This document shows positions 1-64,000 of a stretch of DNA of 64,000 nucleotides, piece after piece. The DNA is taken from positions 2,554,572 to 2,618,571 of the forward strand of contig CP030759.1 of assembly GCA_003290465.1 (NCBI GenBank), read 5' to 3'. The notes beneath the pieces are model-generated. The model was given only the letters and a program-made list of their open reading frames with translations, was not told the DNA's origin and did not search any database. The first letter of the stretch is position 1. Every line of letters starts with the position of its first letter. A program made the position numbers and the translations under genes. Source of the stretch: Candidatus Sumerlaea chitinivorans. GTDB taxonomy: Bacteria; Sumerlaeota; Sumerlaeia; Sumerlaeales; Sumerlaeaceae.

Positions 1-1
1 C

Positions 2-1558
2 ATCCGCGAGCACAGCGCCGAACACGAGAGCGCCGTGGGCGAAATTCTTGCAGCAGGTGGCGTCCTTCAGGATGCACGCGCCTACAGCCAGCTCGCGGAG
101 AACGACCGCATACGCCTCCTCACTCGCGAACTCTCGATGCCACGTCCCCTGCTACCCCGCGAAACCTCTCTCTCGCCCCACACCAGCCGGGTGCTCGAGG
201 TCTTCCACGTCATGCGCCACGCCAACCGCTACCTTTCCCCAAACGCGAGCACCGCGTACGTCATCAGCATGACCCACGGCCTCAGCGACGTGCTTGAGGT
301 TATGCTTATGGCCAAAGAAGTGGGCCTAATCCGCGGGGAACCCAACGGGAAGGGTTTACAAAGCGACGTCGACGTGGTCCCCCTTTTCGAAACCATCCAC
401 GACCTCACAGTCTGCGATCGCCTGACGCACAAGCTTTTCCGAAACCCCGTCTATGCCGCACAACTTCGCGCCCGCGGCGGTTTTCAGGAGATCATGCTTG
501 GCTACTCCGATTCGAGTAAGGACGGCGGATATCTTGCGGCGAATTGGGCTCTCTACGACGCTCAGCGACGCCTGGCCCGCGTCTGCCAGCGTGCCAATGT
601 CACCTTGCGGCTCTTCCACGGGCGCGGCGGCACCGTCGGCCGTGGCGGTGGGCGCGCCAGCCTCTCGATCCTCGCCCAACCCCCCGGAAGCTTTTCCGGC
701 CGCATCCGTTTCACCGAGCAAGGCGAGGTCGTGTCGTTCCGCTACGGACTCCCCCCAATTGCTCACCGACACCTTGAGCAGATCACTGGCGCCGTGCTCA
801 CTGCGGTTTTGCGCCAACCCACCGGGCCTCGCCGACTCAAACAATACTACGCCGCGATGGAGCGCCTCGCCGCCGCCTCGCAAAAGCACTACCAGCATCT
901 CGTCTATGGTTCGCCCGACTTTTGGCACTTCTACACTCAGGCGACCCCCGTCGCTCACATTGGCCGGCTCTCGATTGCCTCCCGTCCGGTCATGCGCCCC
1001 GGCAAAGCCCGCGCCGCCCTCCAAGAACTGCGCGCCATTCCGTGGGTCTTTGCATGGACTCAGGCACGCTTCACTGTGCCGGGCTGGTTCGGCGTGGGCA
1101 CCGCATTGGAAACCTTCTGTGCCAAGTCGCCGCGCCAACAAGCCCTGCTACGCGAAATGTACGAAAAATGGACCTTCTTCCGCATGGTGGTGGACAATGC
1201 CGAGCTCGAGTTAGCGCGCGCTCACATGCCAACTGCACACCACTACTGCACCCGCGTGCAGCCGAAAGCGCTCGGTGAGCGCTTCTATCGGGAAATCGAA
1301 TCGGAGTTCGAGCGCTCCGTCCGTTGGGTTCTTGCCGCTGCTGGTCACGAGGAACTTCTCGAGCGCACTCGCATCGTCCAGCGCCTTGTCCAGATGCGCA
1401 ACCCCATCGTTCTCCCCCTCAACAAGCTCCAAGTTGCCCTCATGGCAGAGTGGGAGAAACTATCGCCCGACGCTCCTGCCGAAGAACGCACCATGATTCA
1501 GAATGCGATTCTGCTAACCATTGCCGGCATTGCCGCTGGTATGCAGAGCACAGGTTGA
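2..1558 (+). CDS. ppc: Phosphoenolpyruvate carboxylase, C-terminal part (5' end outside window)
   Basis: Carboxylates phosphoenolpyruvate to oxaloacetate in the cytoplasm, the anaplerotic feed into the TCA cycle. The reading frame is already open at base 2, where the residues I-R-E-H match the conserved IRQ/IRE segment of the family, so the gene runs in from the left and about 519 residues are visible. Counting from the GTG at base 35, the GYSDSSKDGG motif lies near residues 156-165. The catalytic glycine/arginine loop FHGRGGTVGRGGG is near 194-206, and the protein ends with the typical AGMQSTG tail. Visible length and motif order match the C-terminal half to two thirds of bacterial PEPC. It faces the minus-strand response regulator gene, with only 32 bp between the two stops. 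sucA and sucB further on in the window fit the same central pathway. Confidence 0.97.
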   Translation: MREHSAEHESAVGEILAAGGVLQDARAYSQLAENDRIRLLTRELSMPRPLLPRETSLSPHTSRVLEVFHVMRHANRYLSPNASTAYVISMTHGLSDVLEVMLMAKEVGLIRGEPNGKGLQSDVDVVPLFETIHDLTVCDRLTHKLFRNPVYAAQLRARGGFQEIMLGYSDSSKDGGYLAANWALYDAQRRLARVCQRANVTLRLFHGRGGTVGRGGGRASLSILAQPPGSFSGRIRFTEQGEVVSFRYGLPPIAHRHLEQITGAVLTAVLRQPTGPRRLKQYYAAMERLAAASQKHYQHLVYGSPDFWHFYTQATPVAHIGRLSIASRPVMRPGKARAALQELRAIPWVFAWTQARFTVPGWFGVGTALETFCAKSPRQQALLREMYEKWTFFRMVVDNAELELARAHMPTAHHYCTRVQPKALGERFYREIESEFERSVRWVLAAAGHEELLERTRIVQRLVQMRNPIVLPLNKLQVALMAEWEKLSPDAPAEERTMIQNAILLTIAGIAAGMQSTG

Positions 1559-1590
1559 GTTCAGTGCCAGCCTACCGGCGTGCTCATCTC

Positions 1591-2748
1591 TCACTGATTC
1601 TCGCGCAAAAATTTCTCGAGCTCGGACTCTTGTTTACGAAGGAATTTGTCCTCGCGCTCCTCGAGTTCTCGGCGCCGCTTTTCCTCCGCCACCATTTGTT
1701 CGCCCGAAATGGATTTCGGATGGATTTGAAACCCCGGCTGGCTGATGAGCGTCTTCAGCCGCGTCACAAGGTCCTCCGCCGAAAACGGTTTTGCCAGGAA
1801 GTCTGTGGCACCCAAACGCAGCGCATACTCACGATCCCGCGGCGAGCTCTTGCCTGAAATCATGATGATCGGTGTGCGCTTGAAGCGGCAGTTGCGCCGC
1901 AGCGATTGGCAAAGTTGGTAGCCGCTCATCTTGGGCAACATCGCGTCGAGCACGATAATGTCGGGTTCATAGAGCGTGATCTTCTCAACGGCCTGAATTC
2001 CGTCGTTTGCCGTGGCCACCTCAAATTCCCCTTCCAATGCGATGGCGCAAATCGCTGTCAGATCTTCTTCATCGTCTACCACCAGCACCCGCGGGCGCGG
2101 TGGCCGAGGACTCATCGCCCGAGCACGCATCTCCGCTTGTTTTTGCCGCTCTGCTTCTTCGGTCTCGGCGCGCCCCACAACCCGCTTACCCTCGTACCAC
2201 GCCTTTTCCTGCGGTGCCCCTGCACTTTCCTTGGGTTCCGGACTCGGGGCGGCCGTCGGGCCTACGCTCGCAGCCTCCGCATTTGCACGCGCCCGCGCGC
2301 TCGCATACTCCACCGACTCCGCATGCTCCAGATTTTGAATCTCCTCGACCGTGTATTTCTTTCGCTGGTAGGGGAGGTTCTTTTCCTCGAAGAAATGCTG
2401 CACCACCCGAAGTAGCCGCGCAGGATCAAACGGCTTCGTCAGGTAGAGATTCGCCCCCGCCTCGTAGCCCGTCACGATATCCTTCCTGGAACTCAGCGCC
2501 GTCAAAAACAGTACTGGGATTTCCTTCCATCGCGGCTGGCTGCGAATGACCCGGCACGTCTCGAACCCGTCCATAAGCGGCATCATGACATCGAGAATCA
2601 CGAAGTCCGGCTCAACGACATCCAGCTTCTGCGCAGCATCCAGCCCGTCTTGCGCCTCCACCACCTCGTAATGCGGTGCAAGCGTCGCCCGCAGGATGGT
2701 CCGCACGTCCGGCTCGTCGTCCACAATCAGGATTCTTCGTTTTGGCAT
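1591..2748 (-). CDS. Double-receiver response regulator (REC-linker-REC)
   Basis: A 385-residue protein with two CheY-like receiver domains and no obvious output domain. The first REC (about 1-120) has phospho-acceptor D53 in ILDVMMP and K105 in LTKPF. The second (about 218-335) has D268 in VLDAMLP and K320 in AKPF. Both keep the acidic pair near the N-terminus (VDDE). They are joined by an Ala/Pro/Glu-rich linker (about 130-215). The C-terminus (345-385) is a highly charged Glu/Lys/Arg helix, possibly a coiled coil. It is the last gene of a probable minus-strand operon after the helicase and the CxxC protein. The role is inferred to be phospho-relay or protein-protein control. No cognate histidine kinase is adjacent; the nearest in the window is at 54.7 kb. 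Confidence 0.92.
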   Translation of the reverse strand: MPKRRILIVDDEPDVRTILRATLAPHYEVVEAQDGLDAAQKLDVVEPDFVILDVMMPLMDGFETCRVIRSQPRWKEIPVLFLTALSSRKDIVTGYEAGANLYLTKPFDPARLLRVVQHFFEEKNLPYQRKKYTVEEIQNLEHAESVEYASARARANAEAASVGPTAAPSPEPKESAGAPQEKAWYEGKRVVGRAETEEAERQKQAEMRARAMSPRPPRPRVLVVDDEEDLTAICAIALEGEFEVATANDGIQAVEKITLYEPDIIVLDAMLPKMSGYQLCQSLRRNCRFKRTPIIMISGKSSPRDREYALRLGATDFLAKPFSAEDLVTRLKTLISQPGFQIHPKSISGEQMVAEEKRRRELEEREDKFLRKQESELEKFLRENQ

Positions 2749-2834
2749 GTTCGTCGCCCTCGCCTCTCACTCGTATGTATAGGCCAGTGCTGCGCGATCG
2801 TCAGTGCGGCGAGCATGGAGCCCCCTGCTCGTCG

Positions 2835-3137
2835 TCAGTCCAGTTCGTATGGATTCACCGGACGCACGTCCTCACCCGACGCTTCCGCTTCCTTGAGCTT
2901 CTCCTTGAACAGCGCATTCAGCCGATCCTGCTTCGATTTCTGCGCCTCCTGCATCTTCCGGAACTTTTCCTCCGCCACCGTGCCGCGTTCCTTCACTTTC
3001 TTGAACGCATCCTCAAAGCGGTCACCTGTCGAATTCTCGAGGATGGGTCGGCGCTCCTCCACGATCTTCCCCGTGCGTTTCTCCACGATCAGAATCGTTT
3101 TGCAGCACGGACACTTCACTTCGATGAAGTTCTCCAT
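2835..3137 (-). CDS. Small CxxC (half zinc-ribbon) charged protein
   Basis: A 100-residue protein of unknown function. The N-terminus reads MENFIEVKCPCC, a single CxxC knuckle followed by a short beta-like stretch. That is half a zinc ribbon, so metal binding might need a dimer. The rest is strongly charged and predicted helical (Lys/Glu-rich, about residues 40-90). A longer reading frame extends upstream to 3401, but that part overlaps the helicase 3' end and looks like a shadow. I therefore start at the ATG at 3137, 29 bp after the helicase stop. The position between the helicase and the double-receiver regulator suggests co-transcription; a shared job is inference only. Confidence 0.75.
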   Translation of the reverse strand: MENFIEVKCPCCKTILIVEKRTGKIVEERRPILENSTGDRFEDAFKKVKERGTVAEEKFRKMQEAQKSKQDRLNALFKEKLKEAEASGEDVRPVNPYELD

Positions 3138-3166
3138 CTTGTTTCTCTGCCTCCGACACAAGATCC

Positions 3167-6100
3167 TTACAAACGAGCCAGCCGCTCCGCAATTGGATTC
3201 GCAACCTCGCTCGCGGACGTATAACCGGACCCACCCCCAAGCCGAATCGCCTCCGGCGCTAAGTCGAGGTACAGGCCATGGCCGGCAATCGTGCGCAACA
3301 AGCGATTCGCTCGCTCCTCCCCACAGATCGCGCGGAATCGCCGCACCACCGCCGCCTTGTGCGCAAGAATCTGCTGCTGCTCCACCTTTGCGTCGGGCCA
3401 CAGCACTTCGTCCAACTCAGCGTACGGCACCACCCGCCGCGGATTCCGCGCAAGATGCAAGAGCAGCCGATAGGGCAACACGCTCAGGAAAAAGCCCTGC
3501 CCCATAAACCGCACCTGTCCCGGGCTCGATTCGTCCAGCTCCAGCACCACCTCCGCCGAATCTACACGCGCAGCGTCCCCGCCCGTGCCGATTCCTTCCG
3601 CGCGTTTCCCACCCGGCATCGCCACCTGACCCACCTCGCCCCGTCCCTCGGGAAGCGTCTTGAGCACCCGCTGTCCCCCATCTCCTTTCGTCGCCGTGCA
3701 AGCTACCGCTTCATACTCCGGTTTCGCTTCCCCGCAAAGCGCGGATGCAGTCCCATCCTCCCCCCGCACTGCGACGGCTTGCGGTTCTGCGTGCTTGCGC
3801 CCGTTGTGCGTTCCTTCGCCAAATCCAGCGCGAGTAGCTTCCGCCGGCGATACCCCCGCCTTGAGCGCCGCCTCCACCACCTCCGCCATTCTCGCCCCCA
3901 CGAGTCGCGCAAGCGCCCCCCGCTCGCACTGGGCAAGGTCCCCCACCGACTCAAACCCTTCGCGCGCCAACCGCACCAGCACCTGCCGGTTCACTCCTGC
4001 CTCAGCCAACGGGCTCAGCCCACGTGCTTGCGCCGGAAGCCCCCACGTCAGCCGCTCCGCCAAGACATCCACGCCGCTCACCCCATTGCCCACAACGCCG
4101 AGGCAACGCCCAGTGGCTGCAAGCGCGTGCATGAGCCAAGCCATGTGCCCGCCGAGACCCTGAATCAGCCCGCCGTAGACCCCGTACGCCTTCTCAAGCT
4201 CCACCAGCGGTTGCCCGGCGACCCAACCCCACGCAAGGAACGCTTTTTTCAGCGACGCGTGCACGGCCTCGCGCACTCCGCTAGCGCCCCGAAGCAGCCC
4301 TCCCAATACCGTCTCGCTCCCCATTCGAGAGAATTCCCCCAACCCCACCAAGCGCTGATAATAGACTTGCCCCAACATTTCGGCGCGCGTCAGCGGCAGA
4401 AAAAACGCCTCGCTGTCCGGCACCAACGCCGCAATCGCCAACAACTCAAATTCCGTGGGCTCGGCCGAGGTCCGCATCCGTTCACGCCAAAACTCTGCAA
4501 ATTGCACCGCACTCCGCGGCTGGAGCCCGAACATCGCCGCAACCTCCCCCAGTCCGCTCACCGCGATCACCCCGCCCGCTTCCGTCACAAGCCCACTTTC
4601 CGTGAGCTCCCCCATCGCTTCCTCAACTCCGTTTGCGAGCTCTTCCCGCGTCGCGCCATGGACACGCGCACCAAACATCTGCTCCGCAAAGGCACACACC
4701 TCCCCCACCGCCTGCGAAATGCTGCCGATCGGCCGCTGCGAAGCGACGAACTGAAGCGCGTCGAGCACGACGTTTGCGAGCGCACGCTCCAGCCTCGGCG
4801 GTGCCAAAGGCTCACACGCTGCCCCCAGAAAACGCTCCTCCCAGCGGAGCGCCCACGCCGCGTCGAGCGCCGGCACAATCGAGCGCCCAAAACCCGCCGT
4901 CAGACCAAAGCGCCCAGCCCGCCCCCCTTGATTGCGGAAGCGTCGGATGCTAAGAGGCTCGATCGTTGGCTGCACGCCTGCAGGCGCTCCCCCCTCCGCG
5001 ACCATCACCGGCAGCGAAATCACGTTGCGACACGTCAGGTTCACCCCCTGCGCAAGCGTGGAGGTCGCCACCAGCACACGCACCTCGCCCTCGCGAAACG
5101 CCCACTCCACGAGCGTACGGACCCCACGCGGTAGGTCCGCGTTGTGGAACGCCACCCCCGCGGACAAGCACCGGTCGAGAAGCGCAAGCAACTGCGAGGG
5201 CTCATGAAGCCCCACCTCCGCCCGCACCCGCTCGGGCACGGCGGGCAACCCGAGCTCCTCGGCAAAGCGCACCGCCCACACCCGGCTGAGTGCACGCGTC
5301 GGGACGAACACCAACACTTGCTCGCCACGCTCCACCCCTAGAGCGCGCACCACGCGCACCATTCCCTCCCAGAACTCCGCCTCGTCGAACCCCTCGATCG
5401 CACCTCGCCGACCCCGGCCGACCCACGCCTGCGCCTCTGCTCCCCCGCCCGAATCCCCCCGCCAGTTCGCCGGCTCGAAAAGCTGCTCCACGGCCCGCTC
5501 GCCCGTATTCCACACCCGGTAGGCAAACTCCCCCCGCGCCAAATCCAACACCCCCTCGCGCAGCTCCACGGGACGCTCGCGCCACACCAGCCGCTCGCAC
5601 TTTAGCCATTCGCAAAGCCGGTCCGCATCATCCACCGCCGCACTCGTGCACACGAGCTGGGGCGGCCGCTCCCCATGCATAAGCTTGGTCAGCACGAGGT
5701 CCGCCGCCACGGCACGCTCCGCCTCGCCAAGGATCTGCACCTCGTCCACCACCACGCACGCCAATGCCGAGGCCAACGCCGGCGCCGCCACCAAGTGCGC
5801 CCGCAGTTTCTCGTAGATCATCACCGCGAGGTCGAACTGCCCCGTGCAGATCGCGCCGTCATCCCCCGTTCGCTCCCGCGTGGACACCACCACCCGAAAC
5901 CCCATCGGCCCGTATAGCCCCCGCAGCCGCCCGTAGAACTCCTCCGCCAGCGCCTTTGTTGGTACAAGGAACACCGTCCGCCCCCCAAGCGCCGCATGAC
6001 GCATCGCCGCCATCTCGCCCAAAAAAGTTTTTCCCGACGACGTCGGCGCAAACACCGCAAGCGAGCGCCCGTGCAGTAACCCTGTCCGGAGCGCCGCGTG

Positions 6101-6196
6101 CGCCTGAAGTGGGAGGAGCTCCATCATTCCGGCCCGCCGCCACCCCTCGATCACTCGCTCGCTCAGCCCCAACGCAACCAAATGCTCAATTCGCAT
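3167..6196 (-). CDS. Ski2/Hel308-like superfamily 2 helicase with HhH and C-terminal winged helix
   Basis: Predicted ATP-dependent nucleic-acid helicase of 1009 residues. Motif I APTSSGKT lies at about residues 50-57. Motif II is DEVQ (about 151-154), where many Ski2 relatives have DEVH or DEIH. Motif III is CTSAA, motif V is TSTLAQGVNL (about 375) and motif VI is RNQGGRAGRFG (about 420-430). A helix-hairpin-helix-like stretch (FESVGDLAQCERGALARLVG) follows near 745-765. After a low-complexity linker the C-terminus (about 885-980) resembles an OmpR/PhoB winged helix, with PYRLLLHLARNP, VVPYAELDEVLWP and HGLYLDL. An in-frame GTG 15 bp upstream is possible, but GGAGGTG sits 6 bp before the ATG at 6196, which decides the start. 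It heads the operon with the CxxC protein and double-receiver regulator. DNA repair or recombination is likely from family membership; the DNA-binding tail is unusual. Confidence 0.9.
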   Translation of the reverse strand: MRIEHLVALGLSERVIEGWRRAGMMELLPLQAHAALRTGLLHGRSLAVFAPTSSGKTFLGEMAAMRHAALGGRTVFLVPTKALAEEFYGRLRGLYGPMGFRVVVSTRERTGDDGAICTGQFDLAVMIYEKLRAHLVAAPALASALACVVVDEVQILGEAERAVAADLVLTKLMHGERPPQLVCTSAAVDDADRLCEWLKCERLVWRERPVELREGVLDLARGEFAYRVWNTGERAVEQLFEPANWRGDSGGGAEAQAWVGRGRRGAIEGFDEAEFWEGMVRVVRALGVERGEQVLVFVPTRALSRVWAVRFAEELGLPAVPERVRAEVGLHEPSQLLALLDRCLSAGVAFHNADLPRGVRTLVEWAFREGEVRVLVATSTLAQGVNLTCRNVISLPVMVAEGGAPAGVQPTIEPLSIRRFRNQGGRAGRFGLTAGFGRSIVPALDAAWALRWEERFLGAACEPLAPPRLERALANVVLDALQFVASQRPIGSISQAVGEVCAFAEQMFGARVHGATREELANGVEEAMGELTESGLVTEAGGVIAVSGLGEVAAMFGLQPRSAVQFAEFWRERMRTSAEPTEFELLAIAALVPDSEAFFLPLTRAEMLGQVYYQRLVGLGEFSRMGSETVLGGLLRGASGVREAVHASLKKAFLAWGWVAGQPLVELEKAYGVYGGLIQGLGGHMAWLMHALAATGRCLGVVGNGVSGVDVLAERLTWGLPAQARGLSPLAEAGVNRQVLVRLAREGFESVGDLAQCERGALARLVGARMAEVVEAALKAGVSPAEATRAGFGEGTHNGRKHAEPQAVAVRGEDGTASALCGEAKPEYEAVACTATKGDGGQRVLKTLPEGRGEVGQVAMPGGKRAEGIGTGGDAARVDSAEVVLELDESSPGQVRFMGQGFFLSVLPYRLLLHLARNPRRVVPYAELDEVLWPDAKVEQQQILAHKAAVVRRFRAICGEERANRLLRTIAGHGLYLDLAPEAIRLGGGSGYTSASEVANPIAERLARL

Positions 6197-7196
6197 CCCA
6201 CTCACCTCCACCTGTGGCGTTTGTACCTACTTAGCTTTCGCCCCCCGACCGCCTGATCGGGCAGCGCTTTGGACATAAATCGCGTGCTCAACCGCACTCT
6301 TCCCAACGCTTCCTCCCCGTGTCCTCGCCTCGCGCCCGGCCCCTACCACTCTCCTCCTTTCGTGCGATGCGCTCGTACTAAGAAACTCGGCATAATGCGC
6401 CGCCCGCGGAACGACTCGACACCCCACCGCCCCAGCGGCTACGCGACACATCGCGGACCGCAGCTCCTTAGCGGGAGTAGCAACGACACCCTTCCCATCC
6501 GTTTCGCTGCGACCACTCATAGCCGCCTCTCCTGCCTGTCGCTCTAACACGTCTTATACTTCCAGGCGGCGCTCCGCGTCGCCCTGCCCATCGTTTCTGT
6601 GACCCGCTTTGTCACCAAAATGCAGGGTTATAGAAGCCCGTCTCGCCGATTCGCAAGGACTTGTAAGGGTGAGAAGCAGAAAGCCTTGGTGCGCGCGCAC
6701 CGTCGCGCACCCCATGAAGAGTGACCCCACGCCCTCCGCCCCGTGAGCGCATGCATCCCCAAGCGCCCCGCCCACGCCCCACACCCATTATGAATTGCAA
6801 ACCCTTGTTTCCCCAAGCTGCCACCAACCGCAGTGCAACGGCCGCTGCAAATCGAGCGCGGCGAATGGAATGTGTTCCTACCCGCCTGCCCCACGCCGGA
6901 AACAGCCTGCCATTGAGGTCCACCCGGCTCCCACCTGTCGGCGATCCCCAGTTCGTGGCTCACGTTTCTCAGGACCGGGTGGACGCTACCTCCGACGTCG
7001 CTCGGCTGGCGCCCCTCCCCACCCACCCGACACCGGGCTTGAATGCCACGGCCCGCCATGAGTACTTTCACGCGTAACCGACGAGGAGCTCGGACCGCGC
7101 ACGCAGGCGCTCGGCAACGCATACGCACCTCTCAAGCCGCCGACACCGGATGCCCGCAGCCTCCTCGGCCATCTTACACGGAAGGAAGGAACTCGG
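6197..7196. other. 1.0 kb intergenic stretch, no supported gene
   Basis: Divergent spacer between the helicase operon and the GNAT gene, so it should hold both promoters. All six frames contain only Arg/Pro/Ala-rich translations without recognisable motifs. A GC-rich palindrome (ggtgcgcgcgcacc) occurs near 6690. I see no tRNA, terminator or convincing promoter hexamers. Confidence 0.5.
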
Positions 7197-7685
7197 TTGC
7201 CTGAAGTCGCCACTCACCAAGCCGTCGTACGCAAGGCCCGCGTCGAGGACGTGCCCGCCATTCAAAAGGTCATCCACGTGCATGCCGACCGTGGCGAGAT
7301 GCTCCACCGCTCGCTCAACGAGCTTTACGAAACGATGCGCGACTTCACCGTGATCGAGGAGAACGGCCGAATCGTAGCGTGCGCGGCAATCCACATCGTG
7401 TGGGACGACCTCGCCGAGCTCAAAAGCGTGGCTGTGGCGCCCGAGGCGCAGGGCCGTGGCTATGGCAAACTCGTCGTCACCCATTGCCTCGCCGAGGCGC
7501 GCGAGCTCGGCCTCCGGCGCGTCTTCGCGCTCACCTACAAACCCGAGTTCTTTGCCCGCTTTGGGTTCCAGATCATCGACCGCAACATGCTCCCGCACAA
7601 GGTGTGGGGCGAATGCATCAAGTGCCACAAATTCCCCAACTGCAATGAAATCGCCATGATCCTCCACCTCCCGCGTGAGGCGTAG
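7197..7685 (+). CDS. GNAT acetyltransferase, short-form N-acetylglutamate synthase-like
   Basis: A 162-residue acetyl-CoA-dependent N-acetyltransferase of the GNAT fold. The acetyl-CoA pyrophosphate loop is APEAQGRGYGK (81-91), preceded by the beta-4 strand LKSVAV. The C-terminal signature HKVWGECIKCHKFPNCNE (134-151), with three cysteines, is typical of stand-alone N-acetylglutamate synthase-like enzymes that start arginine biosynthesis. The substrate assignment rests on that resemblance only. Translation probably begins at a TTG preceded by GGAAGGAA. No arginine genes are adjacent, so it seems monocistronic. Confidence 0.85.
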   Translation: MPEVATHQAVVRKARVEDVPAIQKVIHVHADRGEMLHRSLNELYETMRDFTVIEENGRIVACAAIHIVWDDLAELKSVAVAPEAQGRGYGKLVVTHCLAEARELGLRRVFALTYKPEFFARFGFQIIDRNMLPHKVWGECIKCHKFPNCNEIAMILHLPREA

Positions 7686-7977
7686 GCGCTCCCACCCCGC
7701 CTAACGGGGACGCAATAGCACGGTAGCTTTCGTGTGCGTGCACGAGGGCACTGTCTCCTTTTTGCACGCTATCATCGCTTTTTGAACTGCCACGGGATGA
7801 CTAACCATCGAATTTGGAAACTCGTCAAAGTGACTTCGTTGAGAGTGCCCCCCACCTGCGAGACGACATCACGAGGGAACCTGTTTACCCCCTAAGCAAT
7901 GCAATACATCGCCCCGGAGCCCCGCAAGACCGGACAACTTCATGGGAGGGCATGCCTATTCAGGAAAGTTTCAGCCA

Positions 7978-8298
7978 TCAGCTAACATGCGGGCCGTTGG
8001 CCTGGTCGGGCAAATCTCGCCCACAAAACCGGCAGATCTTTGCCTCTGGCCGAACCACTTCGGCGCAATGTGGACATTTCTTAGCTATTCCATGCTTCAA
8101 CAGCACAGCTTCTGCCTTACGCTTCATGCGCTCACATCCGACAGGGTCCGGAGGCGTGAAATACGCCGCGAGGATTCCGAGTGGTCCAAAAATGAACCCC
8201 CACCAACAACCAATGAATTCAGATCGGCCGAGCCTAGTGTAGATTCGACCCGAAATGAGTCCACATAAAAACCAGATTATTACAGCCGCTACCTCCAC
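7978..8298 (-). CDS. Small membrane protein with C-terminal zinc ribbon
   Basis: A 106-residue protein with an N-terminal hydrophobic segment (about residues 3-17), a second hydrophobic segment (about 28-48, rich in Gly/Trp/Phe) and a soluble tail. The tail carries CPHCAEVV...CRFCG, a four-cysteine zinc ribbon at about 75-93. Start is GTG at 8298, supported by a strong AAGGAGGTG 5 bp upstream. This fold recurs in the window at 10488 and 23325. No function can be assigned; such proteins are often membrane-anchored adaptors. Confidence 0.8.
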   Translation of the reverse strand: MEVAAVIIWFLCGLISGRIYTRLGRSEFIGCWWGFIFGPLGILAAYFTPPDPVGCERMKRKAEAVLLKHGIAKKCPHCAEVVRPEAKICRFCGRDLPDQANGPHVS

Positions 8299-8563
8299 TT
8301 AGCACCTCCTTTCTCATCCTACACAACGCACGAAACAGGATGCTGCCACAAGAAGACTCTTCGATACACCACATCCCGAATCGGGTTAACCCGTCGGGTG
8401 GCTCGGCCTAGTTGTTCGCGCTCCTTAGTGACCTACTACCGAATTCTTCCAAGAACTTGTATGCAGTTCTACTCTCGAATCACGCACGCTTACTCCGCGG
8501 AACTGACATTAAGTACCCCTTGTCCCATAGTGTTAACCTAAATGTCTCAGGAGACCCGGTGTA

Positions 8564-8878
8564 ATGGGCACAAAGCTCTCTCAGCTAATCTGGATTACCC
8601 TTGCAGCGGCGGTTGCACTGCCGCTTTCGGCTCAGCCACCGCGCCAAATGCGCACGCGCAACGCAGCTCCCAGTTCGGCATTAGAGATTCGCGCCGTTTC
8701 GCCGCCACCCGCCGCGTTCACCCTCGTCGTGGGTGGGCCGACAGGACAAAACCTCCGGCCGTTGCTCGGCGTCAACATCGGCCCGATCCCCGCGGGGCGC
8801 GATTCCCAAAATGCCGACCTCACGCAAGCGTATCGCAACATCAGCGTGACGCTTGTGCGCACCCACGACTACTTTTGA
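8564..8878 (+). pseudogene. 5' fragment of a secreted glycoside-hydrolase-like gene
   Basis: A 104-residue frame beginning at ATG 8564 with AGGAGA 9 bp upstream. Residues 1-23 form a clear signal peptide (MGTKLSQLIWITLAAAV, cleavage near LSA-Q). The mature part contains LLGVNIGPIPAG, a run of Asn-Ala-Asp-Leu-Thr, and VTLVRTHDYF. From memory this is the beginning of large secreted GH39-like or beta-xylosidase-like proteins, in which this stretch continues with GPLD. Here a TGA follows immediately and the downstream DNA encodes HEAT repeats in another frame. I read it as a truncated remnant: start, Shine-Dalgarno and signal peptide are intact, but the catalytic body is gone. Confidence 0.65.
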
Positions 8879-9675
8879 AGGATCCGGATTCGTGGGTCCG
8901 CTCCGCTGCCGCGGAAGCCCTTGCCGAGCTTCGCGCCCCCGAAGCCACCGACGCCCTCTGCGAAGCACTTAATGAATGCGGACACACGCAGAAACACAGC
9001 TTTGTGGTCGCGCTCGCGCAAATCGGCGACTCGCGAGCCATCGCGCCACTTCTTCGCATTTATGAGGACGCGTCGCAACTGCCGTTCGCCCGCGCAGACG
9101 CCCTCTCCGCACTCGCCTCTCTCGGCGCACCCGGGATCCTCGACCGGCTCGTTGCTGCCCTGAAAGATGCGCACTGGGAGATCCGCGAAGCAGCCGCCCG
9201 AACCCTTGGAAAGCTCCGCGCCCACGAGGCTCTGGAACCTCTCATTTGCGCATTGGACGATCCCTCGTATTCGGTGCGCGAAGCCGTCGTGGAAGCACTC
9301 GAGCGCATCGGCGGTCCCAAGGCAGCCGAAGGGCTTTGCCGCGCCCTCGAAGACAGCGAAAAGGGCAAAGGGCGAGTCGTCGCATTTGGCTCCGCTCCGC
9401 GCAAACACTATCATTTCATTCGTTGGGCTGCAGCCGCCGCACTTGGCAAACTGCGCGACCCAATCGCCGTCGAACCCCTCTGCCGGGCCCTGAAAGACCC
9501 CGATTTCTCCGTGCGCACAGCCGCTGCCACGGCACTTCGGGAGATCGGCGATCCGCGCGCCCTCGGGCCTCTTGGCGAGGCGCTCAACGATCCCGAGCAA
9601 GGGGTTCGCGCAGCCGCCGCCGAAGCCATAGGCAAGATCGCAGCTCAGGCCTCGACCCCTCACCCCGAGGCTTAG
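8875..9675 (+). pseudogene. HEAT-repeat protein lacking its 5' end
   Basis: About 265 residues of tandem HEAT/PBS-lyase-like repeats, roughly eight of about 31 residues. Typical units are LKDPDSWVRSAAAEALAEL, LGKLRAHEALEPLICAL and LKDPDFSVRTAAATALREIG. The frame is open back to 8542, but upstream of 8875 it reads the glycoside-hydrolase-like fragment out of frame (Arg/Pro/His-rich, no repeats), so the native N-terminus is missing. No Shine-Dalgarno with a start codon precedes the first repeat. HEAT proteins of this kind are usually scaffolds; the partner is unknown. It could still be expressed from an internal GTG, so the pseudogene call is not certain. Confidence 0.65.
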
Positions 9676-10487
9676 CTGCGCCTTGAACGGGGGAACAGGA
9701 CACCTCGTTGCGGTACCTCGGCGTCATGAGCCCGACCGCCCTTATGGGGGCCATCCTGCCCTGCGACCACACTGGGCGCTCGCTCAGCCGAGCGCCCAGC
9801 TCACGGGCAGGAAAGGGATCATCCACCAAGTGAGCATGCTATCGCGGGACAGAACATTTTTGTCTCACACTTAAGAGCCACACGGGTCGCTGGCACTGCC
9901 GTCATCATGCTTCCTGTTTCTGCGCACGACCACGGTTTGCTGGCACCAGCGGGGTTGTGCTGAAAAAGCTGGTGAGAACAAACGCCCTCGTTTTCCGCTT
10001 GCAAAAGCGCTCGAAAGTGTGGCTAACAATCAATGTTTAGACTGGGGGACAAACAGATGGTGCCGAGTAAATGGGGTGGCAAATCCTCGTGCACAAGAGG
10101 GGCGAAGCCAAATCCTCGCTCGCATTATCCAGACCACGGCTGGCTAAGAACACGAGAGGGGGAGACCCATTGCTTGCAAGAGGCCCTCGCGGTTGTAAGC
10201 AGTTGGAATAGCAAGCTTTCTCGGCACCACCACACCCTTCGGCCGCAGCTATCACTCGCTTGGAAGCGCTTCTCCCGGGTCGTAGTCAGGGCGGAGCACA
10301 GCCGGACTTTCTCGGCGTCCGATTCTGCGCGCGTCCCCCCGGTCGCGCAACGCTCGCTATCGCCGTGCAGGGGCGTCAAGACTTGCATCCCCAAGAGAGC
10401 TGACGGCCGAGCGGTGCACAGTACGCACCAGTATCTGCATTGTTTCCATACCTGCAGTTGTCGCCTTGATGGGAGGGGAAAACAACA
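9676..10487. other. 0.8 kb intergenic stretch, no supported gene
   Basis: Between the HEAT-repeat remnant and the zinc-ribbon/Sel1 gene. Frames present here are short and compositionally random. A strong GC-rich hairpin lies at 9772-9799. The promoter of the downstream gene should lie in the right-hand part, but I cannot point to hexamers with confidence. Confidence 0.5.
9772..9799 (+). terminator. Strong 11-bp inverted repeat, possible terminator
   Basis: Arms CTGGGCGCTCG and CGAGCGCCCAG pair perfectly around a 6-base loop (ctcagc), about 100 bp after the HEAT-repeat stop. No T-tract follows, so intrinsic termination is uncertain. It may be a regulatory or repeat-derived hairpin instead. 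Confidence 0.35.
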
Positions 10488-13397
10488 ATGACATCGAATG
10501 AGAACTTCTCCAGCGATTCACTCGGTTGCCCAAACTGTAGTCGTCCAGTACACCGCTCCGATCGGTTCTGCCCTTACTGCGGAGCCGCTTTATCCCCTGA
10601 GGCACCACACTCGGCAACTGACTCAGTAAAAGGTAGCGACGTCATCTGCCCCAACTGTGCACACACCCTTCGCGGTGCCCATAAGTTCTGTCCCGCCTGC
10701 GGAACCACTCTCTCCGCCGCACCTTCGACTTCAGGCGAACCGACACCGTCGCGACAGGCCACCGACGACGGCACCCCGCCAACGCCCAGCCAAGGTCAGC
10801 CACGTGAGACCCGGCCCCCCGCCCAGAGCGGGGAAACCTACTCACCGAGTGAGCCGACAATCGGTGAACCCGAGCGGACTCTTACAGGTGCGGAGACTCC
10901 CCACTCCAGCAAGCCTCTCTCCACTGGCGGCTCTGACCACAGTGAGGACGTCCCTTGTCCCGGCTGTGGGAAGTTGGTAAATCCCGGGAGCATTTTCTGC
11001 CCTGACTGTGGACAAAGATTGCAGGGCCAGCCCGAACCGACGCCTCCTCGCCCCTCCGCGGCAGCCGTACCTTCAGACAATCCACTCACTCCCCCTACAC
11101 CCAACCCACCCCAAACCATAAAATGTCCCCACTGCGCAGCTCAGACAGATAACAGGCTACAGTACTGCAGCTATTGCGGTGGCCCTTTACGAGCAAATCC
11201 CCAAAGGCGTTTTTTCATTGTTGTGGGAACGCTATGTCTTACCATCGCTGTACTTTCCAGTTTGCTGTTCGTCACGCAGCATCTCTCGTCAATCCCGGAT
11301 AAGACAAGAATCAATCTTAACAACCGGAAAGCGCCAGAAAGCGCTAATAACAAAGCAGCGGCGCCACAAAAGGCGTTATGGGACCATCCAGTCATGTCCC
11401 AGCCCGAGGCAATCAAATTAGTCGCTCTTGTCGCTAGGCCTAAGTCAGAGTTGAAAGGGTATATCCTATCGTCAGGCAAACGCTTCTATCATTTTGGATA
11501 TTTAGTCTTGCAGAATCAACTATCTGCACCGGTTACCTTTATGTCAGCCAATGCAATCTATGAGACTAAGGATGAAATCATAAAGAGAGACCTTTGGCCG
11601 TACGTGGTAATGGACTTAGATATCGAAAGCCCTGACTTTGAAGAGTTGGCTGCACATACACTCACAGACCTTGCTCGTATGGACATAAGCGATAAACTTT
11701 TCACGTTCGCGGATTTTAAACTTCCGCCAAAGAACGCGCCTAACGCAACGCGCTTTGTTGGTCTGCTCCAGACGTGGTCGCCCGTTCCTGGAGAACCAAA
11801 CGTCAGTGCTGCATTAGAAATTACTTTCCGTAACGACAATACAGGCCAGTTAATCAAACTCCAGCTAAGCCTAAAATACCATCCTTACCTAGGAATCCTG
11901 TCAGAAAAATCCATGGTAGAAGAAGACGTAAAACGACGCGAAGAAGAGGCGCGAGCTGAGCAAGAAAGGAAAAGACTCGAGGAAGAGAAGCGCAGAGAGG
12001 CTGAGGCAAGGGAACAAGAAAGAAAACGGCAAGAGGAGGAACAGCAAAAGAAAGCTGAAGAGGAAGCGCGACGGCGTAGAGCTGAAGAAGACGCTCGTCG
12101 GAAACGGGAGATCTGTGCAAAGGCACCATCGCTTCGAAAGCAAGTTGTAGCACTCCGCGATGGAATTTCGGGCAAGGTAGACCATCTGAAGGCAAAAGAG
12201 TTGCTTGACCAGGCTGCCGAAGCTGGTGACACTGTCTCGATCGGGATGCAGTACGCCTTTAAGGATTCGTGGGTTCTTCCGCCTTGGAAGAACACTGGCA
12301 TCTCTCAGCTTCCTCCACTCTCCCCTGAACTAATCGAAACCCTTACTCACTTAGCGAGGACCGGTGATCCGGAAGCTTCATTTGTGATTGGCACTTTGAA
12401 TCTACAGGTTAACCCGTCAGCGGCCACAACTGATCTAATTCGCGGTGCAAATCAGAAGTACCTACCTGCCCTAACCCAATTGGCCAACTACTACCTTGCC
12501 CAGAGCGGCCAAGATTCCTTCAAAAAAGCTCTCTTCTACCTCGAGACGGCTTTGCGCCAAGGGAGTGTAGAGGCAGCCTTGACACTTGCAAACCTCTACC
12601 ACACGGGCACCAAGGTGACTACGAACACGACGGAAGCAATTACTTACTATATCTTCGCAGCCGAGCGGCAGCATCCCGTTGCCCTTTATATCCTCGGGTC
12701 GCTTTATTACACTGGGGCAGGCGTTCCTAAAAATCCCGAGAAGGCATTGGAGCTTCTCAGCCAATCGGCCGATGCTGGGTATCCTGTGGCGATCAAAACA
12801 CTCCCAAACTTCTACTATTCCTATGCCACGAGCCTTGCCGCACAACGCTCTTCGCAGGCTTCCGCTATGGCTAACGCCGCCAAATATGCTCAACTCGCTT
12901 TGGATTCTGGCTTTATCCAGTATGCAGGCCTGCTGGCCCAGTTCTATAAGAACGGCGAAGGCCTCCCACGGCATTGCTCCAATGCCGCCTTCTACGCCCA
13001 GCTCGGCATGAACGCCGGTGACCCATACGCCAAGGTCGTCTACGCGTGCTGCTTGTGCGAGGGCTGCGGTGTGCAACGCGATTTCTCCAAAGGCATCCAA
13101 CTTCTCACCGAGTGCGCCAACGCCGGTAGCCCCGAGGCCATGTACGCCCTCTACCAAGCCTACAAGCCCGGAAACAGTTTTGTCCCCGACGCGAAAATCT
13201 CTAAACAGTGGCTCGAAAAAGCCAAAAATGCCGGCTACCCCCTGTCGGAGAGTGACCAGGCGTTTCTTACCAGCAAAAGCCAAATGCAGGGCGCAGGTTC
13301 CAGCGCAGCCCCCTCCACCGTGCGAATCTACGTCCGCAAGGTGGTCCCAATAGCTCCGCCGCAAGCAGCGCAGCGGCAGCAATCAGCCAACCAGTAA
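10488..13397 (+). CDS. Multi-zinc-ribbon, single-pass membrane protein with coiled coil and Sel1 repeats
   Basis: A 969-residue protein. The N-terminal cytoplasmic part has four zinc ribbons (C14/C17/C28/C31, C54/C57/C68/C71, one near 156-175 and one near 213-230) separated by Pro/Ser/Thr-rich linkers. One membrane segment follows (about 242-264). Next come a folded region (about 290-470), a long Glu/Arg/Lys coiled coil (about 480-545) and Sel1-type TPR-like repeats to about 920 (for example LGSLYYTGAGVPKNPEKALELL). The ATG at 10488 is preceded by GGAGGGG. Bases 11.2-12.2 kb are visibly more A-rich than neighbouring genes. Sel1 repeats usually scaffold protein complexes; this layout suggests an envelope-spanning scaffold. 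The exact role is unknown. Confidence 0.88.
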   Translation: MTSNENFSSDSLGCPNCSRPVHRSDRFCPYCGAALSPEAPHSATDSVKGSDVICPNCAHTLRGAHKFCPACGTTLSAAPSTSGEPTPSRQATDDGTPPTPSQGQPRETRPPAQSGETYSPSEPTIGEPERTLTGAETPHSSKPLSTGGSDHSEDVPCPGCGKLVNPGSIFCPDCGQRLQGQPEPTPPRPSAAAVPSDNPLTPPTPNPPQTIKCPHCAAQTDNRLQYCSYCGGPLRANPQRRFFIVVGTLCLTIAVLSSLLFVTQHLSSIPDKTRINLNNRKAPESANNKAAAPQKALWDHPVMSQPEAIKLVALVARPKSELKGYILSSGKRFYHFGYLVLQNQLSAPVTFMSANAIYETKDEIIKRDLWPYVVMDLDIESPDFEELAAHTLTDLARMDISDKLFTFADFKLPPKNAPNATRFVGLLQTWSPVPGEPNVSAALEITFRNDNTGQLIKLQLSLKYHPYLGILSEKSMVEEDVKRREEEARAEQERKRLEEEKRREAEAREQERKRQEEEQQKKAEEEARRRRAEEDARRKREICAKAPSLRKQVVALRDGISGKVDHLKAKELLDQAAEAGDTVSIGMQYAFKDSWVLPPWKNTGISQLPPLSPELIETLTHLARTGDPEASFVIGTLNLQVNPSAATTDLIRGANQKYLPALTQLANYYLAQSGQDSFKKALFYLETALRQGSVEAALTLANLYHTGTKVTTNTTEAITYYIFAAERQHPVALYILGSLYYTGAGVPKNPEKALELLSQSADAGYPVAIKTLPNFYYSYATSLAAQRSSQASAMANAAKYAQLALDSGFIQYAGLLAQFYKNGEGLPRHCSNAAFYAQLGMNAGDPYAKVVYACCLCEGCGVQRDFSKGIQLLTECANAGSPEAMYALYQAYKPGNSFVPDAKISKQWLEKAKNAGYPLSESDQAFLTSKSQMQGAGSSAAPSTVRIYVRKVVPIAPPQAAQRQQSANQ

Positions 13398-13591
13398 GGG
13401 CCTCAGCGTGGCCGTCTCGGGCCCTTTGCCCGCCCAAACTCCACCTTGACACGGGCCCGACTCCCCGGCAGGTCTTTGCAGTAAACCGATATCGGCATCG
13501 GCGCGAGCCACGCACGTCGATGTGCCGCTGCTTACTCGTGCCAGCGTGCACGCCGTGCGCGCCACACAAAAAGTGAGGAGCCAGCAACGTT

Positions 13592-14710
13592 ATGATACTC
13601 GACCTCATCGAGACTCTCCGCGAACGCCTACGCCGCGGCGATTTCAAGACCGAGGCCGAAGTTCGCCAAGGGATTGTTCTTCGGGCGCTCGACGAGCTCG
13701 ACTGGCCCATATTCAACACCGAAGTCGTTGTGCCGGAGTACAACGTCGGAGGCCATCCCCTCGATTACGCCCTCCACCGTCCCAAGCAGCAACGCCCCGA
13801 CGTCTTTCTCGAGGTCACGAGGCCCGATAGCGCCGACCTCACCCCACCCCAGCTTCTTGAACATGCTTATCGAAAAGAAGTCCCCCTTGTCGTTGTCACC
13901 AACGGGCGAGAATGGAACTTCTACCTCCCCGACGAAACCGGCCACTACGACGAATGGCGCGTGCTCAAACTCGACCTGCTCGAGCTCGAGCCCGAGGAAT
14001 CCGCCCATCGCCTTGAGCGCTATCTTCTTTTCGACCGCGTCTGCTCCGGCGAGGCATTCGCCGCGGCCCGCGAGGACTACCAGAACGAGGCGCGCAAACG
14101 CAGCATTCAGAGCACCCTCCCGCAAGCGTGGCGCGCCCTACTCGAAGAACCCGACTCCCTCCTGCTCGAGCTCCTTGCGGAGAAAGTCCGAGACCTCTGC
14201 GGTCACAAACCCAGCATGGACGAATGCAGCCAATTTGTCGGCCACCTCTTGGCCCAAGGATGGGCTACCCCGCCACCTTACCTCCCCGCATTGGAGCATC
14301 CACCGACGCGCACTGCAAGACGTGGTCGGAGCCGACGGGGCCCCGGAAGCAGCGCACGCTCGTTCATTTTCAAAGGCCAAACCTACTCCGCCCGTACCGC
14401 ATGCGATGCCATGCGCCAAGTTTTCGCGCTTCTGGCCCAAGAAGATCCCGAATTTCTCGAACGATTTGCCGCTCGACAAGAACTCTCCCTCGGCTCGCGA
14501 AAACGCAAGCGCCGCTACCTTGCTCGCAACAAGTATGATCTTTACCCCGGCCGCCCGGATATCGCCGACCGCGCCTCCGTGGAAGTCGCCCCCGGCTGGT
14601 GGCTCGGAACTCACTACAACATCGCCTACATGCAAAAGATCATCAACTTAGCCCTCAGTGCCGCTCGCCCCGATCTCCGGGAGAGCTTCCAAATCAACCT
14701 GCTCGGATGA
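13592..14710 (+). CDS. HsdR N-terminal-like (PD-(D/E)xK-type) protein
   Basis: A 372-residue protein whose first about 150 residues resemble the N-terminal nuclease domain of type I restriction HsdR subunits. It has TEAEVRQGIVLRALDELDW, then LDYAL, then DVFLEVTRP and VVVTNGREWNFYL. In active nucleases the middle strand ends in E-x-K; here it reads E-V-T, so catalysis is doubtful. After a basic linker, a C-terminal module (about 255-372) contains FKGQTYSARTACDAM and YLARNKYDLYPGR and ends with GWWLGTHYN. It has no methylase or specificity partner beside it. It borders the decayed defence island, which makes a restriction or defence-related role plausible but unproven. Confidence 0.7.
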   Translation: MILDLIETLRERLRRGDFKTEAEVRQGIVLRALDELDWPIFNTEVVVPEYNVGGHPLDYALHRPKQQRPDVFLEVTRPDSADLTPPQLLEHAYRKEVPLVVVTNGREWNFYLPDETGHYDEWRVLKLDLLELEPEESAHRLERYLLFDRVCSGEAFAAAREDYQNEARKRSIQSTLPQAWRALLEEPDSLLLELLAEKVRDLCGHKPSMDECSQFVGHLLAQGWATPPPYLPALEHPPTRTARRGRSRRGPGSSARSFIFKGQTYSARTACDAMRQVFALLAQEDPEFLERFAARQELSLGSRKRKRRYLARNKYDLYPGRPDIADRASVEVAPGWWLGTHYNIAYMQKIINLALSAARPDLRESFQINLLG

Positions 14711-14911
14711 GCACATTTAAGCCTTCGCCCCATCGCATCCGCGCGTCGGTGCTGAGTGTGACACCGCACTCGCGCTGCTCGCAGCGCATGCTTGGGCTAC
14801 GACAGCCGCAAAACATACCGGCAGAGCGAGGATTTTGCCAACCCTCTGCCCATCTTCGTGGAGCCCTGCCCCACGCCGCTCCAGCGACTCACAAGTCCCC
14901 CAGTGCACACA

Positions 14912-15926
14912 TTAGCGACTCGCGCTCCACGCTTTCCCCGCTTCGAGAAGCTGCGTGGCCAGTTCGAGTGCATCCACCGGCCAGAAGCACTCTGGGCGTG
15001 GTTGGTGCACCTTTGGGTTTTCCAGCGTGGGGCAACAATTGAGCACCGATTCGACCCACTGACTTGGGATGGCTTCCCGCCCATGCACCGCCCCAAGGAG
15101 CGCCCCCCAAATGCCCGCATTCGTATCGGTGTCGCCCCCACGCATGACCGTATCCACCACGCCCTCCTCGAGATTCGGAGCATGGAGAAGTTGCCATAGA
15201 GCATTCTGAAAAGCCACCAACACCCAACCTCGTAGCCCCACGAAATCGGTAGGAGGCGACTCCGCAGCGTTGCAAACCGCCTCGAGAAGAAGTTCGTCCA
15301 CCTCCAGTTGCTCAGCCCACGCCACGATGTGCTCGTATAGCCGTGGCCCGTCCCATCCGTGTCGAATGGCATGGGCGATCGCCAACACATACAACGCATT
15401 CGCCTGCTGACAAACAGGGTTGGGATGGGTGATTGCCGCATCCTGACGCGCCCACTCCGCGACCTCCTTCACGTCACAGTAAGCCCCAAAGATACCTAAC
15501 GGGCTGATCCTCATGAGGGTTCCCATTCGCCTGACTCTCCGGATTTGGATCTCCGCGGAGCCCACGCCGGATCGTTCACCCACAATCAAAAGGTCCCGAC
15601 CTCCACCACGCCAAATAGGCCCTTCTGGCCTCGGCTGGATCATACCTCCCCACTCTCACCAACGTCCGAGCCAGTGCCAACGCCATCTCCGAATCATCCG
15701 TCGGCTGACCGGCAATCGTGTTCCAACTTCCTCCATCCGCAAGTTCGCGCACTCCGTTCGGGTAGTGCTTACGAATACGTTCAGGTGGCCAAAACTCAAC
15801 CAAGCTCCCAAGCGAATCACCCGCTATCTGCCCCAGCAAACAACCTTGAGCACGCGAGACAACGCCCACTTCCTCACAATTCTCGCTCAACTCTCCGTTC
15901 CCTTCTCTCAAAATGATTGCCCACAC
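14912..15926 (-). pseudogene. Broken ADP-ribosylglycohydrolase (DraG-like)
   Basis: The two halves of an ADP-ribosylglycohydrolase lie in different frames. The N-terminal half (15926 to 15576) has GCLLGQIAGDSLGSLVEFW and the metal motif TDDSEM, and ends at an in-frame TGA inside the conserved WWRSGPFD-CG region. Past the TGA the same frame still reads TIRRGLRGDPNPESQANG. Then one extra base within 15521-15524 (GGGA where GGN is expected) shifts to the frame with TLMRISPLGIFG and the second metal motif GGDTDTNAGIWGALLGA, ending at 14912. Both metal-binding motifs are intact, so decay is recent or the lesions are sequence errors. Intact enzymes remove ADP-ribose from proteins or nucleic acids. 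Confidence 0.8.
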
Positions 15927-16254
15927 AGGAACAAAAACAGGTCAATATCGCTCGGAATTCCGGTCTCATTTACGCCAAGGTCTCGCAACATTCCTCTCCG
16001 CAGCTAACGGAAGCCATGCGAAGCCCTGGAAATTCGTTCGCCGGAACGCCCCCTGACCTGCGGCCTCGGGCAAACGAACATTGCAGAGTATTTGTCGCAG
16101 TTTCCCCCAACCAAACGGCGGCTCCAGCAAAAAAGCATGCAACAATCTCCCCTTGGAACCCTATTGATCGCGAGTGTGCACTCCTAGTGATTTCCCGCGA
16201 AATGTCACCCGCCCAGATGACCGCGAGCCCCCATGGAGAGGGTCTGCCAGTGAG
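15927..16254. other. Spacer with no recognisable coding sequence
   Basis: Lies between the last recognisable DUF1156 codons and the ADP-ribosylglycohydrolase remnant. No motif is visible in any frame. This is where the missing bulk of the methylase gene would have started, so it probably contains a deletion junction. Confidence 0.4.
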
Positions 16255-16486
16255 AGGTTGGCGCGTCCGAGACTCTGCTTTCGGTTGTCGGGACCGTTCT
16301 CCGGCACAAAGCGCGAGGCCGGCACCAGCGCCCATAGACCGCGGCGCGTGACGCCACGAGCGGCCGCCGCGCCCACCACAGGTGAAGCGTGGAAATATGC
16401 CCCTTGCGGATCGACTTCTCCCGCGACGCCTCCGCGCTAATCACCGTGATCGGTAAGTAGTCCTCAATCAACCGCCGGTCGCTCAT
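16255..16486 (-). pseudogene. N-terminal fragment of a DUF1156 DNA methylase, frameshifted
   Basis: Begins at ATG 16486, overlapping the GIY-YIG stop by ATGA, so the two were translationally coupled. Residues [10 protein letters not shown] and [20 protein letters not shown] and ARRPL are the hallmark start of DUF1156 (COG1743) adenine-specific methylases. Near 16331 the frame changes: after AAVYG the homologous sequence [13 protein letters not shown] and SLGRAN continues in another frame, as if one G were lost from a GGGG run. Similarity then stops near 16255, so some 800 or more residues of a normal protein, including the methylase motifs, are absent. Intact relatives recur beside DUF499 ATPases and helicases in predicted defence loci. 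Confidence 0.8.
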
Positions 16487-17160
16487 TTGGGTCGGCTCTC
16501 CCTTTTTCGTCCTGTTTTTTCCAGGGCTTGTAAACAGTCGCTCAGTGACTGAATCGCAAGCTGTAACTTCTGTTTGAGACTTTCACTATTCTTCGCTGGA
16601 GCTTCTTCTCGGTCTGCTTGGTCGTAGCGTTCAACATTTGGGCCGAATCGCCCCTTCTGGGCGTTCATGGGTGGCTCGGCGACTTCGATGATCACCCCCT
16701 CAAGCACGTCGGCTAAGTGGCTCAACTTCGAGTTCATGAGAATCTCACTTTTCGACGTGGCAGCGTCCGGGCCGCAGGCCGAGCCCTCGCTGGGTGCATG
16801 AGGATCGCGAGCGACAACAAGCTTATTGTCCGGGCCAACGGGAAACAGACCGAACCATGAGAATTTGTTCCACCGCCCTGCCAAGTCGTCGTTCAAGTGC
16901 TGCCTGAGTCGCTTGCCTATGCAACTCTTATCGCTCAGCCCGGCTTGTCCGACATACACCAACTTGTAGTTTTCGTAGAGAGCGTAAATCCCCACTTGGT
17001 CCCAAAAATTCACCGTTCCTTTGCGCTTGCCGCTCGCTCGCCGACCCAAAAGCTCTCCCTTGGCACCGCGGGCCTGCTTGCCCCAAAACACGCGTTCGCG
17101 GTCCCAGTAGAGGCCCATGTTCGCAATGATTTTTTGCCCGCGGTCTTTTGGCTGCCTCAT
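16483..17160 (-). CDS. GIY-YIG domain protein in defence operon
   Basis: A 225-residue protein with [18 protein letters not shown] (GIY at about 57-59, YVG at 69-71) followed by IGKRLRQHL, with the catalytic-type Arg near 84. This is the core of a GIY-YIG endonuclease. The remainder is charged and may form a coiled coil at the end. An in-frame TTG exists at 17187, but AAAGGAGGAG lies 9 bp before the ATG at 17160, which I take as the start. It sits 53 bp after the SNF2 helicase stop and overlaps the DUF1156 start by 4 bp, so it is the middle gene of a three-gene operon. Foreign-DNA cleavage is a family-based inference. Confidence 0.82.
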
Positions 17161-17213
17161 CCGCAGTCGCTCCTCCTTTCGAAGCAATCATCCATCGGTC
17201 GGTCTTTCAAGTA

Positions 17214-20200
17214 TCACGGCTGACGCCCAGCCGCGTCTTCCACTGCCTCGGCAGGGATTTCGTAAAAGCGTGTGGCCACGATTTCCCGTTTCGCATGATC
17301 CAGCCGGGTGGCGGGATTCTGGATGCGCACGAGTTCTGGCTTCGGGCCGAGGGGATCCCATACGACGTAGAGCCAGTAGCTGTCGGCAAGTTGCGCCGCC
17401 TTGTACCACTCGTTCGTCGTAAGGCGCACAGGCTGGCTGCGCCGTCGGCCTTTGACCTCGATGCGTTTTACAAGCATTTCCCACATCGTCTCATCCACGA
17501 CGCGGTGGGCTCGGATGTCAAAGCCTAAGTTCAAATGTCCCACCCGCTCGATCCGCTCCGGTGGGAAGCCCTCGGCAAGGAGCGCTTTCACCACGAAGTC
17601 CTCCGCCGCCAACTCGCTTTTGCGCCGCAGGTCCGGGTCGAGGTCCTCCGCCAAATCGGCAAGTTGGCAGGTCAGATCTTTCTCGGGAGCGAGAACGACG
17701 GCTGTGCCCAATGGGAGCACGGGACCGGGCCGCGCAATTTGAAGTCGGTTGAGCCCCTCGAGGCGTTCTTCGCGTTGGCGCTCAAGCTCTGCCACGCGCT
17801 TCTTGGCTTCCTCCGCGGCACGTTGAAACTCGGGTTTCCTGAGCGCTTCGGCGGCAAGCCGCATGTGCTGCTCCTGAGCGCGCGCGATGCGTACATTGAA
17901 CGATTTCTCGAGGTAATCGCGACAGATGCGCGCGTAGCGCTCTCTTTCGCTCTGACATCGCCTGCGGCACTCAAGCTGGTACGTGCTTCTCACGTAATCC
18001 CCGGCCTTCGCGCGCCCCTCCAAGACCGCCGCCATGTTGATCTGTAGCGGGGTGTCGGGATGCGCAGCAAAATTGAGCAGGACGTCACTCGGGAGGATCT
18101 CATATTGGCCCTGCGCTTCCCGCACAGCCACGACCTCGCCATACAACTGCTGTTCGCGTTGTTTCGTGTCCATGCCCCGAATCGAGATCTCGAAAAAGTG
18201 AAGGTAGTAGGGCTCCCCGCAGAAGGGGTCAATGAACACTGCCACGCCGCCCTTGAGCGCTCCAAGCCGGCTGTGGAGTTTTTCGTCCACCGCGGCGTAA
18301 AGCGGATGCCCCGGCCCCACCAACACGGCGTCCACGTGCGCGTCCTGCTCCAGATGCTCCTTGTGAAACGTAATCTTCGAATAGTTGCGCTCTGGCTTGC
18401 CGAGCCGCAGCACCGACTGGAGCCTTTCCGAGCGCAGCTCCTCGAGCACATGCTCGACGCGCCACAGTCCGTCGGCACGTGGCTTCACCTGCAGGCCCAC
18501 CTCTTTCGCGGCCGCAAGGAACTGCGCCTCCACGTAGCGCGGCATGAGGCGGCGTTCCTCCACTTCGAGGTTGCGGCGCTGAAAGGCTGAGAAATCCACG
18601 TGGCTGCGGGCCAGCGCGATACCTGTGGCCTCCTCGTACTGCTTGAGTTTGGCTGGATCCATGCGGTCGATCTGATCCAGATACTCGTCGAGTCGCCGTG
18701 GGTCGTAGGCCGCCTCGCGCAGCATCTCCGGTAGATTCACATCGTTGAGCGATAAGACCTCGCCAATGACGTCGAACACGCGGCCCTCGAGCGCCTCATT
18801 CATCTGATCGAGCTTTTCCAGCAGGCGACTGAGGATGCGCCCTTCAACGATCGGCTCGCCACGTTCGGAGGACGTGGCCACAAAGTTGAACACGTAAACG
18901 TCGCGCAGCTGCCCAATCCGGTGGATGCGGCCCAGCCGTTGCTCAAGCCGCGTCGGATTCCACGGCATGTCATAGTTGATCATCAGGTGGCAGAACTGAA
19001 GGTTGATTCCTTCCCCCGCCGCTTCCGTGGCGACGCAGATTTGGGCGCCCGTGCGGAACGTCTCCTGCGCACGCTTGCGCTCGTGGGGATTCATGCCGCC
19101 ATGGATTTCGCAGGTGGTATATCCCCACCTTTCGAGATGGTGACGGACGTAGGTGAGCGTGTCGCGGTGCTCGGTGAAGATGATGAGTTTTCCGCGCCCG
19201 TCCTTGAGATCCGCGAACTGCGCCTCGGTCAGGCATTCGCGCAACGCTGCAAGCTTGGAGTCCTTGGCATGCTCCCGGACTTCTCGCGCCTGCTCAACGA
19301 CATCGCGCAACGCAACGATCTCTCTGCGCAGAGCATCGAGTTGCTCCGCCGCCGTGTATTCGGACACTAACTGATCCCGAAGCGCTTCGTCGAGGTCGTC
19401 CTCGTCTTGCTCCCCATCCGAATAATACCCCATCAGGGTCGCCAAGCGCTTCGCCTGTTTGTCGCGGGGGAGCGCCTCCAACTCTTTCACGAGCTCTTCT
19501 AATTTCTGGAGGCGGCGTTTGAGCGACTCGTGGATCGCACACGTGGAACTCACTAACCGACGTTGGAGGACCGTGCGGGTGAGTGCCGCAGAAGTACGCT
19601 TGCGCCCCGATTGCTGCGGGATAAACTCGTTAATGTAGGCCGTGACCCTTTTGTAGAGCGCATACTCCTCCGCGCTCAGCGTGAAGGTGACCGTCTTGGC
19701 GTGCCGATCGGGGAAAAGCCGCCGCCCATTGGCATCGCGCAGATCCTCCTTGAGGCGTCGCAGGCACCAAGGCGAATTCTTGCCCAACTGAAAAATTTTG
19801 CGCCGAATCTCAGCCGCTTGCTGGGCAAGCCGGTGGGGCTCGGGAAAAAGGTCGGGATCAATGAGCCGAAGGAAATGAGCAAACTTATCCTCGTCGCCGT
19901 GATGGGGCGTCGCCGTCAGGAGTAAAACATGATTGGCCTGCGCGGTCAGCCGCTGCGCAAGTTCGTAGCGCTTTGTTCGTGCCACCTTCGGTTCGCGATT
20001 TTCCCCCATGGACTCGGTCCGGGCCGAACATTTGTGGGCCTCATCAATAATGACCAAATCCCACGACTGCGCCCACACACGCTCGCGAACGCCTTCCTGT
20101 TTGGCGTAGTCCATCGAGGCGATGATTTGCGAGGATCTTTCCCACGGATTCGTGAGCTGTTGTTGATCAACCGCAGAAAAAACAATGTCGAACGACTCGC

Positions 20201-20747
20201 CAAACCAGCGCAACAACTCATCCTGCCACTGGATCGTCAGCGGGGCTGGACAAAGGATGAGAATCCGCTCGATAGCCTCGCGAAGCTTTAGCTCCTTGAT
20301 GAGCAACCCCGCCATGATCGTTTTGCCCGCGCCCGGGTCATCCGCGAGCAAAAATCGCAGGCGCGGCTGGGGCAGCATGACCTGATAAACCGCTTCGATC
20401 TGGTGCGGCAACGTCCGAATGCCCGAGAGACTCACAGCAAATTGAGGATCGTGCGCATAGGCCAAACGAATCCGCGCGGACTCAATCAAGAGACGCAACT
20501 TCTCGGCGTCCACCAGCCCGCCGTCCCCGGCGAGGTCCTCGGCTGGCGCTCGGTCGAGCGCCTCGGCCTCGTCCGCCGAAAGAGTCGTTTCCTCCAAACG
20601 CCCATCTGGAAGGCGAACCCGGCAGGCGTAGGAGATCGAGTCGCCCGAGCCGAGCGGCCGGACCTCCTCGAGCACCACGGGAACATCAAAGTGCCCGGCC
20701 ATCCGCAGCCGCTTGCCAATTTTGGAACCAAGTGGAATGCCGCTCAT
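17214..20747 (-). CDS. SNF2-family helicase with C-terminal DUF3883 (DrmD-like)
   Basis: A 1177-residue DNA-dependent ATPase. Motif I is DDPGAGKT (about 137-143) and motif II is DEAH (about 235-238). LLLTATPHHG is motif III. The C-lobe motif V/VI region is VATEAAGEGINLQF then LEQRLGRIHRIGQ. The last about 110 residues (IEVKGRR, then LTTNEWYKAAQLADSYWLYVV) match DUF3883, a PD-(D/E)xK-like module found at the end of DISARM DrmD-type and related defence helicases. ATG 20747 is preceded by GAGGGG; a GTG 6 bp upstream is less likely. It starts an operon with the GIY-YIG gene and the broken DUF1156 methylase. Loss of that partner suggests the system no longer works as a complete restriction module. 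Confidence 0.92.
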   Translation of the reverse strand: MSGIPLGSKIGKRLRMAGHFDVPVVLEEVRPLGSGDSISYACRVRLPDGRLEETTLSADEAEALDRAPAEDLAGDGGLVDAEKLRLLIESARIRLAYAHDPQFAVSLSGIRTLPHQIEAVYQVMLPQPRLRFLLADDPGAGKTIMAGLLIKELKLREAIERILILCPAPLTIQWQDELLRWFGESFDIVFSAVDQQQLTNPWERSSQIIASMDYAKQEGVRERVWAQSWDLVIIDEAHKCSARTESMGENREPKVARTKRYELAQRLTAQANHVLLLTATPHHGDEDKFAHFLRLIDPDLFPEPHRLAQQAAEIRRKIFQLGKNSPWCLRRLKEDLRDANGRRLFPDRHAKTVTFTLSAEEYALYKRVTAYINEFIPQQSGRKRTSAALTRTVLQRRLVSSTCAIHESLKRRLQKLEELVKELEALPRDKQAKRLATLMGYYSDGEQDEDDLDEALRDQLVSEYTAAEQLDALRREIVALRDVVEQAREVREHAKDSKLAALRECLTEAQFADLKDGRGKLIIFTEHRDTLTYVRHHLERWGYTTCEIHGGMNPHERKRAQETFRTGAQICVATEAAGEGINLQFCHLMINYDMPWNPTRLEQRLGRIHRIGQLRDVYVFNFVATSSERGEPIVEGRILSRLLEKLDQMNEALEGRVFDVIGEVLSLNDVNLPEMLREAAYDPRRLDEYLDQIDRMDPAKLKQYEEATGIALARSHVDFSAFQRRNLEVEERRLMPRYVEAQFLAAAKEVGLQVKPRADGLWRVEHVLEELRSERLQSVLRLGKPERNYSKITFHKEHLEQDAHVDAVLVGPGHPLYAAVDEKLHSRLGALKGGVAVFIDPFCGEPYYLHFFEISIRGMDTKQREQQLYGEVVAVREAQGQYEILPSDVLLNFAAHPDTPLQINMAAVLEGRAKAGDYVRSTYQLECRRRCQSERERYARICRDYLEKSFNVRIARAQEQHMRLAAEALRKPEFQRAAEEAKKRVAELERQREERLEGLNRLQIARPGPVLPLGTAVVLAPEKDLTCQLADLAEDLDPDLRRKSELAAEDFVVKALLAEGFPPERIERVGHLNLGFDIRAHRVVDETMWEMLVKRIEVKGRRRSQPVRLTTNEWYKAAQLADSYWLYVVWDPLGPKPELVRIQNPATRLDHAKREIVATRFYEIPAEAVEDAAGRQP

Positions 20748-21250
20748 TCCCACCCCTCGTCACCGCAATTGTGGCTTACTTTCTCGGTTTAGGAGTAGCT
20801 GCTTACCAGAGCAACAGAAGAAGTCAATGCCCCAGAATTCCTTCAAGCAAGCGTCCGCACTTCGTACTTCCCTCGGCGTGAGCCAATACAATTCGGATCC
20901 AACTCCTTGTTGCCTGCCCGTTGTTCGCCCTCGCGACTTCTGCCAGGCCGCCCCCAACCAACAAAGTGCAAAAACTTCAAGCATAAAGCTTGACATTGCG
21001 GTGGAGCTGTTGGAGACAGGGTACGTACGCGGGGATTTGCACGCTGGTTCGGTCCACAAGGACGCCTTGCATTGAGTGCGTGAACTCAGCCGCGGTGCGT
21101 TGAGCGTGGCAGCCAGTTTCAGCGTTGTCGCGAGGGATAACGCGCCGCAAGCGGCGCGCGCCCCTGAGCTTCGACATTCGGCATCCTAATCGAGGGCGTG
21201 ATGTCGAGATGCAAGTGCCCTCAACAAATGAAACCGAAAGGAGAACGGGG
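20748..21250. other. 0.5 kb divergent intergenic stretch
   Basis: Spacer between the defence helicase and the DUF4282-like gene. No gene is supported. It contains a GC-rich inverted repeat at 21141-21158 (CGCGCCGC and GCGGCGCG separated by two bases) that could form a tight hairpin. It must hold the divergent promoters, but none is clear. Confidence 0.45.
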
Positions 21251-21532
21251 ATGGAGGACTTCCTGAAATTCAAAAAGATGATTACCCCAATCATTATCCA
21301 GATTCTGTTTTGGATCGGTGTTGTCTGCTCGATCCTCATTGGACTCATTAGTATCGCAAGCGGAGCAAACGCACCCTATGGTGGAGGTGGGAGGGTATTT
21401 TGGGGCCTCGTTTGGATTCTCGTCGGGCCGATCATCACGCGAGTATACTGTGAATTGCTGATCGTTATTTTCTCTATCAACGACACGCTCACTGAGATCA
21501 AGAATTCGCTCAAGAATAAGGACAGCATGTAA
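21251..21532 (+). CDS. DUF4282-like small membrane protein
   Basis: A 93-residue protein: MEDFLKFKKMITPIIIQ, then two hydrophobic segments (about 12-33 and 48-72) separated by a Gly-rich loop, then RVYCELLIVIFSINDTL. The F-x-K-M-I-T-P start and the RVYCEL...I-x-ND/NE-TL end are the pattern of DUF4282 proteins, whose role is unknown. The frame is open further upstream, but AAAGGAG 8 bp before ATG 21251 and the hydrophilic nature of the extension decide the start. It is probably monocistronic. Confidence 0.85.
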   Translation: MEDFLKFKKMITPIIIQILFWIGVVCSILIGLISIASGANAPYGGGGRVFWGLVWILVGPIITRVYCELLIVIFSINDTLTEIKNSLKNKDSM

Positions 21533-22310
21533 GGAATGGCCGAACATACGGCTGCAAGCGCTGCGCCACCGCCCGCGCCTGATCCCTGACCTCCGGTCCG
21601 ACAAGAAAGTAGACGTGCACTTTCGGTATGCACCGTGGAAATGAGATTCCCGATGGGGCTGCAATCCGCACAAGTGTCGGGTGGCAACCGGACATAGCCC
21701 CGCTCGGGTACATTTGCGACATGGCGTACAGCTTACGTCCTCTTAGGGCTCTCTCTTAGATGGTTGGGATCCACATTTCCTCCGCCAGATACACCGGCCG
21801 AAGGATTGCCTAATTGCGAATCGGGAGGATCGTCACACCAATCATTGCTGCGGACATCTGAGTTCTTGTCGTGGTTTGCACAGTGACTCAAAATGCTCAG
21901 GGCGGTCCGATTGCCGGGGAGAGCTCCGGGCAGCCCATTTGTCCGAGAAAATTCCACAGCGAATGATCGGCTGGCGCGTGCGCCCTCCCGCGCGCCACTC
22001 CGGAGTCGGGAGTTGAACCCACCGGCGGGAAAGTTCGAAATGTGGAAGCAAGTGTTCAGCTGCGGCGGGACCGTGAAAAAGGGTGTCGAAAAACGGCGAA
22101 GGGGAGAACTTGGAAACGACCTTATTCGAGAGCGCGCACACCCACGCTTGCTTCCGGCCACTGGCTGCGGGCTTCGAAACGGAGAATCAGGGTAACTGCG
22201 CGGGCGGGCGTAAGTCGGCGTGGACACGCCGGCAGCGACGAGCCCCCGAGCTCATCGCCTCATGGGGTCTTCGGCTAAACAAGAAGGGCTGAACTCAGCA
22301 GATTAAATTT
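21533..22310. other. 0.8 kb intergenic stretch, no supported gene
   Basis: Between the DUF4282-like gene and tRNA-Asn. Frames of up to 164 codons exist but have no motifs, poor starts and random composition. No repeats or terminators are evident. Confidence 0.5.
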
Positions 22311-22386
<76 letters not shown>

Positions 22387-23324
22387 GCAAACTTTTTCCG
22401 CGAAACTTGCCACTCGGCCACCACCACGCGCCACGCCGCAAGCGTGGCTCGCGCTCGCGCCCTCTACGGCATCGCTCGGGGAAATTCCACGCTCCCCTCG
22501 ACGACACCGCTTCTACGCCTTGAGAAACTCATAGGCGTGACGCCACATCGCAAGTCCGCAGCACGTGGATTATATTTCGCACGCGCAACCGTTATTCATC
22601 CTCACTACGCAATTGCATGTGGTGGCGCCGTCGCACATTGGCATCTCGCGGCACCTGCGTGCCTCTCCGAAGGCTGCGAGGGAAAGCTCCGCGAGTGGGC
22701 TCGTCGAATGAATTCGAGCGGTGCTATTGGAGCCCGGCGAAAGCCCCCTGCGCACTTGGACTTATCGGGAGGGCTAGGGGGGGGACCACCCACCCCAAGG
22801 AAAGCCACTTGCGCGCGTGGCCTCATCGAGACCGAGGCTGTAGACTATGCGACTCGACTTGAAAGCCCCCTCCACGCGTGGACTCGTTGGGATCAGGCTG
22901 GCCGCGCGTGGAGATTGGCGGCCGGCTGTCACGCTTGCGCAGTTCTTTGGTGCAAATTGCGGCGGCGATTGTTCGCAATTCCCGCACATGATTCGTGGGG
23001 ACAGCCGCGCTTCTGCACCCCCTCGGCGCTCGCCGATTCCACTTCCCCGTGGCCAGCGCGGCAGGGTGAAAGCGGCTACCGCTCCGCGCTTTGCGGATTG
23101 CGCACGTCCGCTGCAGCGAGCAATAGAAACAGTCATTCGGCTTTCCTGCGCAGTGCACGCACTTCCTGCGACCACTTGCGGCGTCCTCCGCGGCTCACTC
23201 AGTTGGCAACCTCCCCACTTCTTGCCTACTTCTCCTTTGTGTGGACTCGCGCTGCCCCCCTACTTCCCGCTTGATTTTCGGCTAATTCGTGCCTGCGCTT
23301 GTCGCGAAGGAGGCGCGAACACAT
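22387..23324. other. 0.9 kb non-coding stretch with degenerate repeats
   Basis: Upstream of tRNA-Asn and the next membrane-protein gene. A plus-strand frame spans much of it, but the internal repeat period (about 61 bp, not a multiple of three) and the composition argue against coding. The repeats are listed separately. The promoter for the zinc-ribbon membrane gene should lie in the right-hand part. Confidence 0.5.
22682..22894. repeat. Degenerate ~61-bp tandem repeat block (4 copies)
   Basis: Units start at 22682, 22739, 22800 and 22861, giving spacings of 57, 61 and 61 bp. Each opens with GAAAGC and continues with a Cys/Gly-rich-codon-like GC stretch followed by TGG, a variable base, CT and TCG-like bases. 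The best pairs share about 25 of 32-33 positions; the sequence between repeat cores is not conserved. Several units contain small inverted repeats, for example GCCAC...GTGGC in the third. Similarity is too low for an active CRISPR. Possible further degraded units precede at about 22622 and 22550. The function is unknown. Confidence 0.55.
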
Positions 23325-23999
23325 ATGCCGAGCAGCCAACGCCTGCCACGAGCAAAACCGCAACCAGCGCCGCGGCAGTGCCCACTTTGCGAGGCCACGG
23401 TGCCGCCGGGCGCCCACAAATGCAGCTTCTGCGGGTCCATCCTCGAGCCGGATCGTCCTGAGCCCACCCCAATGCCCGAGCGGGCAGTTCGCCCGGACGA
23501 CCGCCTCTTTCTCTTCGCGCTGGTCGTGACCTTCGCCGCTGTGGTCGTGTTTTGGGGATTGGTGTTTCGCATGAGCCCTCTCCTGCCACGCATGACCGTC
23601 TTTTGGGTAACGTACCTTGTCTCGGGCGCGGCGGCTGGGATTGCGGTGGCGGTCGAAGCGCGCCGCCTGCGCATCGAACGCACTCCGTACGGGACACCGC
23701 GCTGGTGGCTGGCCCTGACGCTGCTTGTGCCGCCGCTTGGGATCGTTGGCTACGCGGCCGCGCGGGTGCACGCTGGCGCCCGGGATCTGACACGTCTGGC
23801 AATGGGAGCGGCAGCCGTGTGGGCCCTCAGCGCGGCAATCGTTGGCTGGAGCGCCTCGCGCGGCCCTGCGCCCACCCCGCCCCCCGAACTGCGCGAGATC
23901 GGCGAGCAGATTCTGCGGCCGGTCGCACTCACCGACACCGCCTCGACGAATCCACTCGAGCGCCCGGTCTTCGTTCCCGGCGCCGCCCCTGCTCCTTGA
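23325..23999 (+). CDS. Zinc-ribbon membrane protein
   Basis: A 224-residue protein. The N-terminus has CPLCEATVPPGAHKCSFCG, a four-cysteine zinc ribbon at about 19-37, then a Pro-rich linker. Four hydrophobic segments follow (about 62-84, 92-113, 133-150 and 158-175) and a Pro/Ala-rich tail. A GTG at 23289 is possible, but AAGGAGG lies upstream of ATG 23325, which I prefer although the spacing is long (11 bp). The function is unknown. The ribbon-plus-membrane plan resembles the proteins at 8298 and 10488. Confidence 0.78.
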   Translation: MPSSQRLPRAKPQPAPRQCPLCEATVPPGAHKCSFCGSILEPDRPEPTPMPERAVRPDDRLFLFALVVTFAAVVVFWGLVFRMSPLLPRMTVFWVTYLVSGAAAGIAVAVEARRLRIERTPYGTPRWWLALTLLVPPLGIVGYAAARVHAGARDLTRLAMGAAAVWALSAAIVGWSASRGPAPTPPPELREIGEQILRPVALTDTASTNPLERPVFVPGAAPAP

Positions 24000-24431
24000 C
24001 TTGGCTTCTACCGAACGAAATTCCCCCACCCCACGGCGAGCCTTGTGCTGCTCGCACAGATCCGTTGTGCGCTTTTCAGGCATCCTCTACACAGATCCGC
24101 AGAGCCGTTCCCAAGGCACGGCGGACACATGGCCACCGTAGAAACCTCGCGAGCTTTCCAAACAAGCCTAGCCGTTCTCGGCCAAAATGACCAAACTTGG
24201 CGCGACGCCGCCCACGTACTCGCCATGGCCTATCATCACAATCAGATGGGTTTCTCCAAGCATCCTGCGCATGTGTGCGCTTTGCGGAGGGATGCCCCCT
24301 TCTCGCGGAGTGGGTCCGTGAATAACCCGCAAGAGCAGACGGTTCTCGCATTGCGTCGGACCAGAACGCTACCCTTGAGTGTTGGGAGTCGGCTTTCAGT
24401 ACGCTGACTTCTCCGCTGGAGAAAACGTGAA
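24000..24431. other. 0.43 kb intergenic stretch
   Basis: Separates the zinc-ribbon membrane gene from the GDCCVxC gene. A 92-codon frame from 24129 has no recognisable motif or Shine-Dalgarno and is not annotated. Confidence 0.4.
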
Positions 24432-24662
24432 ATGACTTCCGAACCTCTTCTCCACTCCCTCATCACGTGCCCGCATTGCGGTTTTGCGCGCGAGGAGGTC
24501 ATGCCGACCGACGCATGCCAGTTCTTCTACGAATGTACGAATTGCCATGCCCGGTTGCGTCCGCGCCCCGGGGATTGCTGCGTGTTTTGTTCCTATGGAA
24601 GCGTCCCCTGCCCCCCCAAACAGGAAGCGAGTGGGGGCGGCGGATGCTGCTGCTCAGGCTGA
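24432..24662 (+). CDS. GDCCVxC-domain small protein
   Basis: A 76-residue cysteine-rich protein. It has CPHCG near 13-17, MPTDACQFFYEC, a CTNC-like knuckle, then the signature GDCCVFCSYGSVPCPP near 46-61 that defines the GDCCVxC family. Some members of that family carry selenocysteine; here all positions are Cys. The C-terminus is an extra Gly/Cys tail (three consecutive Cys). Ten or more cysteines suggest metal or redox binding. The family is often seen near metal-resistance genes, but no such neighbour is present here, so the role is open. The Shine-Dalgarno (GGAG, 11 bp upstream) is weak. Confidence 0.85.
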   Translation: MTSEPLLHSLITCPHCGFAREEVMPTDACQFFYECTNCHARLRPRPGDCCVFCSYGSVPCPPKQEASGGGGCCCSG

Positions 24663-25044
24663 CAGGTGGCGCCCGCAACCGCAGGCACGCCCAAACGCCG
24701 CAACCAAGCCGGCGGAATCGCCTTCCTATCCCCCGCACCCACACGCAAAGTCGGAAGGCGAGCTCGCACTGGCTCTCCACCGGGGGCATCCGCGCACCCA
24801 CGTGCAACACCAACCGCCGATCAGCCCCTCAGTCCAGCACACACCTGACCACTTGGCTTCGCCAGAAGAATAGGCCTTCACGCTTCTCTCGGCCAAACCC
24901 TGAAGGGCCCTCACTCTTGTGAGGCCAAGCCTTCCTCCTCCGCCCCGTGGGGATGGCTGGACCCGCTTGCATCCCCAGAGGGGTTTGCCGTTTCTTGCCG
25001 CCCCACCGCGGGGTGCGCGTAGCGCTCGCGCCCACGCGACAAGA
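24663..25044. other. 0.38 kb convergent intergenic stretch
   Basis: Between the GDCCVxC gene and the peroxiredoxin stop. An imperfect hairpin (GGCCCTCAC / GTGAGGCC around a short loop) lies near 24907-24928 and might terminate either transcript. No gene is supported. Confidence 0.4.
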
Positions 25045-25704
25045 CTACTTTTTCAGCGGCTTATGGCAGAACCACCAGTCGATCACTTCGAAGTCTGCCG
25101 ACTTCTGAAGACGTTTCTCCGCCTCAGCCACACTCTTGGGCGGGGGCAGAATGATTCTATCCTGGATGAGCTCATTGTTTGGCCAATTAGCGGGGACCGC
25201 CCCCTGATTGTCAGCGATTTGCAGCGCCTTTACCGCGCGCACAATCTCATCGATGTTTCTCCCGATCTCCTGCGGATAATACATGATGAGGCGCACCACG
25301 CCATTTGGGTCGACCACGAACACGGCGCGCACCGTATTCGTTCCTTTCCCCGGATGGAGCATCCCCAACTTCATCGCCACCGCATCCGTTCCCGCAATGA
25401 TCGGAAAGGTGATCTCAACCCCCAGCTCGGACTTGATCCATTGCACCCACTTAATGTGCGCAAACACTTGGTCAATGGACATGCCAATGAGTTTGCACCC
25501 GAGTTCTTTAAACTGGTCGTAGCGCTTCTGGAACGCCACAAACTCCGTGGTGCACACGGGCGTAAAATCCGCGGGGTGGCTGAATAGAACGAACCAGCTC
25601 CCTTTCAAATCCCCGGGAATTTTCATCGGACCGTGCGTGGTCTGAACATCCAATTCTGGAAAACTGTCGCCGAGCAACGGCATTGCGGCTCTGGTTTCTT
25701 CCAT
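25045..25704 (-). CDS. Peroxiredoxin (Prx6/1-Cys-like, archaeal PrxA-type length)
   Basis: A 219-residue thiol peroxidase that reduces hydrogen peroxide and alkyl hydroperoxides in the cytoplasm. The peroxidatic Cys is C51 in [11 protein letters not shown]; the catalytic Thr and Arg context is present. The long C-terminal extension (residues 165-219) includes [16 protein letters not shown] and ends near WWFCHKP, with a further Cys at about 213. In archaeal relatives an equivalent C-terminal Cys takes part in the cycle; here that is only inferred. ATG 25704 follows GGAGGGC; the longer frame upstream lacks similarity. It is divergent from the SDR/DUF2867 gene. Confidence 0.93.
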
Positions 25705-25991
25705 GGTCTTGCCCTCCGTCGAACCCCTACTGATCTGGGTTTTCGGTGCCATTTTTAGAGGCATCATCGCAGAAACACAACCGCGAAATGCCGCTCGCGC
25801 ACTTTTTCCCGTGGCGATGCTTTCTGCGCCTCAGCTCGGCAAGCCCTCCCCTCAGGAGTTCCGTCCGCCCCATCCACCGGCTGCCTCCCACCAGATGCCC
25901 CGCCGGGGCAGATGAATTTGTGTGGCCGTGCGGGCGGTCGCCATGCTATAACTCCCCGCCACAAGAAAACGAGGCAAACGCACATTCGCTC

Positions 25992-27437
25992 ATGGAGAAA
26001 CTCCGTCGAATACTCGTCACCGGCGTGACAGGCTACGTAGGATCGCGCCTGTGGAAACGATTGGAGGCGGAAGGCTACGCCCTCCGGCTTCTCGCTCGCC
26101 ATCCCGAGCGGTTGGCAGGGCGTGTGGGTCCCCGCACGGAGGTCGCCCGAGGCGACGTCCTCGATGCAAGCTCGCTGGAGTCGGCTTTGGCCGGCGTGGA
26201 CGCCGCCTACTACCTCATTCACTCCATGGGATCCAAGAAAGACTTCGAGCAACTCGACCGACGCGGGGCCCAGAATTTCGCCGAGGCTGCGCGTCGCGGA
26301 GGCGTACGCCGCATCATCTATTTGGGAGGCTTGGGCCACGGAGATGACCTCTCCCCTCATCTGAGAAGCCGGCAGGAAGTGGGCGAGATCCTTCGCCGCT
26401 CGGGCGTGCCCACCATCGAGTTTCGGGCTTCGATCGTCATCGGAGCTGGGAGCCTCTCCTTTGAGTTAGTGCGCGCGCTGGTCGAGCGCCTTCCGGTGAT
26501 GATTACTCCGCGCTGGGTGGCCGTCAAAGCCCAACCGATCGCCATCGACGATCTCCTCGAGTATCTTGTCCAAGCCCTCACCATTCCGCTGGAAGAAAGT
26601 CGCATCTTCGAAATTGGAGGCACCGATCAAGTTTCGTACGGGGACCTAATGCGCGAGTACGCCCACCAACGTGGTCTGCGCCGCCTTATGATCCCCGTTC
26701 CCCTCCTTACCCCACGATTATCCAGCCTCTGGCTCGGACTGGTGACGCCCGTGTACGCGCGGATCGGTCGCAAGCTGATCGATTCGATAAAAAATCCAAC
26801 GATCGTTCGCGACACCACTGCATGGGAAGTTTTTCCCATTCGTCCCTGCGGAATGCGTGAAGCCATCGCACGGGCACTCGCGGACAAGTCTCGGGATGTG
26901 GAGAGCATCTGGTACGACGCTTATTCTTCCTCGGGGCGCACCCCGCGACCCATCGAGCGCCAACCTAAGGCACGTCTTACCGATTGGCGATCGTGCAGCG
27001 TGCCTGTGACCGCAGAGCAGGCGTTTACGCCCATCCGCACAATTGGCGGCACCACCGGCTGGTATGCCTACAATTGGCTCTGGCGAATGCGTGGCTTCCT
27101 CGATCTCCTCGTGGGAGGGGTGGGGATGCGCCGCGGCCGCCGCTCCCAAGACACGATTTACGTGGGCGACGCTATCGACTTCTGGCGCGTGGAAGCCTAC
27201 GAACCAAACCGTTTACTGCGACTTCGGGCAGAAATGAAACTTCCGGGCAATGCGTGGCTCGAGTTCGAGGTCGTCCCCACCGACGCCGGCGCCACCATTC
27301 ACCAACGGGCCACGTTCGAACCGGATGGACTCCCCGGCATTCTGTATTGGTACGCGCTCTATCCTTTGCACTACCTTGTGTTCACCCGCATGCTTAGAAA
27401 CATAGCGCGGGCCGCCGTTGCATCTCCCCCCAGCTGA
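25992..27437 (+). CDS. NAD(P)-binding SDR with C-terminal DUF2867
   Basis: A 481-residue protein. The N-terminal Rossmann domain has GVTGYVGSRLWKRL (about 10-23), the acidic stretch RGDVLDASSLESALAGVDAAYYLIHSM in the family pattern, and IYLGGLG further on. The C-terminal third (about 325-475) is DUF2867, recognisable from GGTTGWYAYNWLWRMRGF and DFWRVEAYEPNRLLRLRAEM. Such fusions are annotated as SDR-family oxidoreductases of unknown substrate. The frame is open far upstream, but ATG 25992 begins the Rossmann strand directly. It is divergent from the peroxiredoxin across a 287-bp spacer. Confidence 0.88.
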   Translation: MEKLRRILVTGVTGYVGSRLWKRLEAEGYALRLLARHPERLAGRVGPRTEVARGDVLDASSLESALAGVDAAYYLIHSMGSKKDFEQLDRRGAQNFAEAARRGGVRRIIYLGGLGHGDDLSPHLRSRQEVGEILRRSGVPTIEFRASIVIGAGSLSFELVRALVERLPVMITPRWVAVKAQPIAIDDLLEYLVQALTIPLEESRIFEIGGTDQVSYGDLMREYAHQRGLRRLMIPVPLLTPRLSSLWLGLVTPVYARIGRKLIDSIKNPTIVRDTTAWEVFPIRPCGMREAIARALADKSRDVESIWYDAYSSSGRTPRPIERQPKARLTDWRSCSVPVTAEQAFTPIRTIGGTTGWYAYNWLWRMRGFLDLLVGGVGMRRGRRSQDTIYVGDAIDFWRVEAYEPNRLLRLRAEMKLPGNAWLEFEVVPTDAGATIHQRATFEPDGLPGILYWYALYPLHYLVFTRMLRNIARAAVASPPS

Positions 27438-27716
27438 GGAAGCGGAAGCATCGTGAGGCACCAACCCTTTTGGTACTTCACGCAAACCTCCCCAAACCCT
27501 CTCCCCTGGGGTCGGTCCAACCGGGCCCCGCATCCCTCTGTGCACTTCGACAGACTACGTCTTCACTCTTCCGATCGGCCCGTGCGGACACGAGCCAGTA
27601 CTCTACCAAGCGAACGCTTCACGCCCCCCACGACCACGGTCCGGTCGGTGGCGTTTGTTTCACCTATTTCTCTTAAGCTCCAATTTCCGGTCAGCGAGTG
27701 AGCTCTTGGAAAATCG

Positions 27717-28223
27717 TCAAAAGCCATTTGCCTTGTCTAACTTGATCACAATTCGCTTCCGGTTGCGCTCTATCACAAAGTGTTTCGTAACAACTGCGCT
27801 CAGGTGCACGGGGAGCAGGTGGGTAGAATCGTTTAGCCATTCTTTGAGCGCTTCGGGCGTCACATTGGGGGCGCATGCGGCTGTGGCCTTCAATGCGTAG
27901 AGTGCCGCACCGAATGCATGCTGAGCCACATGGGCTGTGGCAATCGCGTGGCCCGCAGCTCGCGCCGCAAAACAAGCGGCATCCCGCCCTTGCGCCAGAG
28001 CCTCCCGAGCGGCCGCGTGGGCACCCAGCGAAGTCGCGCGGATCTCGTTCATGCGGAAGAGTCGGGTCTGAATCCACGTCCGACACCCAGCGATTGCTCG
28101 GCGTGGCCGAGGGTCGTCCGGGAAGTCGCGTTCAAAGATAGGCAATACCCGCTCAGCGCATTCCGCCGCCCAAATTGCCAAGGCCACTTGGTCCTCTTTA
28201 TCGTATTTCCGGTACCTGCCCAT
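27717..28223 (-). CDS. Putative immunity protein (Imm-5-like)
   Basis: A 168-residue Ala-rich helical protein. Features such as WAAECAERVLPIFERDFPDD, PRRAIAGCRTWI and AARAAGHAIATAHVAQHAFGA match a family labelled putative immunity protein, Imm-5-like. The Ala/His-rich repeated helix pattern is characteristic. No toxin gene lies next to it, so its partner, if any, is elsewhere or lost. The Shine-Dalgarno is weak (GTGG). The function is inferred only from family naming. Confidence 0.75.
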   Translation of the reverse strand: MGRYRKYDKEDQVALAIWAAECAERVLPIFERDFPDDPRPRRAIAGCRTWIQTRLFRMNEIRATSLGAHAAAREALAQGRDAACFAARAAGHAIATAHVAQHAFGAALYALKATAACAPNVTPEALKEWLNDSTHLLPVHLSAVVTKHFVIERNRKRIVIKLDKANGF

Positions 28224-28434
28224 CAGCGCCGACCACTAAGTTTACTTACCCTCCATCTGCGGCAAGTTCGATAGTTCTTTCTCTTGGCGCACGGCAATCC
28301 GTGCGCGCGATATCCTCTCCACCTGGCTCTTATCAGAGGGAAAGTAAAGGCTTCGCGCGCTCAGCTTCGTGGTCACGCCAGGGCGGCTAGAAACGAACGT
28401 TTTCGCGCGCCGGGCTGTAAGCTTCTCGTGAGAA

Positions 28435-29631
28435 ATGCTCGATCTCGGACGCCATATTCCCCCCGGCTCGCGAATCCTCGTGGCGATGAGTGGCGGCGTG
28501 GACAGCGCCCTCACCGCGGCCTTGCTGCGTCGCGCCGGCTACCAGTGCGTGGGGGTGAACATGCGCGTCCATGCCCCGACCGAAGCCCCGTCCGCCCCGC
28601 GCAAGTTCCAAAGCTGCTGCTCGCCCGAGGATGCGATGGATGCCCGCGCGGTTGCCACGCGTGAAGGCATCCCGTTCTACGTGCTCGACCTCGAACGCGA
28701 ATTCGAGGCCGCCGTCGTGCGCCCGTTCATCGCCGACTACCTCTCCGGTCGCACCCCCAACCCCTGTGTACTTTGCAACAACCATCTCAAGCTCGGGGTC
28801 CTGTTGGCGAAAGCCCACACGTGGGGATGCCAATATGTGGCCACTGGCCACTACGCGCGCGTGGTAGAGAATTCTGAAACCGGCAGAATGGAGCTTCGGC
28901 GCGCTCGTGACTCCCACAAGGACCAAACCTACTACCTCTTTGGCCTGACTCAGGAGCAGCTCCGCCACCTTGTGTGCCCTCTTGGGATGTTTCGCAAGAC
29001 AGAGGTGCGCGAACTCGCCCGCGAGTTGGGTCTTGCGGTTCATGATAAGCCCGACTCGCAGGAGATTTGCTTCGTGCCCGACAACGATTACCGTTCCTTT
29101 CTTCGCTCGCGTGTCCGCGAAGGGCTTGTTCGTCCGGGCTCCATCGTGCGTACGGATGGCACTGTCGTCGGTCGGCACGAAGGCATCGCTTTTTACACCA
29201 TTGGCCAGCGGCGCGGGCTTGGCCTCGCTGCCGGGCAGCCCCTCTACGTGGTCGCCCTCTTGCCAGAAGAAAACCTTGTGGTCGTCGGCACGCACGAGGA
29301 AACGTTGGCGCGCTCTTTCACATGCCGAGCCGTGAACTGGGTTGCACTTGCCCCGCCCACGCACCCCATTCGGGCTGAGGTTCAGATCCGCTACCGGAGC
29401 CGTCCCGCTCCCGCCACAATTCAGCCGCTCGATGCCGAAGCACGAACCGTCCGCGTGAGCTTCGATGAACCCCAGCGCGCGATTACGCCGGGGCAGGCTG
29501 CTGTTTTCTATGATTCCGAGCGCGTACTTGGTGGCGGGTGGATTGACCGCGTCGAGTCGCTCGCGACTTCGCCCGCTGCTCATGCAACGTCCGAGGGACA
29601 ACCACGTCGTGCGGAGGCGTCCCAGCCATGA
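28435..29631 (+). CDS. mnmA: tRNA-specific 2-thiouridylase
   Basis: Adds sulfur to U34 of tRNA-Lys, Glu and Gln using ATP and a persulfide relay. The PP-loop SGGVDS is at 19-24. The catalytic cysteines are C111 (NPCVLC) and C212 (SQEICFV). YVATGHYAR and the C-terminal beta barrel are present. Length, 398 residues, is slightly above the usual 360-380 because of a short Ala/Arg tail. The stop overlaps the ABC ATPase start as ATGA, so the two are co-translated. The initial ATG has only a weak GTGAGA upstream. Confidence 0.96.
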
Positions 29632-30428
29632 TCAAATGTACTTGCGAGAACCGAGAAAGATGCACGTGCCCGAAAAGCATTGTTTGCGCGAAGCATCTTT
29701 GGTTTCGGCGGGGCAACCGCGTGATTTTAGAGGACATCACTTTCTGCCTCGATGAAGGCGTCTTTCTCGGCCTCATTGGGCCGAACGGCGGCGGGAAAAC
29801 GACGCTGCTCAAAATCATCGTCGGGCTACTACCACCAACCGAGGGCCGAATTAACGTTTTTGGTCGAGCACCCTACGAGCTCGCCGACCGACGCCTTCGC
29901 ATTGGCTATGTTCCGCAGCGCCCTCAGGTGGATCGGCAGTTTCCGGCTACAGCCTTGGACATCGTTTTGATGGGAGCCGTACAGTTAGCTGGGCCCTTGC
30001 CGTGGTTTCCCAACTCGCTTCGCCAGCGGGCGCGCGAAGCCCTCGAACGGGTCGGGGCGCTGGAGCTCGCCGACCGCCCCATTGGTCAAATGTCTGGCGG
30101 CCAGCAACAGCGCGTGTTCCTTGCCCGCGCACTCGTTACCCATCCGCGCCTGCTTGTGCTCGATGAACCCACCAGTGGGCTCGACAGCCACGGCCAGCAG
30201 CAGTTCCTGCACCTGCTGCGCGACCTGCGAAATGATTTGGGACTCACCATCATCATGGTCTCGCACGATGTCGGGCAACTGGGCCACTACGCCGACCAAA
30301 TCGCATGCCTGAACCGCCGTCTGCATTGGCACGACAAAGCTGAGCTTCTCACCGACCACATCGTTCAGCACGTCTACTCGTGCGAACTTGACGCTTACGT
30401 CGAGAAGGTGCGCGAAATCGGTAGCTAA
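29628..30428 (+). CDS. Metal-type ABC transporter ATPase with Cys-rich N-terminus
   Basis: A 266-residue ATPase of the zinc/manganese/iron ABC class (ZnuC/MntB-like). Walker [10 protein letters not shown] is at 51-59, the signature MSGGQ at 155-159, Walker B LLVLDEP ends near 181, and the H-loop His is 213. The first 20 residues carry CTC...CTC plus another Cys, unusual for this family and suggestive of metal binding. It overlaps mnmA by 4 bp. No permease or substrate-binding protein is next to it; truB follows on the opposite strand. The substrate is therefore only inferred from subfamily resemblance. Confidence 0.88.
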
Positions 30429-30442
30429 GAGAGGCGCGCGTC

Positions 30443-31516
30443 TCAGCGCAAACCATTCGGAAAGATTCGTAGCGGGCGAAACCCAACCCGATGTCCCGCG
30501 GGGTATGCGTTCTTGCGTTGCAGCGCGTCGAACCGAATCGCCCGCACCATAGCCAACAACCCACCGACGTCATCCGCAATTGCACACACTGCGTCGTTTG
30601 GCACCTTGGCTGCCTCTTCCATTTCCTCCACCATGCGATCGGTGAGCGGCTGCCCCTTCTGCAGACGCGGCAGGTAAGCTGGCAAGATGCGAAAGATAGG
30701 GTACTTCGCGCGATCCAGCACAGCCACGCCGCGCACCAAGTGTTCATCCAGTTTTTCGGGGGTCATCGAGGCGAGCGCCTCCATCGGCATCGCCTGCTCG
30801 GCGCGAAACGCCCCTGTGGCAACCCTCGCCAGACGAAGCAGGAATCCACCGCAGCCGAGCGCTCGCCCAAGGTCCCGCGCGACCGAGCGAACATAGGTGC
30901 CGCTCGACACAGCAACCTCGAATTCCACCTGCCGGAAAGTTCCCAACAAGCGTTCGAATTCTTGAGCCACGGCTGGATTCTGACGTGCCCGTTCTACAAA
31001 GTCTTGGGGAAGCTCAAGCGGCTTGACTCGTCCAATTTCGAAGCGATCAATCCGAACCCGCCGCGGCTCAACCGCCACCTCTTGCTCTGCTCGAGCGTAT
31101 TCGTAGAGCTTTTTGCCGCCTACTTTCACGGCTGAGAAGCGGGGTGGGATCTGCTCGATTTCTCCAACGAAGCGCGCAGCAGCCTCACGTACTCGCGCTT
31201 CGTCCACACCGCTCGCATCCGCCACTGCGATCGGTTTCCCATCCGAGTCGTCCGTGTCGGTTTCCACTCCAAACGCAAACCATCCCCGATAGACCTTGTC
31301 GGTGTCTGTAAGGTAGGGCACGAGCTTGGTGTATGGCCCAAGGCATAGCACCAGTAGCCCTTCCGCGGCAGGATCTAAAGTGCCCGTGTGCCCCACTTGG
31401 CGAATTCGCGCCACGCGGCGCACCATATCCACCACATCGTGGGAAGTGGGCCCAACCTCCTTCCACACAGGCAGAACTCCGGCGATGTCGAAATGTTGCA
31501 GATCTTTTCGGCGCAT
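30443..31516 (-). CDS. truB: tRNA pseudouridine-55 synthase
   Basis: Converts U55 to pseudouridine in the T-loop of tRNAs. The catalytic Asp is D48 in HTGTLDPAAEGLL. KVYRGWFAFG, PPRFSAVKVGGKKLYEYAR and SSGTYVRSVARDLG are family blocks. At 357 residues it is longer than E. coli TruB and ends with a PUA-like tail (about 270-357). It converges with the ABC ATPase gene (14 bp between stops). rbfA or rpsO, common neighbours, are not adjacent. Confidence 0.95.
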   Translation of the reverse strand: MRRKDLQHFDIAGVLPVWKEVGPTSHDVVDMVRRVARIRQVGHTGTLDPAAEGLLVLCLGPYTKLVPYLTDTDKVYRGWFAFGVETDTDDSDGKPIAVADASGVDEARVREAAARFVGEIEQIPPRFSAVKVGGKKLYEYARAEQEVAVEPRRVRIDRFEIGRVKPLELPQDFVERARQNPAVAQEFERLLGTFRQVEFEVAVSSGTYVRSVARDLGRALGCGGFLLRLARVATGAFRAEQAMPMEALASMTPEKLDEHLVRGVAVLDRAKYPIFRILPAYLPRLQKGQPLTDRMVEEMEEAAKVPNDAVCAIADDVGGLLAMVRAIRFDALQRKNAYPAGHRVGFRPLRIFPNGLR

Positions 31517-31702
31517 GATCGGTCAAGCTCGGAGAGATACGACAGCCGCGCAAGTTGAATTCAGCGCGGACATGGCCCCATGCGTTCCGGGGGTAGCCTC
31601 AAATCAGTAGGAACTTGCCGCGCTTTCCCTCCCCCATCGTTCCCATGGGCTGATCATCCGGCACAAGCAGAATGCACCATCTCTGAATAACGATATCACA
31701 AA

Positions 31703-31721
31703 GCGTTAGATCGCCTAACGC
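31703..31721. promoter_or_regulatory. Perfect 7-bp inverted repeat abutting a start codon
   Basis: GCGTTAG and CTAACGC flank a 5-base spacer and end one base before the ATG at 31723. There is no Shine-Dalgarno between them and the start. It could be an operator for the downstream gene or a hairpin that masks ribosome binding. Confidence 0.45.
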
Positions 31722-31722
31722 C

Positions 31723-32130
31723 ATGCATGAGTTTTCCCCCCTTACCGACGTCCTCCCCGCACTCCTCGAAAACCTGTTAGCCACCTACGACGAACGAGTT
31801 ACGGAATGCGGCCCATTCCCCGACCATAGCGTTTCAGCGCGTGTAGCCATCGAGGGCATGCTGGGCGTGCGAAACGTGCGGCTCGAGATCTCCGTGCGGA
31901 GCATGAACAAAGAAATCAACGAGGCGTTTCAAGCTCAGCGCTTCTTGGCAGTGCGCCTCCATAAAACGGACGGCCCCGGGTTTGTGTCTGCAACCTGCTA
32001 CCACGGCACAAAAGAGGAGCTTCGCATTCAGCTTGTCGCCCTCATCGCGAACCCGGCGGACCTGACCGAGCGCATCGAACAGCTCGCGCACGGCTTGCCC
32101 GAAGAAACCAATCCCGATCTCTGGCGCTGA
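31723..32130 (+). CDS. Uncharacterised 135-residue protein
   Basis: I do not recognise the family. The protein is mixed alpha/beta by eye, with no membrane segment or signal peptide: MHEFSPLTDVLPALLENLLATY at the start, then IEGMLGVRNVRLEISV and AVRLHKTDGPGFVSATCYHG, and an acidic helical end. Composition and codon use match neighbours, so it is probably real. Translation begins at ATG 31723 directly after the inverted repeat, without a clear ribosome site. It is divergent from truB and may be an independent gene. Confidence 0.7.
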   Translation: MHEFSPLTDVLPALLENLLATYDERVTECGPFPDHSVSARVAIEGMLGVRNVRLEISVRSMNKEINEAFQAQRFLAVRLHKTDGPGFVSATCYHGTKEELRIQLVALIANPADLTERIEQLAHGLPEETNPDLWR

Positions 32131-32289
32131 AAAGTCGTTGCGTTCTCCCGCTGGCTGGGGCAAACATTTGTTACTGAAACAAGCCAAATCGCGTGCCTCG
32201 CGCCCACGTGGATTTGCGGGGGAGATGGTCCAGTTGTCGCTTGTGGAAGCGAGTGGACTGAGTCCCATCATCCCGAAAGGAACACAACG

Positions 32290-33321
32290 ATGACCCATTT
32301 CGGAAAACAGAGCGCGTTGGCGATCCTAAAACTCGCAATAGTCCTTATGGTCGCCCAAGTGCACGCACAGGAGGCGCCCCTTCTGCCTCCCGCTCCACCA
32401 GGTGCCGAAGCTCAGCCTGCCCGAGCACCCGAACGCACCGCTCCGCGGCGGTGGCGCCAGTGGCTCGCAAACCGCGATCCGATGAGCTCGCCCGTGCTCC
32501 AGTTGCGGCGATTGCTCAATGAGGAATTCGCCAACCTGCCAACCCTACGCGAGAAACTCAGCGAGCTCCTCGAACTCCAACAGGAACACCTCACCCTGCA
32601 ACGTTTGCGCGAGAGAATCGCCCGCGCCACCGGCCAACCCACGGACGAACAACTCAGGCAATTTCATGAGCTCCTCGCTCGCGAGGAGGCCCTCTCCAGC
32701 CGCAGTGCCGCATTGGTGAAATCGTTTCAGCGCGACCGCGCGAAGCTGCTCGACGAGATTGCCGCCCGCCGCCAAGTCATCGAGAATAAGCTCGACGAGC
32801 TGCGGAATAAGGCCTCCACTGAGCCATCGCCAAAACAATCCGAGGAACTGCGTAACCTTTACCGCGCGCGACGAATATACGCACACCTTGCAGAACGCCT
32901 CAACCAGCTCGAAGAAACGGGACCCGCGAGCGACTGGCAAAATCGGCTCTTGCGCGGCCTTTGGTCCCCAGAAGAGGTTGATCCGCGCGTGGTTGAACAG
33001 GCTCGCGAAAGGCTCCGCCAACTTGAACATGAACAACAAGAACTACGCGAGCGACTCGACGATCTGCGCGAGCAACTCGAGGACTTGCGTGAAATCCTGT
33101 CGGCAGCAGGCCCGCCTCCCAGTTTACCAAAAGAGCCCCGCGATCAGTCCGGTTTCGAACGACCCCGCACTCAACAACCGCCGCAACCCGGCCAGCAGCG
33201 CGCACGCCGTCAGGGGGTCCTGCCTAGCCCTCAACCGCCCAAACCCCCAGAGTTGGATTTACCCCCGCGGAATCCAACTCGCGACGGACGCTATCCGGAA
33301 CCACAAGCTGATCGGCCTTAG
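32290..33321 (+). CDS. Secreted coiled-coil protein
   Basis: A 343-residue protein with a signal peptide (about 1-27, ending AQVHA-Q). It then has a Pro/Ala-rich stretch, a long helical coiled coil (about 65-275, rich in Leu/Glu/Arg/Gln, for example LEHEQQELRERLDDLREQLEDL) and a Pro/Arg-rich, probably disordered tail. AAAGGA lies 8 bp before ATG 32290. Export to the periplasm is inferred. No enzymatic domain is seen; it is probably structural. Confidence 0.82.
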   Translation: MTHFGKQSALAILKLAIVLMVAQVHAQEAPLLPPAPPGAEAQPARAPERTAPRRWRQWLANRDPMSSPVLQLRRLLNEEFANLPTLREKLSELLELQQEHLTLQRLRERIARATGQPTDEQLRQFHELLAREEALSSRSAALVKSFQRDRAKLLDEIAARRQVIENKLDELRNKASTEPSPKQSEELRNLYRARRIYAHLAERLNQLEETGPASDWQNRLLRGLWSPEEVDPRVVEQARERLRQLEHEQQELRERLDDLREQLEDLREILSAAGPPPSLPKEPRDQSGFERPRTQQPPQPGQQRARRQGVLPSPQPPKPPELDLPPRNPTRDGRYPEPQADRP

Positions 33322-33636
33322 GTCCTAAAAAATATGACACTGCTTGCAGGTTGGGCCTTCGCTTGACGCCGTCCGCCGCTCCCGGCCTGCTTTCACCAAA
33401 TCGCCGTTCTCTGCCTAGCCCCGAACCAAGCGTTCTCGCCCTGAGCACTCGTACGTCATCAAGGGAAGTCGTCACGTCTCAAATTCCCTCGAGACAAAAC
33501 CACCCGCCACACCAGAGAAATTGCGACGGCTTGGCTTCGTCGCGTAGCCACACGGATTTAATGGTTGCCCCAAGGTGGAATGCAACCTCTCAGCGTCTTT
33601 GGACAACATGCGATATTCGCCGGCCCAAGCCTGCAG
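33322..33636. other. 0.3 kb convergent intergenic stretch
   Basis: Between the coiled-coil gene and the methylthiotransferase stop. No motif-bearing frame and no clear terminator was found. Confidence 0.4.
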
Positions 33637-35073
33637 TTACCCGCGCTCGACCGTGCAGGCCGCCAGCTCTGCCGATTCGCCATGACTGTGGCAAACGACT
33701 TCCGCACGCAGATGGAATCGCTCCACGCGCGTCAATCGAACGCTAAGCCGACTCCCCAAAGGCCAACTGCCTTCCACGATGATAGAGGTGTAGCAACGAT
33801 CACGGGCAACGACCGATCCCGGCCGCGCCTGCTCCTCCACGACGACCTCGCACAAGTCGCCCACACGATGGCGCAGGCGCTCCTGAGTCAGCGCGAGGGT
33901 GAGATCTGCCAATTCCCGCGACCGCTGCCCAACCACAGCCGATGGCAATGGCGAAAGCCTCGCGGCCGCTGTCCCCGGCCGCGGCGAAAACCTGGATCGG
34001 TTGACAACCGCCGGCCGCACCCGCCGCAGCAGTGCCACTGTTTGCTCCCAGTCATGATCTCTCTCGGTCGGAAATCCCGCGATAATGTCTGTCGCAATTG
34101 CGATCTCAGGAACCCGCCGGCGCAACACCTCGCACACTTCTTCGAAATCCCGCGCGGAGTAATTGCGCCGCATCGCTTGCAGCACAGCATCCGAGCCCGA
34201 CTGGACCGGTAAGTGCGCGAATGCGTAGAAGCGCGGATGAGCGTAAATCTCTGCAAGCTCCTCCGCGTAGAGCTTTGCCCAATCGGGGTTGACCATGCCA
34301 AGCCGCACACGGAAATCGCCGGGCATTTCGGCAATGCGCCGAAGGAGCTTGGGCAATGTGGTATCGCGGTCACGTCCGTACGCCCCACAATCTTGCGACG
34401 TTAGCCAAATCTGGCGCACCCCCTCACTCACCGCCGCACGGATCGCATCCAAAATCTGCTCCTCGTCGAACGAGTAAAGCCTGCCCCGGGCCAACACGGT
34501 TTGGCAGAATGTGCAGGCACCGAGGCACCCTTTGCTGATGGGAATAATCTCGATCGCGGGGTTGCGGCGCCGCTTTGGCAACGCAACGCGCGCAGGCTCC
34601 GGACGGCGCTCAGTGCGATGGACGATTTCTCCGCGCAACGCACGTTCCACGACCTCGACGACCGATGCAACGTTATCCGGCCCGAGCTGCGGCAGAGCAG
34701 CAAACTCGCGCCCATGTGCGGGAACCCGCGGCGCGCATCCGGCCAAGACCACCACTGGCCCGCCCTCACGATCCCGTCGCGCACACAAGCCCCCCAGCCG
34801 CTTGCGCAAATCCCAGTAGGAGCGGTCCTTGACAATACAGCTATTCACCACCACTACGTCCGCTTCTGCCTCAGAAGCCACAATTTCGAACCCCGCTGCG
34901 GCAAGAAGACCAGCCATCGCCTCGCTGTCCGAGACATTGAACGTACAACCGTACGTTTCAATGTAGACGCGCCCACGTCCGTCACCGCGGTTGGGTGCGA
35001 ATGGTGGGTGTTGCGTTATGTTTGTCGTGATGCTGCTCATGGCGCCGAGATCATTACAGCAACTTCCCCCCAT
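33637..35073 (-). CDS. tRNA ms2t6A methylthiotransferase, e-MtaB/CDKAL1 type
   Basis: Radical-SAM enzyme predicted to methylthiolate t6A at position 37 of ANN-decoding tRNAs. The auxiliary [4Fe-4S] cluster cysteines are C43 (YGCTFNVSDSE), C79 (NSCIVK) and C113 (AGCAP). The SAM cluster is C183/C187/C190 in CLGACTFC followed by ARGRLYS. A TRAM RNA-binding domain lies at about 410-470. The GCTFN and NSCIVK wording is that of the archaeal/eukaryotic e-MtaB (CDKAL1) class rather than bacterial MiaB or MtaB. The start may be the ATG at 35073 or M12 (35040); the first has GGGAGAG 9 bp upstream. It lies downstream of sucB. Confidence 0.9.
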   Translation of the reverse strand: MGGSCCNDLGAMSSITTNITQHPPFAPNRGDGRGRVYIETYGCTFNVSDSEAMAGLLAAAGFEIVASEAEADVVVVNSCIVKDRSYWDLRKRLGGLCARRDREGGPVVVLAGCAPRVPAHGREFAALPQLGPDNVASVVEVVERALRGEIVHRTERRPEPARVALPKRRRNPAIEIIPISKGCLGACTFCQTVLARGRLYSFDEEQILDAIRAAVSEGVRQIWLTSQDCGAYGRDRDTTLPKLLRRIAEMPGDFRVRLGMVNPDWAKLYAEELAEIYAHPRFYAFAHLPVQSGSDAVLQAMRRNYSARDFEEVCEVLRRRVPEIAIATDIIAGFPTERDHDWEQTVALLRRVRPAVVNRSRFSPRPGTAAARLSPLPSAVVGQRSRELADLTLALTQERLRHRVGDLCEVVVEEQARPGSVVARDRCYTSIIVEGSWPLGSRLSVRLTRVERFHLRAEVVCHSHGESAELAACTVERG

Positions 35074-35255
35074 TCATGCACACTCTCCCCCTGTGTGAGC
35101 CCCGAGGCACATTCCTGCGAAGCGCAGCATCAAAGGGCAAATCCATCTCCCCTTGGCATTGGCCGCCAGCCGAGACTCGGCCACATGCGCGGAGACCCTA
35201 GTGTGGGAGTCCTCGGGGAATTTTCAACTCACCCTGGCACTCAAACCCTGCGAAT

Positions 35256-36512
35256 TCATATACCCAGCACAATGCGCTCGGGATTCGCAATACACTCTTT
35301 GACTCGCACCAAGAACTGAACCGCCTCCCGACCATCGATGAGCCGGTGATCGTAGCTTAGCGCTAAGTACATCATTGGGCGAATTTCCACACGTCCCTCG
35401 ATCGCAACAGGACGATCCACAATCGCGTGCATCCCCAGAATGCCCACTTGCGGCGGGTTGAGAAGCGGAGTTGAAAGCAGCGAGCCGAAGACTCCACCAT
35501 TCGTGATCGTAAAGGTCCCGCCCTCGAGCTCAGCCAGCGCCAGCCGATTCTCACGCGCGCGTTGAGCCAGATCTGCAATCTCGCGCTCAATATCCGCAAA
35601 GGACTTGCGATCCGCATCGCGCACCACTGGCACCACCAGCCCGCGCTCTGTACTCACCGCCACGCCGATGTCGTAGTAGTTGTGATAGACGATGTCGTCC
35701 CCCTCGATACTTGCGTTGAGCTCAGGGAAGAGCCGCAACCCCTCAATGACCGCCTTCACAAAAAACGACATCAGGCCAAGTTTCACCCCATAGCGCTTGA
35801 GAAAACTCTCCTGATAGCGCTGGCGCAAGGCCTGGACGGCCGACATGTCTACCTCGGCAAACGTCGTCAGCATTGCCGTCTCTTGGCGCGCCTGCAGAAG
35901 TCTGCGGGCGATCGTCTTGCGCAGACGGCTCATCGGCTTGCGCGTCACCGTGCGCTCGCCGCCGCCTTGCGGCGCAGGAGCAGTCGGCCGAACGGCGAAC
36001 TCCTTCTCCGGGGCACGAGCAGATGCATCCATGCGAGTGGTCCCTCCTGTCGAAGGAGCACTTCCGGGAGTCACAGGCGCCTGACTCGACATCGTGAGTG
36101 AGGGAGGTGGCGGGGCGGCGCTCGGAGCTTTCTGCTGCTCGTCGCCCGCCTTGGCCGCAGGGGTAGACGCGTCCACTCGCACTTCGCCAGAAACAAGTTT
36201 CCCAGCGGCCGCCTCCGGTGACGCTACCTGCGATGGCTCCAACTTCGGTGCAACTGCCGGGCCCTCAGCCTCCGCAACGGACTCCTCGAGGATCCCTATC
36301 ACGGCCCCAACTTTGACATCCGTGCCTTCCGGCACAAGAATCTTCAGCCGACCACTCACCTCTGCTTCAAGATCCGCCGACGACTTCTCCGTATCGAGCG
36401 TGACCAATAGATCACCTTTTTGCACCATTGCACCATCCGGCTTATGCCACTGGGCAACCGTGCTTTCCGTAATGGACTCACCAAACGAGGGGACACGTAT
36501 TTCGATCGCCAT
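35256..36512 (-). CDS. sucB: 2-oxoglutarate dehydrogenase E2 (dihydrolipoamide succinyltransferase)
   Basis: Transfers the succinyl group from E1-bound lipoamide to CoA in the 2-oxoglutarate dehydrogenase complex. An N-terminal lipoyl domain (1-75) has lipoyl-Lys K43 in [11 protein letters not shown]-terminal catalytic domain (about 190-418) has the active site H389 and D393 in HRLIDGREA. The linker between (about 80-185) is Ala/Pro/Ser-rich, and I do not see the usual peripheral subunit-binding domain with its SP-x-R-x-LA pattern. At 418 residues the length is normal. sucA lies about 2.3 kb upstream on the same strand, with a glycosyltransferase gene between. Confidence 0.94.
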
Positions 36513-36700
36513 GATGAGGCGATTGTGGCGCGAAATGAGTGCGAGTCAAGCCCAGACGGCCTTACCGCCTCCGCGCGGTGTTACAGTGTTTTTTTCCGAG
36601 CAAACCCTCCATCTTTTTCGCGCGAAATTTGTTTTGTTATCCGTAGCCGAACTTCAAACAAGGGGACTTTTTGCTTTGTGGAATTTGCCAGCGAAGCGTC

Positions 36701-38536
36701 TTAGTGATAGCCCCACACAGGCCCACGTAAACGCAGTTTGGAAAGCGTAACTGTCCCCTCAACATCGTTAACGAACCTTAACTCCATACGCCTGGCTAGA
36801 GCAGGCACGGTTATAACATGCCACGCCGTTCCAGTCGTCTCTTGATAGCGGTTAAGACGATGGCGAGCGGAGAGCACCCCTCCGCCGCGGATCGGAAGCG
36901 TGACCGTCGTCCCCGCCTCATTGAAAAACTCGTAACGGATATCTGGTCCCATCGGTTCTCCAGACCCTTGAGGCTCGATACGGTACTCGTAATGCAAGAG
37001 ATACCGGGGTGCCCAGCCGGGCTGAACCCGTACGAGAAATAGTGGAAGATTCGTTCGCCCCCGAAAAGCGATTTCGCTTCCGTGCATCGCCATGGCCGTA
37101 GGGGAAAGAGGGGTGCTTTTCTCTGGATCCTGTAGGAGGTCCCTTCCACCCGTTTGAATCCACAGCAAAAAGGATCCCCCAAGGATCACGCATAGAAACG
37201 CTCCCCCCATGAGTCGCAACGTTCTGGTCCAGTTCGAGAGCATGAGAACTCGCGCACACGCAGCTGCCGCAGGCGCCAATGCCAACACATCAAGGGGGAT
37301 GCGAAACCGAACGTTTCCATGGACAATAACTAACAGAAGCAAACCGGAAACCCAAGTAAGCGGAAGGACCCACCGCGCGATGCGGGCTCGGAGGAGAACA
37401 CCGAGAGCCGCCAACACGTAGATTACGTGCATGTCCAAGAGAGGAATGTAGAGAAAGGGGCCGAACGGATAATCCTGTATTCCCCCGGGCGACTCCCATG
37501 TCCACGGCCACAACCCTTGGCTTGAGCCAAAAAGCACCTCCAGGCGATCTGGGATCAAATAGAACAATTCGTAGGCCGGATGCGATCGAGCGAATTCCCA
37601 CGCCTGTTGAGCATACTGCCGATCTCGCTCTGCCGGGGATCCCCCTGAGGGGATAAACTCCGTGTAGAGCCCTGGCAGTGTCATGTAGGGCCAACCACCA
37701 TGTGATGTTGGGTTGTTGCCTTGGTAAAGGTTCATCCCTGTGTTTGCGGCCAGGAACAGCGGGCGCCCCTCGAGAAGCGAATTTCGAATGACCCACGGGG
37801 CAACAACCAAAGCGAATCCGAGGACAAAACCCGCAGTGTGCCGCAACCGGCGACGAACGCTATGCCCCCTGGGGCCCACCAGAAGCGAGAGAGCGCACAC
37901 AGGAGCAAAAGCTATGACGTTCGTGCGCACACAAACCGCCGCGCCGAGCACGGCCCCAAAACTAACTGCCCAACCCAACTTGTGTGTCGTCCAAAAACGA
38001 CTTCCAGCCCACAGCACAAACACAAGAAGTGGGATGACAATTGCCTCGCTCATCAATAGAGCGGTGGAATACACAAAGGGAAGGTAAAGTGCATAAAGCA
38101 CTCCAGCCACGAGCCCCGCGCGCGGGTGATAAATCTGCCCTACCGCGTTGATCAGAAAAGCGGTTGCCATCCCCCCGATGACTGCCTGAGCGTAGAGAAC
38201 CGGCTTCATGAGGGTTAGCCCCAGAACCCGCATTGCAAGAACCAACCACAGGGGGTAACCTGGCGGGAAAAAAGTGGTGAAGAGCGCTTCATTTCGCGGG
38301 ACTGAACGAAACAGCGCGTCTGCGCTACGAAGGTACGCAATCATATCCGCCGTGGGTGAGTAGAAGGCAGCCCAAACATGGAGACACCGAACGATGATTG
38401 CTCCCAATGTCACGACGGCGCATGCCACCCCCCATCGCTTCTGCAAGAAGGACACAGCACCCTCGGTGAAGCTCTTTTGCGCTCCAGAGATCTCAACGTC
38501 GTCTTTTAGGAGACCGTCACTCACCAGACTCCCCAA
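36701..38536 (-). CDS. GT-C family membrane glycosyltransferase (ArnT/PMT-like)
   Basis: A 611-residue polytopic protein with about ten hydrophobic segments up to residue 465, then a soluble C-terminal domain. The first periplasmic loop has SPTADMIAYLRSADAL and the segment after it FFPPGYPLWLV, matching the dolichyl-/undecaprenyl-phosphate sugar transferase fold. The catalytic acidic residue would be the Asp in that loop. Substrate is unknown; cell-envelope glycan or protein glycosylation is likely. The start is unclear: TTG at 38536 or GTG at 38524. It lies between sucA and sucB without obvious metabolic link. Confidence 0.82.
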   Translation of the reverse strand: MGSLVSDGLLKDDVEISGAQKSFTEGAVSFLQKRWGVACAVVTLGAIIVRCLHVWAAFYSPTADMIAYLRSADALFRSVPRNEALFTTFFPPGYPLWLVLAMRVLGLTLMKPVLYAQAVIGGMATAFLINAVGQIYHPRAGLVAGVLYALYLPFVYSTALLMSEAIVIPLLVFVLWAGSRFWTTHKLGWAVSFGAVLGAAVCVRTNVIAFAPVCALSLLVGPRGHSVRRRLRHTAGFVLGFALVVAPWVIRNSLLEGRPLFLAANTGMNLYQGNNPTSHGGWPYMTLPGLYTEFIPSGGSPAERDRQYAQQAWEFARSHPAYELFYLIPDRLEVLFGSSQGLWPWTWESPGGIQDYPFGPFLYIPLLDMHVIYVLAALGVLLRARIARWVLPLTWVSGLLLLVIVHGNVRFRIPLDVLALAPAAAACARVLMLSNWTRTLRLMGGAFLCVILGGSFLLWIQTGGRDLLQDPEKSTPLSPTAMAMHGSEIAFRGRTNLPLFLVRVQPGWAPRYLLHYEYRIEPQGSGEPMGPDIRYEFFNEAGTTVTLPIRGGGVLSARHRLNRYQETTGTAWHVITVPALARRMELRFVNDVEGTVTLSKLRLRGPVWGYH

Positions 38537-38838
38537 CGCCTCAGATTGAAATAAAATTCTCCGTTACCACTCCGCGTTTGTAAAAGCCTTCTCTCGCCGT
38601 TCGCTGCTCCGTAAGCGAAGCTGTCTGCCCAAATCTCAACGGCTCACCACTTGCAGTAGAAATGATCGCATGCCGCGTGAGCTAAACAGCATTGGCCCAT
38701 CACCCAAAACGTCGCCTAAGTGCTTGATGAACACTCAACGATTGGAGAAGAATGGTTGGCAGCCCACCGAAGCGTCAAGACGGGAATCCGACTATCTCCC
38801 GTTCCCCCCGCGCCTGATTAAGGAGACCCCATTTGCCC
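38537..38838. other. 0.3 kb spacer between sucA and glycosyltransferase
   Basis: No gene or terminator recognised. The promoter of the glycosyltransferase could lie here, which would uncouple it from sucA. Confidence 0.4.
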
Positions 38839-41664
38839 TCAGTCGCACTGGCTTTGCCGAACTCGCTCCACGTCTTCTTGCGTCTTTAGGCGCCAGTAGG
38901 GCTCGCTGCGCGTGAACACCGTGACGCCATCCTGAAGCCGCGGCTCGAGAGGTTCGGGCGACAACGCCCACTCCACGATGTGGTGCTGCTGAATCCGGTG
39001 CATCGCCAGCGAAGCCGTTGCGGGGGACGCCGACCGCGCTCGCCCCACGTACCAGACAGGATGCTCAGGGCGGTAGCTCGTCAGATTCGCATGCATGAAC
39101 GCCCACGCACCGAAGTTCGACGGCTCCTCGCTCACCCATACCCACTCGTCAACATTCTCATATTTTGTGGTAATTTCGCACCACCGCTCGTCCCAAATCG
39201 GATAAAACTGCTCCACTCGTACAATTGCGATGTCGTTGATGCCACGTTCTGTCCGCACTGCATCAAGCTCATAGTAGACCTTGCCGCTACAGAACAGCAC
39301 CCGCCGTGGCGTGCCTTCTCCGGCCGGACCCGGATCATCAAGAATCTCCTCGAAGTAACCACGCGTAAACTCCTCCACAGCTGAACTTGCTTGTGGATTG
39401 CGCAACATGCTCTTGGGAGTGAGTACCACAAGCGGCCGGCGGAAGTTCCGCCGCATCTGACGCCGCAAGAGATGGAAGAATTGGGCGGGGGTGGTCGGCT
39501 GGCATAGCTCAATATTATTCTCCGCACACGCCCGGATCCATCGCGCCAACCACGCGTTAGAATGTTCTGGGCCCTGTCCTTCGTAACCGTGCGGGAGGAA
39601 AAGCACAAGACCGCTGAATTGATCCCACTTCGAAATCGCTGATACAATGAACTGGTCAATGATCACCTGAGCGCCGTTGGCGAAGTCCCCGAACTGCGCT
39701 TCCCAGATGATCAGTCGGTGGGGGTCACCGATCGAGTAGCCGTAGTCAAACCCCAGCACAGAGGCCTCCGCCAGCGCGCTATCGTAGACACAGAACTGCG
39801 CTTGGTCGGGCGAAAGGTGCGCCAAAGGGATATGCATTTCCCCCGTCGTCTGGTCCCACACCGCCGCATGGCGCTGGCTAAACGTGCCACGTCGGCTATC
39901 CTCGCCGCTCAAGCGCACACCCGTTCCCTCCAGCAGTAGACTGCCGAAGGCCAGCCATTCGGCTTGCGCCCACTGCAGGCGGCCACCTTGTTCGACGGTT
40001 TCGCGAAATTCCTCGTACAGCCGCCGAATCTTTCGGTGCACCGCAAAATTCGGGGGAAAGTCACACATGCGCTGCGCAATGTGGACGAGGGTTTCGTGTG
40101 CGACCCCGGTGGGAATGGGCTCATGAGAGTACTCCCGGCGAAGCCCTCGCCAGCGCCCACCCAACTCCTCGGGAAGGCTCACCGGCTCGGGTTCTCCTGC
40201 CGCCTCCTTCGCCGCCTCAAGTTCGCGCTCGTAAGCCGCGCGTTCCTGCTCCACGTCTTGGTCCGTGAGCTCACCGCGGGCCTTAAGCTCCTGCGTATAA
40301 ATCTGCACCACGGTCGGATGCCGAGCAATTTTCGCGTAAAGCAGCGGTTGCGTGAACGAAGGCTCGTCGCTTTCGTTATGGCCCAAGCGGCGATAACACC
40401 ACATGTCGATCACGACATCCTTGCCAAAGGTCTGTCGATAATCGAGCGCCAGTTGCACTACCCATGCGACGTGCTCCGGCCGATCGCCGTTCACATGGAA
40501 AATGGGGGCTTCCACCATCTTCGCGACATCGGTCGGATACTGCGAGGATTTGTAGTCGAGCGGTGAAGTTGTGAACCCCACCTGATTGTTGACCACAAAA
40601 TGAATGGTGCCGCCGGTTCGGTAGCCCTTTAGCAGTGAGAGGTTCAGTGTTTCCGCCACAATCCCTTGTCCCGCAAACGCCGCATCCCCGTGAATGAGGA
40701 ATGGCAGAACGCTTTTTCGGGCCGTATCGCCGCGCAGGGCCTGCTTCGCCCGGACCTTCCCCTCGACCACTGGGTTCACCGCTTCGAGGTGGCTGGGGTT
40801 CGACACCAGCGACAAGTGGAGTTTCGTTCCGTCACTCGTCACCACGTCATTCGAGAACCCTTTGTGATACTTGACATCCCCATCGCCGTAGTAGGCGTCG
40901 GCGATGAAATTATCCTCGAATTCGTGGAAAATGTCCTCCAGCGGCTTGCGAAGGATGTTTGCCAGCACGTTCAGGCGCCCACGGTGCGCCATGCCGAAGA
41001 CAATCTCCACGATGCCGGCGGACGGGGCACGCTCCACCAAGTAGTCCATCGCGGCAATAAGGGTTTCCGCACCCTCCAGCGAAAAGCGCTTTTGCCCGCG
41101 GTACGTGCGCTGCAGGAAATGCTCAAAAAGTTCCGCCCGCAGGAGCATCCGCCACAATCGCCGACGCTCCGCCACCGACAGCGGCGGCCGGTTTCGCGTC
41201 GGTTCCATGCGTTGCTGGAGCCAGCGCCGCTCCGCTCGCTCCTGAATGTGCATGTATTCCACACCAATAAAGCTGCAGTACGTCTCGCGCAGAATCTCCA
41301 AAATCTCGCGCAGCGTTGCCGCTTCGACCTGCGGGATGTGATTCGTATCAAAGACTCGATCCAGATCTTCCTCGGTCAGCCCGTAATCGGCCAACTCCAA
41401 CTCGGGATGCGAAGTCGGATTGTCCCCCAGAGGGTTGATTTGAGCGATGCGGTGTCCGCGAGCCCGATAGTGGTAAACAAGCGAGTCCACCGCCGACTGC
41501 TGATGTTTTGCCTCGATTGGGAACGCTTCCGCAGAACGCGCAAACTCAAATCCCTCGAAGAATGCTGCAAGATCCGGCGCCACCGAATTGGGATCCCGTT
41601 TCCATGCTTCGTAGGCTTCCTCGAAATATCCCGCACTTAGCCCAAATGCGATTCGTCTACTCAT
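38839..41664 (-). CDS. sucA: 2-oxoglutarate dehydrogenase E1
   Basis: Thiamine-diphosphate-dependent decarboxylase that starts the 2-oxoglutarate dehydrogenase reaction. It is 941 residues long, close to E. coli SucA (933). The N-terminal assembly segment (FEEAYEAWKRDPNSV) is present. Further blocks are GMAHRGRLNVLANI, the ThDP/Mg region GDAAFAGQGIVAETLNLS, MWCYRRLGHNESDEPSFTQP and PHGYEGQGPEHSNAWLARW. All key blocks are intact, so the enzyme should be functional with SucB 2.3 kb downstream. An E3 (lipoamide dehydrogenase) gene is not in the window. Confidence 0.97.
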   Translation of the reverse strand: MSRRIAFGLSAGYFEEAYEAWKRDPNSVAPDLAAFFEGFEFARSAEAFPIEAKHQQSAVDSLVYHYRARGHRIAQINPLGDNPTSHPELELADYGLTEEDLDRVFDTNHIPQVEAATLREILEILRETYCSFIGVEYMHIQERAERRWLQQRMEPTRNRPPLSVAERRRLWRMLLRAELFEHFLQRTYRGQKRFSLEGAETLIAAMDYLVERAPSAGIVEIVFGMAHRGRLNVLANILRKPLEDIFHEFEDNFIADAYYGDGDVKYHKGFSNDVVTSDGTKLHLSLVSNPSHLEAVNPVVEGKVRAKQALRGDTARKSVLPFLIHGDAAFAGQGIVAETLNLSLLKGYRTGGTIHFVVNNQVGFTTSPLDYKSSQYPTDVAKMVEAPIFHVNGDRPEHVAWVVQLALDYRQTFGKDVVIDMWCYRRLGHNESDEPSFTQPLLYAKIARHPTVVQIYTQELKARGELTDQDVEQERAAYERELEAAKEAAGEPEPVSLPEELGGRWRGLRREYSHEPIPTGVAHETLVHIAQRMCDFPPNFAVHRKIRRLYEEFRETVEQGGRLQWAQAEWLAFGSLLLEGTGVRLSGEDSRRGTFSQRHAAVWDQTTGEMHIPLAHLSPDQAQFCVYDSALAEASVLGFDYGYSIGDPHRLIIWEAQFGDFANGAQVIIDQFIVSAISKWDQFSGLVLFLPHGYEGQGPEHSNAWLARWIRACAENNIELCQPTTPAQFFHLLRRQMRRNFRRPLVVLTPKSMLRNPQASSAVEEFTRGYFEEILDDPGPAGEGTPRRVLFCSGKVYYELDAVRTERGINDIAIVRVEQFYPIWDERWCEITTKYENVDEWVWVSEEPSNFGAWAFMHANLTSYRPEHPVWYVGRARSASPATASLAMHRIQQHHIVEWALSPEPLEPRLQDGVTVFTRSEPYWRLKTQEDVERVRQSQCD

Positions 41665-41872
41665 CGCTGCTCGCTCACTAAAGTCGTACCTATTTATTAC
41701 GAAATCATCTTACACCGTTTGCGCAAGGAAATGCCGCTGATGAGATGGATCCGCCATACCGAATTCCCGAGCGGCATGCCGAAGCCCCCAGTGCGCTGCA
41801 AGAATTCCGATTCTCGCCCCGAGCGCATTTTTTCGTGTGTTTTGGCTTTCCGGCTGTAGTATCTACGAAGCA

Positions 41873-43837
41873 ATGCCGACGATTCGCATCCTACCCGACT
41901 CACTGGTGAACAAGATCGCCGCGGGCGAGGTGATCGTACGGCCAGCGTCTGTGGTGAAGGAGCTGGTCGAGAACGCCCTCGACGCAGGAGCTCGCCGAAT
42001 TTGGGTCGAGTTAGGGAATGCGTGTCGCGACATCCGCGTCCGCGACGATGGCTGCGGGATGACGCGCGAAGACGCTCCCTTGGCTCTCTTGCGCCACGCC
42101 ACAAGCAAAATCGAACATTTCGAGGATCTTTACGAGTTACGCACCCGCGGCTTTCGTGGAGAGGCTCTCGCCTCGATCGCCGCGGTGTCACGCCTCACCC
42201 TCCTTACTCGGGCTCGCGGAGAACTCGCGGGAACGCGCGTCGAAACGGAAGGCGGCCGAGAACCACGCGTCGAGGCTGCCGGCGCTCCTGAGGGCACAGA
42301 CGTTTACGTCCGCGACCTCTTCTTCAACACCCCCGCACGGCTCAAGTTCCTCAAAAGTGCAGTAAGCGAATTGCAGCAGATTCTTACGATTCTCACACGC
42401 CAAGCCCTCATCCGCCCCGACGTCGCATTTTCCGTCCGGAACGAAAAAACTTCGCTGATGGAGCTCCCACCCGATCAGCAGTGGGCCGAACGCATCACGA
42501 TGCTTCTCGGTGGCGAGTTGGCTGAACACCTCTTGGAAGTGGACGCGGAACGCCACGGCGTGCGGGTGCGGGGGTTCATCGTGCGCCCCACGGTCACGCG
42601 CAAGGACCGGCGACACCAGTTTTTCTTTGTCAATGGCCGCCCCATCACAAATCGCCAGCTCGCCTACGTAGTTCAAGAAGCCTATCGCGGCGTTATCATG
42701 ACGCAAAGGTTCCCCATCCTCGTGTTGGATCTCGTGATGCCCGCCGGGGAGGTGGATGTGAACGTCCACCCCACCAAGGAGGAAGTCCGTTTCCGCAACG
42801 AGGCCGGCGTCCTCGGTGCAGTTCATCGAGCTGTGGAAGAACGCTTGCGGGCAGCGAACCTGTTGCCAACGATCACTTTTGCGGAGTCGGGACAAGCGCC
42901 GCGGCCCTCTCCAATAGCCGGTGCCACGCAAAGCGAATTGCTGCCCACCTCGGCGTGGCTGGAGTCCGAACCGTCTGCCTCGATGCCCGGCGATTTCTCC
43001 CGCTACACGAACCATGCGCGAACCGAGACCGCGGCCTTACGAGCTGCCCTTGAAATTGAGCGAATCGTAAAAGGCGAGACCGACCTTGAGAACGCCTTGC
43101 AAACGCCGTCGACCAGCGCACAACCGGAGCAAACAACACCCCCTGCCACCGAGGATGCGACCACGCCCTGCAGCGTACGCCCGCTCCAAGCGTCTCTACG
43201 CCGCCTCGAGGAATCCCGCTTGGAAGCGACTGCAGCCGACCTCCTGCTGCAAGGAGGCAGTTACCCGGAGCCCCTCGGGCAGATCGCGGGATGCTACATT
43301 GTAGCGCGCGCAGGCGACAACCTTTTGCTCGTGGACCAACACGCGGCTCACGAGCGCTTGCTCTACATGCGACTGCGTGAAATCCGCGGCTCCGCCACCA
43401 TCGCCGTCCAGCCCCTCCTGATTCCCGTCGCAGTGGACGTCGCCGTCGCCAGCCTCCCCTTGATGCAAGAGCTCCTGCCCATCTTCGAATCCTTGGGAAT
43501 GAAAATCGAGCATTTCGGTGGCCACACTTTTCTTGTCCAGACCCTTCCCGCTGACCTTGCCAACATGGATGTGAGCTCAGTCGTCAGCGACGTGCTTGAC
43601 GACATGGCAGCGCTGGGGTCCACACGTGACGTTGAAGTACTGCGCGATCGCGTCCTCACACGGATGGCTTGCCGCGCAGCCATCAAGGCCGGTCAGTCAC
43701 TCCAACTCGAGGAGATGCGAGCTTTGTTGCGCGACATCGTCCATGCCCGGCTTGGTTTCACTTGCCCCCATGGCCGCCCGACCATGATTCTTTTGTCGCG
43801 CGAACAACTCGATCGGCAATTTAAACGGGTTGTGTGA
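41873..43837 (+). CDS. mutL: DNA mismatch repair protein MutL
   Basis: A 654-residue GHKL ATPase that couples MutS to strand incision or helicase loading. N-terminal ATPase motifs are KELVENALDAG (E33), DDGCGM (about 58-63) and TRGFRGEALASI (about 91-102). The C-terminal dimerisation domain has DQHAAHE at about 489-495. That is most of the metal motif of endonucleolytic MutL, but the last Glu of DQHA-x2-E-x4-E is Met here. ACRAAIKAG and CPHGRP, the other metal-site blocks, are present. An in-frame ATG at 41837 would add 12 non-conserved residues; I use ATG 41873, where MPTIRIL matches family starts. mutS is not adjacent. Confidence 0.95.
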   Translation: MPTIRILPDSLVNKIAAGEVIVRPASVVKELVENALDAGARRIWVELGNACRDIRVRDDGCGMTREDAPLALLRHATSKIEHFEDLYELRTRGFRGEALASIAAVSRLTLLTRARGELAGTRVETEGGREPRVEAAGAPEGTDVYVRDLFFNTPARLKFLKSAVSELQQILTILTRQALIRPDVAFSVRNEKTSLMELPPDQQWAERITMLLGGELAEHLLEVDAERHGVRVRGFIVRPTVTRKDRRHQFFFVNGRPITNRQLAYVVQEAYRGVIMTQRFPILVLDLVMPAGEVDVNVHPTKEEVRFRNEAGVLGAVHRAVEERLRAANLLPTITFAESGQAPRPSPIAGATQSELLPTSAWLESEPSASMPGDFSRYTNHARTETAALRAALEIERIVKGETDLENALQTPSTSAQPEQTTPPATEDATTPCSVRPLQASLRRLEESRLEATAADLLLQGGSYPEPLGQIAGCYIVARAGDNLLLVDQHAAHERLLYMRLREIRGSATIAVQPLLIPVAVDVAVASLPLMQELLPIFESLGMKIEHFGGHTFLVQTLPADLANMDVSSVVSDVLDDMAALGSTRDVEVLRDRVLTRMACRAAIKAGQSLQLEEMRALLRDIVHARLGFTCPHGRPTMILLSREQLDRQFKRVV

Positions 43838-43911
43838 CAGACCAACGTCATTCCTACTTGCAGCTTTGGGGTAGAATCGCTTGGTGAGTTCCCTGAAAGT
43901 AGAATTTTGAG

Positions 43912-45255
43912 ATGAAGTGGGCCAAACTGGAAACTTGGGCAAAAGCTCTCGCGATGCGAGTTTCCACGCTCTCGCGGCCGAAAAAGCTGGTCCTTATCTT
44001 CCTCGCTTGGCTCATCCTTGCTGGAGCCGTTTCTCTGCTCGATTGGCGTGCGGACCGCGTGCGCCGCGACTTCACTGCGTATTCTCTGCAGGCTTCCCGC
44101 ACCCTTTACGCGGGGGGCGATCCCTATGCCCGCGAGGAAGCTCGAACAAGTTACAAGTACTTCCCCCTGAACGCTGTGCTGCTTGGGCCCTTTACCAATC
44201 TCCCCATACCAGTGGCGCAAGGAATCTGGACAGCAACGAATTGTTTTCTACTTGGGTTTTGTCTCTACGCCCACCGCCGTTGGATGCCTCGTGATATGCG
44301 GATCCCGTGGTGGGTGTGGCTGGTGGCATTAGCAATCGCTGGCCGCTTCTTTATCAAAAACATTCGCCTAGGCCAGTGGAACACCTCGGTCTACTGCTTG
44401 AGTTTTCTTGGCCTTCTTGCTTTGCATCGCGCACGCGAGGTCACGGGAGCGCTCACGCTTTCGCTCGCAGCCGCGTTGAAATACATGCCATCCTTCTTCA
44501 CGCTCTACTGGATAGCCCGCCGCGAATGGCGCAAAGCACTTTTGGTTCTCTTAGGGGGCATCTTTTGGATACTGGTTTTCCCCACCGTGATCCTCGGCCC
44601 CACTCGGCATGCAGAGCTCTTAGAAAAATACTGGGCGAAAGCCACCAAGCAATACAAAGGAATGACGGAGGCAGAATACACCTCGAGCCACTCCCTACGC
44701 TCCACGCTGGTGCGGCTGACGTCAGACGTAAAACCCCGACTGCCGGACCCCGATCGCTACGACTTCACGGTGGTGCGCTTGGACAAAAATCTCGCCCGAG
44801 CGCTTGGCGAAGCAGCTGCGGTTACAGCCCTTGGACTTGCGCTTCTCTTAACGCTTTGGGCCACCCGGCGCGAGAGTTTCCTCCCCACAGAACATCGTGA
44901 CCTCCTCCTCGTAGGATTTTGGTACGTCACACTCTTGATGATTTCGCCTGAATCCCGCACCCCCCATTTTCTCACACTCTTCACCCCCAGTTTTGCGCTC
45001 GCCCTCGCAGCTTCAAATCCACGATACACCCCGAAGATGCGTCGAGCGCTGAAGACATGCCTGGGAGCGGCCATCGTCTTCGCTTTGGGCAATGCAGAGA
45101 TTTTTGAGCATGCCCGCTACCATCTCATCGCCACCGGCGTCGGCTTTTACGCATGGGCGCAGGTCACACTTGCGATCGGTGTTTTTCTTGCTCTACGCGG
45201 ATCGGTGGTCTCCTCTCACTCCTCGGGTGACCTACCACACTTTCCTCGTGCATAA
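43912..45255 (+). CDS. GT87/DUF2029-like membrane glycosyltransferase
   Basis: A 447-residue polytopic membrane protein with about nine hydrophobic segments. DFTAYSLQASRTLYAGGDPY after the first membrane helix, LKYMPSF in the middle and LMISPESRTPHF late in the protein are typical of the GT-C family GT87 (DUF2029) of polyprenyl-phosphate-mannose transferases. The Asp in the first loop (D53, RRDFTAY) is the likely catalytic base. Acceptor unknown. It follows mutL by 74 bp and may share its transcript. Confidence 0.85.
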   Translation: MKWAKLETWAKALAMRVSTLSRPKKLVLIFLAWLILAGAVSLLDWRADRVRRDFTAYSLQASRTLYAGGDPYAREEARTSYKYFPLNAVLLGPFTNLPIPVAQGIWTATNCFLLGFCLYAHRRWMPRDMRIPWWVWLVALAIAGRFFIKNIRLGQWNTSVYCLSFLGLLALHRAREVTGALTLSLAAALKYMPSFFTLYWIARREWRKALLVLLGGIFWILVFPTVILGPTRHAELLEKYWAKATKQYKGMTEAEYTSSHSLRSTLVRLTSDVKPRLPDPDRYDFTVVRLDKNLARALGEAAAVTALGLALLLTLWATRRESFLPTEHRDLLLVGFWYVTLLMISPESRTPHFLTLFTPSFALALAASNPRYTPKMRRALKTCLGAAIVFALGNAEIFEHARYHLIATGVGFYAWAQVTLAIGVFLALRGSVVSSHSSGDLPHFPRA

Positions 45256-45399
45256 ACTCCGCCAACCGACGTACAAGCAACGGAAACCGGCACGTACGCT
45301 GAACCCAGCGCACAACGCTGTTCTGTGCCGAAGCTCGCCTCGGCTTCATTCGGCACCCAAATAAACCCGTTGGGACATTCCATCCGAGGAGGCAGCTCG

Positions 45400-46782
45400 A
45401 TGCTTGGTTATCTGCTCAAACCCGAGATCGAGGCTATGATTCGCGAGGGCGACTTTGCCTCGCTTCGCTCCGCCCTGGAGGATATTCCTCCCGCAGATCT
45501 TGCAGACGCACTCAGCGACCTTTCGCCTGAGGATAGTGCGGTCGTGTTCCGCATTCTGCCTCGGCAGGTTGCCGCTGAGGCCTTTGAGTATTTGCCCATT
45601 GATCGCCAAGAAAAGATTCTCAAAGCCCTCGGCGACAAGGAAACGGGCGAGCTGTTGGACGCGATGTCTCCCGACGATCGCACGCGCCTCCTCGAGGAGC
45701 TCCCCGCAAGCGTCACGCGCCGGCTTCTCACCCTGCTCTCGCCGGAGGAGCTCAAAGTTGCCCAACGCCTGTTGGGCTACCCGGAGGACAGCGTCGGGCG
45801 GCGCATGACGCCCGACTACCTTGCTGTCCCTCACACGTGGACCGTTGGCGAAGCCCTTCGATACATTCGAGAAAACGGAAGAAAGTCCGAAACACTCTCG
45901 ACAATTTACGTCGTGGATGAGCAAGGCCGTCTGGTCGGCGACGCCTCGATCGCCGATATTCTTTTGGCGCCGGACAACGAGTCTGTGGCCGAAGTCATGA
46001 ACGCAAACGTGCGGGCTCTCAGCGCAACTGACGACCAAGAAAAAGCCATCGATCTTTTCAGTCGAGAACGCCGCGAAGCCCTGCCCGTCGTCGACAGCGA
46101 GGGATGCCTGATCGGCATCGTGACCATTGACGACATCCTCGATGTGGCGCAGGAGGAAGCCACCGAAGATATCCAAAAATTGGGCGCAGTCGAAGCTCTC
46201 GATGAACCCTACCTGCAGATCAGTTTCTGGCGAATGCTTAAGAAACGCGCCGGTTGGCTTGTTGTGCTTTTCCTGAGCGAGATGCTGACCGCGACCGCCA
46301 TGTCCCACTTTGAGGATGAAATCGCGCGTGCAGTGGTCCTGGCCGTCTTCGTTCCCCTGATTATTTCCAGCGGAGGAAATTCTGGAAGCCAAGCCGCGAC
46401 CCTTGTGATCCGCGCAATGGCACTCGGAGAGTTAACCGTCCGAGACTGGTGGCGGGTTGTGCGTCGCGAAGTCGCGTCAGGTTTAGCACTTGGATCAATC
46501 CTTGGCACCATTGGCTTTCTTCGCATCACCCTATGGTCCCTTGTGAAACCGGATCTCTATGGTCCGCACTGGGCACTGGTTGCTCTCACTGTGGGCATTG
46601 CGCTCGTAGGTGTGGTCCTATGGGGCTGTTTGGCGGGCTCGATGCTACCGATCATCCTCAAGCGCCTTGGCTTTGATCCAGCGGCATCCTCCGCCCCCTT
46701 CGTTGCCACTCTCGTGGACGTCACAGGTATTGTGATCTATTTCACAGTTGCCTCATTTATCCTCCGTGGCACATTATTATAG
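45400..46782 (+). CDS. mgtE: Magnesium transporter MgtE
   Basis: A 460-residue Mg2+ channel/transporter. An N-terminal MgtE_N helical domain (1-125, for example LADALSDLSPEDSAVVFRIL) is followed by two CBS domains (about 130-255; NVRALSATDDQEKAIDLF). The C-terminal membrane domain has five hydrophobic helices (about 280-460) with the motif ISSGGNSGSQAATLVIRAMALGE in the family pattern, including the pore residues. GAGGAGG lies 8 bp before ATG 45400; a longer in-frame start at 45325 is unsupported. No M-box-like leader is apparent upstream. Confidence 0.95.
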   Translation: MLGYLLKPEIEAMIREGDFASLRSALEDIPPADLADALSDLSPEDSAVVFRILPRQVAAEAFEYLPIDRQEKILKALGDKETGELLDAMSPDDRTRLLEELPASVTRRLLTLLSPEELKVAQRLLGYPEDSVGRRMTPDYLAVPHTWTVGEALRYIRENGRKSETLSTIYVVDEQGRLVGDASIADILLAPDNESVAEVMNANVRALSATDDQEKAIDLFSRERREALPVVDSEGCLIGIVTIDDILDVAQEEATEDIQKLGAVEALDEPYLQISFWRMLKKRAGWLVVLFLSEMLTATAMSHFEDEIARAVVLAVFVPLIISSGGNSGSQAATLVIRAMALGELTVRDWWRVVRREVASGLALGSILGTIGFLRITLWSLVKPDLYGPHWALVALTVGIALVGVVLWGCLAGSMLPIILKRLGFDPAASSAPFVATLVDVTGIVIYFTVASFILRGTLL

Positions 46783-46842
46783 TGGAAGTTGTAAAGCGTT
46801 GCCGAGGTCACAACGCCCAACGAAAGAAAGGGGGTGCGCCCG

Positions 46843-47697
46843 ATGGCCTCGGGAGGTGACGTTGAAGCTATTGAGCGGGCTGCCGAAACTTTAAAGCACG
46901 CCCATGCTCTACTCGTAACTGCGGGCGCGGGGATGGGGGTGGACAGCGGCCTTCCCGATTTTCGTGGACGAACCGGATTCTGGCGCGCCTACCCCGCCTT
47001 CGAACATCTCGGGCTGCGATTCGAAGAAGTTGCAAACCCGCTTCTCTTTCGAACGGACCCAGAATTAGCGTGGGGATTCTACGGCCACCGCCTCCGCCTT
47101 TATCGCTCGACGCCGCCCCACGACGGCTTTTCCATCTTGCGCCAGTGGGGCGAGCGCATGAGCGAGGGCTATTTTGCCTACACGTCCAACGTAGACGGCC
47201 ATTTCCAGCGTGCCGGGTTTCCCGAAGAACGAGTCGTTGAGTGCCACGGGAGCATCGAACATCTCCAGTGCTTGCGCAAATGCCAGCGGACACTCTACCC
47301 CGCGGGAGAGGCGCCAGAAGTGGACGAAAAAACGATGCGCGCGCGGCCACCGCTGCCAGCATGCCCCAACTGTGGAGTGCTGGCCCGCCCCAATATCCTC
47401 ATGTTCGACGACTGGGAATGGATTGAGTCGCGCTACGCTCTCCAACAGAACCGATTCAACGAGTGGATTCGAAGAGTCGCAGCGTGTGGCGCCAAGCTTG
47501 TTATTCTTGAGATCGGCGCTGGCACGGCCATTCCAACCATCCGGCGCCTCTCAGAAGCCCTCGCGAACTCACTGGGCGCAACGCACATTCGTATCAATCC
47601 CGAGAACGGGACAAGCGGTGACTCTGAGCAACTCATCCACCTGAAAGAACGGGCCCTCCCCGCTCTCCAGAGGTTGGCCCAACTGCTTGGCTGGTAA
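46843..47697 (+). CDS. Sir2-family NAD-dependent protein deacylase (sirtuin)
   Basis: A 284-residue sirtuin, predicted to deacylate lysines with NAD+. TAGAGMGVDSGLPDFRG (26-42) binds NAD. TSNVDGHFQRAG (114-125) and the catalytic H135 in VECHGS follow. A zinc site is formed by C143/C147 and C174/C177. The GMGVDSGLPDFRG wording and Ser in TSNVD (usually Gln) mark a less-studied sirtuin subgroup. AAAGGGGGTG supports ATG 46843 over the GTG at 46834. It lies 60 bp after mgtE. Confidence 0.9.
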   Translation: MASGGDVEAIERAAETLKHAHALLVTAGAGMGVDSGLPDFRGRTGFWRAYPAFEHLGLRFEEVANPLLFRTDPELAWGFYGHRLRLYRSTPPHDGFSILRQWGERMSEGYFAYTSNVDGHFQRAGFPEERVVECHGSIEHLQCLRKCQRTLYPAGEAPEVDEKTMRARPPLPACPNCGVLARPNILMFDDWEWIESRYALQQNRFNEWIRRVAACGAKLVILEIGAGTAIPTIRRLSEALANSLGATHIRINPENGTSGDSEQLIHLKERALPALQRLAQLLGW

Positions 47698-47875
47698 CTC
47701 GGCCTCGTTGGCCCGATCTGCTTCAAGCAGCGGGAACTCACAAGCATGCTGTCGACCACTCAGCTACTGCTCCCACCGCGAAACGGTTTGCCGCTTTCGT
47801 GTGAAAAAGATATTGAATCCGTAAGTCAGCGCCCTTTAGTTTATCGAATAAGAATCTGGTCGTAGGAGTTGGAGC

Positions 47876-49012
47876 ATGGCCGACGTTCGCCTCGAGCACG
47901 TATCGAAAATCTTCCCCGGCGGAGTCCGGGCGGTCGACAACGTAAATCTGCACATCAAGGACAAAGAGTTTCTTGTCCTTGTTGGACCGTCCGGCTGCGG
48001 GAAGTCCACCACCTTGCGCATGATCGCCGGTCTTGAGGAAATCTCTGAGGGCAACATCTACATTGGCGATCGCCTCGTCAACGACGTGCCCCCGAAAGAC
48101 CGCGACATTGCCATGGTCTTCCAGAACTATGCGCTCTATCCCCATATGACGGTGGAGGAGAACTTAGAGTTCGGTCTCAAATTACGCAAGGTTCCGAGGG
48201 AAGAACGCAAGCGCCGCGTGCGCGAGGCGGCCGAGATTCTGGACATCGTCCACCTGCTTGACCGCAAACCCAAGGCGTTGTCGGGCGGCCAGCGCCAGCG
48301 TGTGGCTGTCGGGCGCGCGATCGTTCGCCAACCCAAGGTGTTCCTCTTCGACGAGCCACTCTCCAACCTCGACGCGAAATTGCGCGTCCAGATGCGCACC
48401 GAAATCTCGAAGCTCCACATGCGGCTTCAGGCCACGATGATCTACGTCACCCACGACCAAGTCGAGGCTATGACGATGGGCGATCGCATCGTGGTCATGA
48501 AGGATGGCGTCGTGCAACAAGTGGATGACCCCATCTCGCTGTACGATCATCCGATCAATCGCTTCGTTGCTGGCTTCATCGGCAGCCCGCCAATGAACTT
48601 CATGGAAGGGACCTTGGTGGAGGATAACGGCCTCGTCTTCAATGAGGGAATGATTCAAGTCCGGATCCCCGAGAAATACTACGAAGCGCTCAAACCCTAC
48701 GCCGGCAAACGCGTGATTTTTGGAATCCGACCGGAAGATATTTACGACCCAAGCTACGGCACCGAACTTCCCAACAAGCAAGAAGTCACCGCGACGGTCG
48801 AGGTGATTGAGCCCATGGGAAGTGAGATCTACCTCTACCTCACGACCGGCAAGACGCCTTTTGTTGCGCGCGTCGAGCCGCACGTTAAGGCCGAGGTTGA
48901 GGAGAAGCGCAAACTCTACTTCAACATGGATAAGGCGCATTTCTTCGACGTCGAAACGGAGAAGAGCATCCTCTACCGCGAGCAGCGGGAGTTAGCAGAA
49001 ACCACGGCCTAA
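47876..49012 (+). CDS. ugpC: ABC transporter ATPase, UgpC/MsmK/MalK type
   Basis: A 378-residue ATPase that energises carbohydrate or glycerol-3-phosphate importers. Walker A GPSGCGKST is at 37-45, signature LSGGQ at 135-139, and Walker B FLFDEP ends near 161. FVAGFIGSPPMNFMEG and GIRPEDIYD mark the C-terminal regulatory (OB-type) domain. No permeases or binding protein are next to it, so it probably serves several importers, as MsmK-type ATPases do. GGAG lies upstream of ATG 47876. Confidence 0.93.
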   Translation: MADVRLEHVSKIFPGGVRAVDNVNLHIKDKEFLVLVGPSGCGKSTTLRMIAGLEEISEGNIYIGDRLVNDVPPKDRDIAMVFQNYALYPHMTVEENLEFGLKLRKVPREERKRRVREAAEILDIVHLLDRKPKALSGGQRQRVAVGRAIVRQPKVFLFDEPLSNLDAKLRVQMRTEISKLHMRLQATMIYVTHDQVEAMTMGDRIVVMKDGVVQQVDDPISLYDHPINRFVAGFIGSPPMNFMEGTLVEDNGLVFNEGMIQVRIPEKYYEALKPYAGKRVIFGIRPEDIYDPSYGTELPNKQEVTATVEVIEPMGSEIYLYLTTGKTPFVARVEPHVKAEVEEKRKLYFNMDKAHFFDVETEKSILYREQRELAETTA

Positions 49013-49293
49013 CTGCGGCCTCTTCACACCACGAGTTGGGAAGCGGCATCCCCACGCGTGTGCCTTCGTCCTATGTCTTCAAGATTGTCTGGGATTCACT
49101 GTGTCTAAAAAGTGTGTCTCGGTCCGTCCAAGCCACTCGCGCAGGCGCGATGGGCGCCAAGACGTTGTTTTGTGTCACCTTCGCCGATGAAACTGACTCG
49201 TGCTCGCTGCGGTTGTGGTGATGGTGGAACACTTCAGCGCAAGCTCGCGCCCAGCGGCTTTAGGAAATTGCTCTGGCTGCCAAGCCGCCGCGC

Positions 49294-50709
49294 TCAGCCA
49301 AGTCGCGAACGCACAAAAATAAAGTAGGCGGCAAGCAGCGCACTCATCGCCCACATGAGCGGCCGGACCTCTCTGCCGCGCCCACTCGCTGCCTTGATGA
49401 GGGGATACGCAATGAAACCCAGCGCAAGACCATCCGAAATGGAATAGCTGAGGGGAATCCCCAGAATCACTAAGAAAGCCGGGATCGCCTCGCTCGGCTC
49501 ATCCCAGTCGAGCTTCGTGATATTGCGCATCATCATCGCCCCAACAAGCACCAGAGCCGACGCGGTGATGGGGGGATAGCTCCCTACCATTTCGACAATA
49601 GGCGAGAAAAAGAGCGCGAGCAGAAACAATACGCCCGTCGCAACAGCCGTCAATCCTGTCCGCCCACCGTAGAGAATCCCCGTCGAGCTTTCAATGTAAG
49701 CCGTCACCGTACTCGTGCCGAGCAGCGAGCCAACCAGCGAGCTGGCCGCATCCGTGGAAAACGCACGCCCCGCACGCACCAATTTGCCTTCCCGCACGAG
49801 CCCTGCAAGCTCGCCAACACCGATCAGCGTCCCCATCGTATCGAAAACGGCCATGTAGAGGAAGATCAGCATAAAGGGGAGCAAGTGCGGTTGTAGCGCG
49901 CTTACCACATCTAACTTAAGAAACGTCGGAGCCAAGGACGGCGGTGCCGACACAACGCCGTTTGCAATGCGGAACTGTTTGGCAAGCATCGAGTCGCGTA
50001 CAATAGGAGAATCCCATACCGCTGGCCCCAGCCTCGGAAGACCGATCTTAAGCGCAACGGCCATAAGAGTCGCGGCCGCAATCCCCACGAGAATTGCTCC
50101 GCGAAAGCGGCGCGCCTGTAAGATCGCCGCCACAAGAAAACCTGTGAAGAAGACTACCAAATCGGGCGATCCCAAGGTATGATTCAGCTTTACCGCTGTC
50201 CCAGGATCCTTCAAAATGACGCCAGCATTTTGCAAACCGATGAACGCAATGAAGAGCCCAATCCCCACGCTGATGGCGTGCTTCATGGATGTGCTCACCG
50301 CTTCAAACAGACTCTCACGCACACCCGCAAGGGACAGGACAAGGAAACACAGCCCCGACAGGAACACCATCCCCAACGCCACCCGCCAAGGCTCCGCGTA
50401 GCCTGCAGCAGCAACTGCGGGAATTGCGGAGAACACGAAAAAGAAGTTCTCACCCATACCCGGCGCCAGCGCGACCGGATAGCGCGCGTAAAGTCCCATC
50501 AGGCACGAAAACAGCGCGGCACTCAAACACGTGGCCACCATTACCGAGCCAAAATCCATTCCTGTGGGACGCCCAAACATGTGACCTGAGAGAACCGCAG
50601 GCTGAACAAAAATGATGTACGCCATGGTCAAGAACGTGATAAGGCCAGCGGTCAGTTCCCGGCGTACCGTTGTGCCATGTGCCTGAAGTTGAAAGATTCG
50701 CTCCAGCAT
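49294..50709 (-). CDS. NCS2-family purine (guanine/hypoxanthine-type) permease
   Basis: A 471-residue membrane protein with about 12-13 hydrophobic segments. TVRRELTAGLITFLTMAYI at the N-terminus, PVALAPGMGENFFFVF (segment 3) and the FDTMGTLIGVGELAG block are typical of AzgA-type NCS2 transporters. LLGTSTVTAYIESSTGI is the other family block. They take up guanine, hypoxanthine or adenine by proton symport; the exact base cannot be read from sequence. AAGGGGAAGG precedes the ATG. No purine riboswitch core is visible upstream. Confidence 0.93.
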   Translation of the reverse strand: MLERIFQLQAHGTTVRRELTAGLITFLTMAYIIFVQPAVLSGHMFGRPTGMDFGSVMVATCLSAALFSCLMGLYARYPVALAPGMGENFFFVFSAIPAVAAAGYAEPWRVALGMVFLSGLCFLVLSLAGVRESLFEAVSTSMKHAISVGIGLFIAFIGLQNAGVILKDPGTAVKLNHTLGSPDLVVFFTGFLVAAILQARRFRGAILVGIAAATLMAVALKIGLPRLGPAVWDSPIVRDSMLAKQFRIANGVVSAPPSLAPTFLKLDVVSALQPHLLPFMLIFLYMAVFDTMGTLIGVGELAGLVREGKLVRAGRAFSTDAASSLVGSLLGTSTVTAYIESSTGILYGGRTGLTAVATGVLFLLALFFSPIVEMVGSYPPITASALVLVGAMMMRNITKLDWDEPSEAIPAFLVILGIPLSYSISDGLALGFIAYPLIKAASGRGREVRPLMWAMSALLAAYFIFVRSRLG

Positions 50710-50966
50710 ACCTTCCCCTTTCCTGGAGACTCAAGCGCACCCATGCTCAGAGAACGGCCGCTTCGCGCAGCCCTACTCTGTGGCCCGAACATCTCCAGTC
50801 AGCACTCTGAGAGCATTGTGAAAGCACACGCAAGCTCAGAATCAGGAAGTCCTTGCCTTCGCGGAAATAAATTTTGCGCTCAGAGTTCGCCCGCGGCTCG
50901 TCGCCCCTCAGTTTTGAGCTCGATAAAGGGATGCGTCGGCGAAATCCGCCCGTCCCCCAACGCTGT

Positions 50967-52133
50967 TCATCGCATGGGGTTATTCTCGAAGAACTCGATC
51001 ACCGTTTCAGCCACCGTCCGCACCTGCTGGCGCGTCAGCCCCGGCCACACCGGCAGCGATAGGCACCGCCGAGCACATTCCTCTGCCACAGGGAACGCAC
51101 CTTCCGCGTAGCCCAAAAATTCAAGCGCCGGCATCCGATGGAGGGGCAGAGGATAGTAGATAGCCGAGCCAATTCTTTTCTCGGTGAGGAATGCCCGCAG
51201 GCGATCCCGATCCCCCATCTTAATCGTGTAAAGGTTAAACGTATGCGTGAAATCCTCCGCTACCTGCGGCAACTCAAGATCCACCGGCTGATCAATTGCA
51301 GCCGCTTGCGCCTTGTACTCCTCAAAGATCCGATTGTAGAGGCGGGCATTTTCAATCCGATCGAGGATGGAGTCATCCAAATCCTCAAGCTTATGCTGGA
51401 GGTAGAGCGCTTGGATGGTATCCAAGCGGCTATTGTACCCGATGCATACAAACGCTCCGCTGGGGGTGCGTCCGTGATCGCGGAATTGGCGGATCCGCTC
51501 CGCCAGCTCATCGTCGTTGGTGGTGATCATGCCCGCATCACCCGCCGCACCAATGTTTTTCGTCGGGTAAAAGCTGAACGCCCCAAACGTCCCCAAAGCG
51601 CCCAGTCGCTTCCCCTTGTAAGTCGCCCCACACGCTTGGGCAACATCCTCGATCACCGGCAGATGGTGGCGCGCTGCAATCTCAAGGATCGGGTCCATGT
51701 CGCAGGCCTGTCCAAAAAGATGAACCGGGATGATCGCCTTCGTGCGCGGTGTGATCGCAGCCTCGATGGCTGCTGGGTCGACATTGAAAGTGTCGGGTTG
51801 AACATCCACCAGTACGGGACGGGCCCCAAGCCGTACCACCACATCCGCTGTCGCGATGAACCCAAAAGCGGGCAATATCACCTCATCGCCAGCCCGCACC
51901 CCCACAGCATCCAAAGCTAAGAGCAGGGCATCCGTTCCCGAGTTGACCCCCAAAGCATGTTTCACGCCAATATATCGTGCGAAGGCCTCTTCGAACTCTG
52001 CTGCCCGTTTCGAACTCGCTCCGATGAAATCACATGTCTCAAACAGTTCTCGGAGCTCCCCAAAATACCGATTCAAAAAATCTTTATGGGTGCTGGGCAG
52101 GTCGATAAATGGTATCATCGTCTTCGTCTTCAT
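50967..52133 (-). CDS. DegT/DnrJ/EryC1/StrS-family sugar aminotransferase
   Basis: A 388-residue PLP-dependent enzyme that usually aminates a keto-nucleotide sugar. The Schiff-base lysine is K192 in FSFYPTKNIGAAGDAG. GVNSGTDALLLAL (about 62-74), GDEVILPAFGFIATA (82-96) and VIEDVAQACGATYKGKRLG complete the active site. No other nucleotide-sugar gene is adjacent, so the product sugar is unknown; cell-surface glycan is likely. It is transcribed toward the NCS2 permease gene, with a 257-bp spacer. Confidence 0.94.
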   Translation of the reverse strand: MKTKTMIPFIDLPSTHKDFLNRYFGELRELFETCDFIGASSKRAAEFEEAFARYIGVKHALGVNSGTDALLLALDAVGVRAGDEVILPAFGFIATADVVVRLGARPVLVDVQPDTFNVDPAAIEAAITPRTKAIIPVHLFGQACDMDPILEIAARHHLPVIEDVAQACGATYKGKRLGALGTFGAFSFYPTKNIGAAGDAGMITTNDDELAERIRQFRDHGRTPSGAFVCIGYNSRLDTIQALYLQHKLEDLDDSILDRIENARLYNRIFEEYKAQAAAIDQPVDLELPQVAEDFTHTFNLYTIKMGDRDRLRAFLTEKRIGSAIYYPLPLHRMPALEFLGYAEGAFPVAEECARRCLSLPVWPGLTRQQVRTVAETVIEFFENNPMR

Positions 52134-52351
52134 CCCTTATCGTGGGTTCTCGTTATTGGTAAACCGTTTTCACTCACCGAAGCCATACCGTTTGTGTGGT
52201 TGAAAAAGTGTGTCAAACCTCAAATTGCAATCGCGATCGGCGGCAGGGTCCTTGTCGCTTTTTTGTGGAGGCTACGCCGGTGCTCTACTTTTTTCAATTG
52301 CCCCGGCCATGACAATGGCATCCAATAATTGGTAGGACAACGGGTGAGATC

Positions 52352-53824
52352 GTGAATTTACTGCTCCTGCTCATTATCTTTGTATTGGCGGCATGGGTCT
52401 ACCGCCTACGCGAACGCGAAGAGAGCTTGCGTGCGCTTATCGATAAGCATCAGCGCGAGCGCAAAGCCATTTTTCTTTTCCTAAACCGCCTTGGAGAGCG
52501 ACTCACCACCTCGAATATCGCCCTCGAGCCCGCGTTGGAAATCATCACGGAGTTTATTGTAGAAGCAACGAATGCCGAAGCGGGTGCCGCATTTTTAATC
52601 GAACCGCAAGAGCAAGTCCTCTCCGCCAAGGTCGTGAAAGGCATGTTTCCTCCTCTCATGCCGACCACCGACTACGTCCTCACAAAGCAGAAGTATTTGG
52701 CCGAGCGCGTCAAACGCGAGAAAATCCCGATCGGGCAAAGCGTCATAGGCGAAGCGGCCAAGGAAGGTATCCCCATTCTCATCGGGGACGCGAGTACAGA
52801 TCCACGAGTGCCAAAAACCGCGTTCGATTACCTAACCATAAAATCGATCATGGTGGCGCCGCTCAGAGCCCGTGGACAAATCAGCGGCGTGTTGGCAGTG
52901 GTGAACAAGCGAGATGGTAGCGCTTTCACCGAAGAGGACATGGACCTCCTCATCTCCCTTGCCGACCAAGCAGCCTCGACCGTGCAACTCGTCAAACTCT
53001 ATGACGAGTTTGCCAAGAAACAGCGCATTGAACAGGAGCTCCGTGTGGCTCACGACTTCCAGCAAATGCTCCTGCCGCGCGAGTGCCCCAGCGTGCCGGG
53101 CTTTGAGATTGCAGCCTTCTCGAAGCCGGCGCAAGAGGTTGGCGGCGACTACTATGATTTCTTCTTCGTGGATGAAGCCAAACGGTATTTAGGCATGGTC
53201 ATTGCCGACGTCTCAGGGAAGGGCATTCCCGGAGCCCTCATCATGTCCATGGTGCGTAGCACGCTGCGCGCGGAGGCCCGCACCAGCCTCTCGCCCCGAG
53301 AGGTATTACTCCGAGCCAACGAACTCGCCTATACCGACACAAAAGAGAACGTGTTCATCACCATGACCTACGGCATCCTCGATACTCGCACCCGGACCTT
53401 CCGATTTGCCCGAGCCGGACACGAACCGTTGGTCACCCTGAAACAGGATAGTGAATCTGTGCGCCTGACCAGCCCCGAAGGGATTGCATTGGGCATGGTC
53501 GACAATAACATCTTTTCCATCATCGAGGAAGCCACCCTTCAGCTGGAGGAAGGCGACCTCGCTGTGCTCTACACCGATGGCGTGGTGGAGGCCATGAATG
53601 AGGAAAAGAATGAGTACGGCAAACAACGATTCTTTGATTTAGTAGTGGCGAATCGCCAGCTTTCGCCTCATGAATTAATCGAGAAAACGCTAAGCGATAT
53701 CGAAGCATTTACGCGGGGCTATCCTCAACACGACGATATCACGCTGGTGGCTTTCAAAGTGTTGGCTCCAGCAGCGACCGTTCACTTACCTGCGGACCAG
53801 TCCCAGCGTGCAGCAAATTCCTAA
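52352..53824 (+). CDS. GAF-PP2C (SpoIIE/RsbU-type) serine phosphatase
   Basis: A 490-residue membrane-anchored phosphatase. An N-terminal hydrophobic anchor (1-16), a short coiled coil, a GAF domain (about 55-215) and a PP2C-like domain (about 245-470) are visible. The PP2C motifs are QEVGGDYYDFF, ADVSGKGIPGAL, ARAGHEP, LYTDGVVEAMN and HDDITLV. In partner-switching systems this enzyme dephosphorylates the STAS antagonist encoded next. The start is GTG 52352. It is first in a same-strand cluster of signalling genes. Confidence 0.92.
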   Translation: MNLLLLLIIFVLAAWVYRLREREESLRALIDKHQRERKAIFLFLNRLGERLTTSNIALEPALEIITEFIVEATNAEAGAAFLIEPQEQVLSAKVVKGMFPPLMPTTDYVLTKQKYLAERVKREKIPIGQSVIGEAAKEGIPILIGDASTDPRVPKTAFDYLTIKSIMVAPLRARGQISGVLAVVNKRDGSAFTEEDMDLLISLADQAASTVQLVKLYDEFAKKQRIEQELRVAHDFQQMLLPRECPSVPGFEIAAFSKPAQEVGGDYYDFFFVDEAKRYLGMVIADVSGKGIPGALIMSMVRSTLRAEARTSLSPREVLLRANELAYTDTKENVFITMTYGILDTRTRTFRFARAGHEPLVTLKQDSESVRLTSPEGIALGMVDNNIFSIIEEATLQLEEGDLAVLYTDGVVEAMNEEKNEYGKQRFFDLVVANRQLSPHELIEKTLSDIEAFTRGYPQHDDITLVAFKVLAPAATVHLPADQSQRAANS

Positions 53825-53855
53825 TTTACACGGTGAGGACGAGAGAAGAAGAAGA

Positions 53856-54245
53856 ATGAAAGCATTTACGTTCGAACAACGCGAAATCAAAGTCGGCGAA
53901 TATGGCTGCACATGCTTTGCTCTTCAGGGCTACATTGATGCTCACACCGTGATTGAATTTGATAAAGCGGTGAATGAGGCCATAGACGGCGGCGCGCTGC
54001 GCATGATGCTCGATATCCAAGGGCTAAGTTATATCTCAAGCGCCGGAATTGGCGCAATGATGGCCCTCGCTCGCCGCTTGGCCCAAAGGGGTGGGGACCT
54101 TGTGCTCGTCAGCCCAACCCCAAAAGTGCATGCCATCTTAGAGGGCCTTGGGTTTACAAAAATCTTCAAGATTGCGTGGAACGAACAAGAAGCCCTCGAG
54201 CAACTTAAACTGGTTGGCCCAAACAAAGACGATGCAAAACCATGA
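53856..54245 (+). CDS. STAS-domain anti-sigma-factor antagonist (RsbV/SpoIIAA-like)
   Basis: A 129-residue STAS protein. MLDIQGLSYISSAGIGAMMALARR (residues 50-73, split here for reference) carries the phosphorylatable Ser, most likely S62 in the S-x-G-I-G site. LVSPTPKVHAILEGLGF is the usual second half. When dephosphorylated it would bind the RsbW-like kinase that follows and free its target. ATG 53856 lies after a purine-rich stretch; an upstream GTG at 53808 overlaps the phosphatase and is unlikely. Confidence 0.92.
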   Translation: MKAFTFEQREIKVGEYGCTCFALQGYIDAHTVIEFDKAVNEAIDGGALRMMLDIQGLSYISSAGIGAMMALARRLAQRGGDLVLVSPTPKVHAILEGLGFTKIFKIAWNEQEALEQLKLVGPNKDDAKP

Positions 54246-54712
54246 TGCAGGAAGCGCCACATACACTCACCCCCCAAATCGAGATTTCGTGCAAGATCGA
54301 CAGCTCGATGTTGGGATTGCTGCGCGATATCATTACAGCGATCGCCCGGCACTTGGGGTTTTCTGAGCAAGAAGCTTCCGAGATTGAGATTTGTGTGGAC
54401 GAAGCCTGCGCAAACGCTCTTGAGCATGCGTATAAACAATCCGGCACCACGAACACGGCCGAGCGTACCAAAGAACTCTGTATAGAGATTCTATATCGCA
54501 ATAACGCACTTGTGGTGCGCGTGAGCGACCGTGGCCATGGTTCCGGCCAAATCCAAGCCCGCTTCTCCACCATTCAAGAATACGCTTCCCCCGAACGTTC
54601 CGAGTATCGTGGCCTCGGCCTCTACCTGATGCAAAAGTTCATGGACGAAGTAAGAATCCAGTCTGAGCCCGGGAAGGGCACCACTGTGGAAATGATCAAG
54701 ATCCGGAAATGA
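54242..54712 (+). CDS. RsbW/SpoIIAB-like serine kinase (anti-sigma factor type)
   Basis: A 156-residue HATPase_c protein. The N-box is VDEACANALEHAY (about 54-66) and the G1/G2 boxes are VSDRGHGSGQI (about 93-103) and YRGLGLYLMQKFMDEV (about 122-137). Overlaps the STAS gene by ATGA and the histidine kinase gene by ATGA, so the three are translationally coupled. It is predicted to phosphorylate the STAS protein. Its sigma-factor or other target is not encoded nearby. Confidence 0.92.
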   Translation: MMQEAPHTLTPQIEISCKIDSSMLGLLRDIITAIARHLGFSEQEASEIEICVDEACANALEHAYKQSGTTNTAERTKELCIEILYRNNALVVRVSDRGHGSGQIQARFSTIQEYASPERSEYRGLGLYLMQKFMDEVRIQSEPGKGTTVEMIKIRK

Positions 54713-56178
54713 ACGCCGCCAGCAAACGGACGATACCACCACGATACCTCCAAGAGCTCACGCTCCAAGAGCAAGTCCACGTCGCGCTGGGAAGTGCCAC
54801 CACTCTTGAGGAGTTTTACCTCATCTTGGGGTGTGTCCTCGTTGACCCGAATATCCTTGCCTTTTCTCGGGCGTTTATCCTTTGCTATGATTCTGTTACC
54901 CAGACGTACACAGGTCGGCTGGCTGTCGGTGCTCTTTCGCGCAAAGAACACGAGCGGATGCGCGCCGAGATCGCTGAAGAGGACCGGCGCCTTTTCGAGC
55001 AAATAGCTGCCGCCCAAGCCGCGAACGCGGAACCTCGAATCCTCCAGCAGCTCTACAACTTACGTTTCCACTCGCTTTGGATCCATCTCATGCAGGAGCA
55101 GGAAGGATCTGTTGGCCTTAACCAAGCCTTCCAGCAAGTCACCCTCCATGAAAACGAACTGCCAGACAATCACCTTGTGCGCCTTGCGGCTCAGTGGGGG
55201 CGCGCTCAAATCGTCCAGCGCGATTCTGTGGACACCCAAGGTTTAAACGAATTCCTGCGTTTCCCACTTTTGGCAGGCCATGTGGTGACAAAACGCGGCC
55301 TTCACGCGGTCGTTTTTGCAGACCGCGCATTCGAGAAGAAGCCCATCAACTCGCTCGCCCAATATCACTTCCAATGGCTCCTGAATCACGCCTCCGTCAC
55401 GCTGGATAACGTCGAGCTGCTCGAAGAGCTCCGACAAAGCTCCGAACGACTGAAAGAGGTGGATCGCATCAAGACCAATTTCCTTTCCATCGTTTCACAT
55501 GAGCTTAGGACGCCTCTGACCGCAATCCTCGGGTTTGTGCAAATTCTACGCGACAAGCAAGTCGGGCCACTCACCCCATTCCAAGAGGACCTCCTAAACC
55601 GCGTCGCCCAGCAGTCGGCGCACTTGGCAAGCCTTGTGCACGATATCCTCGAAGTCGCTGAAGTTGAAGCTGGAGGCATGCTTCAGGTCGAACTCACTGC
55701 CGTTGACCCACTCACCGTGGTCATGCACACCACAACCCGCGTCGAAGAGCGTCGCAAATCCAAAGGCGTCGTCATTGAGACCTTGGTGGAGGAGGCCATC
55801 CCGTTCATCCGGACTGACCCCAACGCCCTTGAGCGGATCCTCTACCATCTACTCGACAACGCAATCAAGTTCAGCCCCACGAATGGCCGCGTGCGCATCT
55901 ATTTCCGACAGCACGACGGCCAACTCCACATAACCATCGAGGACAATGGCATCGGCATCTCGCCAGAAAACCTGCGAAAGATTTTCGATTATTTCTATCA
56001 GGTAGATTTTCGTCTCGAGCGTGCCTACGGCGGCATGGGGCTCGGCCTCACCATTGTGAAGTTGTTACTCGATGCAACCGGCGGACAAATCCGTGTCGAG
56101 TCCGCCGTAGGCTCAGGATCCCGCTTCACCGTTTCTTTCCCCATTGTGGAGTCCCCCGCACTCAATCCAGAAATATAG
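54709..56178 (+). CDS. Sensor histidine kinase coupled to partner-switching genes
   Basis: A 489-residue cytoplasmic kinase without membrane segments. The N-terminal sensory part (about 1-235) is GAF-like. A coiled coil leads to HisKA with phospho-acceptor H264 in FLSIVSHELRTPL. HATPase_c motifs follow: N-box DNAIKFSPT, G1 EDNGIGI, and GGMGLGLTIVK. The start overlaps the RsbW-like gene by ATGA. No response regulator follows; the double-receiver protein at 1591 is far away. It probably feeds another signal into the same switch. Confidence 0.92.
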   Translation: MNAASKRTIPPRYLQELTLQEQVHVALGSATTLEEFYLILGCVLVDPNILAFSRAFILCYDSVTQTYTGRLAVGALSRKEHERMRAEIAEEDRRLFEQIAAAQAANAEPRILQQLYNLRFHSLWIHLMQEQEGSVGLNQAFQQVTLHENELPDNHLVRLAAQWGRAQIVQRDSVDTQGLNEFLRFPLLAGHVVTKRGLHAVVFADRAFEKKPINSLAQYHFQWLLNHASVTLDNVELLEELRQSSERLKEVDRIKTNFLSIVSHELRTPLTAILGFVQILRDKQVGPLTPFQEDLLNRVAQQSAHLASLVHDILEVAEVEAGGMLQVELTAVDPLTVVMHTTTRVEERRKSKGVVIETLVEEAIPFIRTDPNALERILYHLLDNAIKFSPTNGRVRIYFRQHDGQLHITIEDNGIGISPENLRKIFDYFYQVDFRLERAYGGMGLGLTIVKLLLDATGGQIRVESAVGSGSRFTVSFPIVESPALNPEI

Positions 56179-56299
56179 TCCCCCTCGCAGCGCCTACCGA
56201 CTGTAGGAAGACCGTTGGTCGAGGTCTCTCCCGAAATCACCTTTTTCTTCACTTGCACCTCCCCCTTTCTCCGCTATCATGACTTAGTGGTAGGAGCCA

Positions 56300-58915
56300 A
56301 TGACGAGCCTGCGCGAACAGAACCTTACCGCATTGGAAGTCCAGTTCGCTTCCGACCCGACAAATGCGCACGTGCTCATCGCCCTCGCAAGCGAGTACTA
56401 CCGGCGGGGGATCTTCAGCGCGCGTTCCCAGTCCGTTTATGAAAGAGCTCGCGTCGCAGCTCCTCACGAACGACATTTCGAGGAAGGGCTCCATCTGGTT
56501 TGCTTTCTCCGCCAGCTCCGCAACCTAACCATTGAGCTCGGTCAGCCGGATCAAATCGACCCCGAGGGAATTCAGGAGTCCATTGAGCTGGTAAGGGAGT
56601 ACCTCCGCCAACATCCGACGTCCCCGGACCTCTTCGCCGCATTAGGCGATCTCTATCTCGTGCGCGGAAATGTGCTCTTGGCGATCGGTGCGTATGAAAA
56701 CGCCATCAAGTTTGGCTATCACGAGTTTGGTGCAATCCTTCGGAGCTATGAGTTCGCGGCCCGCCTACATACCATCCAGCCAAACGAACGCATCTACTTT
56801 GGGCGAATCTATCGCCAAATGGGGCTCACCGAGCAAGCCATTGAACTCTATCGCACCGCGATTGCAGAAGGCTTCCATGACCCAGAGACGATTCGGGGAC
56901 TCGTGGACCTCCTCGAGCAGGAAGCCAAGACGGCCACCAATCAAAACGTGCTCAACAACCTCTACATGGAGATCTGCGAGCTGTGGCTTCTGCTTGGCGA
57001 TTCGGATCAGGCGCTGGAAAGCTTCCGCCGGGTTCGTTTCCCCATCAATCAAAACTATGCACTCGTGCGCAAAGTAGCCGCCATTCTCATCGACCGCCAG
57101 GATTATCGCTTGGCCTTTGACTACCTCTCGCACTTACCTGTGGACGAGGAGACCAAGGAGCTCCTCAATCGCATCGCGGTAGAATTGGAAAAGATCGGGG
57201 ACCTCGACACCGCGACTTTTCTCCTGCGATTCATCAACGAGAATGACATTGTCATTCGCGAGGCCGAGGCCCTCCGGGAGAAGGAAATCGAGATCAACAC
57301 CGAGCTCGCGGTTGCAGAACTCAACGAGTCGCAGGGCCGCTACGACCAAGCACTTTCAGCTTACGTCAAAGTCCTGAAACTGGGTTACAAGGAAGATTAT
57401 GCGATTCTCTCGCGCATCGTCGAGCTTCTTCCTCTCATCAAATCGGACCACATCGAGGACTTCTATTTCATCGGGCAATATTATCTCGACCGCAAGGATT
57501 GGTACCGGTCAGCCCAGTTTTACGATCTTGTCCTTGAGCGCCGACAGGGGGACCCCCTTGCCCGCCAGAAACTCCGCGAGATTTACGACGCAATCTTGGG
57601 AGCAAATCCCCATCTACCCGAATTGCGGCTTCGCAGCGGGGACCTTTACTTAGAAACCGGTGCCTTGGATCTGGCCATTGCGGAATACAAACACGCTGCA
57701 CAATTCCCCGAGACCAATATCGAAGCAACGCGACGCCTTGCCATCGCCTACATGAAACAACAACAATTCACCGAGGCGTTTGAAGCGTTCCAAGCGCTTC
57801 CCGTGGCTGAGGTGGATTTGGAAAACCTCTATCAGCTCCACCTCATTTTCAACGGGCGCGGCCGGGTCGCCGAAGCGCTCAATCTTCTGCAAATGATCCA
57901 CACCGTGGACGAAAACTACCGCGACGTAGCCGAGCGCATCGCATTGCTCCGCCAGAAGTTCGAGGAGCAGTCCCAAGCGATGTTCGTTGATCCGGTGATG
58001 CTCGATCTCATCGGGGAAGCGGCGGTCGGACGCTATCGGTACATTGAAAAAATCGGCAGCGGCGGAATGGGCGTCGTTCACAAAGTCTACGACCTCAAAC
58101 TCAACAAACCCGTTGCCATGAAAATCCTGCGCGAAGGGCTGGCGGGCAGCGGCAAGGCGATCGAGCGTTTCTTCCGCGAAGCGCGCATCGCGGCCACACT
58201 CAACCACCCGAACATCGTCAACATCTACGATTACAACATCAACCAACAAACCCACAAAAGCTACATCGCGATGGAATACGTGGATGGGCCTTCGCTGCGC
58301 GACATGTTTGAAGATTATTTCGTGTCTGGCCCTCCACCCCTCGAGCAACGTGTCGTGGATGCGCTCTACTATATCTCCCAGATTTGTGACGCCTTGCAGA
58401 TCACACACTCAAAAGGCATCATTCACCGCGACATCAAACCCGACAACATTCTGATTAGCTCCCAGCGCATTGCCAAAATTACGGATTTTGGCATTGTCCA
58501 TATCGAGGAGGCCACCTTTACCCCAACAGGCGCACTCATCGGTACCCCCCGCTACATGTCGCCCGAACAGGTGATGGGTACGCGTCTCGACGGACGCGCG
58601 GATCTCTACTCGGCAGGCATCATTCTTTACGAGTGGCTGGTAGGTGCACCCCCCTTTGTAACCGGAGATGTTGCCTACCAGCAGGTCAACATCCCGCCAG
58701 TCCCGCCGGTTGAGCAAAACCCAGATATCCCCCTTGAGGTCAACAACATCATCATGAAGTGCCTCGAGAAGAATCCCGCGGACCGCTTCCAGACCGCCCT
58801 CGACTTAAAGCACGCGCTCGAGCTCGCTTTGAGCCATCTTACGGGAAAACCAACGCCCGCACCCCCGCCACGCCTGAAACTGCCCGGGGAAACCGACATG
58901 GACACAATTATTTAG
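56300..58915 (+). CDS. TPR-repeat Ser/Thr protein kinase
   Basis: An 871-residue protein with N-terminal TPR-like helical repeats (about 1-560) and a C-terminal Hanks-type kinase domain (about 577-840). The glycine loop is GSGGMGVVHKVY (about 585), followed by the ATP-lysine in VAMKIL and the catalytic loop HRDIKPDN (about 709-716). ITDFGIV, GTPRYMSPEQ and the APE-like region with GRADLYSAG are also intact, so it should be active. It has no membrane segment. Kinase domains usually precede the TPRs; here the order is reversed. GGAG precedes ATG 56300. It follows the histidine kinase by 121 bp and is the last of the signalling cluster. Confidence 0.93.
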   Translation: MTSLREQNLTALEVQFASDPTNAHVLIALASEYYRRGIFSARSQSVYERARVAAPHERHFEEGLHLVCFLRQLRNLTIELGQPDQIDPEGIQESIELVREYLRQHPTSPDLFAALGDLYLVRGNVLLAIGAYENAIKFGYHEFGAILRSYEFAARLHTIQPNERIYFGRIYRQMGLTEQAIELYRTAIAEGFHDPETIRGLVDLLEQEAKTATNQNVLNNLYMEICELWLLLGDSDQALESFRRVRFPINQNYALVRKVAAILIDRQDYRLAFDYLSHLPVDEETKELLNRIAVELEKIGDLDTATFLLRFINENDIVIREAEALREKEIEINTELAVAELNESQGRYDQALSAYVKVLKLGYKEDYAILSRIVELLPLIKSDHIEDFYFIGQYYLDRKDWYRSAQFYDLVLERRQGDPLARQKLREIYDAILGANPHLPELRLRSGDLYLETGALDLAIAEYKHAAQFPETNIEATRRLAIAYMKQQQFTEAFEAFQALPVAEVDLENLYQLHLIFNGRGRVAEALNLLQMIHTVDENYRDVAERIALLRQKFEEQSQAMFVDPVMLDLIGEAAVGRYRYIEKIGSGGMGVVHKVYDLKLNKPVAMKILREGLAGSGKAIERFFREARIAATLNHPNIVNIYDYNINQQTHKSYIAMEYVDGPSLRDMFEDYFVSGPPPLEQRVVDALYYISQICDALQITHSKGIIHRDIKPDNILISSQRIAKITDFGIVHIEEATFTPTGALIGTPRYMSPEQVMGTRLDGRADLYSAGIILYEWLVGAPPFVTGDVAYQQVNIPPVPPVEQNPDIPLEVNNIIMKCLEKNPADRFQTALDLKHALELALSHLTGKPTPAPPPRLKLPGETDMDTII

Positions 58916-59050
58916 CGCTCTCCCCACGCTCGTCCTCCTGCATTCTGGCGATCCCGCTGGGTCGCATGGGCAGAAAAAAGACTTCTTTGGAAGACAGCTC
59001 AGGTTTAAGGCGCCCGCCTCCCTTTCCCCTACCGAGCCGTTCTCAAACTT

Positions 59051-59518
59051 TCATCGAACTGCAACACGTCTCCCATAGAACCACCAAGCCAACAACGCAG
59101 CCAACCCGGCGAGGAAAAGTGCTGCACCCACCGCCGCATTCGACCTCGTGGCCGACTCCTCCAGCTCTTTCCGCGTTTCTTCTTCTGCTTCCGCTATGAG
59201 AGTCTGTCTTTCAAATGCTTGCTCAGCCATCGTTTGCACAAACTGGGTGGCCATCTGCTCCCGGCGCTCGTGGCGTTCCTTCGCAACCTTCTGCTGCAAA
59301 GTGTAAGCCTCTTCGAAGTAGCTGTTCAGCCAGCGCGTCTGTTCTTCCTCGGGTTTCTTTTTCAGTTCATCCGGCACGGCTTCCATATACGCGTAGGAAA
59401 GCTGCGGGAACGTACCACCAATGAAAGTAAAAAGCCCGAAAACCCAGATTATAAGCACACATTTCTTCAACGAATGTTGTCTGAGCAGTTCGCCATAGAA
59501 CAGTGTGTCATTCTTCAT
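59051..59518 (-). CDS. Membrane protein with central coiled coil, C-terminal anchor
   Basis: About 155 residues from ATG 59518. A hydrophobic segment lies near 18-38, a charged helical middle (EELKKKPEEE, then long Glu/Arg/Gln helices about 60-125) and a second hydrophobic segment near 130-147 ending in Arg. The longer frame starting at TTG 59578 has no added features. Not recognised as a known family. It lies just downstream of the prepilin genes on the same strand, with a 170-bp gap, and may belong with them. Confidence 0.72.
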   Translation of the reverse strand: MKNDTLFYGELLRQHSLKKCVLIIWVFGLFTFIGGTFPQLSYAYMEAVPDELKKKPEEEQTRWLNSYFEEAYTLQQKVAKERHERREQMATQFVQTMAEQAFERQTLIAEAEEETRKELEESATRSNAAVGAALFLAGLAALLAWWFYGRRVAVR

Positions 59519-59687
59519 TTGCGTTCCAACCTTCCAATCCACATGGAATGGAATTCCCTTCTCACCAGCTTCGCTCAATTAGGGACCTTCGCGATCCCCC
59601 TGAACCCCAGCCTGTTTCCTTTGAGACTACGAACGCGGCTTTCACTCCAGGACTCTCCCTGCTCCCGACGAGCACACCCTTGCCATT

Positions 59688-60314
59688 TCAATAGCGCCGC
59701 AAATTCACTGCAAAGCTCCTCGTAGCAATAATCCAATTCGAGCGCTTCGTCGGATCGCGAAATGACCGCCGAGCCAGCCCCTGATCATTCACCTCTAATT
59801 GGACTAAAATGAGAGAGTTATCTAACGAACCTGTCGGAAGAATCCCAGAAGCGAACCAGACGTACTCAAGGCGCGTCAGATTCGACGCCCCAACCGCTCC
59901 GTCCAACCGCTGCTCATTGTTGGCGACCGAGCGATCCGGATCGTAAATCAATTGGCGGGTGGTGGGATCAAACCGAAGCTCCTGATTCGGAGCGTTGTCC
60001 GCTGATCGAAAAATAATTCGATAGAAAAAGACCTCCTGCCCACTGACCTGACCGGGCACGGCATCCGACACGGAGAAAGGAACCACATTATTGCGCGACG
60101 CGTTGCGCAAAATATCCATGATCTTATCTTCGAGCAGGTCTGCCCGCTTTGCCACTTGCGTTTCAATGAAAGCAATCCGCTGCTGCCGCGCAACGTTCAC
60201 GAGCAAATACACGATTGCCACACCCAAGACCGCGGCGATGGCAGCGCCAATGACTATCTCTACTAAAGTCATTGCACGACTGTGGGCTTTCAGCCCTTGA
60301 GTCCGCTTTCTCAT
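59688..60314 (-). CDS. Type IV pilin-like (PilW/PulJ-type) minor pilin
   Basis: A 208-residue prepilin. The cleavage site is A14 before M15 in RAMTLVEIVIG, with Glu at +5 and a hydrophobic helix to about residue 40. Position -1 is Ala rather than Gly. The globular part has FFYRIIFRSADN and QLIYDPDRSVAN. Starts one base after the upstream prepilin stop, so co-expression is certain if the operon is transcribed. It is probably a minor pilin or pseudopilin of a type IV pilus or type II secretion system. Confidence 0.88.
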   Translation of the reverse strand: MRKRTQGLKAHSRAMTLVEIVIGAAIAAVLGVAIVYLLVNVARQQRIAFIETQVAKRADLLEDKIMDILRNASRNNVVPFSVSDAVPGQVSGQEVFFYRIIFRSADNAPNQELRFDPTTRQLIYDPDRSVANNEQRLDGAVGASNLTRLEYVWFASGILPTGSLDNSLILVQLEVNDQGLARRSFRDPTKRSNWIIATRSFAVNLRRY

Positions 60315-60315
60315 T

Positions 60316-60909
60316 TCAATTAAACTCCGGATAGATGACCGTGTCCATGTCCAGCGTTTGCACTTGGCGTCCTATGCCCAGCGGGGGACGCCACCGAGTC
60401 TCTAATCGGATCAACTTTGCTCGCGCCGTTCCCCCCACCATTTGGGTAGAGATCGTCACCCGATACTCTGGGTTTCTATTCTTCAGCCACTCCAGATCAG
60501 GATGAAAGATCAGAAACGCTGAGGTATAGAGTGAGCGCCATTGTCCGTCGGACGGCGGAAAACTAATGTTCACAGTCGTTCTGGTCCCATTTGGCAAGAG
60601 GATTTGCCGCGTGCCATCGTAGAGCGCATTGATGGGTCGATTCGGCGCCACGTTATCATAAGGACCAGCTCGCGCCACTTCCAAGTAGTGGTGCATGAAG
60701 TCGAGCATAATCCCCCGATCGCGCGCTTTTGCCGACTCAACCCGCGTGTAACTCAGAACCCCCAGCGTCAGTAGAAAAGCAGCACCTATAATCAGTGAAG
60801 CAATCACGATCTCTATTAGAGACATTCCCCGGTTGCGTCGCGATGCTGGTGTTATCAATCTACTTTTGCCGGGCGAGATGGATAATGCAGTGCCTTGCCA
60901 ACGAATCAT
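60316..60909 (-). CDS. Type IV pilin-like (PilV-type) minor pilin
   Basis: A 197-residue prepilin with G28 before M29 in RRNRGMSLIEIVIASL, Glu at +5 (E33) and a long hydrophobic helix. The start ATG 60909 is preceded by GAGGAA. The cleavage context and length match PilV-like minor pilins. It is immediately followed by the second prepilin, and the PilX-like gene lies just upstream (120 bp). Confidence 0.88.
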   Translation of the reverse strand: MIRWQGTALSISPGKSRLITPASRRNRGMSLIEIVIASLIIGAAFLLTLGVLSYTRVESAKARDRGIMLDFMHHYLEVARAGPYDNVAPNRPINALYDGTRQILLPNGTRTTVNISFPPSDGQWRSLYTSAFLIFHPDLEWLKNRNPEYRVTISTQMVGGTARAKLIRLETRWRPPLGIGRQVQTLDMDTVIYPEFN

Positions 60910-61028
60910 CCCGTTCCTCAGTGTACCTACTATATTCCCAAATTCAGGTGGTATTAATTACTGCCCCATCTCTATCAGGGCGAACTGATTGCAAAACACA
61001 CTGCAAGAGGCACCTCACGGTTCCCAAA

Positions 61029-62690
61029 CTAATTTGCAGATACGACTTCTTTACGATCGACAATCTTTGTCTTATAGGCAATCGGCAGCTCGAGATCCAC
61101 GATCTTATTTCCATCGCTATCAAAGTACTTATGGACGTACCTTCCATGGATACGATAGTCGTACCAGAACGTGAGACTATTCGAGAAAATGACCGCTTCA
61201 TCTCGACAGATAAGGGCACCATACATATTGACTGGTCCTTGGCTGGTGTAACCGCCAAAAGCATGGTTAGTGTAAAAAATCCCAGTAATCTTGGTGATAG
61301 CCGAGCTCGAAATGGTATTGAAATCCACCGGTTGGTTGTTTGACGTCGGATAGCCTTGTATTTTCGAAGCGCGAGAGCTCGTCATCTGAAAATCATTCGA
61401 CCAACTATAATTGGTTGTCCGAATGACACCGTCCTCATCCGCATCGTAAGCCGCACTATCGGGCCGGCCGTCGTTGTTTGTGTCTAAGTATGGGATACCG
61501 TCGTCAGCTGTTCCACGAATTCCGTCCCGGCCGAGCTGGTCCTCGCGGCCCAGATTCGCAAGACCGTAGTTACTTGGGGTCATCACACGTGTATTCCAAG
61601 TTGAGCTATTCACCTGGCCGAACAATATGTGGCCTCGCGCAGCAAATCCGATCAGATCTTTCCCTGCTGCAAACTGTTGATCTACCCAGCTATCATACCA
61701 TGCTTGCCGTTGCGCGGGAGTCATACTTGCATGATTGGGAGGTAGAGACCATGTTGGGCCATTCTTATAGTCGAGGTTTCCCGCTATATAGATATTTCCC
61801 CCCGCATAGACGGTTCCTGTTCCAGTAATTACCCCGTCAAGAATTACATCCCCATTTACCACGACGGTACCACTGATCTGAATCGGATTCGTACTCGTGC
61901 CTTTCAGATAAACTCCTGTTTTCGTTCCACTAAAACCAAACGTCTTATTGACGATCACCGTGTTACCCTGTTTGATCGTCCCATTAGCTTTTTGAATGTA
62001 ATAAGTAAGATCCTTGAGATTGGGCATTTTTACTCGCTCAGTACCCACATGGCAGTAGGTCAGAGGATCAGAGCCTGCCCAACCTTTGAAAGGCGGAGAA
62101 GCAAATGGATTCACAGGCACCAAATTCGATTCGATCTGTGCGGCCGCGTAAATATGGCCGTTCACCGTGGGCTTATCTTTGAAATCAAAGTCCCAGTTCG
62201 AGCGGTTATCACCATTGCCTGTGATGCTTGAACCCCACCACCAGCCCCAGTTGTTTAGGAAGTACTCGTGGTTAAAGACTTGCGATGGGGGACGGTACTG
62301 GACACGCGCCTGGAGGGTCCGGCGCTTGCCATTCACATTCGCGGTTGCCGTCACTAAATGGTAAGTTGGCACATTCTGCGGATCCGGCCCTATCGTAAAG
62401 GTAACTTCCTTGACATCTCCGTCAGGAGTGTTCGGGAGACTCGACGCCGTGTACGTCCCATAAATCGACTGCACGGTTTGGGTCGCTGGCACATCCGCGA
62501 TCTTTTGGACACCTTCCAGCAACGCTACCTCAGCAGCATAGTACGCTTCGCTCCAGTGAATCCGGTTATATTGCCGGCTATGCTCGTAGCGGGTGAGACC
62601 GAGCAGTCCCACACAAACGACAAGGAGAATCGCCGACACCACGGCACTCTGAAGGAGCACTGTTCCCTTAGCGTTTTTTGCGAGCCCCAT
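61029..62690 (-). CDS. Large PilX-like pilus-associated protein with Ca-binding-like motifs
   Basis: A 553-residue protein with a prepilin-like N-terminus: KG, then TVLLQSAVVSAILLVVCVGL, lacking Glu at +5. The passenger contains beta-rich repeats (about 235-310) with VVVNGDVILDGVITGTGTVY and IYIAGNLDY, like polymer-forming cytoskeletal or autotransported beta helices. Asp/Asn-rich loops DTNNDGRPDSAAYDADEDG (about 405-425) and DSDGN (near 530) resemble EF-hand Ca sites, as in PilY1-like adhesins. GGAGG precedes the ATG. The DNA is noticeably more AT-rich than neighbours. It heads the prepilin operon. Confidence 0.82.
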   Translation of the reverse strand: MGLAKNAKGTVLLQSAVVSAILLVVCVGLLGLTRYEHSRQYNRIHWSEAYYAAEVALLEGVQKIADVPATQTVQSIYGTYTASSLPNTPDGDVKEVTFTIGPDPQNVPTYHLVTATANVNGKRRTLQARVQYRPPSQVFNHEYFLNNWGWWWGSSITGNGDNRSNWDFDFKDKPTVNGHIYAAAQIESNLVPVNPFASPPFKGWAGSDPLTYCHVGTERVKMPNLKDLTYYIQKANGTIKQGNTVIVNKTFGFSGTKTGVYLKGTSTNPIQISGTVVVNGDVILDGVITGTGTVYAGGNIYIAGNLDYKNGPTWSLPPNHASMTPAQRQAWYDSWVDQQFAAGKDLIGFAARGHILFGQVNSSTWNTRVMTPSNYGLANLGREDQLGRDGIRGTADDGIPYLDTNNDGRPDSAAYDADEDGVIRTTNYSWSNDFQMTSSRASKIQGYPTSNNQPVDFNTISSSAITKITGIFYTNHAFGGYTSQGPVNMYGALICRDEAVIFSNSLTFWYDYRIHGRYVHKYFDSDGNKIVDLELPIAYKTKIVDRKEVVSAN

Positions 62691-63486
62691 GTGAGAAAGA
62701 CCTCCGAACTTCTTTCGAGCAATCCTCCGGATCCCCAGGAAATAAGAGCCAACATGGGCAGTCCGTTGAGGAGCTGTCGTCGATGGGAAACCAGAATTGG
62801 GCCAACGGGGTATTCACCACAGTGCCACTGAGTTTTACCTATCCCGACGGAGCCTCAAAGACTTGATGGACATATTGACTGGCCCCTGTTCCCCCAGAAA
62901 TACTGTTGATAAAGCATTAAATATCAATATCTCATCTAAAACTCGCGTCCCGTACCTGGCAACGAGTCCGACCCGCAAGGTAAGTAACAATGGCGATGGA
63001 CAATGAACGCATTTCCTCGGAGTCCTTGCCTCAGGCGATTTGTTGCACAATTGTTGTGCGCTCAAAAATTGTGCTCTGTGTTCGCGGCCGCACACTTGGG
63101 GGCTGCGTTTCCCCAAATCCCCAACCTCAGACTTTCTTCACAATTCTTGCGCAATCTTTGCATTGCCACGCGAACGGGGGTGTTGAGCACACGAACGCAG
63201 GTTCAAAACGCGTGTGTGCAGAGTTGAGTAGCTGGAGGTTCAGTCAGCGCGGCAGACTCGCAACAGCTGGGGTCGCACTGGATGCTTCCCATTGGACTTC
63301 GCTTTCGCCACCCCGATCAGGCTACCAACGCAAATAAATAAAAATTTCTGCCTTAGTGGTACTAAGTAAGCGGCGGCAAGTGATAAAGTTGGCCAACATG
63401 CCTCCCCGAGCTTTCAGCAGAACCCAAGTGAACGGGGGAGGGGGGAGTGTGGACACCCCGCCCTTGCAATCAAGGAGAGCTCAGAA
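62691..63486. other. 0.8 kb divergent intergenic stretch
   Basis: Between the PilX-like gene and the groES-like gene, so it holds promoters for both. No coding frame is convincing. A perfect inverted repeat is annotated at 63352-63366. Confidence 0.5.
63352..63366. promoter_or_regulatory. Perfect inverted repeat upstream of groES-like gene
   Basis: CTTAGT and ACTAAG flank GGT, about 120 bp before the ATG at 63487, in an AT-rich setting. It is not the CIRCE element, whose arms would be TTAGCACTC and GAGTGCTAA. It could be an operator; no regulator is known. Confidence 0.4.
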
Positions 63487-63879
63487 ATGCGGATCGGTAC
63501 AAAAGAGATCTTGGTGGTTGGGGATCGCGTGCTCATCAAGCCCGATAACCCTGAAGAACTCACCAAAGTGGGCCTCGTCCTGCCCCAGAGCGTGGTGGAA
63601 AAAGAGCCCGTCCAATCTGGGCGTGTTGTGGCTGTCGGTCCCGGCATCGCCATCCCAAACTTTGCTGTGGACGACACCGAACCGTGGAAAGATCATCATC
63701 CAAGATCCCAAATTCGCTACATTCCTGTGCAGGCGGAGATCGGTGACTATGCTCTTTTCCTTCGAAAAGAGGCCGTGGAGATTCGCTATTGTGGCGAGCA
63801 CTTCGTGGTCGTACCGCAGTCGGCGATCTTACTTCTCATCCGCGATGAGGATCTGACCGCGACGCTTCTTGAGCCTTAA
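63487..63879 (+). CDS. GroES-like co-chaperonin
   Basis: A 130-residue Cpn10-fold protein: VVGDRVLIKPDNPEELTKVGLVLPQ at the start, SGRVVAVGPG, and a final EHFVVVPQSAILLLI in the order of GroES. Its mobile loop region is longer than usual (about residues 20-40), and a 25-residue insertion follows the VAVGPG turn (about 50-80). The classical family is about 95 residues. groEL is not adjacent. AAGGAG precedes ATG 63487 by 9 bp. It could serve a distant groEL or be a GroES-like protein of other use. Confidence 0.82.
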   Translation: MRIGTKEILVVGDRVLIKPDNPEELTKVGLVLPQSVVEKEPVQSGRVVAVGPGIAIPNFAVDDTEPWKDHHPRSQIRYIPVQAEIGDYALFLRKEAVEIRYCGEHFVVVPQSAILLLIRDEDLTATLLEP

Positions 63880-63913
63880 GGTGCTGCGCCCTCTCCAAAT
63901 GGATTAGGAGGGA

Positions 63914-64000
63914 ATGACTTTCTTGGAGGCTCCTGCCCAAACTTCTTCTTCCCCGTGTGGTCTATCCCAACGCCTTCAAGAGTTCTTCGGCGAACTCGTC
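63914..64000 (+). CDS. Start of an unidentified gene, cut by window end
   Basis: ATG 63914 follows AGGAGGG and opens a frame (MTFLEAPAQTSSS...) that is still open at base 64000. Only 29 codons are visible, so no family can be named. The Shine-Dalgarno is the main support. Confidence 0.5.
   Translation, partial: MTFLEAPAQTSSSPCGLSQRLQEFFGELV

Follow-up and report, generated by a model that had tools for sequence, protein, structure and literature searches.

A bacterial Hel308-like helicase carrying a C-terminal OmpR/PhoB-type winged helix in Sumerlaeota and Candidatus Zipacnadia

Gene organization of the locus

The window, i.e. the whole stretch of 64,000 nucleotides that was analyzed, is part of the 3.29-Mb single-contig genome of Candidatus Sumerlaea chitinivorans, a member of the Sumerlaeota (formerly BRC1). 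Three genes on its reverse strand are separated by gaps of 29 and 86 bp and encode a helicase ending in an OmpR/PhoB-type winged helix (3167..6196, 1009 aa), a CxxC protein without a Pfam family (2835..3137) and a double-receiver protein without an output domain (1591..2748, 385 aa). The helicase ORF begins with ATG, while an in-frame GTG further upstream at 6211 is a possible start as well. For the CxxC gene the most likely start is the ATG at 3137, yielding a protein of 100 aa, which corrects the longer GTG-started ORF. The third protein matched PF00072 (1.4e-56) in two stretches corresponding to receiver domain 1 (2401..2733, reverse strand; motifs LDVMMP and TKPF) and receiver domain 2 (1756..2088, reverse strand; motifs LDAMLP and AKPF), as the earlier note had described it.

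A stretch of about 1 kb (6212-7196) in which no gene is convincing separates the helicase from a divergent GNAT acetyltransferase-like gene (7197..7685, forward strand), whose assignment was read from the sequence alone. A helicase-GNAT gap is likewise present in the genomes G001 and G007, where it spans approximately 0.66-0.7 kb and displays little sequence conservation. A conserved noncoding element in this region was considered and rejected, as mean column identity in the three-genome alignment was only 55%. The sole match in an Rfam scan of the window was a tRNA outside the gap, and a promoter/terminator scan returned counts no higher than in shuffles.

The helicase core resembles Hel308

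The N-terminal part of the helicase consists of a RecA1 domain (5582..6118, reverse strand; DEAD, PF00270, 1e-18) and a RecA2 domain (4862..5383, reverse strand; Helicase_C, PF00271, 8e-7). Motifs I, II, III, V and VI of superfamily 2 (SF2) were conserved (APTSSGKT, VDEVQ, TSA, TSTLAQGVNL and NQGGRAGR), with the first two located in RecA1, where they are shared throughout the family, and the last in RecA2. With its Walker A, DExH/Q, SAT-like and QxxGRxGR elements distributed over the two RecA domains, the protein belongs to SF2. C-terminal to RecA2, Pfam and Foldseek identified the accessory domains of the Hel308 type (3857..4861, reverse strand), comprising a first winged helix, a ratchet (PF21280, 3.8e-4) and a helix-hairpin-helix, and the winged helix, ratchet and HLH arrangement was apparent from both Foldseek and PF21280; the match to PF14520 had an E-value of 0.09. 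An AlphaFold2 model built with 48 homologues reached a mean pLDDT of 85, and its top Foldseek matches were archaeal Hel308/Hjm proteins followed by Pol-theta, with a TMt of 0.81-0.88 for Hel308 over approximately 780 columns. The ATPase motifs are intact and the domain set is Hel308-like, and in its general mode of action the protein probably resembles Hel308.

Matches in Pfam and NCBIfam assign the protein to the Hel308-like Ski2 helicases. Scores against the NCBIfam models were 250 bits for PRK02362 (cut-off 887) and 151 bits for helicase_Hel308 (cut-off 1200); since these equivalog cut-offs were far from reached, orthology to archaeal Hel308 cannot be claimed. In place of the motif IVa consensus F/YHHAGL, the proteins of Sumerlaeota and Candidatus Zipacnadia contained FHNADL, which lies in RecA2 of the window protein, or close variants thereof, while the archaeal rows of the alignment read FHHAGL, the form reported for Hel308 (PMC10484726). 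Archaeal Hel308/Hjm and the metazoan HELQ/Pol-theta helicase domain have in common with the window helicase the SF2 Ski2-like core, the five-domain fold, the ratchet and helix-hairpin-helix as well as a related motif IVa. In contrast to Hel308/HELQ, the protein described here is bacterial, has only about 22% identity to them, carries FHNADL instead of FHHAGL and extends into an additional C-terminal linker followed by a PhoB-type winged helix.

The C-terminal tail is an OmpR/PhoB-type winged helix

The linker (3557..3850, reverse strand; residues 783-880) is predicted to be disordered (pLDDT about 30) and its length varied from 103 aa in the window protein down to 9 aa in tailed homologues. 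It leads into a domain (3233..3547, reverse strand; residues 884-988) with the layout three strands, helix, short strand, two helices and beta hairpin, whose core attained a pLDDT of about 90-98 in the full-length model. The domain modeled in isolation had a mean pLDDT of 90.5 and its best fold matches in the PDB were OmpR/PhoB/CadC/ToxR-type domains. A profile of the tail family matched ArlR, PhoB and MtrA structures in the PDB at 2.5e-13 to 4e-11 (ArlR 2.5e-13, PhoB 1.7e-11), and PF00486 (Trans_reg_C) matched all 35 of 35 homologous tails at E<=0.01 (best 1.9e-14), although the window tail alone remained just below the gathering score (24.2 versus 26.2, 7.7e-4). Membership in this family by both sequence and fold bore out the proposal of the earlier note that a Ski2/Hel308-like helicase here ends in an OmpR/PhoB winged helix, as did the structure prediction it had suggested. 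Chance similarity was ruled out by the PDB profile together with the PF00486 and fold matches.

The fold and sequence family of the tail are those of the DNA-binding domains of PhoB, ArlR and MtrA as well as of CadC and ToxR, which lack receivers. What sets the tail apart is its fusion to a helicase, the absence of a receiver (Pfam detected none in the helicase protein, and no receiver gene was linked to it across genomes) and its recognition helix (3323..3379, reverse strand; residues 940-958). The signature VE-x-QQ-I-xx-H-[KR], which begins just before this helix, was strongly conserved in Sumerlaeota. In Sumerlaeota, the first of its paired glutamines (Q941) was invariant; Zipacnadia proteins usually have A, S or G at this position and retain the second glutamine. 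At the positions aligned with R193, R201, R203 and R219 of PhoB, which we take to be its DNA-contact arginines, residues other than arginine were found for the most part in Sumerlaeota, and the net charge of the domain was nearly neutral (-4 to +8). Because of these replacements and the near-neutral charge, binding of duplex DNA is not assured and the tail may instead contact a protein partner.

Distribution and origin of the fusion

Of 39 Sumerlaeia genomes searched, window genome included, 29 encoded the helicase core and 28 of these carried the tail, with one such protein per genome; the gene in the single untailed case (G011) runs off the contig end. Tail family bit scores ranged from 80 to 137, compared to 64 for a diverged stand-alone copy in G006 and at most 56 for the tails of response regulators. 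In Candidatus Zipacnadia (Armatimonadota), one such domain per genome was present in 29 of 46 genomes, mostly within frames of about 860-970 aa. Several small frames in this class were considered as stand-alone winged helices and rejected, as the helicase core lies beside the tail (G067, G070 and G071) or the frame is cut by a contig end (G103 and G068) or located near one (G069).

Maximum-likelihood analysis of the helicase part placed the Sumerlaeota proteins in one group (97/92) and those of Zipacnadia in a second (100/98); the unplaced genome RI_285 fell between the two. Under midpoint rooting, both groups clustered to the exclusion of the archaeal and the caspase-linked actinobacterial proteins (96/91), a topology that would fit a single origin of the fusion. 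By sequence and model, the winged helix is real, conserved and fixed to the helicase across both lineages. No description of a helicase fused to a winged helix of the OmpR type was found in the papers searched. Hel308 and HELQ are usually discussed as archaeal and metazoan proteins; the one described here is a bacterial relative, clade-wide and present in two little-studied lineages, with a permanently acquired DNA-binding module of two-component regulators.

Conservation of the gene neighborhood

Since the winged helix and the receivers are each real and are encoded by adjacent genes on the same strand with short gaps, the three genes could specify a phosphorylation-controlled helicase complex, as the earlier note had proposed, in which the double-receiver protein supplies the receivers in trans and the CxxC protein is a further component. 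The co-occurrence on which this proposal depended was not observed, as 0 of the other genomes searched contained the three-gene order. CxxC homologues were detected in 31 genomes of the class, including that of the window, and double-receiver homologues in nearly all, but they were located away from the helicase, which makes the cluster peculiar to the window genome among those searched. In one genome (G032), the gene order differs and the CxxC gene is found upstream of the helicase at a distance of approximately 2 kb. In the nearest relatives (G001 and G007), the divergent GNAT gene still adjoins the helicase, while the CxxC-receiver pair is on a different contig. Presence of the CxxC gene did not significantly follow that of the helicase, as it was encoded by 25 of the 29 genomes with the helicase and 6 of the 10 without it (Fisher p = 0.17), and no gene, receiver genes included, recurred in Sumerlaeota helicase neighborhoods beyond single families. 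The pair also occurs apart from the helicase: CxxC and double-receiver genes were adjacent in genus g2 (L150:7121-8561 and L151:2642-4115, both on the reverse strand), suggesting that they may be a real functional unit of their own. We therefore regard phosphorylation control of the helicase as highly improbable and, as far as can be tested, the receiver and CxxC genes as its chance neighbors.

Relatives in viral collections and in caspase fusions

Related helicases were encoded on two IMG/VR contigs, L166 (3001-5731, forward strand, frame split) and L167 (930-3566, forward strand), which we call phages on the basis of the collection and the few genes considered here. Their C-terminal approximately 110 residues have a degenerate likeness to the winged helix, with an hhalign probability of 85% (E 6.6e-6) in that single comparison, while a search against Pfam gave 0.14 for one tail and no match for the other. 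Within approximately 2 kb downstream of the helicase, L167 encodes a Sak4-like annealing protein and L166 an exonuclease. For these two contigs, the context is in weak but consistent agreement with a role in recombination.

A caspase (Peptidase_C14) was found N-terminal to a related Hel308-like helicase at five actinobacterial loci (L092, L098, L107, L112 and L117), and the same architecture was present near a recombinase gene in the viral collection (L179:2017-5301, forward strand). The aligned caspase-helicase proteins (n=5) all lacked the PhoB-type tail, and the actinobacterial ones differ from the window helicase in their N-terminal caspase as well. Their Ski2-like cores and that of HamB from the Hachiman system are related to the window helicase; HamB acts together with the nuclease HamA (PMC12278908). 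A defense helicase akin to HamB or to the caspase fusions, which number one member near a recombinase gene in a viral collection, would also agree with the PADLOC matches to the HamB and PDC-M23B models. The same models, however, scored an archaeal Hel308-like control protein higher, which renders these matches generic, and the defense assignment drawn from them was dropped. Neither of the two genes downstream of the helicase in the window matched HamA, and no recurrent partner gene was observed beside the Sumerlaeota helicases, which are present clade-wide in one copy per genome and, in one family, have housekeeping neighbors (lgt, rbfA and polyprenyl synthetase). A defense function thus appears quite unlikely to us.

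The winged helix without a helicase and the proposed function of the fusion

In genus g29 of family f13 (G031 and G035), the helicase core has been lost while the winged helix was kept in place. The remaining genes (L061:7720-8268, reverse strand, and L062:4777-5379, forward strand; two species of one genus) encode 182-200 aa, which comprise nothing but a short N-terminal segment and the winged helix itself, and are located directly upstream of rbfA, followed by a polyprenyl synthetase gene, whereas the sister genera have a full helicase at the equivalent site upstream of rbfA. A sister-genus helicase used as query retrieved the winged helix alone from the g29 genomes and the full protein from G021 (4e-142). 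A single loss would suffice to account for the two g29 genomes. Comparison of the two species yielded a winged-helix dN/dS of about 0.19/1.22 = 0.15, with dS near saturation, indicating purifying selection on the domain. At least in g29, the winged helix thus has a role that requires no motor in cis. The diverged copy in G006 (66% complete) was a stand-alone winged helix as well. The N-terminal segment of the two g29 genes was conserved (CILPEGL-ADEA).

Survival as a separate gene directly upstream of rbfA, the strongly conserved recognition-helix signature and the fact that every near structural relative of the tail is a transcription regulator would all suit a sequence-specific, transcription-factor-like module: the protein, or the winged helix by itself where the core was lost, would bind particular promoters, and the helicase would remodel these or act on RNA polymerase there. 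Few basic residues, however, occupy the positions aligned with the PhoB base contacts, the regions upstream of the window gene and of the stand-alone genes contained no convincing PhoB-type box-like repeat, and the neighbor genes vary between families, so that we consider this reading unlikely. We are equally doubtful that a winged helix recognizing specific sequences or RNA polymerase brings the helicase to selected chromosomal sites, loads the Hel308-type motor there and, in one lineage, was freed from the motor to function by itself.

We favor, with reasonable though limited confidence, the view that the protein is a helicase with the Hel308 fold that works on its own in DNA recombination/repair, its C-terminal PhoB-type winged helix serving as a docking module. 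The motor would be expected to translocate on single-stranded DNA in the 3'-5' direction and to act on forks and recombination intermediates, while the winged helix on its flexible linker may hold it on duplex DNA, at a recognized site or structure, or on a protein partner. The Hel308-like model, the PRK02362 match, the conserved SF2 motifs, the confirmed winged helix, the consistent presence of the tail, its retention in g29, the grouping of both lineages in the helicase tree, the disordered and variable linker and the context of the two viral contigs are in favor of this view; the distance from the Hel308 equivalog cut-offs, the replaced contact arginines, the near-neutral charge of the tail and the lack of conserved neighbors in Sumerlaeota that would indicate a pathway argue against it. 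In g29 the two domains are naturally separated, which allows the contribution of the tail to be studied apart from the motor.

Following the winged helix, the short C-terminal ends of the window protein (3167-3232) and its f13 homologues contained a recurring N-x-[VI]-A-like motif, with the variants ANPIAERL in the window, NSVAG/NSIAG in f13 and NFIAREVG in the stand-alone proteins.

Follow-up and report, generated by a model that had tools for sequence, protein, structure and literature searches.

Partner switches are regarded as regulators of sigma factors, with a few enzyme clients, and a switch cluster that lies apart from any sigma gene raises the question of what it controls. Such a cluster is present in the window analysed here, a 64,000-nucleotide stretch of a genome from the little-known bacterial phylum Sumerlaeota. 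The sequence-only reading had described five genes on a single strand, encoding a PP2C phosphatase, a STAS antagonist, an RsbW-like kinase, a histidine kinase (HK) and a TPR-Ser/Thr kinase, and all five were confirmed at coordinates that required correction only at the start of the STAS gene:

52352..53824, + strand: RsbU-like phosphatase, 490 aa, with an N-terminal transmembrane segment, a GAF domain and a SpoIIE-type PP2C domain (Pfam GAF_2 1.4e-17, SpoIIE 1.1e-51)
53856..54245, + strand: RsbV/SpoIIAA-like STAS antagonist, 129 aa from ATG 53856 (Pfam STAS 4.1e-19; NCBIfam TIGR00377 above cut-off; PDB SpoIIAA 6.9e-11)
54039..54041, + strand: codon of the predicted phosphorylation site Ser62 of the STAS protein
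54242..54712, + strand: RsbW/SpoIIAB-like Ser kinase, 156 aa (Pfam HATPase_c_2 1.4e-24)
54709..56178, + strand: soluble GAF-histidine kinase, 489 aa, occupying the position of a sigma gene (Pfam HisKA 1.7e-18, HATPase_c 1.4e-28)
55498..55500, + strand: codon of the predicted phospho-accepting His264 of the HK, in the H-box SHELRTP
56300..58915, + strand: TPR-Ser/Thr protein kinase, 871 aa, the loosely linked fifth gene (Pfam Pkinase 1.9e-50 and TPR families)

An alternative, longer STAS frame would begin at GTG 53808 and overlap the PP2C gene; judging from alignment, ATG 53856 is the more likely start, because the aligned region of relatives' STAS proteins begins at the position corresponding to it. 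The ATGA overlaps that had been read between the STAS and RsbW genes (54242-54245) and between the RsbW and HK genes (54709-54712) are present, as is the 121-bp gap separating the HK and TPR kinase genes, in which neither a promoter nor a terminator was found, the counts being no better than those in shuffles. Whereas gene order is conserved across relatives, these overlaps are not: among 25 loci measured, the 4-bp STAS/RsbW overlap occurs in the window only, and the 4-bp RsbW/HK overlap occurs elsewhere only in G030 and G031.

The residues on which a working switch would depend are retained. Orthologues of the phosphatase keep the PP2C motifs and, in 23 of 24 examined, a hydrophobic N-terminus. 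The position of Ser62 is Ser in 25 of 25 STAS orthologues and aligns in SpoIIAA with the leading Ser of the DSSG motif, which we take to be the phosphorylated Ser58. The window RsbW-like protein is a stand-alone GHKL Ser kinase that matches RsbW/SpoIIAB models, the best PDB match of its profile being RsbW 6m36 (2.2e-25); Arg28, Glu54 and Asn58 are kept in all 24 rows that have a residue at these positions and Asp96 in 25 of 25. Arg28 aligns with an Arg of SpoIIAB that presumably has a role in sigma and antagonist binding. The HK bears the hallmarks of the HisKA class (an H-box His, an N-box, G-boxes, and dimerisation and ATPase domains), and its His264, Asn384 and Asp412 are kept in 31 of 31 orthologues. 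Because a fold search with the whole HK was swamped by kinase cores, its N-terminal domain was folded separately, and the structure predicted for this domain alone matches GAF folds. Likewise, Lys608, Asp711 and Asp729 of the TPR kinase, the catalytic residues of a Hanks-type Pkinase domain, are kept in all 30 rows that have a residue at these positions.

Orthologues of the HK were identified at 31 loci among 40 Sumerlaeota genomes, with one locus per genome (30 including that of the window, plus G039), and loci were scored by tblastn and profile searches. At 24 of these 31 loci the order PP2C-STAS-RsbW-HK is found on one contig; the gene order that the sequence-only reading had proposed to look for elsewhere thus recurs, and the arrangement is not due to chance. 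Conservation of the HK with the switch genes, on which the earlier proposal had been staked beforehand, is also borne out, as the HK gene lies directly 3′ of rsbW at 26 of the 30 loci that could be judged. In a scan seeded with rsbW, the HK follows at 20 of 20 Sumerlaeota loci that reach through it, and even G039, a genome of another class and the most distant one, keeps the order. RsbW and the HK occur together in 26 of the 40 genomes, RsbW alone in three, the HK alone in five and neither in six (Fisher p 0.007, uncorrected for kinship). In the scoring, G003 was excluded from the RsbW count, its HK being cut by a contig end; G023 was scored as positive across two contig ends; and G001, where RsbW is followed by the first ~66 HK residues before the sequence breaks off, was scored as RsbW only. 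The contig of G004 ends ~300 bp past RsbW. As most relatives are draft assemblies, single absences are weak evidence. Candidate loci for RsbW in the f14 genomes G036-G038 were rejected: they hold PP2C or PP2C-STAS only, and the frames that follow, when scanned, encode no switch protein.

The HK is present without RsbW in G008, G012, G013 and G032, indicating that it can be useful alone, and these four genomes count against a tight coupling of HK and switch. The HK might then be merely co-transcribed with the switch and share no signalling with it, as would fit both its persistence without adjoining switch genes in G012, G013 and G032 and the lack of conserved gene overlaps. A passenger would not, however, be expected to hold its place at 26 of 30 loci, including G039, while the genes beyond vary, and we regard co-transcription alone as highly improbable. 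Outside the phylum, 26 rsbW loci were compared, 23 of them with at least 1 kb 3′ of rsbW, and none has an HK after rsbW. The next gene was scanned at 20 of the 23 roomy loci (L131 and L133: a shorter same-strand frame), and at seven of these 20, from Verrucomicrobia and Auribacterota, it is grpE. Because grpE holds the place after rsbW in these groups, the position after rsbW is, on its own, a weak argument for a client role.

The absence of a nearby sigma factor, also claimed previously, was upheld: tblastn with five of the sigma factors encoded by the genome itself (1e-4) detected none in the window, and no sigma gene lies beside the switch at any of 39 Sumerlaeota switch loci. Sigma factors of the SigB/F/G type exceeded the cut-off in 0 of 40 genomes. 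With the HK conserved at 26 of 30 loci and no sigma gene near any of the 39, the suggestion that the target is something other than a sigma factor is a reasonable one. The main rival to the HK as client is an RpoS-like sigma factor encoded elsewhere. The switch would then control an unlinked sigma, most likely the RpoS-like group 2 factor at G000:C1:550732-551568 (best curated match TIGR02394, under its cut-off), and the HK would be a co-expressed sensor beside it. Sigma factors of this kind (match E <= 1e-50) occur in 31 of the 40 genomes of the phylum, being found in 25 of 29 genomes with RsbW versus 6 of 11 without (Fisher p 0.08), and the retained Arg28 of RsbW is likewise consistent with a sigma client. 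In Pseudomonas aeruginosa, RpoS is described as a partner-switch client in the available portion of PMC6482189. Besides never lying near the switch, however, the RpoS-like sigma is kept in G005, G012, G013, G015, G028 and G032, which lack RsbW, and, at E <= 1e-50, is not found in G039 despite the complete switch there. Control of an unlinked sigma would also leave the fixed HK unexplained, and we judge it somewhat unlikely.

Alternatively, the HK could be an input to the switch, with sensing by its GAF domain setting the phosphatase or STAS protein either via a response regulator encoded elsewhere or through direct contact. Available portions of PMC10950880 and PMC3999984 describe such cases in RsfSR of Mycobacterium smegmatis and RsbK/RsbY of Bacillus cereus. 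A tie between an HK and STAS/RsbW is shared by the receiver-PP2C switches in general (B. cereus RsbK/RsbY, M. smegmatis RsfS/RsfR, R. capsulatus RbaVWY, P. aeruginosa HsbR), and in G006, also a Sumerlaeota genome, the STAS and RsbW genes adjoin a hybrid HK and a receiver-PP2C in what is classic input wiring, which speaks against the HK as client. Of 30 receiver matches in the window genome, some lie in frames so short that they could encode stand-alone receivers. In the known switches, however, the phosphatase itself carries a receiver domain that the HK feeds, whereas the window PP2C has a transmembrane segment and GAF domain instead, and a receiver is absent from both phosphatase and STAS protein. 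No REC-PP2C or REC-STAS protein was found in the window genome, and the one REC-RsbW fusion carries Thr where the phospho-Asp would be; the established path from an HK into a switch is therefore missing. Within the cluster, no receiver partner for the HK was found. An input role thus appears quite unlikely.

We tentatively favour, as a possible reading, an RsbU-RsbV-RsbW switch in which the HK is the client of RsbW and takes the slot of the sigma gene in Bacillus-type operons. By analogy with RsbUVW and SpoIIAA-AB, a signal at the GAF domain of the membrane-anchored PP2C would lead to dephosphorylation of Ser62 of the STAS protein, unphosphorylated STAS would capture RsbW, and phosphorylation of STAS by RsbW would reset the system. 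The new step, which we infer, is that RsbW would have the HK as its client, such that the switch might gate HK autophosphorylation or phosphotransfer to an unlinked response regulator; since the HK has its own GAF domain, it would constitute a two-input gate. Adjacency gives no direction between switch and HK. A more specific version, which we hold with considerable doubt, casts RsbW as an anti-kinase that would bind and restrain the HK as RsbW restrains SigB, with unphosphorylated STAS freeing the HK; His-Asp signalling would in this way be gated directly by a Ser-phosphorylation switch, to which the TPR kinase would add another layer in some lineages.

The HK as client has a precedent, because Vibrio stressosome loci carry two-component genes in lieu of the sigma gene, and these are proposed as RsbT targets in the available portion of PMC9237108 (also PMC12143880). 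The Vibrio vulnificus-type stressosome (RsbRSTX, then two-component genes) shares with the window the replacement of the sigma gene 3′ of the Rsb switch kinase, but it is an RsbR-S-T-X module, whereas the window cluster is of the RsbU-V-W type with a GAF-HK. Compared with RsbU-RsbV-RsbW-SigB and SpoIIE-SpoIIAA-SpoIIAB-SigF, the cluster has the same SpoIIE-type PP2C, STAS protein with phosphorylatable Ser and HATPase Ser kinase, with STAS preceding RsbW, but no sigma gene lies within or near the operon, and a GAF-histidine kinase comes after rsbW. The plausibility of a non-sigma client is shared with the enzyme clients of the STAS switches SiaABCD and HsbA-HsbD. In the former the client is the diguanylate cyclase SiaD. 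In the latter it is the diguanylate cyclase HsbD, as described in the available portion of PMC6482189; the window cluster contains no such enzyme. The switch in Sumerlaeota may drive kinase signalling and not a sigma factor. Having kept the switch while placing a histidine kinase in the sigma slot, the phylum lends itself to asking whether two-component signalling can be gated directly by RsbV/RsbW logic. Although the available portion of PMC8092238 reports no pure culture from this phylum, four of the proteins, out of five, appear soluble and should be producible in E. coli, making the question answerable at the bench.

The place of the TPR-Ser/Thr kinase is less fixed, and the claim that it is conserved with the switch was upheld only in part. 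Its gene directly follows the HK at 10 of 31 loci, representing six family codes, and lies near it with one inserted gene in G033; in other genomes it is elsewhere or absent. The TPR kinase is thus an ancestral, dispensable and loosely linked fifth member of the cluster. The sequence-only reading had placed both kinases on one switch, and the TPR kinase could accordingly be a second kinase for the STAS protein, with the switch integrating two kinds of phosphorylation. Its intact catalytic residues and adjacency to the HK are consistent with this, as is G015, which has lost RsbW and all but a remnant of the HK; there the STAS protein keeps its Ser and the TPR kinase gene directly follows PP2C-STAS. 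A parallel exists in M. tuberculosis, where PknD acts on the STAS protein Rv0516c. The TPR kinase is, however, unlinked or absent in most genomes; G035 has the switch and HK but no TPR kinase match at 1e-60, and the kinase persists where RsbW is missing, for example in G005 and G028. A second STAS kinase therefore seems clearly improbable, although as an old, dispensable addition the TPR kinase may act on the same proteins. Beside TPR kinases at other sites, no conserved partner gene was recognised (20 loci, with the TPR kinase uncalled in three). Two other genes that follow the HK were considered as equivalents and rejected: the GGDEF protein in G039 has no meaningful similarity to the TPR kinase, and the 762-aa gene in G035 gives a weak PMT_2 membrane-enzyme match and is unrelated.

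The pilus genes beyond the cluster, which had been suggested as a possible target, do not hold up in this role, since they adjoin it nowhere but in the window and G029/G030. Such neighbours are confined to the genus of the window and one other. In G029/G030 they lie on the opposite side of the cluster from those in the window and in a different orientation.

The window genome is a single 3.29-Mb contig of the Sumerlaeota, and many of the closest relatives of its rsbW in named records come from Sumerlaeota or Sumerlaeaceae metagenome assemblies. The switch genes and the genes adjoining them are arranged as follows.

52352-53824, + strand: PP2C phosphatase, GAF-bearing and hydrophobic at its N-terminus
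53856 (favored start) to 54245, + strand: STAS protein
54242-54712, + strand: RsbW-like kinase
54709-56178, + strand: histidine kinase (HK)
56300-58915, + strand: TPR-Ser/Thr kinase
59688-62690, - strand: small cluster with a weak pilin N-methylation motif, downstream of the switch and convergent with it

As described in the sequence-only reading, the STAS, RsbW and HK genes are joined by ATGA overlaps, and 121 bp separate the HK gene from the TPR kinase gene. For the STAS gene, ATG at 53856 is a more likely start than GTG at 53808. In two other Sumerlaeota genomes, G029 and G030, the same pilin-motif cluster lies upstream of the switch and is codirectional with it (loci L031 and L032).

An HK orthologue covering the full or most of the length (best E 2.5e-47 or lower) is found in 31 of 40 Sumerlaeota genomes, and the order PP2C-STAS-RsbW-HK occurs on one strand of one contig at 24 loci, which bears out the proposal that the HK is conserved with the switch. 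The four-gene order is kept even in G039, a member of another class. RsbW lies directly 5′ of the HK in 26 of 30 judgeable cases, comprising 25 loci and G023, which was counted as positive because two contig ends fit together. The exceptions are G008, with PP2C-STAS-HK and no room for RsbW; G012 and G013, in which an HK-TPR kinase pair has no switch genes next to it; and G032, whose HK stands alone (genome 66% complete). G013, which is 96% complete, yielded no RsbW match at 1e-6. RsbW and the HK occur together in 26 genomes, RsbW only in three, the HK only in five and neither in six (Fisher p 0.007, kinship ignored); the relatives are mostly draft assemblies, and kinship renders these counts non-independent. 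In G008, G009 and G011 (L041, L044 and L058), an ABC-transporter ATPase gene directly follows the HK, the products from G008 and G011 being 54% identical over 259 aligned positions.

Judged from their kept residues, the switch proteins look active. STAS Ser62, with which the first serine of the SpoIIAA DSSG motif aligns, is retained in every orthologue with a residue at that position, as are RsbW Arg28/Glu54/Asn58/Asp96, HK His264/Asn384/Asp412 and TPR kinase Lys608/Asp711/Asp729; the PP2C motifs are also well conserved among orthologues. Compared with solved structures, the RsbW profile finds RsbW as its best match. The phosphatase is probably membrane-anchored, given a hydrophobic N-terminal segment in 23 of 24 orthologues; no segment of this type is seen in RsbW, STAS or the TPR kinase, and 2 of 31 HKs have one. 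The N-terminal part of the window HK has no Pfam match, and GAF_3 is matched weakly by 7 of 26 orthologues. An AlphaFold2 model of HK residues 10-245 (pLDDT 86.3) matches GAF domains, with a helical insert; the matched structures include 5w10 (Foldseek, E 2.4e-5) and 3oov (VIA-align, Z 17.9, 155 aligned, rmsd 2.5).

The HK occupies the place of the sigma gene in Bacillus-type operons. Scanning 84,980 species genomes with an RsbW profile gave 49 loci; by title and gene content, 23 of these are Sumerlaeota-like and 26 belong to other phyla. Because a single peptide pattern served for the scan, these loci are a sample. Among the Sumerlaeota-like loci, 20 extend through an HK, and in each of these the HK lies immediately 3′ of RsbW; an HK follows RsbW directly in none of the 26 others, 23 of which extend at least 1 kb 3′ of RsbW. 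Among 20 outside loci in which the next gene was scanned, grpE directly follows STAS-rsbW in seven: six from Verrucomicrobia (L114, L117, L131, L134, L135 and L136) and one from Auribacterota (L142). This recurrence links a partner switch with a chaperone gene; among the open-access papers searched, none combines grpE, RsbW and Verrucomicrobi. Three Armatimonadetes loci (L120, L129 and L133) carry instead a gene for an RsbU_N-V4R protein, in which no phosphatase domain was found. The slot after rsbW is therefore filled lineage-specifically, a caution against always taking the gene residing there for that of the client, the protein that RsbW would control.

The window genome encodes RpoD, one RpoS-like group 2 sigma and four ECF sigmas. 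As had been noted for the window, no sigma gene lies near the switch, and none was detected in 39 Sumerlaeota switch loci (tblastn, 1e-6, five window-genome sigmas). No SigB/F/G sigma scored above the cut-off in any of the 40 genomes, a screen whose control set passes in only 1 of 14 genomes. The group 2 sigma has a match at E <= 1e-50 in 25 of the 29 genomes that encode RsbW, against 6 of the 11 that lack it (p 0.08), and is still a possible client encoded at a distance. By elimination and by the position it occupies, the HK is the most likely client, an assignment we hold tentatively, at somewhat less than an even chance; RsbW may be a direct anti-kinase of the histidine kinase, which would be simple to check with purified proteins. 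We found no description of the PP2C-STAS-RsbW-HK arrangement among the open-access papers searched on partner switches and histidine kinases, and the main texts of open-access Sumerlaeota papers searched do not mention Rsb, partner or histidine kinase.

HK input through a receiver-PP2C is documented in passages on M. smegmatis (PMC10950880) and B. cereus (PMC3999984). This usual entry is missing in the window genome, since no receiver is fused to either SpoIIE phosphatase (TM-GAF-PP2C and FHA-GAF-PP2C), to the four STAS proteins or to the one stand-alone RsbW, and the sole receiver-RsbW fusion (L065:5425-6405, near 0.974 Mb) has threonine at the receiver phospho-Asp position. A 385-aa frame at 1591-2748 of the window (- strand) has two receiver-domain matches across it, apparently without an output domain. 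A different HK-to-switch wiring is seen within Sumerlaeota in G006 (L092), which, unlike the window genome, has no orthologue of this HK; there, STAS-RsbW adjoins a receiver-PP2C and a PAS-HK-REC-REC-Hpt hybrid kinase.

The proposed membership of the TPR-Ser/Thr kinase holds in part: it directly follows the HK at 10 of 31 loci, and elsewhere is often far from the switch. In G033, one antisense kinase gene is inserted between the two. The adjacency spans six family codes and demands five changes on the HK tree, which fits an ancestral HK-TPR kinase link lost several times. G015 has PP2C-STAS, then a stretch read by eye as the last HK residues, then the TPR kinase, so that RsbW and most of the HK were either lost from a five-gene order or dropped in assembly. 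TPR-kinase matches at E <= 1e-85 occur in 35 of 40 genomes, with no broadly recurrent neighbor among those callable. The window genome also encodes a STAS-TPR fusion protein (L062:7611-8531), which echoes the TPR region of the kinase linked to the switch.
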